Assembly: GCA_039720395.1 (NCBI GenBank)
Contig: CM077827.1
Span: 9,153,991 to 9,217,990, forward strand
Direction: 5' to 3'
DNA: 64,000 nt
Source of the DNA: Liquidambar formosana
Taxonomy: Eukaryota > Streptophyta > Magnoliopsida > Saxifragales > Altingiaceae
Below the pieces are notes generated by a model. That model worked only from the letters and a program-made list of their open reading frames with translations. It did no database searches and was not told where the DNA came from. Position numbers and translations under genes: made by a program. This document shows positions 1 to 64,000 of the stretch, one piece after another. Numbering within the stretch: the first letter of the stretch is position 1; the number at the start of each line of letters is the position of its first letter.

Positions 1-89
1 CAAGTTCAATATGAGAATTCTTAGTTTTAAATCTTGGACCTTGATAAATAATAAGCACACTATGTTGCGTTCTCATACCGCTTATTTCT

Positions 90-420
90 GGAACTAACAC
101 ATAGAGAAGAAAATCCCAATTTACATGATCGTAAGCTTTTTCCACATCCAATTTACACAAAATCTGGGAATCCCCCTCTAATCCTCAACTCAACCTATAA
201 GGACAACATCCAAAATTTGTCTTCCTTTCAAAAAACGCATTTTGATTAGGGGAAATCACACACCCACCACCTCTTCAAGCCTCCAAGCCAAGACCTTTGC
301 AATAAGCTTATGCCTTGCTATGTAAGCAAGACTTGTCAAAACGATTACACACAATTGATTAGTAAGAAATTTTTTGCAGCTTTTGTATTAGTTAATTCTG
401 AGACTCCATTAGTTATTTTA
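90..420 (-). mobile_element. LINE reverse-transcriptase remnant
   Basis: Read on the minus strand, this segment resembles the start of a plant non-LTR reverse transcriptase. A stretch reading AKVLAWRLEEVVG comes first, followed by ISPNQNAFF, RRQILD and then [17 protein letters not shown], which matches the conserved [13 protein letters not shown] block of the family. The frame is broken between these blocks, so this is a dead fragment. The element continues past the left edge of the window. Confidence 0.65.
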
Positions 421-2045
421 TTAGAGTGGGATTCCTATGGGGTCTTTGAGAGATTATAAGGCTTATCTCCCCCACCCCCTCCTTTTATTTATTTATTTAT
501 TATTATTATCATAGAGAAACAGTAAATTTCCAGTGCTGCTGCACTTTTTTTGTCCACTACCTGTCCATAAGTTTGAATTTCAACCTCAAAAACCCTTATT
601 TTTTGTCACAAGCTTAACATTACCTTTCTGTACAAATTCCTTTGAAAACCCGAAATTTCCATTGCTGTCTTGACATTATAGTAAGCTTTCACCTTTGATA
701 TCACATTACATTCATCCTTAAATCACAACCAAATTAACCTTTATTATATCTAGAACTCTTAAAATCAGCTTTTTCATAATCCATAAAAAAAAGAAGTTCT
801 AGCCCACCTATCTTGATTGTAAGCAATGTTTTAAAAAATCCATCCCGGGCGTGTTTCTGCTTGTTTTGAGGGGTTAAACACCCTTGGGCGTAAATATTTA
901 GGCAGTACTCCAGCTGGGTGTATGCCCTTGGCCTAAGATGCACGTCCCATACCCAAAAAATGTGTTTTTTATTATTATTATTATTTTTTTTTTATAAATT
1001 TTTTTTTAAAATGTTTTTGGCATGAGGTGTACGCCCACTGTGCCCAAACGGAACTTAAGCACCAAACATCAAAACGGTTGTGTTTTCATGTATCCTTATT
1101 TCCTTCCAACTCAACAGTCGTAACCCTACACCCCTACCCTTCTAAATTGTCAAGGGTAAACCCAAACAAAGCAAATGATGGCCAAGAAGAAGAGAGGAGA
1201 AGAAACGAAGACCACATACCTTCCGGTGACCTTGTAGCTTGAAGGTATGGCGGTCAGAAACCCAGTAGCCTCCAGTGATCCTTTGGGAATTGATTTCGGT
1301 GACAGATATATTGTATATCTTTATCTTTTTCTTTTTTTGGTTCAGTGGCGTTGAGGATATGAGACTTGATGCCCTCCGGTTACTAAGATCATCACTGCCG
1401 GTATGAGTCCAGCCGGTAATGGTCACCTTTGGCTCCTAATCAAGTGACAACAGCCCCAGCCCTAAGCCCCTTCGCGTTGGAGCCTTGAGGCTTTCTAATG
1501 GAATAACCCTGTTTGGGTTACCTTTTGTCTTTTTTGTAAATGCGTCAGGCTTTCTAAGCTTCTAACGACTAGGCAGTGTTGCAGCAAGGCTTTCCCTCTT
1601 CTTTAATGCTTTTTACTGTCTCAGCCTTTTGAAACAAAATGGTGCGTTTTAAGTTTCTTTAAATGAATAGAATTTGTTATGTATTCCTAATATTTTTTCA
1701 GTATTCTTAATTTATTCTATATTTTTATATATAAAATTAAAAACTTGTGAGACTTACCCCCCATGTCTTGGGGCTTATGCCCTGCCCCACATAAGGGAAA
1801 TTGCCCCGCCTCACGCCCACACCTTTTAAAACATTGATTGTAAGTATCCTTATTCTCTACTTTAAGGTTTATCCTATGTCGATTACATTTTGTTGGCCTT
1901 TTTTTTTTTTTTAATAAAAAAAATTAAATGAAAATGTTGATGTCTTTGTGCATTTAGAAATTCAAAGCCACTTAGAAGTTCTTTTTAAAAATTTATAATT
2001 GTTGGTATATTGTATCTCATGTTGGTGAAAAATTTCTTGCAACAG
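421..2045. other. Intergenic or intronic sequence, no gene recognised
   Basis: I found no convincing coding sequence here. The stretch holds short A/T runs and a few open frames below 100 codons with no family resemblance. It may be an intron of the gene whose exons follow at 2046, because that exon begins with a split codon and needs an upstream exon. Confidence 0.4.
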
Positions 2046-3850
2046 GATAGGTAAAAGGATTGAAAGATCGAGGAAGGAAAAATGGTACGATTTTTATGAG
2101 GAACTTCCTTGTCAATAACTGGACTACTATTTTTCTCTTTCATTCTCTATTAAATTTTATCTAATAGATATGTTTTAAGGATTTGACTCGGCTGGCAGCT
2201 GAAATATTTACTTAGCTCAGATTCATGCTTCCATGTTGTCTACTGGTTTGAATATTTGATATCATTTTAACATTCTTAAATTTTTCTTATAGTTTGCTAT
2301 GAGATGGTTCTAATTAAGCGATCTCGAGGGATTGAGTAAGGTTTGAAACATGTAGACAACTAAAAACTACATGAATTGGTGGTTTCGTAATCTTTCAGAG
2401 CATCCACCATTGCCACCCACCGCTGACTAATCTCTAACCACTGGTGACCATTCTCTAGCCACCAATGACCAACGGTGAACTCCCAAGCACCTCCGAAAAC
2501 CCACCTTGATAAGCATAGGTGCTGAATGAAACCCCTAACAGCTTCCATACCTCACTTGACAGCCACTTCATGGCTCGTCTCCCCCCGGCGACTACCCTAC
2601 GTTCTTTGACGACCTACCCGAACTTCCGGTGACTACCCTAACTCTCCAGTAGCCCACCCCAATGACCTTAGTAGGTGTACCAAACCCCCAACAGCTTCGA
2701 CAACTCTGTTACTCCTCTCTGCAGGTTCGACTCTCTTTTCTAATACATAACAGGCTCGACCCTAGTCCTTAACACCTTTCTTTGATAGCCCTTAGGGTGC
2801 TGGCTCACTTATTTATGCTGTAGTTGGCATCCTAGGGTCCCGTGTTTCCCTTTCTTTATGTGTATTTGACCTTTTTGGTTGAAGAATTGATGGCTGGCCC
2901 AAGCATATTGAGTTGTGGGAATGTTTTGATGACTGGAGAACATCCCTTGGTTGTTTTGATGAATCTGATACACACTTGCACCCAAGTCCATGTAACTTAG
3001 AAGAAAACTAACTCTAAAAGCCTATTTAGAGAAAATAAAATGCTGTAAAACTTCTAAACTACCCTCTAACCAACTCAACTTCCAATTAACTGTAGGAAAT
3101 ATTAACTACAGTTTAGAAGCATCCAGAAACAAAATACAAATGAAATCTGCTGCTGAAATCTACTGGACAGCAGATACATGGCCTGCATCGCATTTTAGTA
3201 CATTTAAAACACACCAGCAAAAATTGTTTCGATTTGTCTTAAACATATGTATTTTTTAGGAATTTGCATTTGCTCATTTTTAGATGCCATTTTTGTTTTT
3301 TTACCTCAATTGTAAGTTGGATTTTCGTAATCGCTATTGTGGTGCATCTGTGAATTCAATTTCAACATTTAAAACTGTTTGTATGATATAGCCCATTGTT
3401 ACTGAGTATTTCTTGTAACAGGGAACAGGAATATGCCGAGCTAGAGGCGCTGAGGGTAAAAGAAAGGTTCGACTTTGGTTTCAAAATTTTCTTCGATTAA
3501 GTATCTCTATTTCTTCTTTTCATTTTATTATTACTTTGCGTGAATCAATAGGTTTTCTGACAGATGAAATTTGTATTTTTAGATTCATGGTTCAAATTGT
3601 TTGCTGGTTTAAATTTTGGATTTCTTTATGTTTATGTCTATCATACATTTTGATATGAGATGTGCATCTTCTAATGATGGAAATTAAGCTTGGAGAGTAC
3701 TAAACAGAACGAATCGCGTATTTTTCTTCTTGTAGCTTGCCATTATCAATCTCTGTAGTGAAAGTAAATAGACCACTTTTATTTGTCAGTTTGTCACTAT
3801 AACAAACACAATTTATGTTTGAATTGTGGTTAAACTTATATGATCGAGGA

Positions 3851-3884
<34 letters not shown>

Positions 3885-4619
3885 CCAGTGACTTGTGCAG
3901 TGCGTGGAATAGCGTTTGATATTTTACAACCATAACCAATAATATTATTACAGATATTAATTTTTTGTTTATGTAAATAAGTTAAATTGAACAACAAAAA
4001 ATAATATGAAGAAATGAAAAATGAGTAAATGTCCAAACAAAAAATGAAATAAAAAATAAAAATTGTTTTTTAATTCCAAAAAATAAAATTTGCTTTTGGA
4101 TTTGTATATATATATATTTTGATTCTGTTATTTGACTTTAGATATAATAAATATAATATAAGTAACGAATATTTTTAAATGTGATCCTGTACGTCATACT
4201 GATCAAAGCGGTTTGTAAACCTAAACTCAGGATACTCTATTAACAGAAAATTAATGAAGTTCTTTTAAAAAATGATTGAGATCAGGTATTGTATATGGAA
4301 ATAAACTAAATTTCTTATCCAATGTTTTTTTATTCTAAATTGCTTGATCTATTTTTCTGATTAAGTTGCGACAAAATTTTTATTTGGGTGCAAAATTAAA
4401 AAAGTGATAGGCAAACTTCAAAAAAAAGAAGACCTTAAGTCCCCAGCAAATGAAATAAATGTTTTATTTTGAGAAAAACCTAATTTGACTTGTATCTAAG
4501 TATAAATGTTTTAAAATGTAGTGTGGTGCAATCAATTAAACTTGTTTGGCTCGAGTTTGGAACACCTTACAAACTGGCTAGTCCATCCCACATACAAAAG
4601 ATATATATATCTATATATT

Positions 4620-4657
<38 letters not shown>

Positions 4658-5451
4658 GATATATACATGTATATATCTTGAACTTTAGATACTCTACAAA
4701 CTGATTGGTTCATTCTACATATAGAAATGCTGACTAAAAAAAAATAAAAAATTTCTACATATAGAAATGAAAATTTTGATTTAATCAACTGGTTCAATCA
4801 CTAACATGTTGGCCCGATTTAATATTAACTTTAAATATATATATATATATAAATGCAATGTTTATTATTTTATTATAATTTTTTAGAAATTCAATTTAGG
4901 AATTGGATCACCATTAATTTGGTGATCCAGTTTATATAAAAAGACTATATACTTGAGCATTCGAGTTTATTTTATTAGTATGTTAATTTAATATTTTTAT
5001 CAGATTGTATACTTTTTCTATTTATGTTATCTTAATCGTTTGTGACACAAATCCCTTGACCAGTTGATATGGTTTGGAATTTTGGATCAATCGATGATTT
5101 ACTATTGTATAATAATTGAAATGGGTTTCCAAATACTGGCATGAATTGAAGTATAGGATGCCAAATGAGTGATCTAATTTAATACCCATTTTGCAAAGTA
5201 TGGAAAGAGAATAAGTAAATTTTGGAATTTACCATCACCCTATGAAATTGTTATAATTTATTGACTAATATAGAGACGAGATGGTCAGACCACAATGAAT
5301 GAGAGAAGAGAATGAACGAGAGTTAGAGTATTTTGGAGTGAAGATTAAGAGGCTTTCACGTGCAATACTCTTTTTAAAATTTTTTTTTTTTTAATATAAT
5401 AGTATAGATATATATTTGCCGTTCTTATTAAAAAAATTAGTAAGAGGTTTC

Positions 5452-5507
<56 letters not shown>

Positions 5508-7491
5508 CGTGCGTGTGTTTTGTTCTGATTCTAGAATCTAGGGTAGTACCTTTGTTGCAATTGATCTCTTCGAGTGGTGAATAAGGATGCCTACGAACAA
5601 GATTAGGTGAGCCACAACTTCGTTTTCTTTTGAATTTTTGAAAGAGTAAGGAGAAATTGAGGGTCTACCGAAGAACTTTTCCCTATGTGTTTGGATGTTG
5701 AGATTGGAGATCAGGTTTATCCCTTAGGGTTCATGTAGTCTCCGGTTTGCAAGGAAATTGCGGGAGAAATTTGGCTTGAAATATGGTTTGAATAAGTCTT
5801 GTGATGACAAATAAATGGAGGGCTGTTTCGGTGAGGAGTATGGTTAGTTGTAACCCAGTCCAGGGGTTGAAGGTAATGGGGGAGGGCCTGTTGGGACAGG
5901 TGGTAGTCAATTGGGTAGGAAGCATGAAGCCCCTGGCGTGAATGTGGGTGAGTATAGTAAAAACGGGGACGAGTGTGCTTTAGATTTTAATTCTAATTTT
6001 TTTTGATAAAGTGATTTTAATTCTAATTTGAATCCTAATAGGGCTTCACAACAGCCTGGGTCAGATAAAGAGAAGGTGATTAATGAGTCTCAATTGAGGG
6101 ATAAATAATTTATAAAGGAAGATGGGAAGACGGGCCTTTGTTTGGCAGTTTATAAACCAGCCCAGTTTGGCTTGAGAAGGTTTTGAATTTAGCTTCAGGT
6201 GTGAATGTGGGTCTTAGCCCGAATGGGGTTAATGAGGGTGCTGTGTTTAATTTTGTGAGGCCTATATTGGCACCCAAAGACTTGCTTTTCATCCTCCACT
6301 TATTTTAAACTTTAAGATTTTATAAAAAATATAAAACGTTTTTATAAAAACCGAACATGCTATCCATTAAAAAACATTATTTTGAACAACTTTGTAGAAG
6401 AAATTTTTTTTAAAATCTATCGTTTAAGTGGAATTTTTGGCAATTTACAGTCTTTGTTGTATAAATGGATACAAAGTCTATTTAAACAATAGATTTTTGA
6501 AAACCTTTATTCTACGAAATTGTTCAAAATGATGTTTTCTAATAAATTATATAATAAGTTTTTATGAAAACCTTTTATATTTTTTGGTAAAATCTTAAAA
6601 TGTAAGGCAAGTGGAGGATGAAAAGCAAGTCTTCGGGTGCCAATAGAGGCCTCCTTAATTTTGATTGAGAAAGTATTGGGCTTAGGCCAAATTGGGTTGC
6701 TTTGGGCGGTAGTAGGGCCCATTCTAGTGGGATTTTATTTGGGCTTAAATCGAAGGTGAGGACTTCAATGTCTACAGGGGTTTATGAAGATGGCGTAGCT
6801 GCTCTTCATGGTTGGTTCGATTGTGAGAGGTCGTTTGGGTCTGATACGCTGAAACAGGGGGATGATCATAGGCGTGAATGCGTGATGTGGTAGAGGATCC
6901 TTGGGTTCATTCTGTGTTCGAGGTGAGAGGCATTTCTATTAGTGAGGTGTTGAGGGTTCATGTGGATAGGGTAGAGGTTGCTTCGATGCTGCTGGAGCAA
7001 GTTGATCTCTCGGATTTTGAGAGCCTTGCATCTTGCTTGGAGTTTTCTGACGGTGTTTCTTCCTTCGTGTTGAAGTCAAAGGTCCAGTTGTGTCCGACAT
7101 TCTTGAAGGGTTGTAGGATTTGTTTGATGCTGATGAGGTACCTCCTTCTGATCTGCGCTCTGTTCATCATCAATAGTATGTTCTCTTTTTTAGCATAATG
7201 TTTCATCTGAATCTGGTTCCTTAAGGTGCTGTTTAGTCACATCCGAATTATTATTATTGGGAAAAAGGGTCTCAGTGGCTTCTCTGTATCTAAGGGATGT
7301 TGATGGGGACTTGTGTTACACGGATTCGGCATTTACCCCCAAGGTACCTATGTCAACATGACACGACACGGGTGTGGGTATGGGATCCTTGTCGGATCTT
7401 GCAAATGGAAATCGGACACGGCTCAAACGGCTCACAGAGAAGAAGAAGAAGGAGAAGAAGAAGAAGAAGAAGAAGAAGAAGAAAAAGAAAA

Positions 7492-7538
<47 letters not shown>

Positions 7539-9988
7539 GTGCATATCTGCTCATCGGATGGTGGCTTGAGGCTCTGCCAGAGGTATGTTGATGGAGAAGT
7601 GTCAACGAGCTTCTGGTCGAGATGGAAGCTCCAGTCGTCGAACTTCTTGGTCGAGATCAGCAGATCGCAGCTTCTCGTCGAGCGCTCTCCAGAAGCTTCT
7701 TCTCATCCCCTTTTCTTTTTCTGTTTCTAATTTTGTCTTGTTCTCTCTGTAAATAAAGCGACTTTTAAGTTTCCATATTTTTAAAGTCCATACCTCTATT
7801 TTCTTTATTTTTAAAATGACCACAATTTAATATTTTTATTTAAACCCTCAAAATTAACTATTTCGACAATACCTATATAAAATTAGAATGTTTTCAAGTG
7901 TACCCCTCACGTATCCCCGTACCCGTACCTGATTTTTGGATCCTTTTTTGCCGAATCCCCGTATCCTAAATTTAGAAATTTGATGCACCCGACACTAGGA
8001 TACACACCCACACCTGATACCCGCACCCGAGTCCATGTAACATAGATGGGGACAGCATGCATATGGTTCAACAGGATGGTCCAGCTTGGCCTATTAACTT
8101 GGAGACCTAGGCTCTAGTATATTTTAGGCAAATTTATTTTTAAGAATAATTAAGTTATTGCCTTTTAAATTCCTAGGTAGAGTTTTTCCTTATTTGATGT
8201 AATTGGGACCTATATATAGGCTCCAAAATTCTCTTTACTTTTCAGATTATTATGAATTAAAATTGGGTTTTCCCACGTTTGGTGTTCGACTCCAAACAAA
8301 CCCTAGCTAGGGTTCCTGCTTCTTGCTTCTTCCAGGCTTCTTTCCTAGCTTTTTTTTCTCTACTTCTTTCTCTCTTTTTTCTCTTTTACATGCTTTGAGG
8401 TTGTCCTGCATCAGATGTGATCTTGCTTCCTCTTCACTTGTTTGTTCATATTAAATTTGGGGAATGGGCAGTCCTTTAATTCTAGTTTTGAGAATGCTTA
8501 TAATCTATTGTTTGTGAGACCAGGTTGACTGTTGGACCTGAGTGTGACAAGGCTAACGTTAACTTAGGTTCTGACCTTGTGGATTTGCTGAATATGAGTT
8601 GTGTTTAGGGTCATTTTGTTCCTACAAGTACTCCTACTTTTGGTGTGATTGGTACTGGGGACAGGGAGAGCATTTTGATAAAGATTGTGATCTGTGGGAT
8701 AGGGGATGGAAGGATGCGTTTTCTTTCTCTCTTGATGATAAGGGCTGGGCTAATTGGAAAGAATTTCTAGGGTGAATGAACTCGACTCTTTTTGGGAGGA
8801 GGGGTAGGGATACGAAGGGTTGTCTTGTTAGGGTTGTGGAGGGGAGTGGTTCAGGAAGGAGTGTGGTGTCTAAGGACGTAGAGGTTTCAGGGAGTTGAGA
8901 AATCTCCAGTCTAGTGTGAACTATGGTGAAGCTAGTTTTAGGAAAGGGAATGGTGTTGGGTAAGTTTCAATAAATATTTTTAATTGGAATTGTAAAGGTC
9001 TTGGATTGAGAAGGGAACGATGTTTAATCAAGGCTTTTTTGGTTAAAGAGTGTTCACATATCGTAATTTTTCAAGACACTAAATTGGAATTAGTGGTGAG
9101 GATATTTGTTAAAACTCCATGGGGTTTTAGGTTTAAAGAATGGGCAGTTCTTCTGTCTGTTCAGATATTATTTTTATTTTTGCCTTTTTTGGCTTGTATT
9201 TTTAGACACGTGACCGTGTGAAAGCTTTTTGTTTACATGGCCCAATGTACCTAGTACTTTGCAAGTGTAAACAATAAAGTGGGTACAGATGTTTTCTCCT
9301 CGAATCATTTTATTTCTTACTAGAACACTCAAAATTTGGAAAAAAGCAACCGTAATTTATACTTAATATCCTATGAGGCTTATGTGCACGACACATGCTT
9401 AAAGCGCAGTCTCATTAAACTTGGGTTTATATGAAGTGTCAAATGTTATCTGCTTTCATTTTTACTTCAGTTAAAATTTTGTTACTTTTGATATGATAAA
9501 AATTTGAAAATAAGGACATACTTCTCATTTTGCATTCTATGTTTGTTTGTTTCCTTGGTTATTTATAACATTTCCGATCATCAGTTGGATCGTATGTATG
9601 TATGTATGTTATGCTTATTGGTGCATGGTTTATGTACTACTTTTTCAAAACTCAACAGGGAGTCCATTTGTTTTTGTATCCTTGTCTCATGTCTAATCTC
9701 TGTTCACAAGATATCTTGAACTCTGTTTTGGCAATTTCAGTTGGTTTTCAAATGTTTTATACCGCACAAATCAGTTCCATTACCATAGGAGATATAGAGG
9801 AATCTGTGCTATACTTTCTGTCCTGGATGGAGAATTCTTACAACCGATATCATCTCATTATTATCTATTATAATTATTTTTGCACTCTTTCTGCAACACG
9901 GGTTGCTTATATTATATTCTTCTTGGTTAGGGAGGAGAGGTTACGTCAACAGGAGAGCAGCCTTGCAGAAGATAAAGGAAAGTATTGA
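2046..9988 (+). CDS. Unidentified gene, three 3'-terminal exons (partial)
   Basis: Three exons with proper AG/GT borders join in one frame: 2046-2084, 3422-3466 and 9931-9988, ending in TGA at 9986-9988. The phases agree at both junctions: the first ends TG and is completed to Trp by the G opening the second, and the second ends AG and is completed to Arg. The product is very charged, with IGKRIERSRKEKW, then EQEYAELEALRVKE, then EERLRQQESSLAEDKGKY and the stop, so it looks like a helical or coiled-coil tail. I do not recognise the family. The first visible exon opens with a split codon, so the gene starts further left, possibly outside the window. The last intron is about 6.5 kb and contains a LINE and two MITEs. 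The exons are short, so chance agreement is possible. Confidence 0.5.
3655..3870 (+). repeat. Inverted copy A of a segment found again at 20325-20520
   Basis: About 200 bases, including the phrase caaacacaatttatgtttg and the (AC)n run at about 3850-3882, reappear in reverse complement at 20325-20520. Both copies end next to a CA/GT microsatellite. This marks a dispersed duplication within the window. Confidence 0.8.
3850..5515. repeat. Microsatellite-rich intronic stretch
   Basis: This part of the large intron carries (AC)n near 3850-3882, (TA)n near 4103-4116, 4594-4655 and 4836-4850, and a long (GT)n run at about 5459-5518. Open frames over these runs are low-complexity artefacts. I see nothing else here. 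Confidence 0.85.
6256..6654. mobile_element. Fold-back MITE, family A copy 1, 9-bp TSD
   Basis: The ends are inverted repeats (TGAGGCCTATATTGGCACCC against the complement of the right end, GGAGGCCTCTATTGGCACCC). Exact 9-bp duplications TTAATTTTG lie at 6247-6255 and 6655-6663. Almost the whole 399 bp folds back on itself. The 9-bp duplication points to the Mutator superfamily. The element sits inside the LINE remnant. Confidence 0.88.
7311..8044. mobile_element. Mutator-type MITE, family B copy 1, 9-bp TSD
   Basis: It is flanked by exact 9-bp duplications GATGGGGAC (7302-7310 and 8045-8053). The ends are imperfect inverted repeats: TTGTGTTACACGGATTCGG on the left and, complemented, TATGTTACATGGACTCGGG on the right. 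A (GAA)n then (GA)n microsatellite lies inside at about 7438-7533. Long open frames over it are repeat translations. A related element lies at 49576-50203. Confidence 0.85.
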
Positions 9989-10857
9989 TTAGTGCAGCCT
10001 TGTGGAGGCTTAAAAAAAACGTTGATCGGGTGTCTTGTGATGTGGGAATTTTTTTTGTTGTTTTGTTTTGTTTTTGGGGGCGGGAAGGAGGTTTGTGTTT
10101 GAGACCCGCAATCTATGTAATTTAACTTCTAGTTTTAACTTCTGGATTTAAGACACTGGTCTTCTTGTGTTATTTCAACTGAAATTATATGGTAAGTAAG
10201 CTGGGTTGCAAAATATGCGTGTGAGCTGACAAAAGGCTTTTTTGTGTGTCAGCGTGCGTGCTAGCTAGAGCCACATTTTTAGAAAATGTTACTACTAGGT
10301 GATTTTGCTAGACCTTCTATTAATCCCTATGTTTTGGGGGGATACTATAAGCTCTCCAATAAAGGAAAAAGGGAAAAAAAACACTCCAAACCCTCTGCAA
10401 ATTATTCAGCGCAACCATTATACCACCTTGAGGAATGTGGGAGGTTTTCTTTTTAATTTTTTTGGTAGTGCTAATAGTGTTTCCCATTTTTATTAGATGT
10501 AGACACATGTAATTTTTGGTATTATCGAAATGCGTAACATGTTATTAATAGCTATATTTTTTGGGAAAGAAATTAGAGAAATGCATGTACTGGGGATCAG
10601 TAGTAGTTTCATTTGCAGAAGTCTTGCATTTCTGAGTTCAAATGTTCTGTTTTAGGACCGACCGACATAGCAGTAAGCTGTCAGCAATAAGCATGATAAA
10701 CTAAAGCAACCAAAAGACAAGGAGCGTAAGAAGTCTGTGACTTGTGACAGTGCAAGCCATGCATAGTTCAGTACCTAAGCATATTTTCTAAGTCCAGCAC
10801 CAGCACGAGCGTTGCTTTAAGGGGGCTCAAGCAGCCAACCTTTGAGGCGAGCCCAGG
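9989..10857. other. Downstream region of the 2046-9988 gene, nothing recognised
   Basis: This is where the 3' untranslated region and terminator of the preceding gene would be. I see no clear polyadenylation cluster, no coding sequence and no repeat structure that I can name. Confidence 0.35.
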
Positions 10858-11125
10858 CTAATAAGGCCCTAATTTAGTGTTCAGGCTCAAATAGTCAACA
10901 TTATACGATGCATCTTGCGGCTTTTGGTAAAACTCAGTGACATGTTGGGGTTTACCACCTGAAATGACTTGGGTGGTTGTTTTTAAATTCCAAGTATCTT
11001 TCAATATTATTTTCTTTATGTGGCCTTGTAGTCTAGTGGGGGGAAGTTTTCCAAGTTTCAAGCTCTCAGGTGGAGGGAATTCTAGATGAGTTATTGTGTT
11101 GTTTGACCTGTGTCCAAGTCCCAAA
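10858..11125. repeat. Duplicated segment, copy at 20520-20770
   Basis: The block starting taataaggccctaatttag and containing aaactcagtgacatgttgg recurs in the same orientation at 20520-20770 with small indels and substitutions. It has no recognisable coding content. Confidence 0.8.
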
Positions 11126-11322
11126 GGAAGTGATTAATTACTAGACAACTAGATTTGGTTTCATGAACGGGAAAGGGGTGAGTTCAAACCCACACGCTGA
11201 GCATCCACTGGATGATTATCTGAATCAGACATGAGCTCCGGTTGGATGAGCATGAGCTAATATAAGGCTATGTCAAAATGTACTCACCTGATGACTTCTG
11301 TATATATATAAGACGCTGATGA

Positions 11323-11457
11323 AGTGAGCATGTGCTAATACAACTTCTATTAATTTACGCACTGGGGATTGTATCTTGTGCAATAATGAGTTACGGGATT
11401 TATTGGCCCAACACACTAATATAAGTTTGGTAAACACGTGCTCACCTAATTTGTAAA
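11323..11457. mobile_element. Small hairpin MITE (family C)
   Basis: The outer ends are inverted: GTGAGCATGTGCTAATAC on the left against the complement of the right end, AGGTGAGCACGTGTTTACC. The interior phrase gagttacggga is shared with the related element at 49311-49468. No target-site duplication was resolved. Confidence 0.55.
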
Positions 11458-11775
11458 TTGTTACAATTGAATAATACAAGGATATTTGTTTGGTTTTAAA
11501 CTTAATGAGACTTGTGAGATTAACTTATACTTTCAAAGGGTTTTATGTAATTTACCCAAAATAATTAGAGGGAAAAAGCTACTCTTTCCTTCTATTTATT
11601 CTTTTTTTTTTTTAGTTAGTGGTGCTATATTTATATGTGCAATTCACCAAGGCACGGGCAAAGCTACACAAGGGTGAGGTGGGCAACTGCCTCGCCTGAT
11701 TTTTTTCCCCTGTATTTTATACCTTAAATTATTTTGAAATTCTATATTTGTCACCCCTTTAAATTTTTTAATTGC

Positions 11776-11895
11776 TTCACCAATGGCCTGTAGGCCGAGT
11801 GGCATGTCCCACCTCAAAGGGGTGTGGGGTTTCGAGGAGGTCCTAGGTTCGACTCCTCTGGATGCGTGTGTGTGCGTGAGTTCCTATTGCTTGGC
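11776..11895 (+). mobile_element. tRNA-derived SINE fragment
   Basis: An A-box-like GGCCGAGTGGC (about 11792) and a B-box-like GGTTCGACTCC (about 11848) are spaced like an RNA polymerase III internal promoter. The segment does not fold as a complete tRNA, which fits a plant SINE head. A short A-run follows at about 11897. Confidence 0.6.
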
Positions 11896-12747
11896 AAAAA
11901 AAAAATTTAACTGCCTCTACTATTTTTTTCCCAACACATTCATTTTTTATTTTTCCCCCATATAAAACCCATAGTCAAGGGTGGAGGCATGTGAGACCTT
12001 TGAGGGCATGTGCCTAGGAATGGCAATGGGTCAGGTCGGATGCAGGTCGACACTACTCCATGCTTGACTTCAACTTTGAAATACTATGGCCATGCCTGAC
12101 CCTAAACCTGATGGGGCAGCAAAACTAAACTCCATCCCCGATTCGATCTTAACTTGGCACCCATGCCCTAGCAATTTTTTTCCCCCAAAATTCTTTTTTT
12201 TGCTACCTTTTTTTTTTTGGATAAAGGTAAAGCAAATAATATATGATCAGAAAAGGGCAATAACCATGTACACTGGGAGTATACCAGCAAGAAAAAAAGA
12301 CAAAAAGCTAAAAAAAAAATCCTAAAGAATCAAGCTGTCCACAAAATCCTCAAGAGGTATCCTGTGAAAAAAGAAACTTACCACCTGTTACATGTTCATA
12401 TACTAAGCCTAATAGCCTATGCATGTTTTTAACAACCAATATGATCTTGTTCAAATAAAATCATACCTAATATGATCACACAAATATTATACACAAACAT
12501 ATAATAATTAAGAAACAATAAAAATGGATAATGAGCCTATACCAATATAGGTTTCAAATATTCATAAAACCATACATAAATTCCAAACATAAGACATTAA
12601 AAAACATCAATTCATCAGTTTTCATCATCCACGAAAAAAAAAAAAAAAAGCAGCAGTAATTAAATTCCCAACAAGTTCACAACCACATCCAAATTTGCAA
12701 ATCAATCATAAGCCATTCTTCCATCAACAGAAGTTAGTCCTCCACTC
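11896..12747. other. AT-rich intergenic stretch, nothing recognised
   Basis: The stretch contains homopolymer A/T runs and no supported gene or bounded repeat. Confidence 0.4.
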
Positions 12748-13145
12748 CTCCACAAGGACCACAACCTATTCCTGCTAAACAAAATAACAAAAGAAAAAGG
12801 CTTTCAATCAGTAATAGGATCATTGGTTCACTAGTTTCAAGAGTAAAATATACCATGTTAAAAAAATATTCAAGCGTATCATGAGATAACCAAAATAACC
12901 AAATCAAAGTATAACATAACCAAGTCTTGAGCTCCCAATTGTTTATCTTCCCTTTCCAAGAACCCAACCGAGGAATGTACTCCAATCATGTAGGGTCTTT
13001 CACCATTAATTTTTTTTTTTTGAAAGTACAACAACTATTTTTTTTTTTTTTTTCCCTTTTAAAACAAATATGAATCAAAACTAAACCAATGCTTAGAAAT
13101 TTCAAATACCCATCACTGAAGGAGCAAAAGGTAAGAATGATATCT
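12748..13145. repeat. Direct repeat, left copy, flanking the Ty3 remnant
   Basis: The block opening ggaccacaacctattcctg and containing attcaagcgtatcatgagat is repeated in the same orientation at 17152-17520. The two copies flank the truncated Ty3 element. No coding sequence was recognised in it. Confidence 0.82.
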
Positions 13146-13269
13146 TACCTTGCCGACCGGAACCCTTTTGCGCAACCCCTTGAAGAATGATAGAAGGGGT
13201 TGTCATTTCTGAGTTCATTTATATCCTGAGTTCTTCAAGTTTATCTCCTAGTCTTACATGGTGGTCATT

Positions 13270-14044
13270 TGTAATAGAGAGTGCTGCGGAAGCACTTCGG
13301 AGGTGGTTGGAGTAAACACTTGGCCTTAGCAGAATTCACTTACAACAACAGTTATCAGGCTAGTATTGGCATGGCACCATTCGAGGCATTATATGGGAGA
13401 CCATGTTGATCTCCTTTATATTGGACAGAAATTGGATAAAGCAGTCTTCTTGGACTGGAATTAGTGAAAGAAACAACAGAGAAGATTTAGATAATTCGTG
13501 ATCATTTACGCACTGCACAAAGTCGACAGAAGAGTTATGCAGACAAGCCTAGGACAGATTTGAAGTTTCAAGTTAGGGATTTTGTGTTTTTAAAGGTGTC
13601 ACCTAGGAAAAGCGTTTTTTGATTTGGGAAGAAGGGCAAGCTAGCACTGAGATATGTTGGCCCTTTCGAGATCATTGATATTCTGGGTGAAGTGGCCTAC
13701 CAAGTTGGCTTTACCTTCACAGTTGGGGAACGTACATGATGTTTTTCACGTCTCAATGCTTAGGAAATACGAGCCAGATCCATCTCATGTTCTATCTATG
13801 CTAGATATCTGGCTCCAACAAAATGCTACATATGAAAAGCGACTAGTTCAGATTTTGGACGTCAAGGAATAAGTGTTGAGGAATAAAGTCATCTCTCTCG
13901 TAAAAGTTCTTTGGCAACATCATGGCGTCAAAGAAGCAACTTGGGAATTAGAGTAAGATGTTCGAGGAAAATATCCGCATCTTTTTGATTTGGGAGGTTA
14001 GTACAAATTTCGAGGATGAAATTTCTTTTTAGAGGGGTAGAATC
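13270..14044 (+). mobile_element. Ty3-type retrotransposon, 3' integrase remnant and polypurine tract
   Basis: The translation, broken by stops and frameshifts, shows the integrase sequence LALAEFTYNNSYQASIGMAP then FEALYGRPC, and later RYVGPFEIID, GEVAYQV and DVFHVSMLRKYEPDPSHV. These are the C-terminal integrase and GPY/F region of Ty3 (Gypsy) chromoviruses. A polypurine tract (agagggg) at about 14031 leads into the 3' LTR. Protease, reverse transcriptase, RNase H and 5' LTR are absent, so the element is truncated and inactive. Confidence 0.88.
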
Positions 14045-14402
14045 TGATAACCTGAATTTTATAAATATATATATTATATTTATTTTGATCCTATGTGTGC
14101 AACTTCACCATAACTTATGCATGTATACCATAAATACATGCACCCAACTACACCATAGCAGAACAAACCATAGGGATGAGGTGTACGGACTTACCAATTT
14201 CTTCCCTTATTCTGCCAGCCTAAAACCCCTCTCATTCATTTTTCTTCCCCAACAACTGCAACTCTGCAACCACAACCACCTTGGCTCCATTTTTCCTTTA
14301 GCAATTAAAATCCTATACTAATAGGATTCTAAGAGGCGATTCTTCAATTGCACCTAACCACTTTGACTCTATCCCTGTTTCCATTTGTTTTCTGGTTCAG
14401 AT

Positions 14403-14443
<41 letters not shown>

Positions 14444-16769
14444 AACAGTAGAGAAGTTGAGGTTCTTACCTCACTAAGAGAGCTCCATGAGCTCAGCCAG
14501 AATCCTCCACAAGACCACTCACTTTCTCCTCTATTCTCTCTTAGTTTCTCTCTTTCTCTTGCTCTTTCTCTAACTCTCTATCTCGATTCCCTATATATAT
14601 ATAATTTTATTTCCTTGAGTTATTTTTGGAAAAGATGACTCTACTTTATGTTTTTGGGACCAAGGAACACTATGGTAGTGTCAAATATCAGAGAAATTGA
14701 CCGTGGGTTGAAGTTTTAGAAATTTTAGAATTTTGGATCATGAAAACCCAAAACTTTAGGCTTAAAAATGAATAGGATTTTATGGGATTTTGAATGAAAA
14801 ATTTATACGCACACGTAGTACTCTGTATGAGTTTCGATTCGACACTTGAATCACTAAAAACAGTTAAGAAACAAGAGAGATATTAATCGTCGAAGTTGGC
14901 CCGTTGAACACGCGGTGTAACCGGGTTACACAATGCAACCCGCGTGAGGTTGAAGAGGACCTCATAGGACTATGATCCTATGTGGGTGCATCCGTATACC
15001 TTACCATGTTCTCATGCATTTAAAAACCATACGATAATCATATGAACCCCAAATTTGACTGTTGGACTCGTCTTGGCAGGCCCTACCATGTAGGATCCTT
15101 AGTTGACCATTTTGACCAAGTTTGACTATAGTTTGACTTTTTGGCCCAATTAATATTTGTTAAAAATTCTAGAAAATTCCAAAAATTATAGAAAATTCCC
15201 AAAAATTATGAAAAATTTTCAGAAATTATAGAATGTTTTAAAAATTATTTTGATCATTTTGGGACAATAGTTCACTGTTAGAAGGCCAATATTAATTTTT
15301 GAGTACGTTATATTTATTTTGAAATTTACCTAAATATTACGTATGCATAATTATCATATTTTATCGGTCCTCGGGAGGACCCTAGGGAGCATTAATGCTG
15401 CATTCGCATTGTCAGTATTTATCACGTGGTTTTGGGTTGGTATTGCTCGCAATTGAGGTAGGAAATGTGGCTTCTTTACATTTAATATGGTGTTATTTTA
15501 TAAATGTGATGTTAAATGCCTTAATGATGTTGTTGGATTTTCCCACTGATTTATAACTCAATATTTTTATTACTTGTTCAGCATTTAGGAAATCCTTCAA
15601 TATATCATTTGATACAAATGTTTTATATGGATGCAAATAGATACATGGTTATATAATCGTTTAAATGTTATTGCGAAATATCTGTTAAATGTGTGGAATT
15701 TTCATGATACTTGGATTATGGAAAAATTCTTTATAAATGTTGTTTACTTGGAAATGCTTTAGAAATGTTACTGAAATTTCAGAAATTTATCAAACGTGTT
15801 TATGGATACTTTTGGACACTCAGATATTTATATAAATGATAGAAAATGTTTTGGATATATGGATTGGATTTATGGACCTTGGGTCTTAGTATACATCAAA
15901 CAGGTGGGGGCATCACAAGGGTGTGGTGTCCTGCGCTGAGAATACTCCTCGAATAGCAAGCAAGGTAAAGTGCCCTTGGGTAAAAGACCCTAAAGCCCTC
16001 GAGAAAGAACGCCACACATGGTGTTGGATTTTCGTGCTTGGCTGAGCCGGGGGTTAACGTGATGACGTAACCTGTGATCAACGATGGTTGATGCATGGTT
16101 TGATCCCATAGTCTTGGGAATTAGAGATACTATGAGAATTTTGGGAAAATAACTTAAAACCCACACAAAGTACTAATTTGTGATTGTTATTTGATTTTGA
16201 GTTATTAAATGATTTTAATTCATATACCCTGTATCGGCACACATGTTAACTGTATAGAATCCACACATATTTCCTATTGGGTTTCGCAGCTTATCCTATT
16301 ATTATTTCAGATGATCAGGTGATGAATGAAGGTTCGCCGATGGCGGATGCCTAGCTGAATGATTTGAGGTTGGAACTTGAAGGTTGCATACTAGCATAGT
16401 CATGGATGTGAATAGACGCATGTGCATTGCATAGAGACTATGCTATTTTGATGCGTAGACATTACTATTATTATTGTTATTACAATTACTACTTATTGAA
16501 CTTTGAATAGTTTGAATCTAGCCTATATGTGCCAGGGATGTTGGCATTATTTTTGGATCATATATTATTATGGGCATAATGTGTGAGCATAACATTTCAT
16601 GTTAATTATTTGGGTGTTATTGATGAGCTGGTATAATTATTATTTTTTTTTAAAATGTACGTGGATTTGACTAAGTCTTCTACAACTTTTATACTTTAAC
16701 TTATCCACATGTACACCTTTCTATTTGGACTTTTATCCACGTGTCGACTCTCCGAGTTAGGGCGTGACA
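14045..16769 (+). mobile_element. 3' LTR of the Ty3 element (about 2.7 kb)
   Basis: The LTR begins TGATAACC just after the polypurine tract and ends GGCGTGACA, giving canonical TG...CA ends over 2725 bp. Several small open frames inside are not genes. Such long LTRs are usual for Tekay/Del-type chromoviruses. No 5' partner exists in the window, so no target duplication can be tested. Confidence 0.7.
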
Positions 16770-17151
16770 ATGGTGGCCACTATACCCACCATAGAACATG
16801 CCATTTTTAAGGTATCGCATTTTGCATTTTTCTATCGTCACAAAAGGAATTAAATGGAACATTGATATTAGAACGGGAATCATTAGGACATGTACTCAAT
16901 GTGTAGTTATATACCTCTACGGTCTCTGTAAGCTTCCAAACTTGATCATTGAGCATATATATCTCGTTTAGGATTAGTTCTGTATCCTTTGTCTTATTCA
17001 GCATCTTTCTCTATCAGAACATAGACAAAAGCAAAACCAAAAATAGACAACTAGTAATAAAATGCCTAATTCTAAAAAATAAAATGCTTTGAAATGTCTA
17101 AACTACTATAACCAACTCAGCTACTTCCAACTAACTTAGCTAACTACCAAA

Positions 17152-17520
17152 CGAGGACCACAACCTATTCCTGCCAAACAAAATAATAAAAGAAAAAGCT
17201 TTCAATTAGTAATAGGATCATTGGTTCACTAGTTTTAAGTGTAAAATAAAAGTTAAAAAAATATTCAAGCGTATCATGAGATAACCAAAATAACCGAATC
17301 AAAGTATAACATAACCAAGTGTTGAGCCTCCAATTGTTTTATCTTCCTTTTTCAAGAGCCCAACCGTGGAAAGCACTCCAATCATGCAGGGTCTTCCACC
17401 ATTATTTTTTTTTTTTAAAAAGTATAATAACTAATTTTTTTCTTTTAAAACAAAAACAAAAAAAAAAAAAAAAAAAACAAAACAAAACAAAACAAATACT
17501 TAGAAATTTCAAATAACTAA
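17152..17520. repeat. Direct repeat, right copy, flanking the Ty3 remnant
   Basis: This is a diverged copy of 12748-13145 in the same orientation, sharing attcaagcgtatcatgagat and the caagaGcccaaccg region. It ends in long A-runs. Similar but weaker homology (ccccatcactaaggg) continues near 17715. Confidence 0.82.
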
Positions 17521-20320
17521 TCTTTGAAATGCTACAACAATGCAGATTATTAAAAAGATGTAGAAATATTATTTATTTATTTTTTTATAAAAACAACTGT
17601 AGTTTTCTCATACTCATGACTCAATCAAAGTAAACAAAGTACAAAATAGAGGAATTGGTGAGAAAGTACAGATACCCAATATCGGAACACTCCAACAATG
17701 CATGCAGATTGTTAAACCCCATCACTAAGGGATCAAATGCTAAAACTTTCTCAACATCAAGAACTAAGAAAACATAGACAGCGAACAAAACAAAGCAATA
17801 GCTATGAATTTTCAGGCACCCATTAATTAAATATCTGGTAAATCTAATTAAATGGGATGACAAACCTTGTCTGCAATAGAAGTTCGTGGCTTTTCAGAAG
17901 ATTCATTGTTGTTCAGCACCTAACATTAAATTACCAATTAAATTATCAAAAAAGTTGAAAAGTTGGAATCCGTGCGTTTGATAAATAGCTTGCAAATACA
18001 CCAGGATTTTTGTTTTTGGGCTTCTCAATGCAACACTCGCTATTTGCTAATACTCGCTATAACCTTGCTACAACCACCACCCCTTATAGAACATCAAAAC
18101 CCATGAACTAAGAAAACATAGACAAGGAACAAAACAAATCTACTTAGCAAATAGCGAACATCGGGTCATCCTCTGATAACGGGATAAAGGAGGGCTAACA
18201 TGATGCAACAAAGGGGAGAAATCACCTATCGAATATCCTAACTCTATTGCCTTATGGTGCATTCAACGATCTTTCCTTTATTAAACATACAACAGAGAAA
18301 AAAAGCAAAGTTGGCTAAGATGATATTTAAAAAGAAAAAAAATTATGTCTTCTTATTTTTATTCTTTTAAGTATGCATGGTCAGATTCATCTAATAGTCC
18401 ATAGAGAGGGGAATGAGTTTTATTTTTTTATTTATTTTTTTTCTTGTTTAGTAATTCGTTATATGATTAGTTGATTACCTGCCTCTACAATGGAAGTTTG
18501 ACAATTGAAGACACATACTTTTTTCTTACACCACCCATTCCTAAAATATATTTGGAAATGTATTTTAGGAGCACCTATTCTTAGAATGGAAAAACACACT
18601 TGTACTTTGGAAGAATGAAAATATATTACACTAGAGTGCACTTTATAAGCTTGAATACTCGATGCTGTAGCCAACGTGACCATTCCTATTAATAGACACC
18701 TCCACACAATGAATGACCAGGATTTATACATATGCCATTTATATAATGGCACAAAGGCATCTAATATGCCTATTCTAGAATAATGGCATAAAAGCATCTA
18801 ATATGCCTATTCTAGAATTCTCTCTCTCGATCTATATATATATATATATACACACACACTAGATATGGGCACACGTACATTGCACTTGAATAATATTTAA
18901 ATAATAAAAGATATATGAAAATTTATAAAATTTATATATATATGGAAATCTAATTATTTGTTACTTTTTGTTGATTTAAGTCATTAAAATGAACACTCAA
19001 ATACAATAGGTAAAAATTCCTTGTATGGCTAGGGGTTATCGTAGGAATTAAAAGTTAGTTAGGAAACATGCGTAGTTATTAAGGTTGTATAAAATTCAAG
19101 AAGGGGACATTGTTTTCTTTCTTTCTCTCACTTTTTTTTTTTTTTTTTTTTTTTTTTTGGCTAGAAAATAAACATTCTTAATTGGACGTGTAATTCTATA
19201 TTGGAATGTGTAATTCTATTTTATATTGGAAGGTTAAAAAAAAAATTAAGTTTAAAATTGAGGGTATAAAGGTCAATCAAAAGTTTTTCTAACATTCACC
19301 TTTATATATATATATATATATATAGATAGATAAAGTTTTGATCATGTATAGGATATCTCATTCAATCACGCCCATCCATGAGCGATGTGTGCATGCAAGT
19401 AAATGGGTGCGTGTCGCTTACGGACGGCCATGATCGAACGAGATATTCCAAGATATCCCGCACATGATCAGTCCTCTCTCTCTCTCTCTTTCTCTCTCTC
19501 CATATATATATATATATAATATACCTAATTTGTATTAGCATCATACATTACAGGTTATGTTCCATCTATTGGCCTAACATACCTCGTAATCTACTAATGC
19601 ATAAGGTACAATTCCCAATGCGGGAGTTTTGCATGTGTTCACCTGAATCTTTTATAACAATTTTTATTTTTTATTTTTTGAAAACATATATAAAACATTT
19701 AAAAGAAAAAAAAAATCATATATTAGAATTCTTAATGTTTATGGGTCCTATAACCTATAAATACATATAGGTTTTAAAATTTTATTTGAAATGAAGCTAT
19801 AGTACAATTAGGAGTCAATGGTGTTTTTTTATAGAAATGTTGACAAAAGAAAATGAAATTTTACATTGAGATACCTTTTATAAATGGTTGAAACATATCA
19901 TCAATTTAAATTTTTTTAAATTCAATGGCTTCAATCTTTTGATAGGTCATCAGTATTCTAAATATTATAAATAATAATTATTAAGGATGTTTTCATCAAT
20001 AATTTTTTTTCAACATTTGTAATTTATAAATAGATATGAAATCAAATTGAATATAAAAATAATATAAGAGAAAAAAATAAAAATAAAAATCTTATATATT
20101 AAATTTATATTACTCAAACTATTAATGTCTTTTACATATTTAATTGGTATATAGTTATTGATATTTAAACTTTTAATGCTCTTTATGTTTTTATTTGAAG
20201 GAAGGTTATTTATGTTTTTTAAATATTTAATAAGGTTATAATAGTCAATTAAAAGTTTTTTAACATCCATACTTTTATTATAATAATAATAATAATAATA
20301 GCACGTTCAAACATAAAATT
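17521..20320. other. AT-rich stretch with MITE-like ends and microsatellites
   Basis: No gene was recognised. It holds a (TA)n/(CA)n run at 18835-18860; a possible element from about 18859 (acactagatatgggcacac) to about 19330, with an end like those at 26930 and 50495; a poly-T run at about 19131-19158; a short inverted repeat at about 19338-19470 with gatcatgt and a degenerate ggatatct on both arms; and (TAA)n at 20276-20300. Confidence 0.45.
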
Positions 20321-20324
20321 GTGT

Positions 20325-20770
20325 GTGTGTGTATTCCTCAATCGTATAAGCTTAACCACAATTCAAACATAAAATTGTGTTTGTTATAGTAACAAATAAA
20401 AATGGTCTATTTACTTTCACTACAGAGATTGATAATGGCAAGCTACAAGAAGAAAAACTCTCGAGTCATCTAGTTTAGTCCTCTCCAAGCTTAATTTCCA
20501 TCATAGAAGGTGCACATGGCTAATAAGGCCCTAATTTAGTGCCAGGCTCAAATAGTCAACATTTATACGGTGCTCATGTCCTTTTGGTAAAACTCAGTGA
20601 CATGTTGGGTTTTACCATCTGAAATGACCTAGGTGTATTATTTTCTTTATGTGACCTTGTAGTCTAGTAGCATCTCTCATTCTGTTGGAAGTTTTTCAAG
20701 TTTCAAGGTCTAGGTGGAGGGAATTCTAGATTATTTATTGTGTTGTTTGACCTGTATCCAAATCCCAAAA
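20325..20770. repeat. Mosaic of two duplicated segments
   Basis: Bases 20325-20520 are an inverted copy of about 3655-3870, and 20520-20770 are a direct copy of 10858-11115. The two source blocks are 7 kb apart and in different orientation, yet they adjoin here. This is a junction made by rearrangement or by element-mediated capture. Confidence 0.8.
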
Positions 20771-20798
20771 TGAAAAGAAAAAATAAGGAAAAAGAAAA

Positions 20799-21269
20799 AG
20801 GGTAAATATCTAAAATATCCCTAAAAAATATATCCAAAAGCCCCCATAAAGTAATTTTTCTATTTTAAAAACTCAAATAAAGTTATAGTATATCTAAAAA
20901 ACCCAATACCCTAACTTCCATCCTACACAGCTTTTGGACCGATATACCTTTTTTTTAATTGTTTGTTTATTCATTTTCTTTATCTTTTTTTTTAATAACT
21001 TTTTTGTGATAAATGACAAATAATCCATTTTTCAGATTAATAAGATGATAATACAAATTTTGAATAATTATTTTTATATTTTAATAAAAATGTAATAAGG
21101 ATATTTTAGTAAAAAAAAAATTCAGTACTCTAACGGAGTTGGATGAAAGTTAAGTTACTGGATTTTTTGGATATAGATTAATCCTATTGGGGTTTTTTCG
21201 ATATGAAAATTATTTTATGGGGTTTTTAGATATAATTTTTTTTATGAGGGATATTTTGGATATTTACCC
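20799..21269. mobile_element. MITE, family D copy 1, 9-bp TSD
   Basis: The inverted ends start AGGGTAAATATCTAAAATAT and stay similar for over 100 bp. Exact 9-bp duplications AAAAGAAAA flank it at 20790-20798 and 21270-21278; these are low-complexity, so the duplication alone is weaker evidence. A second member lies at 23269-23755. Confidence 0.8.
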
Positions 21270-21333
21270 AAAAGAAAATATCACTTCTGTGGACTTTGAC
21301 TCCTTCCATACGTGTAATTAAGTTTTACAAAAG

Positions 21334-21530
21334 AGGGCCTCTATTGGCACCCCAAGACTTACTTTACATCCTCCAACTCTTATGGTTTTTTAAGATTTTA
21401 TAAAAAATATAAAAGGTTTAATGAAAATTGGCTGCATACACTATTAGAAAATATCATTTTAAACAACTTTGTAAAAAAAATTTTTTTCAAAAATTGTTGT
21501 TTAAGTGAACTTTTTGGATATTTACGTGAT
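21334..21530. mobile_element. Half of a family A fold-back MITE
   Basis: It begins GGGCCTCTATTGGCACCCC and follows the left arm of the element at 6256-6654 for about 190 bp, then stops. The right arm is missing, so it is a truncated copy. Confidence 0.7.
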
Positions 21531-21614
21531 TGAGACTATAAAACTCCTGCCTACTTGAGCCCAACCCGACTTCATAAAAATGAGCTTGGCCTAGGTTTAG
21601 GGTGGGAAAGACAA

Positions 21615-22126
21615 GGGAATGGCTATTGCAACCCCCCATTCTTATCACTCCACCCCCCATCCTATAGGTTTTTAAGGTTTTATGCAAAACATCAAAGGTT
21701 TTTATGAAAACCGACCATGAATTTCATTAGAAAACATCTTGTTGAACAACTTTGTAGAAGAAAGTTTTTCCTAAATCTATCGTTTAAATATATTTTTTTA
21801 GCCATTTATAGCCTTTATTTCATTTTTTGCCAAAAAGTCTACTTAAACGATAGATTTTGGAAAAACTTTTTCCTACAAAGTTGTTCAAAATGATGTTTTC
21901 TAGTGGACCAAGTGATTAGTTTTGTAAAAACCTATTATATTTTTCATGAAATCTTAAAACTCAAAAGGAAAGAGGTGGGGTGATAAAAAAAGAGGGGTTG
22001 CAATTAGAGGTGTTAATGGTTTTGGTTAAAACCGAGAACCAAACCGAACCAAACCGAACCGAGCGTTTTGGTTTGGTTTTGGTTTTCAGTTTTAAAAAAC
22101 CAAACCAAACCGAAAAAAACCAAAAA

Positions 22127-22214
<88 letters not shown>

Positions 22215-22684
22215 TAAAGTTTGTAAATTCCCAATTCTAATAAGGGTAAAATAGGCAATGGGCTTGTTTTTGTTGATTTTAAGTTTCTTATCGTTTTCCC
22301 TTTTTTAGATTGGCATGTATTAAACTAGTTATTAATGTTGTGTGTGATAATGACATATTGATATATGTCAATATGTTTCTATTATGATACAATGTTTGTT
22401 TTTTTTAGTTGCTAATGTATGCTTTTATTAAAAATGTTTTTATTCGGAGTTTGGCATGTCATTTTTTTCATTTTCAATTATTTGTTGTTACTTGATAGGT
22501 TAAAACCGAAACCGAACCAAACCAAACTGAAATATAATGGTTTGGTTTGGTTTGGTTTTTTTATAGTATGGTTTGGTTTTGGTTTGGGAGGAACAAAACC
22601 AAAGTATAATGGTTTGGTTTGAAATCTCCCCTAAAATCGAATCAAACCGAACCATTAACACCCCTAGTTGCAATTGCCGCTCCC
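21615..22684. mobile_element. Family A MITE split by a nested element
   Basis: The left end GGGAATGGCTATTGCAACCC pairs with the right end, complemented GGGAGCGGCAATTGCAACCC, once the nested insertion at 22006-22666 is set aside. Its interior shows the same fold-back arms (aaatctatcgtttaa and its complement) as the other family A copies. Confidence 0.75.
22006..22666. mobile_element. Nested MITE with (TA)n core, 9-bp TSD
   Basis: It is flanked by exact duplications GTTGCAATT (21997-22005 and 22667-22675) and bounded by inverted ends AGAGGTGTTAATGGTT and, complemented, TAGGGGTGTTAATGGTTCGG. Subterminal repeats of ggtttggttt occur on both sides. The centre has a long (TA)n run at about 22131-22210. 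It inserted into the right end of a family A MITE. Confidence 0.87.
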
Positions 22685-23268
22685 GAAGGAGAATGTTACT
22701 TTTGATGATGGGCCTACAACAGTTATTCCAGCCCATTTGAAGTCATGCACCCCAGCTTTCTACTTCTGCACCAGTTCCATTTGAGGATGAACTAAGTTAT
22801 GTGCCTTTAGATGTTGGTCTCCAGTCTCCACAAAGCCCAAAATGCCATCTCAATTTAGAAGACCTCTTATCGCTGCCACAATGGACACAAATTAAATGCT
22901 GCTTTAACATATAAAAGCAAAAAATAAAATAAAAAAGCTTTTACAAGTAAAAGATCAAAAATGTTCTCACGTTGCACTTTGAGCAAATATTATATGGCCC
23001 AACTTTTTAAGGTCCTACTTCGACTCCCATAAAATTCTGTGGGCGTGGATCCCACGTTTATCTGAGAAAATTAAGACAAATTGAGGCATGAAGTATTGGG
23101 AGTTGGGCAGCACTATTATATTTTCTTCAGATTTTTTTGTAACACAAACCCAAATATTTGTTGATGTTAGGGAAGTTAAAAGAATCGGAGAAGATTCTAT
23201 CAATTGTCAAAAAGCAAAAAAATAAAAGAATTTAGTTTGTTTTTTTTGTTTTTTTTTGTTTTTTGTGT
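22685..23268. other. Intergenic stretch, nothing recognised
   Basis: Slightly GC-richer sequence at 22685-22890 might be decayed coding DNA, but every frame has stops and no family is recognisable. Confidence 0.3.
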
Positions 23269-23755
23269 GGATAAATATCCAAAATATCTCTAAAAAAAAA
23301 AAAAAAAAAAATTGTATCAAAAGGCTTATAAAGTAATTTTTCTATTTAAAAAACCGAAATAAAGTTATAGTATATCAAAAAACCCAACACCCTAACTTTT
23401 ATCCAACTCCATTTAAATTATAAAGCTTTTGGACCGACATACCATTTTTATAATTGTTTATTTGTTCATTTTTTTTCCCTTTTTTTCCTCTTTTTTTTTT
23501 TGGTGATAAATCTAATCCATAATTAGATAAACAAGATGGTAATACAAATTTTGAATAATTATTTTTATATTTTAATGTAAAAAAATGTAATGAGGGTATT
23601 TTAGTCAAGAAAGTTCATCACTCAACGGAGTTAGATGGAAGTTTACTTCTTGGGCTTTTTTTGGATATAGTTTAATCCTATTTGGGTTTTCTTGATAAGA
23701 AAATTATTTTATGGGGTTTTTGGATATAATTCTTTTTATGAGGGATATTTATCCC
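23269..23755. mobile_element. MITE, family D copy 2
   Basis: The inverted ends (ggataaatatcc on the left, ggatatttatccc on the right) and the interior phrases shared with 20799-21269, such as aaataaagttatagtatatc, identify a second copy. Flanking T-runs make the target duplication ambiguous. Confidence 0.75.
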
Positions 23756-26700
23756 CCTTTTTTTTTTGTCAATTAGGTTTAAAAGAGTGTTCAATGAATT
23801 TTACTTGTATCAGAAAGAGTTAAGAAGGAAATCTGAATTACTCGGGAAAATACTATGATTCGCTAATTATTACTTACTTGCTGAAGTCATGAAGTGGGCA
23901 CATAATTGTAGACTTCCTTTAAATTTTGTTATGGTTTGTGCAATGCTAGATTACTAGAGATTTCTACCCTATTTTTTTAAAAATGATTAATGGTTCTTAG
24001 GACCAATGGTGGAACTCGAATTTTAGTCTTGGAGGGTCACGAATCAAGACTAATAATAAGTATAATTTTTCCCCCCTACTTGACAATAACGAGAAAAAAA
24101 TAATAGTGAATTGAAAATAAATATACAAACTAAAAAATTGATTGATATTTGAACAATGCCCCCATAACCCCAAAAAAGACTATTCAATACTTTTATTTTT
24201 CCATATCCTATTTTAACTAACCGAATTATGAATATCATGATTGAGCTATCAATTGTAATTAAATATAAAAAGTATAGGTCGAAACTATGAAATTAGCAAA
24301 ATTAGGGTAGAAAAATGGAAAACTAAAATATTTTAATGTTTGAGTAGGGTAAAGATAAAGATATCTATTAATGAAAGGGTCAAAATAAAAATAAAGTCGA
24401 GTCAAGTAAGATGTCAAAGGGTCAAAATATATTTTAGGAAGGGTCAAATTTAGAAATATTATAAACTTAGTATAAAATATATATATATATTGAATTCGAC
24501 ATGGATCCCCATTCTTCTTTGGGCTAGCCAGCTGTCGGATTTATTGCTCAATGGGGGATGTTTTTTGTTCCTTGAAACCACCTTTTTGGTGCAACAAGGT
24601 GTTCTACAAACACCAAAACAGCACCTAAATGTGATAAAATACGTTCTAACATGGCGTCTAAATACCACCTGAAAGAATGTTTTGTCAATGACTCAATGGT
24701 AATGAATGTTTAATTATTCCAGCATGTTTTATGCAGTTTGTTGCTAAGGATTGACCACTGGAGCCAGAGCCAACCTTCATGTTCCTCAAGGAAAGATAAT
24801 GTACAAGGCTGTTTGAACAAAGAAGATGAACTGGAGCAGACTGTTGTGAAGTACACTGGTGATATTTAAATACTTGTGCGCCTAGCTATGATCAAGGTAT
24901 CAACTTCGCTACTCTCCTTGTAAACTTTCAGTCTTTTTCATATACTAGTTGGTGCACATGTGCGTTGCATGTGTCGATATTAAATATATAAATAATAATC
25001 GTTTTAAACTTGTAAAAATGCCAAAACATCCAAAAATTGTCATTAAATTAGGTAAACATATGTTTGTAAGGGAATTCTAATATGAAAAAAATAATATAAG
25101 TATTCTATCTTTGAATCTAAATTTTTTTTCTACCTCTTTGATTTTTCTGTTATCTTCACTTCCTTCTGATTCTTCATCCGGTATTTCTTTAATTTTTTCA
25201 GCAATGTAACTATTTTTTACTCGAATGAAGTCATCAATTTTCTTTAATTTTATGATGAACTTAAATATTTGGATATGATTTTTTTTTTTTTTTTTCAAAT
25301 CTATTCTCTTTTAGTTTTAATCTCTTTTAGTTTCAGGTTTTTTTTTTTCACAGTATAAATTGACCAAGTATTGTTGGGAACAATTATATGGTGAATTTTA
25401 TTTTCTTCATTGCAAGTTTGCAAGCAATTGTACTAAATGGAGACAAAGGTCCAACCAAGTACAGTACATATCCAAGACAAACTCGATTTAACAGTCTCGT
25501 TTTGTTGTTGTACAAAATTCTCTCTAATTTGATTTATGTTTAAATTTTTTTTTTCAGATCTATTCTCTCTCTCTCTACCTCATTTCCTTTCTCTCCGTCT
25601 CTTTTTGTTTCTCAGTTTTAGTTTCTTTTTTTTTTTTTTCACTAATATATGTATTTTTTTTCACTAATTTATGTATTTTTGTTCCTTAGTTTTCGTTTCG
25701 AATGATTTTTCTTTCTTTAATTACAGTACCTATTATGATTATAAATTTATCTATCTAACTTATAAATTCATCAAAAATCAAACTTCTTCCCTAACAGTAC
25801 CGTATATATATTATAATTTACAGAGCAAAACTTACCAAAGAAGGGTAATGCTAAAAATAAAAAATAAAAAGACAGATGGTAGTCATTTTTAAGCATATAT
25901 ATAATCAATTTGTAATAAGTTGACAAATATATCCTTTGTTTGGTATTACATTAGAAAATGATTACCAAAAAGTAATTTTCTTAAAAAAAACTCCAGAGCT
26001 TTCAGTTCCCACTTCACAGAATCATAACACGTTACCTCCATTGGAGATAATTCCTGACTTTGCTCCTGATCCGTAGTAGGGTGTCTTTTGCAAATGTGCT
26101 CCAAATTAAAGCTTGTTACTTACAAACAAACAAAAAAAAAAAAAAAACAAAAGAAAAGAAAATTCAACCAAAAAAAAAACAAAAAAAGCAAGCAGCTTGT
26201 TATTTTAAGGGTTGCTTTTGCTTTATCAAATGTGACCTCGATAACTTCTGCAAGGCAAAAAGGCAAAGAACAAAACAGAATCCATTTAAGAATAAAATAT
26301 AATATGATAAGAAAAAGAAGAGAACTTGAATAATAAGAAAGCTTACCTTTGTGTGTTTGATAAAAAATACTCTAAAGCTTAAGACACAGAACATTTGTAT
26401 ACGTGAATATGAATTTGTCATTAACCTTCTCAGATTCATCTGTGAGATCTCACGCCGGCCTCCTTGTAAGCACGTTGAAGTTGTAGTAGAAGAGACAGAA
26501 AAGAAAGTGGAGGTATTCGACCCCAATGAATAAACAGCACATGAACAATGAACTTACCCTAGACCTCTGGCCTCCATTAATCCCCGATATCATGTAAAGC
26601 TATCGCCCACTTGAACAATTAAACATTTGAGAAAACTGGGTGATTGATTCTTTGAATTTCTATTTTATATATTAAGGTATGTGTTTTTAGAATATATTAA

Positions 26701-26978
26701 AGTATGTGTTTTAGAATTATAGTTTTCATATTCCTATATATTTCTATTTATTATATAGGAATTATAGTTTCCATTTCCTTTGAATTTCTATTTGTGTTTT
26801 ATATATTAAGGTATGTGTTTTAGAATATATTAAGGTATGTGTTGTAGAATTGTAGTTTTCATATTACTATATTTCCTATATATGCAGAAGGGCGGGTAGT
26901 TGTGTATTTAAAAATTAAAATAAGGGTATATTAGTCAATCAAAAGTTTTTCTTACATTCATCTTTTTATAGGTAGTAT

Positions 26979-27064
<86 letters not shown>
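23756..27064. other. AT-rich stretch with a possible large element
   Basis: No gene was recognised. In-frame sequence at about 24738-24870 reads LLRIDHWSQSQPSC and ends at TAA, possibly a gene relic. An element may start at about 24948 (actagttggtgcacatgtgcg) and end near 26985, because 26930-26985 resembles the ends at 19262-19330 and 50495-50560. Imperfect tandem repeats of ttaaggtatgtgtttta lie at about 26670-26880, and a long (TA)n run at 26977-27046. Confidence 0.4.
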
Positions 27065-28021
27065 ATTATATTTGGGAGAGGATCCATGGACTCATAAAAA
27101 GCACTTAATTTTTTACACAACTTATTAGCCATCAGATCTTAAAAGATCCAAAGGTCTTAAACAATGTTGATGTGGTTAGTTTTTTTAACCTGAGCTGATG
27201 TGGCAGTGATATATATCATTAATTTTAAAAAAAATGAAGTACTAATAAGTTGCACAATCCCCAGATCTACGTTCCCTCTTCCCTCTTCCCTCTTACCAAT
27301 CCATCTTCTCTCTCACCAAACCCTAGGTTGGGAGATGGCGGGCTGACAGCAAGATACCGACAACGATAATTTAACGAGGGTGCAACAGGACACTATAGAG
27401 ACGATGAGTACTGTTTGAATCCTCCTGTTAGTTTTATATCTCAAATCCTTTGAAGAAAAAGATGAATCTCTAATGGCGGGTTCACGGGTGAGACGATGAC
27501 ACTAGGACAGGGGGCGGAATTCTAGCAACTCTTAGGAACTTAATTCCTTTCTTTCTCTACTTTATTTTCCTTTTTCCTCACCAAATGGTTGAATCAAGAG
27601 GTTCCCTTTTGGTTTCAACCTCTGGGTTGATTGTTTAGTTTTTTATAGATAAAAGAGGTCTCTCTCTCTTTTTTTTTTTTTCGGTGCTTCCTACCATATC
27701 GTGTGTAAATTGTGACCTGATTTGGTTATGAATAAAAATGGACACCAGTTGGTCTAAATTTTTTTCTATGGCTTCAATAAGGAATGATTTGTTGATATTT
27801 CAGTTTACCTTTAGATTGAAATGCTGTGACCTTCGAAACTGACAGTAAATAATGTAAATTGGTCCACAAATGATTTTAGAAAAGGTGTATATTATATTTT
27901 AGTCCAGATTCAAATGCAAATGATTGAATTTGAAGTTATATTTTATATTTTTTGACCTTCGGCATAGTAATGGAAGCATGCCTCATGGAGCATACTCATG
28001 GACGGTGGCAGTCTAGGCAAT

Positions 28022-28402
28022 TTAGGCTTTCCTTTCAGCATCATCAACTAGCCGTTGCACCTCTTCTCTTGTTTTTTCCAAATTCCGAGTCCTGAAATTT
28101 CCAATGTTGCTTTTGTTAAAAAACAGATGCCCAAGCTGACGCCTGATTGGAGCGGCCACGTACTCTCCGATTTTCTCCTCCAGAGTCTCTCTTCTTTTCT
28201 CGACAATGTAAAGGACTGCAAAGGAAAGCAGATAACCAAGTAGACACCCGATTGGAGGGTCGAGGTAGTCTCCAATTGGAAGGGCCACATACTCTTGGAT
28301 TTTCTCCACCACGTACTCTCCCATTTTCTCCGCCAGCTGGTCTCTGATTTTCTCCGCAATGTAAAAGACAGCAATTGAAAAGAAGACAAAGGACAGAGCC
28401 AT
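28022..28402 (-). pseudogene. Captured coiled-coil N-terminus of a CNL-type resistance gene
   Basis: A 126-codon open frame inside the Pack-MULE resembles the N-terminus of plant CC-NBS-LRR (CNL) immune receptors. It reads EKIGEYVAAPIRRQLGHLFF, then NKSNIGNFRTRNLEKTREEV and QRLVDDAERKA, close to the usual VAPIGRQLGYL...NIENLR...VQxSVDEAER pattern. The N-terminal part is internally duplicated: the phrase FYIAEKIRDQLAEKMGEYVV recurs as LYIVEKRRETLEEKIGEYVA. It stops before any P-loop or NB-ARC domain, so it cannot be a whole receptor. Whether it is expressed cannot be told from sequence. Confidence 0.75.
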
Positions 28403-28649
28403 TTCTTACCCCTTTTTTTTTCTTTTAGTTTTAAACAGAGAATACAAATAAAGAGAACTCAACGCAAGCCCAAAACAGACGAATAAGAGTTCTATTGGAG
28501 AGAAAAAAAATTAATGGTGAGGAAAACTGAAAGGAGTGAAAGTTTTAGGAGAAACGAAGCTAAAACATCAATAGATTGATTTGGCGAGCATAATGGAGCA
28601 AAAGAATTCAAGAGCAGATGGAAGACTCCTTGTTTGGTGCTGTTTTGCT

Positions 28650-28900
28650 TTTTAAAATCCATCCCTGCTAACGGCGTTAGCTTCAAATGGATATGGTGCA
28701 CAACTAAACCTAGAAATGCTTACCTCAGTTTGAGAAGAAATTCTAGCTATTGGAGCCTCTAAGTCTCCTACTCCCACCATTTGAGATTCTTTGAGAGAGG
28801 GAGGATTTGAGATGGTTGCCTCAAAGTCTCCCACTTCGACCATTACAAATTCTTTGAGAGAGAAAATTAAGATGGACGTATACAAATTATAAAAAATCAT
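28650..28900 (-). pseudogene. Possible upstream exon inside the Pack-MULE
   Basis: On the minus strand a frame reads KEFVMVEVGDFEATISNP and then ESQMVGVGDLEAPIARISSQ, an internal duplication, and is followed by a donor-like GTAAGCATTT at about 28721. It could be a leader exon spliced toward the NLR-like frame at 28402, or unrelated captured sequence. I do not recognise it. Confidence 0.35.
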
Positions 28901-29543
28901 CTTGTCACTGCAACCTCATCGGATTATTATCGTCGGTATCTCGCTACCGGCCCGTTGTCTCCCAACCTAGGGTTTTGTGAGAGAGAACGGTGGAGTGGGT
29001 AGAAGGAAGATAGGAAGAGGAAACATACTTGGATTTGGGGATTGAGATATTTTATGATACTTGATTTTTTTTTTTTTTTAATTGCTAATATATACCAGTG
29101 CCACATCAGCTCAAGTTAAAAAAACTAACCACATCAGCATTATTGTTTAAGACACTTGGATCTTTTAAGATCTGATGGCTAATAAGTTGTGTCAAAAATT
29201 AAGTGTTTTTTATGAGTCCATGGATCCTGTCCCATTATATTTAGAATTAATATATACATTTTTTTTATAATTAATATATACAGTTTAATTAGCACCATAT
29301 ATGATTGTCATAAATTTTCTTATTATTAATTATTCTACCAGAAAATACATATTACTCTAAATCAAATTTCCTCAGTTTTTCAACAGATCTTCTTGGTGCC
29401 AAAAATATGATCTAGGTTGTTTAACGAAAGATTATCTATATATATATAGATATATATTGGAACCAATTTTTACAACTAGTAGATTTAAGTTCCAAACCCC
29501 TAAGCTCTCCCTTTTTTTCAGCAAATTTTTTTTTTGGTTGTTT

Positions 29544-29560
29544 GGGGGGGGGGGGGGGGG
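29544..29560 (+). repeat. G17 homopolymer
   Basis: There are seventeen consecutive G residues, in a T-rich setting just upstream of a LINE fragment. Confidence 0.9.
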
Positions 29561-29608
29561 ATAAATAAAAGATTTTTTTTTTTTTAATTTTTAATTTTAT
29601 TTTATTTT

Positions 29609-30235
29609 ATGACAGCAGAGGTTTTACACGCTAGGCAGCGTCTTGTGCTGGCTTGGAAGAAAGGCTTTCGAAAGATCATTTTTGAAATTGACTCTAAAGA
29701 TGATAAGGAATCAATTGTTAATCCATGTGATGAGCTTCGCCCTCTTGGAGCCCTTATTCAAGATTGCAAGGATTTGAAGAATAGGGACTGGGATTGCAGA
29801 GTTACCCATACATTAACCCTCTATTTGGTTCATGGATTTTACTATGGAAAAAAAAGGGAAGGAAAAAAAAAATGGAGGAAAGAAAATAAAAGGAGAAGAT
29901 GAAATCATATCAAGCAAAAATTATGTCAATTATTCTTTTTCTACCAATTTACCATTGCAACCAAATAAGAAGAAGTACAATTCCTTATATTTTATTTTTT
30001 TTTCCTTGATATAATCCACGAGCCAAATAGAGCCTAAGGGAAGGGAATTTTTGCACCGATTTCCTCGCGAAGAATGGTGCGCTTGCTCAGGAAGAGTTAT
30101 GTATTTTTGAATCCCCCTGTAGGTATGCAAACCTTGCTCTTGCAAGATGCTAGAGGGGTCTCATTCCCCAGATTTGTTAGGTTGTAATTTTCTTTATTTC
30201 ATCTTTTTTTAATCAAAAAAAAATAAAATATTTCA
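29609..30235 (+). mobile_element. LINE 3' end with RNase H domain, interrupted by a MITE
   Basis: The frame reads AEVLHARQRLVLAWKKGF, then IIFEIDSKDD and LIQDCKDLKNRDWDCRV, a plant LINE-type RNase H domain. The frame resumes beyond the inserted MITE with EGNFCTDFLAKNGALAQEEL. A 3' tail with A-runs lies at about 30216-30235. Upstream LINE sequence is absent, so the copy is 5'-truncated, as is typical for LINE insertion. Confidence 0.8.
29817..30034. mobile_element. Tourist-like (PIF/Harbinger) MITE in the LINE
   Basis: This is a 218-bp insert flanked by TAA duplications (29814-29816 and 30035-30037). Its ends are inverted: CCCTCTATTTGGTTCATGG on the left and, complemented, GGCTCTATTTGGCTCGTGG on the right. 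TWA duplications and this TIR style fit Tourist elements. Removing it together with one TAA restores the RNase H frame. Confidence 0.82.
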
Positions 30236-30903
30236 ATTGAAGCATTTGGAAGAGATAATAGCCTTTTGCACGTCTTTCTGTCCTCAAAGAACTTCAATTT
30301 TAGAATATGGAATCATCTAGTTGTTTCTGGTTAGCTAGGTGTAGAGCAGCTAGCACAGTTTTTCTTTTTCTATGAACAGAAGGATTATTGCTTTAAAGGT
30401 CCTTAAAATTTTCAACCTCACCTTTTAGGTAGTTCTTAGGTAAAAAAACAACGGGGATCCCATTAAGGTGTATCATTAGGAAAAGAGTGGTCCTAAAGGG
30501 CAGTGTCTTATAAATTCTTTCTTGTTTGTAATGAGAGGAGTGGGTGCATTATGAAAGCTTGGTAGGGTATGTTTGGGGGTTGTGGTTGAGAAGCTTCATA
30601 TATATGGGATTTTGGCACAAAGATATCACATTCAATTGGGGTTTGGTTTCCCCACAAATTTCAAACAAAAACATAACCAGTACCTAGTTAAAATGTAGAT
30701 GCCTAGGGCCAATAGTACTCTATCTAAATCTTACATCTCTGTACATACAAACGTGAAAAAATCACATTTAACTGAAATTTGCTTTCCTCAACTTTTATTC
30801 ATGTCATTCCTTCCCTGCTTCTTACATTGTTGCTAATGTAGTGTTAAAATGTATGCAGTCATTAAAAAATATTTGTGTCATTCAATTTCCCCACTTAATT
30901 CCT
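30236..30903. other. Spacer downstream of the beta-galactosidase pseudogene
   Basis: Nothing recognisable lies here. On the minus strand it would be the 3' flank of the beta-galactosidase relic. Confidence 0.4.
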
Positions 30904-33745
30904 CTACACCCTGAAATTTGGCCAAGCAGTTGTAGTACCAATAGGGGCACAAACAGCTTCAGCCGATAATTTTTTCACCACATTTGGACACGGGTCTACG
31001 CCAAAGTTGCTTGTTGATATGGTCACTGAGCAGTTCTGCTGTCCTAAGCATTTCTGGAAAGATGGAAAATATATAAGAAAAATGAGGATCCAATCCAGTA
31101 TATTGAATGCCAATGTTTTAACATTTGAAAAAAAAAAAAAAAAATTATAATTTTACTTGAGCCTTCACACATTCTGAAATTTCAACCAATTTGACATCTC
31201 CTACACAAATTTTCCTTTATTTTCTTTTTCCAGATTCGGGTATTAAGTGCTTCAAAATTTTACATTGAAATGCAATTAAACACATAATGAAGTGGACCAT
31301 AGAAATAGGAAGCCGCAGTTTGAGTACATTTTCTACAACAGCATATGAGGTTGGAGCATGACAGGTTCCTTGCTGGAAGTTCCCACAAGTTCCAGACAGA
31401 GTTCCAAAACTTGCAAATTTAATGGCAGAAATGGACTGCCCAGCTGCACATGGCAGGTGAAACTCAGGCTTGTTCAACACATGATTTGCCATAGCTATCA
31501 ATAAGCCAATTTTTAGCGGTTGGGTGATACTCAGAAACTTCAGCACATAAACTGGTGAACGATCTTTTCACAAGAGAAATCTTGGATGCATCCCCACCAA
31601 TTTCCTCAAAAAGTACCAATAGATTTTGGTTGGCTTCAACCAAGACCGAGGAACATGGTACCTGGAAACCCAAAAAATTTTTAAGGACTTTAGCATGAAA
31701 ATTTTTCCATTTAGTCTTCAATTCTATCACATTAATTGAATATAAATGAGGTTTGAGAAAAATTCTTGCCATCGTTGAGTTGGTTGACCACAACCAAATT
31801 GGCACTTTGTAGGTCGAAATGTGCCAGAATAACTACACCCATTGCAATTACCATTACCATAAGAAGCCCAATATCTCTCAATGCTCTGCCCATTGATCCA
31901 TACTTGACCCTTCCCCATGCTTCCCATGTCCAAAGCCAAGGGCTCAACTCCTTTTGGTGCTTTGAAATAAGCTTGCAAGTTCAAATAGGAATTTACATAT
32001 CAAAAAAGTAAACATTAGGAGATTTGGGGACTCTAAGACTGAATCAGAAATATCACTATTCATCTTGGAATTTCCATTTTTTATACAATCTAATTTGACT
32101 TGATACATTGTCATGAGTCCTGTATTCTTCATTATCTTTCCCAAAACCCATTTTTGAACACCTTTATAACTTTCACACCAAACTTGTTATCTAAGTTTGT
32201 GGATCATGTTCAAGTTTACAACTTCAAACCATGCAACTGCAGTTTATATACTTGCAAGAGGCACAAAAATAGGCCATAATCAAACATTTTAGTGGCCATT
32301 ATAAGTCCAACATCAAAGTTGCTTTGAAACATACTGTAATGTACTAGACTCCTGTATAACACTGAGTTCCAAGGTAAGGGTAGAGTTTACTGATTTCATA
32401 CAGTATCACTCTTGAAGTGCTTTCTTACAGAAGCTGATACCGCCTTACCTTATGTGTAAATAAAAGTCCGGCCATTTAGAATGTGGAAATAAAAGTCTAT
32501 CAAATTACATTCTCAAGTACCATATTTCACCCACAATCTTTCCTTAAAAAAGGAATTTGAGATAGGTCATCAGACATCACTCAAATGCCTATTAGACAGA
32601 CCTTTAAAATTGCATATTCATTATTCCCATACCTTATACCATGTCAATGGTTGATTTTTCTGTGCAACCAAGGACCCTCGCATCCAATCAACTGATGAAA
32701 TACCATTTGGAGAAGCTAGATTCATAGCTTCACCTTTGAGCCCAACCTGTGTAATATAACACCCATAAAGCAACGACTTCCTGAATAAACAATGCATTGT
32801 TAAAATATACGGAAGATTCATTGACCTGGTATGACCGTTTTCCTTAAAGGTAAATCTCCTGTTTTCTCGAGTCCCAAAGGCCAACCCTATCATTTGAGCA
32901 CAACAGCACAAACATTTTAATAACTTTTCAGCATGTCAAATAGATTTCATTGTCTTCTTAATACTAATTAACTGTCAAATCATAATGTAGTCCTATTTTG
33001 CTCTCTCTGAGAATAAGAAATTTAACAATGTACCTGAATGATATCCATTGATAAACACAAGCATAGCATAGCCTGTTGACTGCATAGTGAGAGTGGGATC
33101 TTGGTCTCCATGCAGAAATGATTCAGATGAACTTATGTCGACCCTGGAAAAATCTTGTCGTTGGGAAAGTTAAAAGGACAATAATTTTATATTCAACATA
33201 AAAAAAATATATAAAAAAAAATTGGAGAAATAAATTTCGATTCTCTCTGACCTCGTCGTATACCAGAGATAGTCGCTTATATCTCTCGTGACGTTTAACT
33301 GCTCCAAAAGACCAACGACTGTGATCTCTGAATCTGAATCTTCATTAACTGAGACTATGTCTTCCTTGAATGTCTCCCATGGAAACAATTGTGCATTAGT
33401 GGGCAACATTTGCATCTAGGTTGTTTGAACTCCAACCTGCAACAGAGAGATGCAAAAGTTTATTGTCTCAGCATGTACTATAAATCTTTAGAACAAGGTC
33501 ACTGTCTCAACATTCAAGCCATTTCAACTTAAGCTTCATTTGTTTGAGAAGACAAACATATCAGGAAAAGTAGTGTGCATCAACGTTGTTGAATGAGGCA
33601 TATATCATTATGATGGTAACAAAAATATGTTTTTGAGAAGCAAGGCATCATAGAAATTTCTACAAAATTGGATAAATCCATAATCATAGCTTGTAGTAAT
33701 GAAAGGGCCTCCAGCAGTTCTTCCCAAGTTGGTTCCTCCATGGTA
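30904..33745 (-). pseudogene. Beta-galactosidase (GH35) pseudogene with C-terminal lectin domain
   Basis: Recognisable minus-strand exons follow the family order. At 33745 downward is the end of the catalytic domain ([20 protein letters not shown]). Then come 33252-33436 (LLEQLNVTRDISDYLWYTTR), 33034-33143, about 32860-32897 (AFGTRENRRFTF), 32633-32746 (VGLKGEAMNLASPNGISSVD), about 31780-31965 ([14 protein letters not shown]), about 31470-31690, and 30904-31053 with the galactose-binding (SUEL) lectin end (ISTSNFGVDPCPNV) and stop. All 5' catalytic exons are missing. The reading is broken by TAG at 33416-33418 where relatives have Gln, loss of sequence after SYDY, a missing block after FTF, a damaged acceptor near 31966, a GC donor, and a 1-base deletion in the exon near 31650. 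Active homologues work in the cell wall. This copy cannot make an enzyme. Confidence 0.88.
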
Positions 33746-34072
33746 CTACAGAAAATAATAAGCACACAAGCTTAGAAAAGTAAGCTTTCACACGTTGCTT
33801 TTACTATTGGAGTGATTAGGGCTGGTTCTGACACAAATTGAGGCATTAGGCGAAAACTCTAAAAAAGGCCTTCTGATATTTAATATGTTAATATAAATAA
33901 TTTTAATTTACTCTCTTTATAATTAAATAAAAAATAAGTCTACATACGGCTGTTCAAGTAGTTGGGTTGGGGAGCTTCTCTTTTACATAGAGCCTTGGGG
34001 GCCTTTGCTGCCTTACAGTTGAGCCAGCGGTAGGACTGATGTGTAAAATGAGACGAATCAGCTTTATAGCAG

Positions 34073-35778
34073 GCCTATATTTTGAAAAGCTACTTCTTGA
34101 ACAATGCTCTGCTTGATCACACTCTCCTCGCAGTAGGAGCCGCAGCCCAGGTTATCGCCCAAGCCGCAGCTATAGGTAATTCTTCTATTTTATTTTAGGG
34201 TAAAATGCAGAAAATCCCCTTCTATTTATACCCATTTTGCAGGATACCCCCTTCTAAAAAAAACTCAACAAAATGCCCCCCATATTGATTAGGGTTGGCA
34301 GATTGCCCCCTACCGTTCAATAAACGTTACAAAACTAATGAAAGAATGCACGTGATTAGCACGTGACACTAATTATTAGATTTTTATGCCAAAAATGCCC
34401 TCTTGTGTATTGATTTTTCTCTCTCTTCCTCTACCCCTTCCACCGTATTGTTGCCGGCAACCTTGCCGTCGGTAACTTGCTGTTTTTCTTCGTATGATGA
34501 TCAAGCCCCCCAAAAAAAAAAAAAAATGCAGAGAAATGAAGGATTGCTTGGATTTGCTGAACAAACACAAACCTTCCAGATCCAAGAAGAGTTGGATTTG
34601 CTGGAGTTGCTCCCGATCGATGCCGTTGCCACTGATGGATGGTGAATTCCATGGACAAAATCCACGTGTCGACGACGGTGAAGATGACGGTGTGGAACTT
34701 GGGTCTTACCGACGGCGATGGAGGCTACGGTTATGTGGGTCTATGAGAGAGAAGCCCACTGTTGCGCCGTCACCGTCTCGCAATGATGGTCAGTAGGTTG
34801 AGGGTTTCGTGGCTGAGAAGACCCATTGGAGAAGACCTGCTCCGCTGTCGCATCATCATTGTCTCACCATCGTTCTCCACCGACGAGATTATGTGCAATA
34901 ATGGTGGGTGGGTTGAGGGTTTCGTGAATGAGAAGACCCATTGGCTATGGAGCTTCAGATCTCCTTTCTTCTTCCTTGTTGTTTTGTGTTTTTTTTTTTT
35001 TGGTAAAATCAATTTGAGGTTCTTGAGCTTAAAGAAAGAAACTTTAAGAAAAAATAAAAAAATGGGGGGAGTCAGCCATGGATGCCGGAAAAGACAGTAG
35101 CCAATCGATCAACTACCCCTTACAACCTTCGTCGTCGGAAAAAATGGAGATGTGTGAGGTGAAGCTTGTCGTCAGAAAAAAATGGAGATGAGACGTTGAT
35201 TGGGGGCTTGTTGTGGGAAAAGTGGAGCTTCTCCATCGCGATCCATCGCTTGTTTGATTGGGAATGGAGGGTATGGACCCTTTCCTGGATTTGATGCTCG
35301 TTGCTGGAAAATACGGAGTTCATCTTCGTCAGTGATGAAATCATGCCAGCGGTATTGGTAAGAAGGGAGGGCTGTGGGTTATGGTTGTGATTGGTGTGCA
35401 CAGTGGATGGGGAAGGAAGGGTCGCCGGAAAATCTCCATTGCCGGCGACCTTTCTTTCTTTCTTCTTTTCTTTATGTATTTTTTTTTCTATATTTTTAAA
35501 AAACCATTTAAAAATATCAAAAACTAATATTTTAATATTTTCCGTACAAGGGTAAAATGGTCTTTCAACCTTGCCGTTAATGACGTTGCCCCCTAGAACA
35601 ATATGGGGGGCTTGTTGCATGGTTTTTTTTTTAGGGGTATCTTGCAAAATGGGTAATAATAGAAGGGTTTTTTTTTTTGCATTTTACCCTTTATTTTATT
35701 TATAGTTTCTTATTGACTTTGTCAATTGCAGGTGCCGTGGGATGTTTTGTTATTGTGACATTGGATGCTTACATTTAA
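34073..35778 (+). CDS. Unidentified gene, two 3'-terminal exons split by a MULE
   Basis: Exon 34073-34175 follows an acceptor (tttatagcag) and reads AYILKSYFLNNALLDHTLLA, then VGAAAQVIAQAAAI, ending one base into a codon before gtaatt. Exon 35732-35778 follows ttgcag and completes that Gly codon, reading AVGCFVIVTLDAYI and TAA. The tail is strongly hydrophobic and may be a membrane segment. The intron contains the complete element 34198-35689; without it and one target copy the intron would be only 55 nt, short even for a plant. I do not recognise the protein, and no upstream exon was found. It could be a relic or a chance reading. Confidence 0.4.
34198..35689. mobile_element. Non-autonomous Mutator-like element, 9-bp TSD
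   Basis: This 1492-bp element has exact duplications TTTATTTTA (34189-34197 and 35690-35698) and long inverted ends starting GGGTAAAATGCA. The arms stay alignable for roughly 130 bp (acccattttgca, gccccccatat). The interior is GC-richer, with a short internal repeat (gagggtttcgtg, then gagaagacccattgg at about 34800 and 34918) and many short open frames. No transposase motif was seen. The interior may be captured host DNA, but I cannot name its source. Confidence 0.85.
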
Positions 35779-37750
35779 AAGTTTGTACCTCCTTGAACGA
35801 CTATATAAAAGTTTGTAACTCCTTGAACAACTATATAAGCTTGTTATCCAAAATCTTGAACAACTATATAAGCTTGTTATCCAAAATCTTGTTGTTATCG
35901 GAAGGAATCACACAAGCTCTTACTTTCTTGTTTTAATTACCAAGAGAAGAATCAGAGGAGACTGATGGGGTTTTGGGGTTTTTACCCTAAATATCCTTTT
36001 AATGATCAGTAAGATAAACAACACTTCGTAGTAAAAAAAAAAAAAAAAACCAACATATTAATATAGGCTATTTATTAGGTGATCGATATGTGTTTTTGTA
36101 TTTTGAGTTTCCATTTAAACTAGATATGTACATGTGCTAATCCCTTGGGTCGCAAAATGTAGTAAAGTAAGCATTTTTTTTTATTCATAATTTGAATTAT
36201 AAAGAAACCACACGTTCATAAGATTTTGTTAGATGGAAAGCTTATAAGGATTCTTATCGGGTTTCACTTTTTTGCTTTGCTAGGATGTTTTAATTAGAAA
36301 GCGCATACTGAGTAACCATAGTAAAATGGACTCAGTGTGCACTTCCAGAATTTATTATTCATTGTTTGGCTTATCCCCTTTTAGCTAAAGAACAATATTT
36401 CTAATTCTTTGGATTGTGCAGTTGCTTACTCCCTATTGCTGTAGTTTGCCTTCTTTTCTCACCAGTTGGTTTGTGTTCTTTAATTACTCTTTCTTCTATC
36501 ATCTTTTTATTGATCTCTATTCAAATTTATTTAGTTTCGAATTGCGTTCTTACATGTCTACGCTTTTGTCTCGTCTAGGTATACTGTTATAAGGATTATT
36601 CAGCATTCAAATTTTGGCCTTCTAACGGAAGAACAATAATTTTTTTAACTTCGACTTGCATAGCTGTGTGCTCTAAGCAGCTAGAACTTGCCTTCTTTTT
36701 ACCCATTAGCTTGCTTGTTTTTCTCTTTTTTTATTTTTTATTTTTTTATATTGCTTTTCGTATCATTATCTTGTTCATAATTGCTCTTGAATTTATTCAC
36801 CTTATAATTGCTTAATGTTTGTACTTTTGTCTCATCTAGATATGTCGTCATAAGGATTAGCTTTATATTACTTTTTGCTTGATCTTATTACTGCCATTGG
36901 ATTATTATTATTATTATTATTTTTTGGTGGCTTTGGTTCCTATAAACATTTGTTATAACACTAAAGGTTATGATTTGTTATGTTCTTCTATATGTTTTTT
37001 TTTTTCGAGTAAGCTCTACTATATATATGTACATATAGGCAATGGTGCCATCAAAATGGAGATACCATTGGGTGGTTTGCAAGAGAGTTATGTCACAGTA
37101 AACTAGAGTTAAAACAAAATGGAGTTACTATTAGGTTATATACATGTTTGCAGGAAACCTACGTCAATAATTTCCGATATTTTTCCTTCGCATGGATGTT
37201 CATAAAGTTTGTGTAGAATTGAATTTGGATGTGAATGTTGATGCATTGCAGATTATAGCTTAGTTTCTTCGGACTGGTTGGTTGGATGGTGGATCCTGTT
37301 CAAATGAAGGTGATCAAATTGAAGCAATTTTGATCACTCTTTCCACTTGTATTGCAAGTGTCGATGAACATTACGCTTGAAACCCAAAATATTTTGAATG
37401 TTTCAATAGGTTTCAATATTTGTAGGAAGAAATTCATTTACTGAAATTATGTATTTTAAAAAAATAAAAGTGGAATATTTAAATTCTTGAAGCTCTCTAT
37501 CCCAATATTATATAATTGTATGAATGCTTTTGGATTTATTCTATATTTGCGTTCTAAATTAGTTTGTGTGTTTAGGGTTCATTTCTATAAAAAAAAATTC
37601 AACATTGTTTTCATTGATAAGGTTTATGTTTCTATAGGAAAGAAGAATGACTATTGAGTTTTTGATATCGAGTGAGAATATATATGCTGAGTTAGGCATG
37701 TTAACTCAAGGATTTTTTTATTTTGAGTAAGGATATATATATATATATAT
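35779..37750. other. Spacer with tandem repeats
   Basis: Short tandem repeats at about 35776-35890 repeat gttatccaaaatcttgaac and aactatata units. Diverged tandem homology of about 270 bp links 36550-36600 and 36820-36860 (tctagrtatrytgt then ataaggatta). No gene was recognised. Confidence 0.45.
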
Positions 37751-37755
37751 ATATA

Positions 37756-37922
37756 TATTTGGTTTCGCAAGGTGTCCCTAGGCTTTGCCCAGGACTAATT
37801 CTCCGAGGTACTGTCGGGTGCCGAAACGGGGACCTCTCCCAATAAAGTTTCCTGCATCCACAAGGGCTCGAACTCGAGACCCTTTGCTTAAGCGACCAGA
37901 GCCCTTTCCACTAAGGCCAACC
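37756..37922 (-). mobile_element. tRNA-derived SINE (minus strand)
   Basis: Read on the minus strand, a tRNA-like head reads TTGGCCTTAGTGGAAAGG with an A-box, then GAGTTCGAGCCC as the B-box, followed by a tRNA-unrelated body (ctttattgggagagg). A (TA)n run lies at its 3' side (37736-37757). It is not a functional tRNA. Confidence 0.7.
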
Positions 37923-38512
37923 TTCATTGGTGAGTTAGGATATATTAAGCTAGGCATGGTTTTATATTTTGCATTGACCTACTTTTATGTTTTGCAATAA
38001 GTCTCACAGCCTACTTTAAATGCCCTCAACAAAAAACTTCCCAGCATAAATCCTTAATTGGCAAATTCCATTAGGGCACGTGCATAGCACGTTTTCCTCC
38101 AAGTATTAGAAAAAGAGATGTGGTCTGCTGGGCTATAGTGACTTTTAGAGTGGATGTATCGAGGCAAACTAGTGTAGTAGGGTTTGGTAGGAGTGCTCAC
38201 AGGTCGGTTTGGATTGGATTTATAGTTCATCCACAATCCACCCACAACCTAGGGGGTGAACTAAATTCTCACCCACATCTACCCATATGATTGGGCAGTT
38301 TTAACCCACACACCATATCAGATTGACCAGTGGGTTGACGGATTTGACTTTTACTTGGGGCAAATTTTTTTTTTTTTTATTTGGATTTATTTGGCCATAC
38401 TATCTTTATCATAGCAAACTCCTCACAAAATAACAATTATTAATTTAAACAAACATAAAAATCAACACATATGAAACTCTGAAGGCAAATTGTGTTCTTT
38501 TTTTTCCCTTCC

Positions 38513-38543
<31 letters not shown>

Positions 38544-39150
38544 TTTTTTCAGATAAAAGGCTAAGAACTTCACTCAAATTGAAACCCCGTGAAATTTGTA
38601 TCTCTCGACAACTTTATAGTTTATAAACACTTACATAGTAGAAAAAATTAAAAGCTTAGTCCCTATTTTAACAAGTCTCACTGCCTTGTATACTCTATCA
38701 TGATAAACTTAATCCATGTTCATACACAGTAAATATAAAGCTTTTCATGATATTTATACGTTGTAAATATGTTCACAACACTACTTTTCATCCCCCACTT
38801 ATTGAAGAAGAAAGGTGCTCGCAAAGAGAGGGAGAGAGATGAAGCTATCGGAGAAGGTGACCAGCGTTGGAAATGAAAAGAAGAAGGTGTCGCCGGAATA
38901 GCATTTGCAGCTCGATCGGCGGTGGGGAATCATGAGAGGTGGTGGAACCATGGGAGAGAAGGAGAGAACATGGGTAAAAAAAAATGGCACGGTTGTAATT
39001 TGATTAAATTGTAAAATAGGGGTATTTTTGTCACTATGGGGTTAAAATGGGTTTTCACAAAACTATTTTTCACTTAGGGCCTATTGTAAAAGTACTCTTA
39101 TACTTAGGGGCTATGGCCAAAATTCCCTAATTTTTTTACTAAATTTTTAG
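37923..39150. other. Spacer, nothing firmly recognised
   Basis: The stretch has long T-runs at 38509-38549 and a GC-richer patch at 38805-38960 that may be element-derived. Repeated phrases (ttagggcctattg, cttaggggctatgg) near 39075-39110 look like the edge of a repeat. Confidence 0.35.
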
Positions 39151-39154
39151 ATTT

Positions 39155-40095
39155 TTAAAAATTTTAAAAAATATAAAATATAAAATTATGTACATGTGAC
39201 ATGTGGCAAGGGAACATTATCTTCTTCTTTCTTGGAATGGGTTGCCAACAAACCCAAATCATACATGCATGAGTTGTTTTTGTTATCATATCCTCAACTT
39301 TGAACCTCTATATTTTCTTTAATTCTTGGCCAGATTGAGTGATTGGAAAGCCAAATTAAAGATCACATAGGATTCTAAAAAGGAATTCTAATGGTTCAAT
39401 CAAACACGCTCAAAATCATGCAGGTTTTGTAGCTCAAAAATCATGGGTCATAACTCGTTTTCTACAAATTTCAATCCAAAAACTTCTCTTTTCAATATCT
39501 CACTTGTTTCTCAGCGAAACATGGTGATTCAAACACTGGTTCAAGATTATTCAAAACTCTACAAGTCTATATAAATCAAACGTGAATTTTTTTAAAAAAA
39601 AAAAACAATCCAATTAGTGCGTATATACCTGAGTTGGTACCATTAAATCATATTGTTTTTTCAAAAAAAATTCATATTTGATTTATATAGACTTAGTAGA
39701 GTTTTGAATAATCTTGAAAATGGCTTTTGAATCATATTGTTTCGTTGAGAAATGAATGAAATATTGAAGACGAGTTTTCGGATTGGAATTTTTAGAAAAT
39801 GGGTTTTGACCCATGATTTTTGAGCTATAAAACCCGCATGATTTTGAGTGTATCCCATTAGAATAACTTTTTAAACCCCCACGCAATATTTAATTTGGAT
39901 TTCCAATCACTCAATTTGTTCAAGAGTTTAAGAAGATATAAACTATAAAGGTTCAAAGTTGGGGATTTGATCACAAAAATGACCCATCATGTAGGATTTA
40001 GGTTTGTTGGCAACCTGTTCCAAAGAAGAAGATAATGTTCCATTGCTATGTGTCACACCTACATAATTTTAGATTTTTTATTTTTAAAAATTTCA
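39155..40095. repeat. Long near-perfect inverted repeat (about 430-bp arms)
   Basis: The left arm, about 39155-39595, is the reverse complement of about 39660-40095, with some 65 bp between. Matching landmarks include ggttgccaacaaacc, aactttgaacct, gattgagtgattggaaa, and tctatataaatcaaa near the loop. A transcript through it would fold into a hairpin several hundred base pairs long. It may be a fold-back transposon; no target duplication was resolved. Confidence 0.85.
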
Positions 40096-40415
40096 AATAA
40101 ATGTTAAATAATTTTTTTAAAATCCAAAAAATTTAGGAAATTCCCAAGAATTAAGGAAATTTTTTTTTGAAAAATCCAAAAACAAAAATTCCAAATTTTG
40201 GGAATTTTTTTTAAAGTCCAAAAAATTAAGGAATTTAAAAAAAAAATCCAAAAAATTAAGGAAATTCACAAAAATTATTTAACAAAATTTTAAAAATGAT
40301 TTCCCTAATTTTTGGGAATTTCCTAAATTTTCTAGAATTTTTAAACATTATTTGACATTTATTTAAGATTTTTAAACATAAAAACCTAAAATTATGTGCA
40401 TGTGACACGTGCGCG
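40045..40415. repeat. Second inverted repeat sharing the same end
   Basis: The right end of the long hairpin (gtgtcacacctacataattt) is itself inverted at 40375-40410 (aaattatgtgcatgtgacac). This produces a second fold-back of about 370 bp with AT-rich arms (aaataaatgttaaataat and its complement). Confidence 0.75.
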
Positions 40416-40642
40416 CCACCTGAGTAATCACATGCAGGGCATGTGACTGCTCCGTTAAGAATCAAACGTTTGTCATCGTCTATCCTACATTGGAACATAA
40501 AGTTTAAAACTGTTTCAAAATCGAGTCAATCGTAAGTTTGTGGACTAAATTGTTACTACCACTAAATTTGATGGTACATAAAAATTAATTAACCCTTCTT
40601 TAATTCAAATAAAAAATTTCTAGTGACTGATCAGAATTCAAA

Positions 40643-41065
40643 GTGGGCGGCTATTGTAACCCCAAAATTTTATTTGTAAACTCTACTTCTTTTTATTTTT
40701 CAAGGATTTATGAAAAATATAAAAAGGTTTTTATGAAAACTAGTTGCGTTGTTCCTTATAAAATATTATTTTGAATAACTTAGTAGAAAAAGGTTTTTCT
40801 AAAATCTGTCATTTAAGAGAACTTTTTGGTCATTTACACTCTCCATTTTATTTTTAAAGAGACAAAAATTATAAATGGTCAAAAAGTACATTTAAACCAT
40901 AGATTTTGGAAAATCTTTGTTTAACAGATTTGTTCAAAATGATGTTTTCAAGTAGATAATGTGATTATTTTTCATGAAAACCTTTTATATTTTTCATAAA
41001 ACCTTAAAAATTTTAAAATAAATGGGTTATACAAATAAAGTTGAGGAGTTACAATAGCCACCCTT
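40643..41065. mobile_element. Fold-back MITE, family A, 9-bp TSD
   Basis: It has exact duplications GAATTCAAA at 40634-40642 and 41066-41074. The ends GTGGGCGGCTATTGTAAC and, complemented, AAGGGTGGCTATTGTAAC are inverted. The interior follows the family A plan (aaatctgtcatttaag against its complement). Confidence 0.88.
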
Positions 41066-41110
41066 GAATTCAAATATATATATTTTCATTGAAGCGTTGG
41101 CAGTCCGCTT

Positions 41111-41437
41111 TGTTAAGTTTCTAACTTAAAAGCCTAAGCTTATAAGTGGAGGACCCAAACAAGTATATGAAGACATGTTTAACTCAATATTTAATCGATG
41201 TGGGATGTGGTATATTTCCAATACTCCCCCTCATGTACAGGCCTAATAAGATTCAAATGGTCTGTCACGTGGACAATAAAGACGGGCTCAATAGCCGAAG
41301 AACGACATGCTCTGATACCATGTTAAGTTTCCAACTTAAAAGCCTAAGCTTATAAGTGGAGGGCCCAAACAAGTATATGAAGACATGTTTAACTCTATAT
41401 TAATTTAATTGATATGGGATGTAGTATATTTCCAATA
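41111..41437 (-). mobile_element. Complete TRIM retroelement (327 bp)
   Basis: Two LTRs, 41111-41223 and 41321-41437 (113 and 117 bp), start TGTTAAG and end TTTCCAATA on the plus strand. They flank 97 bp of internal DNA. On the minus strand the upstream LTR is followed at once by TGGTATCAGAGC, the primer-binding site complementary to initiator methionine tRNA, and a polypurine tract AGGGGGAG precedes the other LTR. Target duplications CGCTT flank it (41106-41110, 41438-41442). It has no coding capacity, so it would need proteins from another element. LTR differences are several substitutions and a short indel, so the insertion is not very recent. Confidence 0.92.
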
Positions 41438-41771
41438 CGCTTAACCCTTAAGGTTGGGTTATGTTGGCCTTCGATTTGACCCAACCTGTGGTTCGGGAGT
41501 TTGAGACATTTGGTTAATCATATTCATAAAGTTAGGCAAAAAATGTTTCTAAAAGTATGTCAACGAAGTTGGAGCTGTTCTAAGTATGCTGAAATTTTAA
41601 CTGTTCACATTTTTTTTTTGTCATTATGAATCTTGATCATGTCTTTAATTTTACAATTAATTGATCAAGATTCCATATAATTTATACAAAGCCAAATTTT
41701 ACAATTAATTGAACAAGATTCCATATATTTATACAAAGCCAACCATAAGGTGTGAAAAGGACAAACATTAA

Positions 41772-41945
41772 CCTTGAGGGGTGGTCTTAGGGTTTCTTGT
41801 CAAGCAAAATGTTTTAGGTTCAAGTTTCACCATTCCTCCTCAAAGTCATCTTCATGAATTTTGTCCTATAATTGCCTTGTGCATGTAGGACGGGGACTGC
41901 ATGTACTTAAGGGAGATTAGTCAGATGCTATACCTCCTAACGTTA
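41772..41945 (+). mobile_element. Probable tRNA-derived SINE
   Basis: An A-box-like gaggggtggtcttaggg, a B-box-like GGTTCAAGTTTC about 40 bases later, and a tail phrase ttaagggagattagtc followed by an A-rich tract (41949-41970) fit a plant SINE. Confidence 0.55.
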
Positions 41946-42544
41946 GAGAAAAAAAAGAAAAGAAAAAAGAACAGACATATCAATATAGATTTTTTGTTTT
42001 TTTAGTGTAAGGTATATTTAGTGTGGATCTTGCAATCTTCCTCTAAATTTAAAATAACGAGAACTGCATTTTTTTTAAAAAAAAATTATAATTTCTAACT
42101 TATCATTTACATCAGTAGTGAACTCATTTGGTAATTTCTAGCATTTCTCATTATGATAAAGACATCACAATTCACAACTAATTATATCTATGACTTTAGA
42201 GAAGGCATGGCTATAAATCTCATATATTACCAAAGTTATTATTTTTCTCATTTATGATGAGTGGGAGATTATGATGCACTAGCCTTTTAACTTAGGTGTT
42301 ATCTCTTCTATTTTAAAAGAAAAAGAAGTTCAAAACTTAAATCCAATATTTGTTATTAAAAAATAAAAAAAAAAGGGAAAAGAGATTTTTATTTTTATTT
42401 TTATTTTTATTATTGGGGGTTGGGGTTGGGGAATGTGATTATTTCAGGAACCAACTTCCAAGGCTCATAATATTTGGAAAGAAAATAGAGATAAATGGAT
42501 TTTAGAGGGCTTGCCCCATGACAAAAACCCAAGTACACGTATCT

Positions 42545-43008
42545 TAGGGAGCAGTTATTGTCACCTTTTAATTTTAGTTGCAATCCTCACTTATTTTAAT
42601 TTTTGAAGGTTTTTTTTTAAAAAAATATATGTTTTAATGAAAACTGACATCATTTTGGATAATTTTACATAATAAAGGTTTTTCCCAATCATTCTGACAA
42701 AAAAATCAACTTAAACAATCGATTTTGAAAAATAGAAACAACAAATTTTAGAAAATTTTGAACAGCTTTGCAGAAGTAATTTTTTTCCAAAATTTGTTGG
42801 TTAAAAAGTTCACTTAAAAATAGATTTTAGAAAATTTAAACTACAAATTTCAAAAAATCTTTTTTCTTTAAGATTATTTAAAATAATTTTTTTCTAATGA
42901 CTAAGGCAGTTAATTTTTATATTTTTATATTTTTAATAAATCTTAAAAAATTAAAATAAATAGGACTACAATTCTACCCAAAAAAAATTGAGGGCAATAA
43001 CCGCCCGT
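42545..43008. mobile_element. Degenerate family A fold-back MITE
   Basis: The ends ggagcagttattgtcacc and, complemented, gggcggttattgccctc, together with fold-back arms (cgattttgaaaaat, aaatagattttag), place it in family A. No clean target duplication was found, so it is older than the other copies. It ends about 300 bp upstream of the arabinosyltransferase start codon. Confidence 0.6.
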
Positions 43009-43175
43009 AAGTCCAAACGGCAGTCCAAGCCCAGCAGCTAACATAGGCCATTAGAGATTCCTATCAGTCGCCCACTTTCTTCAACCACCCCAAAATAGCA
43101 GACGACTTTCTGAAGCTGCCACCTTCTTTCTCCCTCTAATCCTAATCCTAGAGAGACAAAGTGAAGCCATATATT

Positions 43176-43229
<54 letters not shown>

Positions 43230-43319
43230 AAGAGAAAGAGAGACAGAGAGAGAGACTGAGAGATGGGTGTTCTCTAGTTCAAGCGAGAGAGAGAGAGAGA
43301 GAGGGAGAGATAGAGAGAG
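43176..43319 (+). promoter_or_regulatory. (TA)n and (GA)n tract in the 5' leader of the arabinosyltransferase gene
   Basis: A (TA)n run at 43178-43206 is followed by (GA)n runs that continue almost to the ATG at 43320. GA-rich leaders are common in plants, and BASIC PENTACYSTEINE proteins bind GAGA tracts, so a regulatory role is plausible but inferred. The transcription start is not determined; an ATG at 43263 would be upstream and out of frame (58 nt away) and has a stop soon after. Confidence 0.45.
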
Positions 43320-46300
43320 ATGGGTTGTAGCAACTTCTTCTACACCTTACTCATAACCTTCTCGGTAGCTTTGGTAACATACAACATAATTATCTCTGCA
43401 AATGCCCCTCTCAAACAGGAATTCCCAAACCCATCACCATTATCATCGTCATTCTCAGTTGACCCGATCATTAAGATGCCAGTAGACAGATCAAGAACCG
43501 CCGCCTCTTCAAAGAGGTTGTTCCACACTGCAGTCACGTCCTCAGACTCTGTGTACAACACATGGCAGTGTAGGATCATGTACTACTGGTTCAAGAAGTT
43601 CAAGGATGGACCCAATTCAGAGATGGGTGGGTTCACCAGGATCTTGCACTCTGGGAAGCCTGACAAGTTCATGGATGAGATCCCTACCTTTGTTGCTCAG
43701 CCCCTCCCATCTGGGATGGATCAGGTATGCTTGGGTTTCTTCTAGTTTCTTAATTTGTTTCCTACACTTTGTTAATCATTTTGAATTCGTGTTGTTGTTG
43801 TTGTTTGGTGGCTTTTTGTTTTTTTTGGTGAGTTTTAGGGAATAAGGGTGTGTACACGAGTTTTGAAACATTTTTAGGAATATTTCCTTGTGGGTTTTCT
43901 TGGTTCATGCCTTTTGCATTTTTGGTACTCTGGAAATTGGTTTCTTGGAAGGTTCTTTCTATTCCATTGGTGGAAACTAGGCTTAGCCACCCCAAATTAG
44001 TGCCAATTTAGGCCAATTATTCGGCCTCAGATTAATCTTGAATCTTCGAGTTGGTTTGGAAAATATTGGGATTAATACAGAGAAAAATTAAGATTAGATT
44101 TGTGAGTTAAATTGAATGTTAAATCCGTTTAGATATATCTGTTAATTGTTAGTAATACTGATAAGGAGCAATTTGGGAAATTCGAGAATTGCTTGTATCA
44201 TTAGAATATTGGGTAATAACCTTAAATTTATTAAAATATGCAGAATTAATTTGAATTTTATTCATTTCATGGAAAGACTAGGATAAGTACCGGAAATTTA
44301 CCTCAATCTTCTTTTTTACTGATTGGCGAATGGCGGATTAGTAGCTTAGCTTCCTTAGCTGTTTCGGTGTGGAAAAAGGGTCTGCCACACCATTTTTTGG
44401 TCTGTTTGGAAGGAGATAAACAGGAAAACCTTTGATGGGGAGGAATGGTTCTTGGGGAAGCTGAGAAGATGATTTTTGGATTTCCTTTTTGAGTGGGCTG
44501 AGCCAGCAAGTTTTTCCAATCAGGTCCCTATACAGTCTTTTGTTGATGCTTTGAATTGTTGTTTTTCTTTCTGTCTTGTACCACACATGTACAGGGGTTA
44601 TTTTCCCTTCTTTAAAAAATTATTACTTCATTAAAAAAAAGAGTACCGGAGATTTGGGAATTAAAAATTTTGCTGCAATGCTTATCATTTGTTTTTGGTA
44701 GAAATTTGTTTGTTTGTTTATTTTTTGTGGAGGTTTTAGGCCATGAGTTTTCAGTTCAGGTTCTCTGTTGTTGGACATTGTGGATTTTCTTTAGGAACAT
44801 GCAATGAAACTTTCAATGGATATTTGAGGAGATGTTTTCCTATTCTATATCTGATTAGTCACCGTGTTGTTGGATGGGAATTTGGGATTTCCATATCATG
44901 TCTGTCTTCACATTTTTGTCAAATATGTTTGGAATACCAATCAAGGGTAACAATAAAAATTTAGTCAGACAGATGGAATATGCTCTGCCTGAAATTAGTA
45001 TGGAGTAGAAAAACTTCTATCTATGTGTTTGAGATGGGTTGTTTGATTGACCAGAGAGTGTTTAGGCTAAATAATGGTGAATGAATAATTAACAGGGGAG
45101 AGAGAAAAGGGAATTGGGGGGGGGGGGGGGGGGGGGGGTGCGGAGGGAGGAGGAGGATGATGAATGAAGAGATGACAGGGTCAGGGGGCCATATTATTGT
45201 TATTCCAAAACAGCCTGAGGAAACCTCTGGTCTGTGTTTGTCACGACTTGAGAATCTATCAAGCACCTCCTCTTCATATTAAGCTTGTTAGTCTGTGCTA
45301 AATTTACTCAGCTGATTAGCATCGAAACAAATCAAAGAGGGTTAGAATTCTAATATTCTGGTTGCTAAAGAATTGTTTCTTTTGCTAATAGAACATTAAT
45401 GATTGTTTTAAATTCACCATACTTGTGAGGGATCAATGATGATCTTAAACTTGAGTATTTTAATCTCTATTTTTGTGCTTGCAACTATAAATCATCTTCT
45501 ACTAAATGCATATACCATCTAATCTCACTATACAGGGTTATATAGTCCTCAACAGACCTTGGGCGTTTGTGCAATGGCTTAAAGAGGCAGACATAAAAGA
45601 AGAGTATGAAACATTTTACTCCCTATTTTAGTGGGACTTTAGTTTTTTGTATTTTAGTAGATTTGGTCCTATAAAAGATATTCATACTTTTTGTGCAGTT
45701 ACATATTGATGGCGGAGCCAGATCATATTATCGTCAAGCCTATCCCGAATTTATCTAGAGATGGGCTTGGAGCTGCATTCCCTTTCTTTTATATTGAACC
45801 TAAAAAGTACGAGTCTACCCTCAGGAAGTTCTTCCCTGAGGACAAGGGACCAATTACTAACATTGATCCAATAGGGAATTCTCCTGTCATTGTTGGGAAG
45901 GTACAAAATATGACATGCTTCATTAATAACCATGTAATTTATTTATTTGCCTTTTCTGGTTGTTTTGGATGACACACACACACACACACACATATAAATA
46001 TATATTTATATATTTTCATAAATGGTGTCAGGAATCTCTTAAGAAGATTGCTCCCATTTGGATGAATGTTTCCTTGGCCATGAAGAAGGATCCTGAAACT
46101 GATAAGGCATTTGGTTGGGTGCTTGAGATGTAAGCTTTTCCTGATTTGCCCAAGAATTTGTTGACTGTAATGCAGGTTCCTTTTCCTCATTTTTTTTTTC
46201 TTTTTTAAATTTATAATGATGAATATGCAGGTATGCTTATGCTGTTGCATCTGCTTTGAATGGCGTGGGTAACATCTTGTACAAGGACTTCATGATTCAG

Positions 46301-49300
46301 GTTTAGAGAGTTCTTTCTTCCTTTTTATTTTTTTAAAGAGGAAAAAAAAATCCAAAACAAAAACTCCCTCCATCCCAATTTGTTTGATAAGATTTTCCAT
46401 TTTGGGATTTCCCAAAATGTTTGATCATTCCAAAAGTCAATGCAAATAATTAGCTTACTTTCCCAAAATACCCTTTGCTATACTTAAAATTACAATTTCC
46501 ATATCAACTATCACATCAAGTAATCCTCTATTGCAAAAGATAAATGGAAAGTTAAAATTTATTGAGTGGCATGGCAGTGCATTAATTACACCCAACTTAA
46601 AATTACTTGATGCCCAAAATGTTCTGTATAACTTCAAACTATATAACTTCAGACTGGCAACATGAGCTCATGCTTTGTCCTCTTTAGAGTTCATCGCAAT
46701 GTTCATTTTTTTCCTTCCCAGTCACTTTAATCTTGAAGATTGCTGAGATTCTTGAAATATATCATTCTCATTGTTTCCTGACTTTGTGATATTTTCCCAT
46801 ATAATTCCTAAATTCTGATTTATTCCAGTGCCTTTACATTTCTTCATTTGAGTATGTTATTGAGGGGATGAGTAGACAAATCATACCTCAGGTTAAGCTC
46901 TCACATTAGTTTTGTGAATGCAAGCTTGGCTCTCAATAAGTTTAATATGTTCTTCCATCCCTTAGTGTTGGGCATTTGTCTTTCAAGTTTGAACATGCTA
47001 CGAAGTTTTCTAAAGGAAGCATCCTGGAAGGCATTGAGACAAGATTTTTACGTTTTACTTATTTATTTATTTATAATTATAATTATAATTATTTTTATTA
47101 TTGTGTTCATCATCCTGAGGCTTCCCATATCAGGATTGGCAACCTTGATAGCTTCTAAGAATTGCTTTGAAAATAGTCTGGGTGCATCTTTTCTGGTTCG
47201 GTTTAATTTACTTGCAGTCATCTGTTTTGTGACATACATCAGCCTCCTTGGGATACAGAAATCGGCAAGAAGTTCATTATTCATTACACCTATGGATGCG
47301 ACTATGATATGAAGGTACTCTCTCAGTTCACACAGTTTTTGTGTGAAGTTATTTTAAAGTTTATATGGATGAATAGAAGGAAAACTCTTTGGGCCTTAGG
47401 ATTTGCTACCATTGAATATTTTTTGGTTTACCAGAAAGGAAGGGGGAAAATAGGAACCTGTAATCTGGATATATCTTCGCTTACTGTGTCAATTTCATGT
47501 TATGACTTTCAGGGTAAGCTAACCTATGGAAAGATCGGAGAATGGAGGTTTGACAAAAGATCTTATGATAACACCTGGCCTCCAAAAAATCTTTCACTGC
47601 CCCCACCTGGTGTCCCAAAAAGTGTGGTATGTCTCACTTACCTTTTAATCTTAGCTTTCTGCTGCGTAATTGGTTTACACTGATAAAAATAACATAATGA
47701 AATTAAGGTAAGTCATGTGGTTTGATTACTTCTAGAAATGCTACTTATCTATAGGGTTCTTATCTGGAAAGTTTTAATATCATGAAGTTTTCTGTTGAGC
47801 CCTCTTTATTTTATGCAACTTGCATATTACATATTTGGCAAGCGCAGTTGTTTTCCCAGAAACTCTTCTATATAAAATGTTTCTCATTACAGCATTTTTT
47901 ATTTTAATAGATTGCAAAAATTAGCTGAAATCAGAACTCGTTTTATTGATAAGCTTTTTCCTTATTATGTTAATGAGAAGATGTGGCATCACTTGGATTC
48001 TCATAGCATATCTTTTTTATGGGAGCACTCATGTGAAGTTCTATCCATTTGAAATGATAAATATGAAATTTGGCCTTGGATATTTTGTAGAGGAATGCAT
48101 GTAAATCTGTAGTTGTCCTCACTATAGAAATTAGAAAATAATAAAAATGGGTACTTTTATACAAACTAGCAGTGCACCACATGTTGCACAGGTTTTTTGT
48201 GAAAAAATTAAATCTATTCAAGAAATCTATATAAAATTGTCTCTTTGAAAAGAAAAACAAACAAAACAAAAGACAATTTGTAAAAACACTAATGAAGCTG
48301 TTATAAGCAAGAGCAGAAAAATCAGATTGTATTAACTCAATCACCTCAAGCTTGTTTTTCTTTATCTAATTTAGTGCAATATAATGATAAGCAAGATGTA
48401 CAAGTTAAATTAATATATAATAAAACGATAAAAAAAAATTTGGCAAGGTTTATGATAAGACACGAAATGTAGAACAATCACACCTCGAAAAGTTGTAGAA
48501 GTTGTTTTAAATCTTATAAATAGTTGAAAGAATGAAAGAATATATAGTCTTTAGAATTCTACTTGAATCAAAACATTAATGTAATTAGGAATTATTAATT
48601 TAATTTTTATTGGGATATTAAAAAAGAAGGTGGAATATTTATTTATTTTTGGGATACTGGCCACATATAGATGGTTGAAAGTTATAAGTACTATAAAGTT
48701 CTTAGAGTTCTACTCTAAAGAATATCTTAGTTCAAATAGTAATTAGTAATTTGTTTTCAATGATAAAGCGATGATAAATTTATTTTTTAGTAATTAGTAG
48801 TTTGTTGTAAATTTGTAATTTTTTTATTAATCAATTGATATATTTTTTTTTATTTCAAATGTAATATATGTATGGTCTCACTCCATAGGATGATAAAGCA
48901 ATGTTTAAAAAAAAATGTATAAGTAATATTTGACGGTATAAATTAACTCAATGGTCTAATCAGCACTCTATTAATGAATCTCTTTTTTAGATTGATGATA
49001 GTAGTTCTAGTTTGACAACTCATTAATTGTTAATATAAAGTAAGATTCTTTTTTAGATTGATGATTGTAGTTCGAGTTTGACAACTCCTTATTAATTGTT
49101 AATATAAAGTAAGATTCAAGAATATAAACAAATTGAATGCTAAACAAAAAGCATAGTATTAATGTTTTATAAATTTGTCTTAAAGAGGTGTAATCAGGCC
49201 CATAAATTTCAAGCTTATTAATATTTTAAAGAGTATCTCATATTATGAGGAGTCCCCTCAAGTTTTATTGTTGTTTGAAATAATTTCTTTTCCATATATA

Positions 49301-51597
49301 GAGGATGATGATCAGGTGAGCACATGTTGATATAACTTATATCAACACCTGCATTGGGGGTTGTACCTCGTGCATTAGTGAGTTACGGGATACATAGGAC
49401 CAATGCACATGGTACAACCTCTAATGCATGGTGCTGATATAACTTATATCAACACATGATAGCCTGATGGGGACTGATACATATATACAGATCCAGTCTC
49501 ATCAACATGTGCTGTTTTTCTGTTTGAAAAAGCACCATCATTGGGAGTTGTACCCCATGCATGTGTGGTACAACCTATGTTGCATGGACACGCCAATTTT
49601 GGGGGAAATGCAGTGTCAGACACGTGTCGGACACAGTCACTTGCCCGACACGCCTACGGCACATGTCCGACACTCCAAAGAGGTGTCCAGTCAATTTTAC
49701 TGTTCTTTTTTGGTCCGACACGGTTAGGACACAGGGGGGGGGGGGGGGGGACACTCCAAGGACACGCGCGGGACACTCTAGGGACACGGCAGAGCCATTT
49801 TGTAAATATTATTTTTAAAAAAAGGGGTACATAATATTATTTTAAGAAAGAAGGGGTCTTTTTTGTATGGAAAATGTTGCTAAGTGCTAACTAATTACTA
49901 TACTTCAAGTTAAATGCCATTGTTAAAAGCTTTTTGATGTTTTGGTTGTCTTTGTGATTAATGATTGTCTTTTTAGTTCCATGCATTTGTTCTTAGCAAA
50001 AAAAAAAAAAAAAAGTTCCATGCATTTGAATACTTTTTTGATGTGTATAATGGAATTATATATATATATATCTAATTATAAATATATATTTATTTATTGC
50101 CGTATCCCCGTTGTGTCGTGTCCTAGTTTTTTTAAGATTTGCCGTGTCAAAGTGTTCGTGTCGTGTCGTACCCGTGTCTCGTGTCCATGTCCGTGCTTCT
50201 TAGGGTACAACCCACCTATACACAAGGTACAACCCCCTAATGTATGGTGCTGATGTATGGATGTATGTATAAGACAACCCAAACATTTAATTATAAAATT
50301 GCACGATTAAAAATAAGGTACAAAAATTTGAAAGTATGAGAAGCCTAAATATTATTGAAATGGGGATACTGAAAGAAGGGGAAGTAATTGAGGAGAGAAG
50401 TCATTGGGTCCAATGTGGGTGTGGTAATTATGGATCTTTTTTAAGGGTGTTTTGGTCATTTGTATAGTGAGAGGATAATAGTGTCTTTTAATTTTATAAT
50501 AGGGATATTTTGGTCAGTCAAAAGTTTTTGTACTATCTGTATTTTTAGTAGTAGTAGAGATTGGGAATTGCAAGGGATCACTGGATCAGTGCTTGTTCGA
50601 AATTGTAGAACGTTTAACATGGTGAATCACAATTATTTTCTCAAGTTTTATTCTTTGAACAATCAAGAACATATCAGAAACTATTGGATGAATTGCCCAC
50701 GACGAGTGGATTGTTTAGGCTTAGGAATCCAGGTTAAACCCAATTTGGTTGGGCTTTCTCCTGCACTGCTGCTCATGGATCCTCAATTATTTTTGTCAAT
50801 TATTGGCTTCACCTAACCAGTACCTCAATTTTCCTTTACATTCATCTTGATAGGGGAATGATTCTTATGATAGGGGAAGGATAGATAGACAAGCAAATAA
50901 ATATCTATTACATACTATAATTAAGAGTTATGATGACTTCGGCACTATATGGGGTGGTTTCTTAATGACCCTTCCCTCCAAATTCCATCATTCTCCTCAT
51001 TCTTGGTCCCACACCATGATGTCAGCAACCCCTTTTCCACTTTTTTTTTCTCCCCCCCCCCCCCCCCCCCCCACCGCCCCAAAAAAAAAAAAATGAAACA
51101 ACCTTCCCTCTCTTCTAATATAAGTTGTAGAAAGGATAATCTTGACTATAGGATTAACACTGAGCGGTTGTTTGGCAAACTTGAAAACTTGACCACCTAA
51201 GTTTAATCATTTTTTATTTCACATTGATTGTTGAATCTCTTTTTGCTGATAATTCTGTTTAGCTGAACCGAGAGAGAATAATAGCATTTTTGGTACTTAT
51301 ATAAGTAATTTAAATGAATAAGTTACTGTTTGGTTCCTGCGCATTGTGCGGGTCCATTCTAGTACATGTATATATATAACATAACAGATTTCTCTCGAAA
51401 ATGTTGTCCATATACATAGTGAATTTATTATAAAGTTTCTGGTCTTGACCTTGAAAACAGAATGCTGATGGCTACTGATAAATTCCTTAAGTAATTTTTA
51501 TCGAATTGAGCTTTATTAGCAAATTCAAACATGGCAGGTGACATTAGTGAAAATGGTGAATGAAGCCACGGCGAACATTCCTAATTGGGGCTCGTAA
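43320..51597 (+). CDS. HPAT: Hydroxyproline O-arabinosyltransferase (HPAT family, GT95)
   Basis: Eight exons join in frame: 43320-43724, 45536-45603, 45699-45900, 46032-46129, 46231-46300, 47243-47314, 47513-47626 and 51538-51597. They total 1089 bases, 362 residues plus TAA, the usual length for the family. An N-terminal signal anchor lies at residues about 6-27 (FFYTLLITFSVALVTYNIII), as in Golgi type II enzymes. Conserved blocks include YNTWQCRIMYYWFKKFKDGP in exon 1, YILMAEPDHIIVKP (159-172), GYDxx-type TYGCDYDMK in exon 6, and the C-terminal NEATANIPNWGS. The family adds the first arabinose to hydroxyproline on CLE peptides and extensins; relatives are Arabidopsis HPAT1-3, Medicago RDN1 and tomato FIN. 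The paralogue is not assigned. Intron 7 is 3.9 kb and full of insertions, leaving only 19 codons beyond it. Intron 1 (1.8 kb) holds a LINE tail. All splice sites are GT-AG and no lesion was seen, so the gene looks functional. Confidence 0.96.
44300..44640 (+). mobile_element. LINE 3' end in HPAT intron 1
   Basis: Codons read CHTIFWSVWKEINRKTFDGE, matching the conserved W-x-I/V-W-K-E-R/I-N-R-x-T-F end of plant LINE polyproteins. Non-coding tail and an A-run (44632-44640) follow. It is a 5'-truncated LINE copy in the same orientation as the gene. Confidence 0.75.
45116..45138 (+). repeat. G23 homopolymer in HPAT intron 1
   Basis: There are twenty-three consecutive G residues followed by a GGA-rich stretch. 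A G-quadruplex in the nascent transcript is conceivable, since the run is on the sense strand. Confidence 0.9.
46366..46610. mobile_element. Partial Stowaway-like MITE in HPAT intron 5
   Basis: The phrase CTCCCTCCATCCCAATTTG at 46366 is the typical terminal sequence of Stowaway (Tc1/mariner) MITEs. No matching inverted end was found downstream, so only one terminus is preserved and the right border given here is a guess. Confidence 0.55.
48165..49310. other. AT-rich part of HPAT intron 7
   Basis: It starts with a phrase (actagcagtgcaccacatgttgc) like the suspected element start at 24948. Two tandem copies of about 65 bp (tagattgatgatwgtagttc...aagtaagattc) lie at 48989-49118. No coding sequence is recognisable. 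Confidence 0.4.
49311..49468. mobile_element. Small hairpin MITE (family C) in HPAT intron 7
   Basis: Arms of about 70 bp are inverted (tgatataacttatatcaaca occurs on both sides), with ggttgtacc and its complement nearer the centre. The interior phrase gagttacggga is shared with 11323-11457. Confidence 0.65.
49576..50203. mobile_element. Mutator-type MITE, family B copy 2, 9-bp TSD
   Basis: It has exact duplications GGTACAACC (49567-49575, 50204-50212). The left end TATGTTGCATGGACACGCC is related to the complemented right end of the family B element at 7311-8044. The interior has repeated gacac/gtgtc motifs, a G17 run at 49734-49750 and AT-rich sequence. It landed in another repeat that itself contains ggtacaacc phrases. 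Confidence 0.8.
51052..51072 (+). repeat. C21 homopolymer in HPAT intron 7
   Basis: Twenty-one consecutive C residues lie between T and A runs, a complementary counterpart of the G-runs elsewhere in the window. Confidence 0.88.
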
Positions 51598-52200
51598 AGA
51601 GGTGAACTTGGTGGAGAGCTGCTGTAGACATACTGCTAGTTTGTGGATAATAGGTGAAGGTGTTACCTTTCACATTTTCTTGGATACCACATATATTTCA
51701 TGCCTGTTCTGTTTTGGATTGCACAGCTCCCCTGATGCAGCAGTGGGGAGTCTGAAACTTGCTGAATGTCTGGGTCCGGCCTGGCCTTATTGGTGTTGTA
51801 GCTCAACGTACAGATGTTGCATGTTGTCTTGTAAACCAACAACATATCAAAATGTCTTTTTATTTTCCTGAAACTTTTAGGAATTAGGTTCAGTCTTCTG
51901 AGGCGTGTATTGCATATCACACGAGGATCTAGCCATGGGCTTGTTGTCAGTGTTCAATTATAAGATGCTGTTGTTTGACAAACCAACTTCAATGCTTCGG
52001 TATTTTAGCATGATTTTTTCAGTTCATTTTCCTGCCAAGTCTCTTTAACTCTTTTAACTTAAAAAAAATTCTTGTAATGTTGCTCTTACAACACATCCAA
52101 TAATCCACAGGTTATAAGAAATAAAAGGATCTGAACAACTAGATGCCTACCTGTATAATTTATTGAATAGCAGATAAAAACTGCATGTGTTGGCTCATTA
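51598..52200. other. 3' flank of HPAT
   Basis: This should contain the 3' untranslated region. An AATAAA-like signal occurs only weakly (agaaataaaagg near 52118). No other feature was seen. Confidence 0.4.
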
Positions 52201-52211
52201 ATAATTGCACT

Positions 52212-52360
52212 TTGTCCTCGATTGATTTCTTTTTTTCAGTTGTTGGCCTCTTATTTACACACACACACACACTTTGTCCTCGATTGATTTCATTTTTCCA
52301 GTTGGCCTCTTATTTACACACACACACACACTTTGTCCTCGATTGATTTCTTTTTTTCAG
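52212..52360. repeat. Tandem repeat of about 60 bp with (CA)n
   Basis: Nearly three copies of tttgtcctcgattgatttc are separated by ggcctcttatttacac and a short (CA)n run. The copies are almost identical, so the array is young or homogenised. Confidence 0.85.
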
Positions 52361-52399
52361 TGAAGGATATCTTAGACTGTACTCTCGCCGATGTTCAAT

Positions 52400-52560
52400 T
52401 CAAACTATTCCCCTAACGGCTCATATAAGACATTCTAGATTTACACAATTAGCAATCCTTACAAGGAGTTGAAATGATGACTTTCGGAGAGCAATTCCAA
52501 AGGCCTAACCACTCAACCAACTTGGTAGTGACATTGCTAATTGAATTTTGACGTGGCTGA
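52400..52560 (-). mobile_element. Possible SINE fragment (minus strand)
   Basis: On the minus strand, TTGGTTGAGTGGTTAGGCC resembles a tRNA A-box region and CATTTCAACTCC a weak B-box. The spacing fits, but the B-box is poor. Confidence 0.4.
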
Positions 52561-54141
52561 AAATGACATCATTTTTTTATAAATTCAACTCTTATAATTG
52601 CGAAAGTACAAGGTAATTCTATGGTATCTACAAGGTTTTTAGGATACCATACCCACTTACTATTTAAAGTGACCTACTTACCATTTGAAGTGACTCATTT
52701 ACCATTTAGTGATCATTTACCATTTGAAGTGAGCATTTCAAATAGTTCACTCACTATTTGAAATGACCAACTTACCATTTCCTTATGGGTATAGAACCCA
52801 ATTTTTTGTTAGGGTACCATAGAATTGGCCAAAAGGGGCAATAGTACAATAACAAGAAGTCTGTGGGAAGGGCCGTCGACTCTAGAAATAGAAGACAAGA
52901 TTACTACCACAGGGGACTCGATTCCCAAATTCGCGGCTTGCCATTTTGTGACCAGGCTTGCAATGATGCCAGTTACCAACAGACCATTAGGCTTGCATTA
53001 AGTTCCCCAGTTTTCCCTTTTTTTGAAAAAGTGATGTCTAGTCTTTTTTTCCCCTTTTTTGAAACAGGTTTTTGGGCTTTTTAACCTAAGTTGAGTAATC
53101 CCCTACCGATATACAAGAAAACTTCTCTTCAAGCAATAAAACGTGCTATATTAAGAAATCACTTTGCTTGCAGAACCGCGAGTTCAATTTTTTTTTTCCT
53201 ACTAAAAAAAATGAACTTACTTCCGGTCTTCAGTCTCTACAATGGGCCACCAAAACAAGAAAATTTTGGAGAGGAGAATAAATGGTATTATTGCTAATTA
53301 ATGATCATATACAACGTTTCTTGTCATCATTTCTTAGGCAAAATAAAAAATATAAAATATAAAAAGGATACCAATAAATTTTACAAAAACAATATCTACT
53401 AATTTTACAAATAAATTTTCACAAAAAACAATGAATTTAATAAAAGGTTTTCCAGCTATAACTTGTTGTATAAGGACGCCTATAACCATTTCTGAGTAAC
53501 ATGACTTCCTGTTATCCACTTAACCAAAATAAAAAATAAAGAAAATGGCTTCCCTGCAAACAAAAGAGAGGATCGAATTTTATGAGGCTGGGTAACCCCA
53601 ACCCAAGTTTCACATCGTGGATTTCATGTCCTTGGACTGCGGCTGTGAAGGTGGTCTCAAAGACCTTTCTTTTCCTTTCTTTACTCTAACACAGCCTCAT
53701 GACTATGAGGTCTGGCTATCCCCAACCCAAGTGTCACATTGCAGACAGCAAGCATAACATTCAATACATGGGGATCGTATGTAATGAGTTTCTAGGCATA
53801 CAGTGTGTTTGCTGAAGTGGAGACCAACTTGATATAGTAGAGGTGAGGAAGAGTTTCTTTCAACACATGTATTTATGTGTGCTATGGTGAAAGTGATTAA
53901 AGAAGTAATTTATGATTGATGATTGATGATTGATGATCATTTATTGAGGCAAATTCTGGCATTGGATGTATGGGCCATGAAGCAGTAGTTTCTGCTCGTC
54001 TACCTGATTATAATAGCAATCATAGATTTTGAGAACATGTCTCGATCAATTTTTATGCCGAAGGGCAGAAAATGGATGTCCCATATGGGTTGATGGAGTC
54101 GCAAAAAATGACAGGTTTCATTCAAGGAATCAAATATATCA
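52561..54141. other. Convergent intergenic region between HPAT and the SET gene
   Basis: The two genes converge here. The stretch contains repeated taccatttgaagtgac-like phrases at about 52662-52780 and a repeated ccccaacccaag phrase at 53598 and 53734. I recognise no gene. Confidence 0.4.
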
Positions 54142-57100
54142 TCAATTCAAGTAACGCCTACAATTTTTTGAGTTGCAAAAACAAGGAATCTTCTTACCTT
54201 CGTCCTCATGATTAAAATGGTAGTCATATGTTATCTCTTCTCCAGGGTATATGTCTCTCTCTGCAAAAAAGACGACCTGCAAGCCCAGAAACCAGTAAGT
54301 GATTCTATGTTCTAGTGCTTCCAAGAGTTCAAATCATGTTTTACGATGAATGACATCCAGTGGTCACAGGACAATTTCAAATGGCTTACTTGTGGTACAC
54401 ATCCTCTAGAATCTTTTCATTCTGCCCTGAAGAGTTTCCAATTAACAAAATAGCAAGCCACAATTCTTTATGAGGTGTCAATTTTTCCTATAAATATGAC
54501 TTATTATTTTTTCCAAAGGAGCTTTGATTCACAATTGCAAGAGCTGGAAAGAGAAGGTGCATTCATATAGCATAAGAGCCCCATTTTCAGGAGTTGTCAA
54601 CCTGAAACTCCAGAGCTTGGAAATGGAATTCAACAAAATCTCTTGCAATTTTTAAGATGAATTTTACCAGAAAGCACAAGGAACCATGTAACAAGGACAG
54701 TGACAAATTTTTTATTTTTTTATTTTTTGTGTCTAACATGAATGTATGGTGTCAGTGACCTCAAAAGAAGAAGAAGAAGAAGAAGAAGAAGAAGAAGAGG
54801 TAACATGAGTATTGATGTGCAACATGGCATAAAATTTTGAATGCAGTGCATTTGTTGCATGGTGGAGTATTTGAACAAGCAGTGATGTCTAACTATAGAG
54901 GGAATTGGTTCACAATCACCAAGCACAATACAAAGCAAAATTGGCCAATGAAAGCCATTCCTCCTTGCAAACACACATTGCACTTGTGACTAAATTTACT
55001 TTGGCAACCCCATACAAAAGAAAGAGGTAAAATATCTGAATTTTAAATTACCTTCTTGTCGTTCCTCACTGAAATTACTTTGGCAACGCAATTTGGCTGG
55101 ACATATAAATTGACAATTAAGTTAGAAAATGAGTTCAAGCACATAATGGTGAGAATATCTTCAGGAAAATTTTAAAATTCTTATCACTACAAGTTCAGGA
55201 AAGCCCAACTGTACTACAAATAAACCAACAATAAAATTCTAATAATTTCAAAATTCATTGCTGTCTTTTTCATGCTACAAGGTTTTGTATCGAACATTCC
55301 TTAACTTTTCTGACAAAATTGTTGATCATCCAAATGCTATAAATGATGCATAATTTTAGCCCGCAATTATACAACCTTATATTCCACATTAATAAGAAAA
55401 GCTCTTGTATAGTTGTATGTCCTATAATTCTTCCATTGCCAATGGCATAATGGTAGCTCAAGTCATTTAAACTTTAAGGTAAAAATACACTAGAAAAGAT
55501 TTAATTGGATCTCTGGAAGATAGATAATTACCAGGCAGGAATGGTTGACAAAACGAGCAATCCCCCCTTTGCGGGTAGCATCGATAATGTGCTCTTTATC
55601 TATTCTAAAGAAGTAGCAAGCGCTCTTGTACTGAAGTTTTTTTCCAGATTGATATTCACTCTCTCTTTTATCAGCCACACGGAGACCCACTATCTCACCC
55701 ACATACTCAACAACCTACAAGAGCATGTAAACACATCATATTTTCTCATCAAAACAAGAATGGGTCGTACATTTTAAAGAGGCAATCTGACCATTGCACC
55801 ACGGAAAATGAATCGAGATGTGTAAAGACCAAGGGCATGTATGCCAGACTTGTATACAACCAAATGCTTCCAACCCTTTGCTTGTTTGTAGCGAGCATAC
55901 TCTTTCTGCAAGTAATAGAAAAAGAACACGTACTAATCATTATTTAACCTTCTAGTGAAGTTATAAGTTTTCAAATCCTGCCATTTCAGTCAGCAATTAG
56001 GCCAAAACTAGCAAGAGATAATATATAAAGAAAACAAGAACTTTGGCCCTCCATTGTTTTCAGCATCGTTTCTCATTCAAAGGCTAAGATGTTGAATTAT
56101 GCAGTCCCAAAAACAAAGGACATATACTTAAATTATTGGCAAAGTTGCAACAAGTTTTCAAATCCTGCCATTTCAGTCAGCAATTAGGCAAAAACTATTA
56201 AGAGATAATATATAAAGAAAAAACAAACTTTGGCCCTCCATTTTTTTCAGCACCGTTTCTTATTCAAAGGCTAAGATGTTGAATTATGCAGTCCCAAAAA
56301 CAAAGGACGTGTACTTAAATTATTGGCAAAGTTGCAACATATTTTGATATTTTAAAAAAGCAAAAAGATGGTTCTAAATTTCTAAAGATTTCAATTCAGA
56401 GTTTGAAGAAAACCTAAATAAAACCAAGAGGAGACTGAAGCAATAGTATCCATTAAAACAGAAACTCTCACACCATCTTCAATTGCAAACAATAGCACAA
56501 ACATGATTGCGCAGATCATATCTGCTAAACTTAAGTACTCTAATGCACTACTTACAATATCTATTTCTATTTATATCAAGGAAAGAAACAAAAAGAAAAA
56601 ATCTACTATAAATTGTGTTAGCTAAAAATTGAGTGCTTAAATAGATTCTAATACAGCACAGTCAGAAGTGATATAAGCATTTGAATATACCCGACAGTCG
56701 TACTCAATATCTGAAATTGGTTTCTTTGGAAGCCCTTTTGTGCAGGACTTTTGCCCATTGATGTGAAGCCATGCATTTAACTGCTCCTGAGGAACAAGGC
56801 ATCCACCATTGCCATTTGATTGACAGTACAGATTATGCCGGAAGCCATCCCGTTTGCGACCCTTGTAACCCTAATAAAAAAAAATTTAAAAGAATCAGAG
56901 CATAGATACCCCAGTTCTTTGTATCCCAATGCATTAAATAAGTTTGAATCAATAGAAGAAATACCTCCGTCCTAGAACAGGTTAATTCCTTCCCTTCTGG
57001 ACAACCAGTTTCCACATCAATGGGTTCCCCATCAGATTCACATTGGGGGTACGTCGCATGAAGCACACATCTTCCATAGAATCCAACGCTTTCATTATCA

Positions 57101-60100
57101 TCACCTTCAACCTCACTTTGCAACAGACCCTGACCCAATACAACTATGCTTAATGAGTAGGGCAAGCAGACAACATCATTTAATTTCTTAAATAATTGGC
57201 AATGTATGTTTTCTTCTATATAAAATTAGCAAAACAAATAAGTATTATAAGAGGTTTAGGAAAGGCAACTTAGAATTAACCAACAATGTAACAAGAATAA
57301 AAAAATTTACGCCGTACTTATTAAACATTTCATACATAATTACATATACATCATGGAATTACCTAGCCTAGCCTAGGTTCCTACGTAAATCACATGATGT
57401 ACATCATGGAATTACCTAGCCTAGCCTAGGTTCCTACGTAAATCACATGATGTATAGGTCACCCATAACATGTCATACAAGGCATGTTTTAAATTACTAT
57501 TTTAAAAGCATTTAACAATTATATGTTCTAAGCAATAAGCAATGTCTAATGAAAACATTGTGACTTCTATTTAAAAATTGTACCTACCAGCAAGTATCTC
57601 AACTAAGTACACGTATAACAAGAATGGGATCAAGGCAGTATTGGTTTTATAAACAAACCATCAGCCACAAGCCTTGCAAACAATCTCATATCGACCACCA
57701 TCAATTCATGTGAAATGGTAACATGACCAGGATAGCAATAAAAAGTTACCATGAACAGAATAAAACAGTATTATACAAGCCTTTAAAGCAATCAACGTAG
57801 TGTTCAGAAAATGCAAACATTACATACTGACACAGAGTCTCGGTACCAATCCCAGCAGCAGAACTAGCAAGCATTAACCCAACTATGCAGAATCAGAGAT
57901 ATAGATCAAAGTGCAATCCACTATGATTCTAAAAATGAGCTTAGTTGCCTAGGCACGCAAATGTGGCAAGATATATGCTGCCCAGCAGCTTGTACTAGCT
58001 CATACTTAGCTTGCGTTAGTTTTGTATTAGCTTATGTGGTTAGTTAGAGAGTTAGGAGTATTAAAGTCATTTTAGCTTGAAATTCTCTATAAATAGGTGG
58101 TTTAGAGGTTAATGAGATCAATTTAAGAGCATATTCATCCATTGAAACAGATTGTAGAGAGCGGAGAGCTCTCTCACCGGAAATCCAAATCAGTTTGCAT
58201 TTTCCTTCATTTTCTCGCATTTTCTCATTTTCCTGTTGATTTCTTGGTTTATTGCATCACGCCCAGGCAACCGCATATGCATGATGAATGAATGCATTAT
58301 CTTGGAGATTCCCCTCAACGACAATAAGCCAATGTCATTTTATTACACTTTAACACTACAATCATACAAAGAGTTCCTCGGGTTGGATCATCAGATGCAC
58401 TGCTTCAGAATCATTAATTTGCGCCTCACTTGAGACTACATCTCACGAAAGTACAGAATAACTAGATTGTACATTATTGATATGAAAAAAGGCATGGTCG
58501 CTTGTCATCTAAAAATAGATGAGGCTCAAGAAAGTAGGTTGGCGAAAAAAAGGATTCAAGAAGCACATTGAAATAAATCGTTGAGAAAATTTGGTTAATC
58601 TTTTCCAAGTAAAACAAAAAGAACAACTAGGAATCATTGTACTAATAGGGGAAAAAAATAGGCATTCCACTTAACTGTAGGAAAAAAAAAATAAAAAATA
58701 AAAAAATAAATAATATATATATCAAGTGAGGACTAGTCCTGAGCATGGTTCAGAGTATCATCCGAGACGGACAAGATCTCTTTGGGTTTACCCGGTCTCG
58801 GAGGGGTTCGATACGAGAAATTCCAACAATCCAAGTATATAGGAGGAAGACATTGCAACGAACGAGACAAACAATCTCTCTCCTGGATTTCGATTGTAGC
58901 TCGAGGGGTTGGAAGTCTCAAATGACCTTCAATTCTCATCTAGAAATCTTCAAACATTGTGTGGCTTCTTTCAATCTTGGAAGAGAGAGAGAGAGAGGGA
59001 AAGAGAGGAGCACTTGTTTTCCTTGTGTCAGTGGGCTGAGATTAGCATATTGTAACTTACAAAGGTAAATGTTTGACGGTTTAACCTATTATAACTTATA
59101 AAATTATAATTTAGTCCCTTGAGTTTTATAATTTCCCCAAAAAAGTAATCCCTTCTAATACTAATTTGTTTAATTTATGAAAACTACCTAATAATTTTAG
59201 ATTTTAAAAAAAATAATAATAATAATAATTTTCTCATTAGCCAACCATGAGTCCTTTTAAAGAGTGATAATTTTTAATTTATATTTTATTTATATAAATT
59301 TTCTTAAATATTTTAAGATTTCTTTCAAATATAGTAATAAATAATAAACATGCCCTCTATTTCAATAATAATAAAAAAACTTATTAAATAATATATATTT
59401 TTATATAATGCCAACGTGTTAACGCTAGTTTTGATGTTTTTCACCATGTTATGTGTCCTAAGTTATTTATTTTACTTATTTGATGGTTCCTATGTAATTG
59501 TCCTTTTTTTTTTTCCTATGATTTTTTTAATCATTCTTTCATACTTAAAGATGTCTTGCCCGAAACATGACGAGATGGACGAGAACAAGATGACCAAGAC
59601 CAAAACATGATGATGACCAAGATCGAGACTTTGAACCATGGTCCCGAGAGTAGCCAAGTGAGAACATTTTTATCCTCAATTCTTATATATATTTATTAAT
59701 ATACTATACTTTTGCTACTTATTAAAATTATTAAATTTAAAAATAAAAATTTAATCCTATCAGAAGAGCCTAAAAATTAATTAAGCCTTTTGCATCAAGA
59801 TGCGATAATTTCAATCATAGAAGCCCTAAGTGGGAGTAGAGGCTACGTTGGGGGTAGGGGAACATAGAATAGTCAAAGGTTTGGAGCATATAGGAAGCGT
59901 TTGTGACACGTGTGTGTGTGTGCGCTATGTTACCCAATATGATATTTTGTAGGATGAAATTGTAGATAAAATCCAAGCCAAAATTTATAGTTGATTAAAA
60001 TTATAAAGACCTTCTGGTGAGCACACCAAGGATGAAACTGAACAGAGCAATTCAAAACCCTGCACTGTATAGATGAGCCACCCGGTCGGTCACAAATTGA

Positions 60101-63100
60101 GCAAACCTGGGATAAAGAACAATTAACATACAGATCATTAGTTAAACATTATAAACATAAAATTAAGAGAAGCTAAAATGTTTTGTTACTTAAGACTACA
60201 CAAACATAGAAGGACTGATGCTAAACAATGGTTACCTAGCATAGGCTAACACATGCTAATACATATACCTACTTTTGCCTCTTAAATATAACTTAGTTCA
60301 GTGCTTACCACATTTACTCTAGGACGTGAAGCACCAGATACATCAAAAGCACTCATGGTGTCAACATTTGGGCATCGTGTTCCCGGTGTCCAGAGTCCAC
60401 AAACCATATGAACCCACTGCTTAACAGTTGAATCAAGTACTCCTGCTGTTATGGTGTTTAGTACTTCCGAATTTCTAGGAGAACCAGGTGAATTCTTTAC
60501 CATTTCTGATTGGTTCTGCAGATCCATTTTCCATGCAGCTGTAGAGGACGGCTCAATATTTACATATCTTATAACAGGAAAAAAGTCACCTTCAAGTTCA
60601 GATCTTGAGGAATTCAAGATGCTCAACTTATCCTTCAAAGCTTCACCAGGAGGGATTTTGTTCTTCGGCCTGTACTCTGTTTCAATGTTCCAAGCTTGCA
60701 AAAGGCTTTTCACAATATTGCGACTCCTCAGGGCTCGAGTCATTGCCCCACCTCCATAACCACAGAGAACACAAGCCTAGATGAAAGGAACACAAATTGA
60801 ACAAGAATTTAAAGACCAAAAATAAATAAATAAAATACATGCAGAAGAAAAATATACAAATTATATGTAAATCTAGCAATAGTCTTTTAATCAAAATAGT
60901 GAATGATCATTGCCATATGAACGTGGTATATAGATATATACACAAAGAAGAGAGATGTAATTCTATTTTACATCAAGAAGACCAATTTAAGGCTTTGCAA
61001 AACCCTAAAACCACATGGAAACCATCTAAAACTAACCCTACCATATTTGATAACAAATTTAAGACCCATAATTTATTAGCAAAACACTAAAAACTTTTGA
61101 AATAAGAAAATTCCAACAGTTTCAAATAATAAACTCCTAATAAGAATCAAACCACTCTGTTGATTCCGCATGTAGGGTCCGACCACAAGATTCCAATGCA
61201 TCAGTAACAAAGTCTGATCGTCCAAAATTATGAAATCATCACACTGTACACCATGTAAATTTCTTACTTTGGACTATTGTTATATATCCATCCTGTGCAT
61301 AGACATCAGTAAACATTTGATCATCAAAGATTTTTGTCTTATGCTGAAAAGGAAACAAAATTTAACTTTTATCCAAAAAACTATCATACCTTCTAAACCA
61401 GCCAATTAAATTTGAGGAAACTTATCAAGGTTAGTTTGATTGATATCTATAGATCAAATATTCATCAATAATTTCCAATGACTGGCCAGTGCTAGATATA
61501 ACCAAATGAGGTCAACTGTATTATAAAGGTTGCTCTATAGGCTATTGATGAATTGATAAAAGTATTGAACACTGCCTAAGGGTGATGCCACAGTTTCCAA
61601 GACATGTAAATTTGGTACTTCATCAACGAATTGGTATTAGTACAGATCAAATATTCATAAGTGATTTACAATGACTTCTCAATGCCAAGTTTAATCAAAT
61701 CAGATTCAGTGTATCGTAAAGGTTGCTATATAGGCTGTTGGTGAATTGCTAAGGATATATATATATATATATTTTGATAACGAGGAAGCCCTCAGGGCAA
61801 ACCCCAGGCTCATATAGACCCCACAACCCATATAGACCAGGTAAATCCAAGGCCCATGAGAACCATGGAACCTTGTGTGGGTAGCGCCAAGAGGTTTAGT
61901 ATGAGTCAAACTCAGGACCTCCGCTTCCTGAGGTGGGACCCCTTGCCAATGAGCTACCCGTTAGGGTTAATTGGTAAAACTATTGAACACTGCTTAAGGT
62001 TAAGCCCACAGTTTCCAGCAAAAATTTTAGCTAAATAAAAAAGGATGTGGATCAAGTCATTGTAAAACTACTAGAGCTGAACTCAACAGACCACTCTTTC
62101 AATGATAGTTGAAAAATAAAATCAAAATCGAATTGCCCTGATCCAGTGATCCCAGTTTCACCAGGAAGCTGAAGACCATCATTTGCCCCATTATTTGGGA
62201 ACCAAGAGGTTATATGTAAGTCAATATTCAGCCAACATTGTAGCCTTGCACGATCTTAAGCCTTGCTACTGATACTATTTGTTACAAATCTAATTGGTAC
62301 TACTTCAGCCAATGCTCATAGCCATGTGGTAATACAATAAAATCTCTCATACAAATACAATAGTATACAAATAAATTTAGTAGGTAATGTATGCTTCATT
62401 CAATTTGTGTAGTAATAAAGTTAATGACATTTTGTCCTGATAAAAAGATGGATAAGCCAGATTTGAACAAAATTTAGTTCCTGTTGTAACATGTGAGATG
62501 TATTAGTTATAAGCATGAGGGTACTTTGGTCTTTTAATGTAATTTGACTTATTTTGATATAAATAAGAATATTGAGGGTTAGGGTTAGGGTTAGATCAAC
62601 CTAACCCAAAACCATTGTAAATAACATGGTATCAAAGCATATCATTCTTGGGCCGTTTCATTCATTAGCCCATATTTGTTGTCCATGTGATAAGCCGATT
62701 TCTATCTTGTTAGACCTGCATGGGAGGAGAAGTATTGGAAAATTACCACATCGCACATCTGTTAATTATAAAATTTGACATGGCTTGGCTTCATATACTT
62801 GTCTGAACCCTCCACCTAATAGCTTAGGCTTTTAGGTTGGAAACTTAACACATGCTTGGCCTATTCTTGTTCTTGTATGCACTGTGTCCAGTTTCTTACT
62901 TTCTTACAGGGCTTTTAGGCTCACCCTTTCACTATAGACGAGTAGAGTCAGGAAGGTATAGCATACAGTAGCTAAAGACTAGGACATTGAAAGATGCTTG
63001 GAGGCTAAGTGTTCCAATTTGATTAAAATTTTAGTTTCAATAGATAGGAAGCATTTATTTACTTATACATTCTGGATGAGTAGTAATTTATTTTTGGAGT

Positions 63101-63930
63101 TTTTTATTTATTTAGACACATGTGGATGTGGATAGTTGTTTAGTTATGATTATGGAGATTTTAATTATGCACTGATTTATTTCCTTATAAACAGTTATTG
63201 GAAGGTAATGGTATTATAGGTTTGATATTTTGAATTGGTCCAGCTTATATGCAGCATAACCCTATGAGTTATGACAAGTCATACTGCTGAATCCGACTCT
63301 CCAAGTGTGGAGCACATTGAGACACAATTGTATCAAAGTCATCATACTACCACTAGCTTTGTGGCCGTGGTGGTATCTCTCCCATCTTGTAAGGGGAAGG
63401 TCAGGGTTTCAAATCCCAACCCTATCTTCTGAAGTCGACCAACCTATTATGGTATCAATCCATGGGTTGGAAAAAAATGGCTAGAAAATTACAACATTTA
63501 TATACACGTTAACAAGAAGATTGTACAAGAATCATGAACAAGACTTGTACAGGTTAAAGAACAAGAAACAAATTAACACGAGAAGCAACTTATGAGGAGG
63601 GTAAAAAATAGATAAGACACATTATTCAACTTATTGTTGAATTTCTTACAATATCTTTTGAACTTGTCCTGCATGGTCTGCAATACCAACGACCTTTTGG
63701 TACTTTGGTAACACCATAGCAAGCCTGATGCACCTGCTTAGCATGACGCTACTCAGTCTTACAGAATGATTGTAATAGAAATAAGATAACACTTGAGCTA
63801 AGCATGATTCTAATTGCTACATACACGGATTAAGCATCGACTACACTCCACTAAGCAATTGACGTCATCTTTGTTTGAGCTTCCACAAACGCAGCAGAAT
63901 GCATCTGAATTTGAAATGAAGGACTCACAC
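54142..63930 (-). CDS. Trithorax-type SET-domain histone methyltransferase, C-terminal part
   Basis: Ten exons join in frame on the minus strand: 63825-63930, 63650-63733, 60309-60776, 60011-60106, 56965-57129, 56691-56870, 55792-55905, 55532-55714, 55052-55096 and 54142-54276 (TGA at 54142-54144). They give 524 residues; the first exon opens with a split codon, so the gene continues past the right edge. Numbering from the first full codon: a PHD finger at 12-56 (C12, C15, C29, C32, H37, C40, C53, C56); an extended PHD from C65/C68 with a long insert before WVHMVCGLW (H186, C189) and continuing [10 protein letters not shown] to [10 protein letters not shown] (H275); a SET domain from about 386 with [11 protein letters not shown], the AdoMet-site motif RFVNHSC (458-464) and GEEITYDY (492-499); and post-SET cysteines C512, C514, C519, ending CRRYLN. 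PHD-ePHD-SET architecture is that of plant trithorax-class enzymes, which methylate histone H3 lysine 4 in the nucleus. All key residues are present. I could not assign it to a named ATX/ATXR gene. Confidence 0.95.
54764..54798. repeat. (GAA)n microsatellite in a SET-gene intron
   Basis: About eleven GAA/AAG units run along the plus strand, with TTC runs on the gene's own strand. An open frame of polyleucine over it is an artefact. Confidence 0.9.
55967..56340. repeat. Tandem duplication of 187 bp in a SET-gene intron
   Basis: The unit starting gttttcaaatcctgccattt at 55967 repeats at 56154 with few differences (for example the ggccctccattgttttcag variants). It lies in the intron between the exons ending at 55905 and starting at 56691. 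Confidence 0.92.
57348..57456. repeat. Exact 53-bp tandem duplication in a SET-gene intron
   Basis: The unit acatcatggaattacctagc...acatgatgt occurs twice in a row at 57348 and 57401 with no difference seen. Each unit begins acatcatg and ends catgatgt, so it is bounded by a short palindrome. Identity suggests very recent origin. Confidence 0.9.
57940..58275. mobile_element. LTR-like or TIR element in a SET-gene intron
   Basis: The stretch contains a TATA-like box (ctataaatagg at 58089) and a downstream CT-rich leader, as in a solo LTR. It is bounded by gttgcctaggc at 57943 and its near inverse gcccaggcaac at 58260. The class is unresolved. Confidence 0.35.
58276..60010. other. SET-gene intron, AT-rich, nothing further recognised
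   Basis: It contains A/T runs near 58680-58725, a GA-rich run at 58983-59005 and a GT run at about 59910-59924. A GC-richer patch at 58737-58925 reads as an open frame on both strands without recognisable content. Confidence 0.4.
61760..61970 (-). mobile_element. tRNA-derived SINE (minus strand)
   Basis: On the minus strand a tRNA-like head reads GGGTAGCTCATTGGCAAGG (A-box) with GAGTTTGACTC as the B-box, followed by a tRNA-unrelated body and a (TA)n run. The distance between boxes fits a RNA polymerase III promoter. Confidence 0.65.
62482..62850 (+). mobile_element. TRIM-like element with mismatched LTRs
   Basis: Bases 62482-62626 look like a 5' LTR (TGTTGTAACATG...AAATAACA, with TATA-like gatataaataag) and are followed directly by the primer-binding site TGGTATCAAAGC. 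An internal segment related to the TRIM at 41111-41437 follows, then a polypurine stretch (ggaggagaag) and a 3' LTR at 62733-62850 (TATTGGAAAATTACC...AAACTTAACA) that matches the LTRs of that TRIM. The two LTRs here are unrelated to each other. Confidence 0.65.
63356..63475 (+). mobile_element. tRNA-derived SINE fragment
   Basis: TGTGGCCGTGGTGGTATC supplies an A-box and GGGTTTCAAATCCC a B-box about 45 bases later. The body then reads ctgaagtcgaccaacc, and an A-run lies at about 63471-63477. Confidence 0.6.
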
Positions 63931-64000
63931 CTGTGATCTTTAATTGATCTGAGCCATAACAAAGAAAGATCAAAAGATTCATGATTAAATTATCATGGTT

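Follow-up and report, generated by a model that had tools for sequence, protein, structure and literature searches.

Pack-MULEs are described in the defining passages of PMC4858842 as non-autonomous Mutator-like elements that are devoid of transposase fragments and carry a fragment of a non-hypothetical parental protein. According to excerpts of PMC4583175, the dispensable sequence of rice contains 35 such elements holding pieces of 37 genes, of which 20 are hypothetical and several are myb or zinc finger genes. Pack-MULEs are mentioned in general terms in parts of PMC12405883, and in the available portions of PMC3256180 and PMC5664825 the term occurs only in the reference list. Passages of PMC5819176 describe a search for Mutator-like elements (MULEs) near rice receptors and report insufficient evidence for MULE-driven receptor fusions; for that reason, concrete captures are useful test cases. 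Among the titles listed in the literature none named a Pack-MULE with a receptor N-terminus, a statement about those titles and not a claim of absence from print, and a text search with six short peptides of the cargo described below matched no paper.

Here we describe an element in Liquidambar formosana for which there is good support as a Pack-MULE holding the captured 5′ end of a CNL-type gene. It lies in a 64,000-nucleotide stretch of genomic DNA that was analysed as a whole (the window). MULEs are usually recognised by a 9-bp target-site duplication together with terminal inverted repeats of more than 300 bp. The element spans 2160 bp, from position 27074 to 29233 of the window, and exact 9-bp duplications abut both of its ends; when lengths from 1 to 14 were tried, only 9 fitted. 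It is composed of the following features:

27065..27073, no strand: left 9-bp target-site duplication, ATTATATTT, from sequence comparison of the flanks
27074..27384, plus strand: left terminal inverted repeat, starting GGGAGAGGATCCATGG, from alignment of the ends
27385..28021, no strand: interior of unassigned origin, GC 35.5%, with no significant similarity to the receptors L1049_012382 and L1049_012380
28022..28402, minus strand: 126-aa frame from ATG to stop, the 5′ coding part captured from an NLR (CNL-type) gene, assigned by homology to L1049_012382 and L1049_012380
28156..28227, minus strand: second copy of an in-frame internal duplication common to L1049_012382, from repeat search and alignment
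28309..28380, minus strand: first copy of the same duplication, likewise common to L1049_012382, from repeat search and alignment
28403..28908, no strand: interior of unassigned origin upstream of the ATG, GC 36.8%
28909..29233, minus strand: right terminal inverted repeat, with minus-strand start GGGACAGGATCCATGG, from alignment of the ends
29234..29242, no strand: right 9-bp target-site duplication, ATTATATTT, from sequence comparison of the flanks

The two inverted ends, about 310-360 bp long, share 80.9% identity over 325 aligned columns. In a longer global alignment they are identical in 296 of 359 ungapped columns, with a local score of 342 that compares with at most 31 in 200 mononucleotide shuffles. 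The 100-nt arms at 27073-27172 and 29135-29234 are 92% complementary. The exact duplications and long inverted ends claimed by an earlier, sequence-only reading of this DNA were both borne out. Because the remaining 63 of the 359 ungapped columns are mismatched, the element may not be young, although inverted ends of this kind can already differ when an element inserts. A similar end motif at position 6889 (2 mismatches) was set aside, as comparison of the element with the window gave no match there. Searches with the ends and the interior in 201 kb of the same genome, all from its first contig and far too small a sample to be telling, returned no match at E ≤ 1e-3.

On its left side, the DNA is rich in TA from about 26976 up to the target duplication. 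On the right, a LINE-type RNase H fragment (RVT_3, PF13456, E 1.5e-6) is located at 29588-29899, 355 bp from the element, and minus-strand exons of a beta-galactosidase gene lie within 31220-31999, with matches to PF21467 and PF02140 (galactose-binding and SUEL lectin domains). Further along the window, 43320-43745 is probably where a gene for a hydroxyproline O-arabinosyltransferase has its first exon (HPAT, E 1.3e-27), and 60285-60776 belongs to a gene with a zinc finger of PHD-like type (zf-HC5HC2H_2, E 2.4e-5; its 24.9 bits fall short of the cut-off of 27). Among the 25 of 26 inverted-repeat pairs listed for the window, those at 6257-6653, 21445-21902 and 39152-40384 are 77-87% complementary and could represent MITEs or nested fold-back elements.

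The scan of the element for a transposase gave none, as had been claimed before: all 11 overlapping stop-to-stop frames of at least 55 aa stayed below the Pfam curated cut-offs, and the only two matches listed were chance-like (E 0.2 and 0.05). The element thus combines an abutting duplication of about 9 bp, long terminal inverted repeats and, among frames of at least 55 aa, no recognised transposase, which are features of Pack-MULEs. Upstream of the cargo frame there is a 45-bp direct repeat (28755-28799 and 28818-28862, 84%), together with splice-like motifs on the minus strand, namely AGGTAAG starting at 28725 and a pyrimidine run ending in AATAG at 28510-28492. The segment from 28403 to 28908 could be the 5′ flank of the donor gene or another fragment.

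The cargo frame has its ATG at 28402 on the minus strand and comprises 126 codons, its stop ending at 28022. An ATG frame of at least 126 codons was found in 4 of 1000 mononucleotide shuffles of 27400-28899 (median 59). Since 12 of 125 overlapping 1500-bp tiles of the window, including the tiles of the cargo frame itself, hold comparable frames, length alone is weak evidence, and we regard the frame as real on the strength of its homology, not of its length. At 45.4% GC, the frame is richer than the window as a whole (34.1%), a level that is reached by 43 of 1272 overlapping tiles of frame length, its own included. Searches of the frame against Pfam and NCBIfam gave nothing above cut-off, and no PDB sequence matched at E ≤ 10.

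For the homology search, the frame was padded to receptor length and scored on its 126 residues alone against a database of 5,772,631,384 proteins. From 419 candidates, two proteins matched at E ≤ 1, both of them NB-ARC proteins of Liquidambar formosana: L1049_012382 (P0001, 555 aa; E 7.7e-50, 80% identity over 95%) and L1049_012380 (P0002, 526 aa; E 4.6e-22, 51% identity). The similarity to plant NLR N-termini on which the earlier claim depended was therefore found, and in both proteins it begins at residue 1. A search with the unpadded frame, restricted to proteins of similar length, returned nothing; the full receptors fall outside that length range. With residues 1-200 of L1049_012382 as query, only L1049_012382 and L1049_012380 were recovered at E ≤ 0.001 from 2042 candidates.

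The source records of both proteins read 'hypothetical protein', and it is the NB-ARC match that gives their identity (E 1.1e-45 in L1049_012382, 9.7e-41 in L1049_012380); through the 80% identity to an NB-ARC protein, the element contains a parental protein fragment of the kind expected in a Pack-MULE. No TIR, RPW8 or LRR family is listed for either protein in Pfam at E ≤ 0.01, and as annotated they are CC-NB-ARC proteins, with gene models that are possibly incomplete. Against PDB, L1049_012382 matched 22 distinct sequences at E ≤ 0.001, of which the best 20 are plant receptors, with the bacterial regulator AfsR in the last two places. These matches are confined to the NB-ARC, and CNLs, TNLs and RNLs are intermingled in their ranking; the plant receptors include NRC4, NRC1, RPP13-like protein 4 (presumably ZAR1), NRC2, NRC3, Sr35, MLA13 and TIR- and RPW8-type proteins. 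We infer the CNL class of the two proteins from the fact that neither TIR nor RPW8 is listed for them and from N-termini that are helical in models of very low confidence; their placement in the G10/ANL class is our guess. In the sampled genome sequence, L019 has at 9134-9316 a match to the C-terminal part of L1049_012380 (47.5% over 61 aa, E 2.3e-13), perhaps a receptor or a remnant of one.

Two hydrophobic stretches are present in the cargo frame, at residues 1-15 and 53-67 (15-residue Kyte-Doolittle means of 2.33 and 2.35). L1049_012382 likewise has two (means 2.59 and 2.61), and L1049_012380 has the first only (mean 1.65). Structure models of the cargo frame and L1049_012382 reached mean pLDDT values of 38.1 and 32.3, too poor for a reading of the fold. 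Residues 1-128 of L1049_012382 unite a duplicated N-terminal unit with two strongly hydrophobic stretches, which is unusual for a CNL.

The alignment delimits the captured piece on both sides. The start methionine is shared by the cargo frame, L1049_012382 and L1049_012380, and the frame is 80% identical to residues 1-125 of L1049_012382 and aligns with residues 1-83 of L1049_012380. Homology ends abruptly after AERK at K125, which is followed in the element by A and a stop; past the equivalent of K125, L1049_012380 goes on as GEVILQNVREWL. In L1049_012382, K125 is aligned to residue 128, and the NB-ARC match begins some 78 residues later, at 207. By this measure the frame contains about 60% of the pre-NB-ARC region of L1049_012382 and is not a whole CC domain, which would run from the methionine to the NB-ARC. 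In a CNL receptor gene an NB-ARC lies downstream of the N-terminal region, and none was detected in the window: tblastn of the two receptors finds the N-terminal piece only, all other matches having E 0.32 or more. Of the CC-region cargo proposed earlier, the assignment to an NLR N-terminal region stands, but a CC module as such is not supported, as the homology stops at K125.

The two copies of the internal duplication are 81% identical, in frame and 153 bp apart. The duplicated unit is single in L1049_012380, and both copies are collinear in the element and in L1049_012382. L1049_012382 aligns through both copies with no gap of comparable size; the duplication was therefore already present in the donor, and its origin inside the element was rejected; the duplication noted by the sequence-only reading exists, but it is derived from the receptor and is not the element's own. 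Near its 3′ part, the element is closer to L1049_012380 (GHLFF, NLEKTR, AERK) than to L1049_012382. As the element has residues common to each receptor but missing in the other, the donor was probably a third paralogue, with a duplicated first unit as in L1049_012382 and a 3′ part as in L1049_012380.

The observed ends, target duplications, homology with its limits and absence of a recognised transposase are, very probably, those of a Pack-MULE whose cargo is the 5′ coding part of a CNL gene, taken from a third-paralogue donor, and which is without selected function. In the sequence of events that we envisage, a non-autonomous Mutator-like element would have taken up, as DNA, the start codon and about 125 codons of the CNL-type gene from the paralogue. 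The transposase of an autonomous relative, acting in trans on the long inverted ends, probably drove the insertion into AT-rich DNA about 2 kb past the last recognised beta-galactosidase exon, with 9 bp being duplicated. If the element were transcribed from its right-hand end, a 126-aa peptide with two hydrophobic stretches could be made; most likely the element serves no selected function and has merely escaped decay so far. It is a cleanly bounded case in which a DNA transposon picked up the beginning of an immune-receptor gene, start codon included, and such captures are raw material for possible truncated or fused receptors.

Whether the open frame itself argues for function was judged from the alignment and from simulations. 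Of 77 columns common to the three proteins, 58 are identical; residues are private to the element in 4, to L1049_012382 in 8 and to L1049_012380 in 5, and all three differ in 2. Under simulated random base changes (substitutions only), the frame keeps its start and its openness in 70% of the simulations with 10 changes and in 24% of those with 40. Since private changes are not in excess and random changes often leave the frame open, the open frame was rejected as a sign of selection, and its intactness is compatible with recent capture and no selection. The net indels of the element relative to the receptors are whole codons, which leans slightly towards constraint or inheritance from the donor; a decaying copy would show whole-codon indels only sometimes. 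These indels, the retained start codon and the absence of a stop would also suit a small functional gene, in which the frame is expressed and its 126-aa product, a first-helix peptide, associates with donor-family receptors at the membrane or blocks them. Such a role would be in line with the passages of PMC7756659 in which 70.8% of the tested pepper G10-class CNL CC domains cause cell death and the first helix is critical, with those of PMC6944444 in which 29 N-terminal residues of NRC4 are sufficient, and with the transcription, translation and selective-constraint evidence for Pack-MULE interiors in parts of PMC4858842. The autoactive G10/ANL-class CC domains of pepper are likewise N-terminal receptor pieces that could be expressed alone, but in the same portions of PMC7756659 they extend to the P-loop, well beyond the end of the cargo frame, and the CC of RPS5 alone is reported to be inactive. 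Moreover, visible activity was reported for only 1 of 65 truncations, all of autoactive NRC4, in the relevant part of PMC6944444, and an open frame is expected after a recent neutral capture. We therefore consider a small functional gene decidedly unlikely. The stronger proposal, that a selected and expressed 126-residue receptor head with two hydrophobic helices tunes Liquidambar receptors through their first helices at the membrane, is very unlikely; if true, the element would spread a regulator of immunity through the genome.

Action at the RNA level would require that transcripts of the element give rise to small RNAs that match the donor receptor family in its 5′ coding part and dampen those genes. 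The long inverted ends may be a source of hairpin RNA, and small-RNA evidence for Pack-MULE interiors is mentioned in parts of PMC4858842; however, the ends are about 1.5 kb apart with the receptor part outside them, and no Rfam match was found in 25000-33000 at gathering scores, which leaves this mode of action improbable. As for the nature of the element, neither a transposase nor a sister copy was found by which its ends could be assigned to a named MULE family, as would also be the case for an inverted-repeat element of another kind that carries, or lies beside, a fragment of a receptor pseudogene; yet the 9-bp duplication abuts both ends exactly and, with ends of more than 300 bp, forms the MULE signature, so that a non-MULE origin is very unlikely. 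A Pack-MULE with a captured CNL start remains the reading that we prefer.

Compared with L1049_012382 and L1049_012380, the element aligns from residue 1 and shares the duplicated unit with the former and the AERK end with the latter, and it has neither the remainder of the N-terminal region nor the NB-ARC and what follows. Transposons that capture genes are a familiar phenomenon, and by itself the element is ordinary transposon biology. It resembles the Pack-MULEs of rice and other plants, as presented in parts of PMC4858842 and PMC4583175, in its long inverted ends, 9-bp duplications, gene fragment and lack of a recognised transposase; what is particular to it in comparison with these known elements is its cargo, the first part of an immune-receptor gene.
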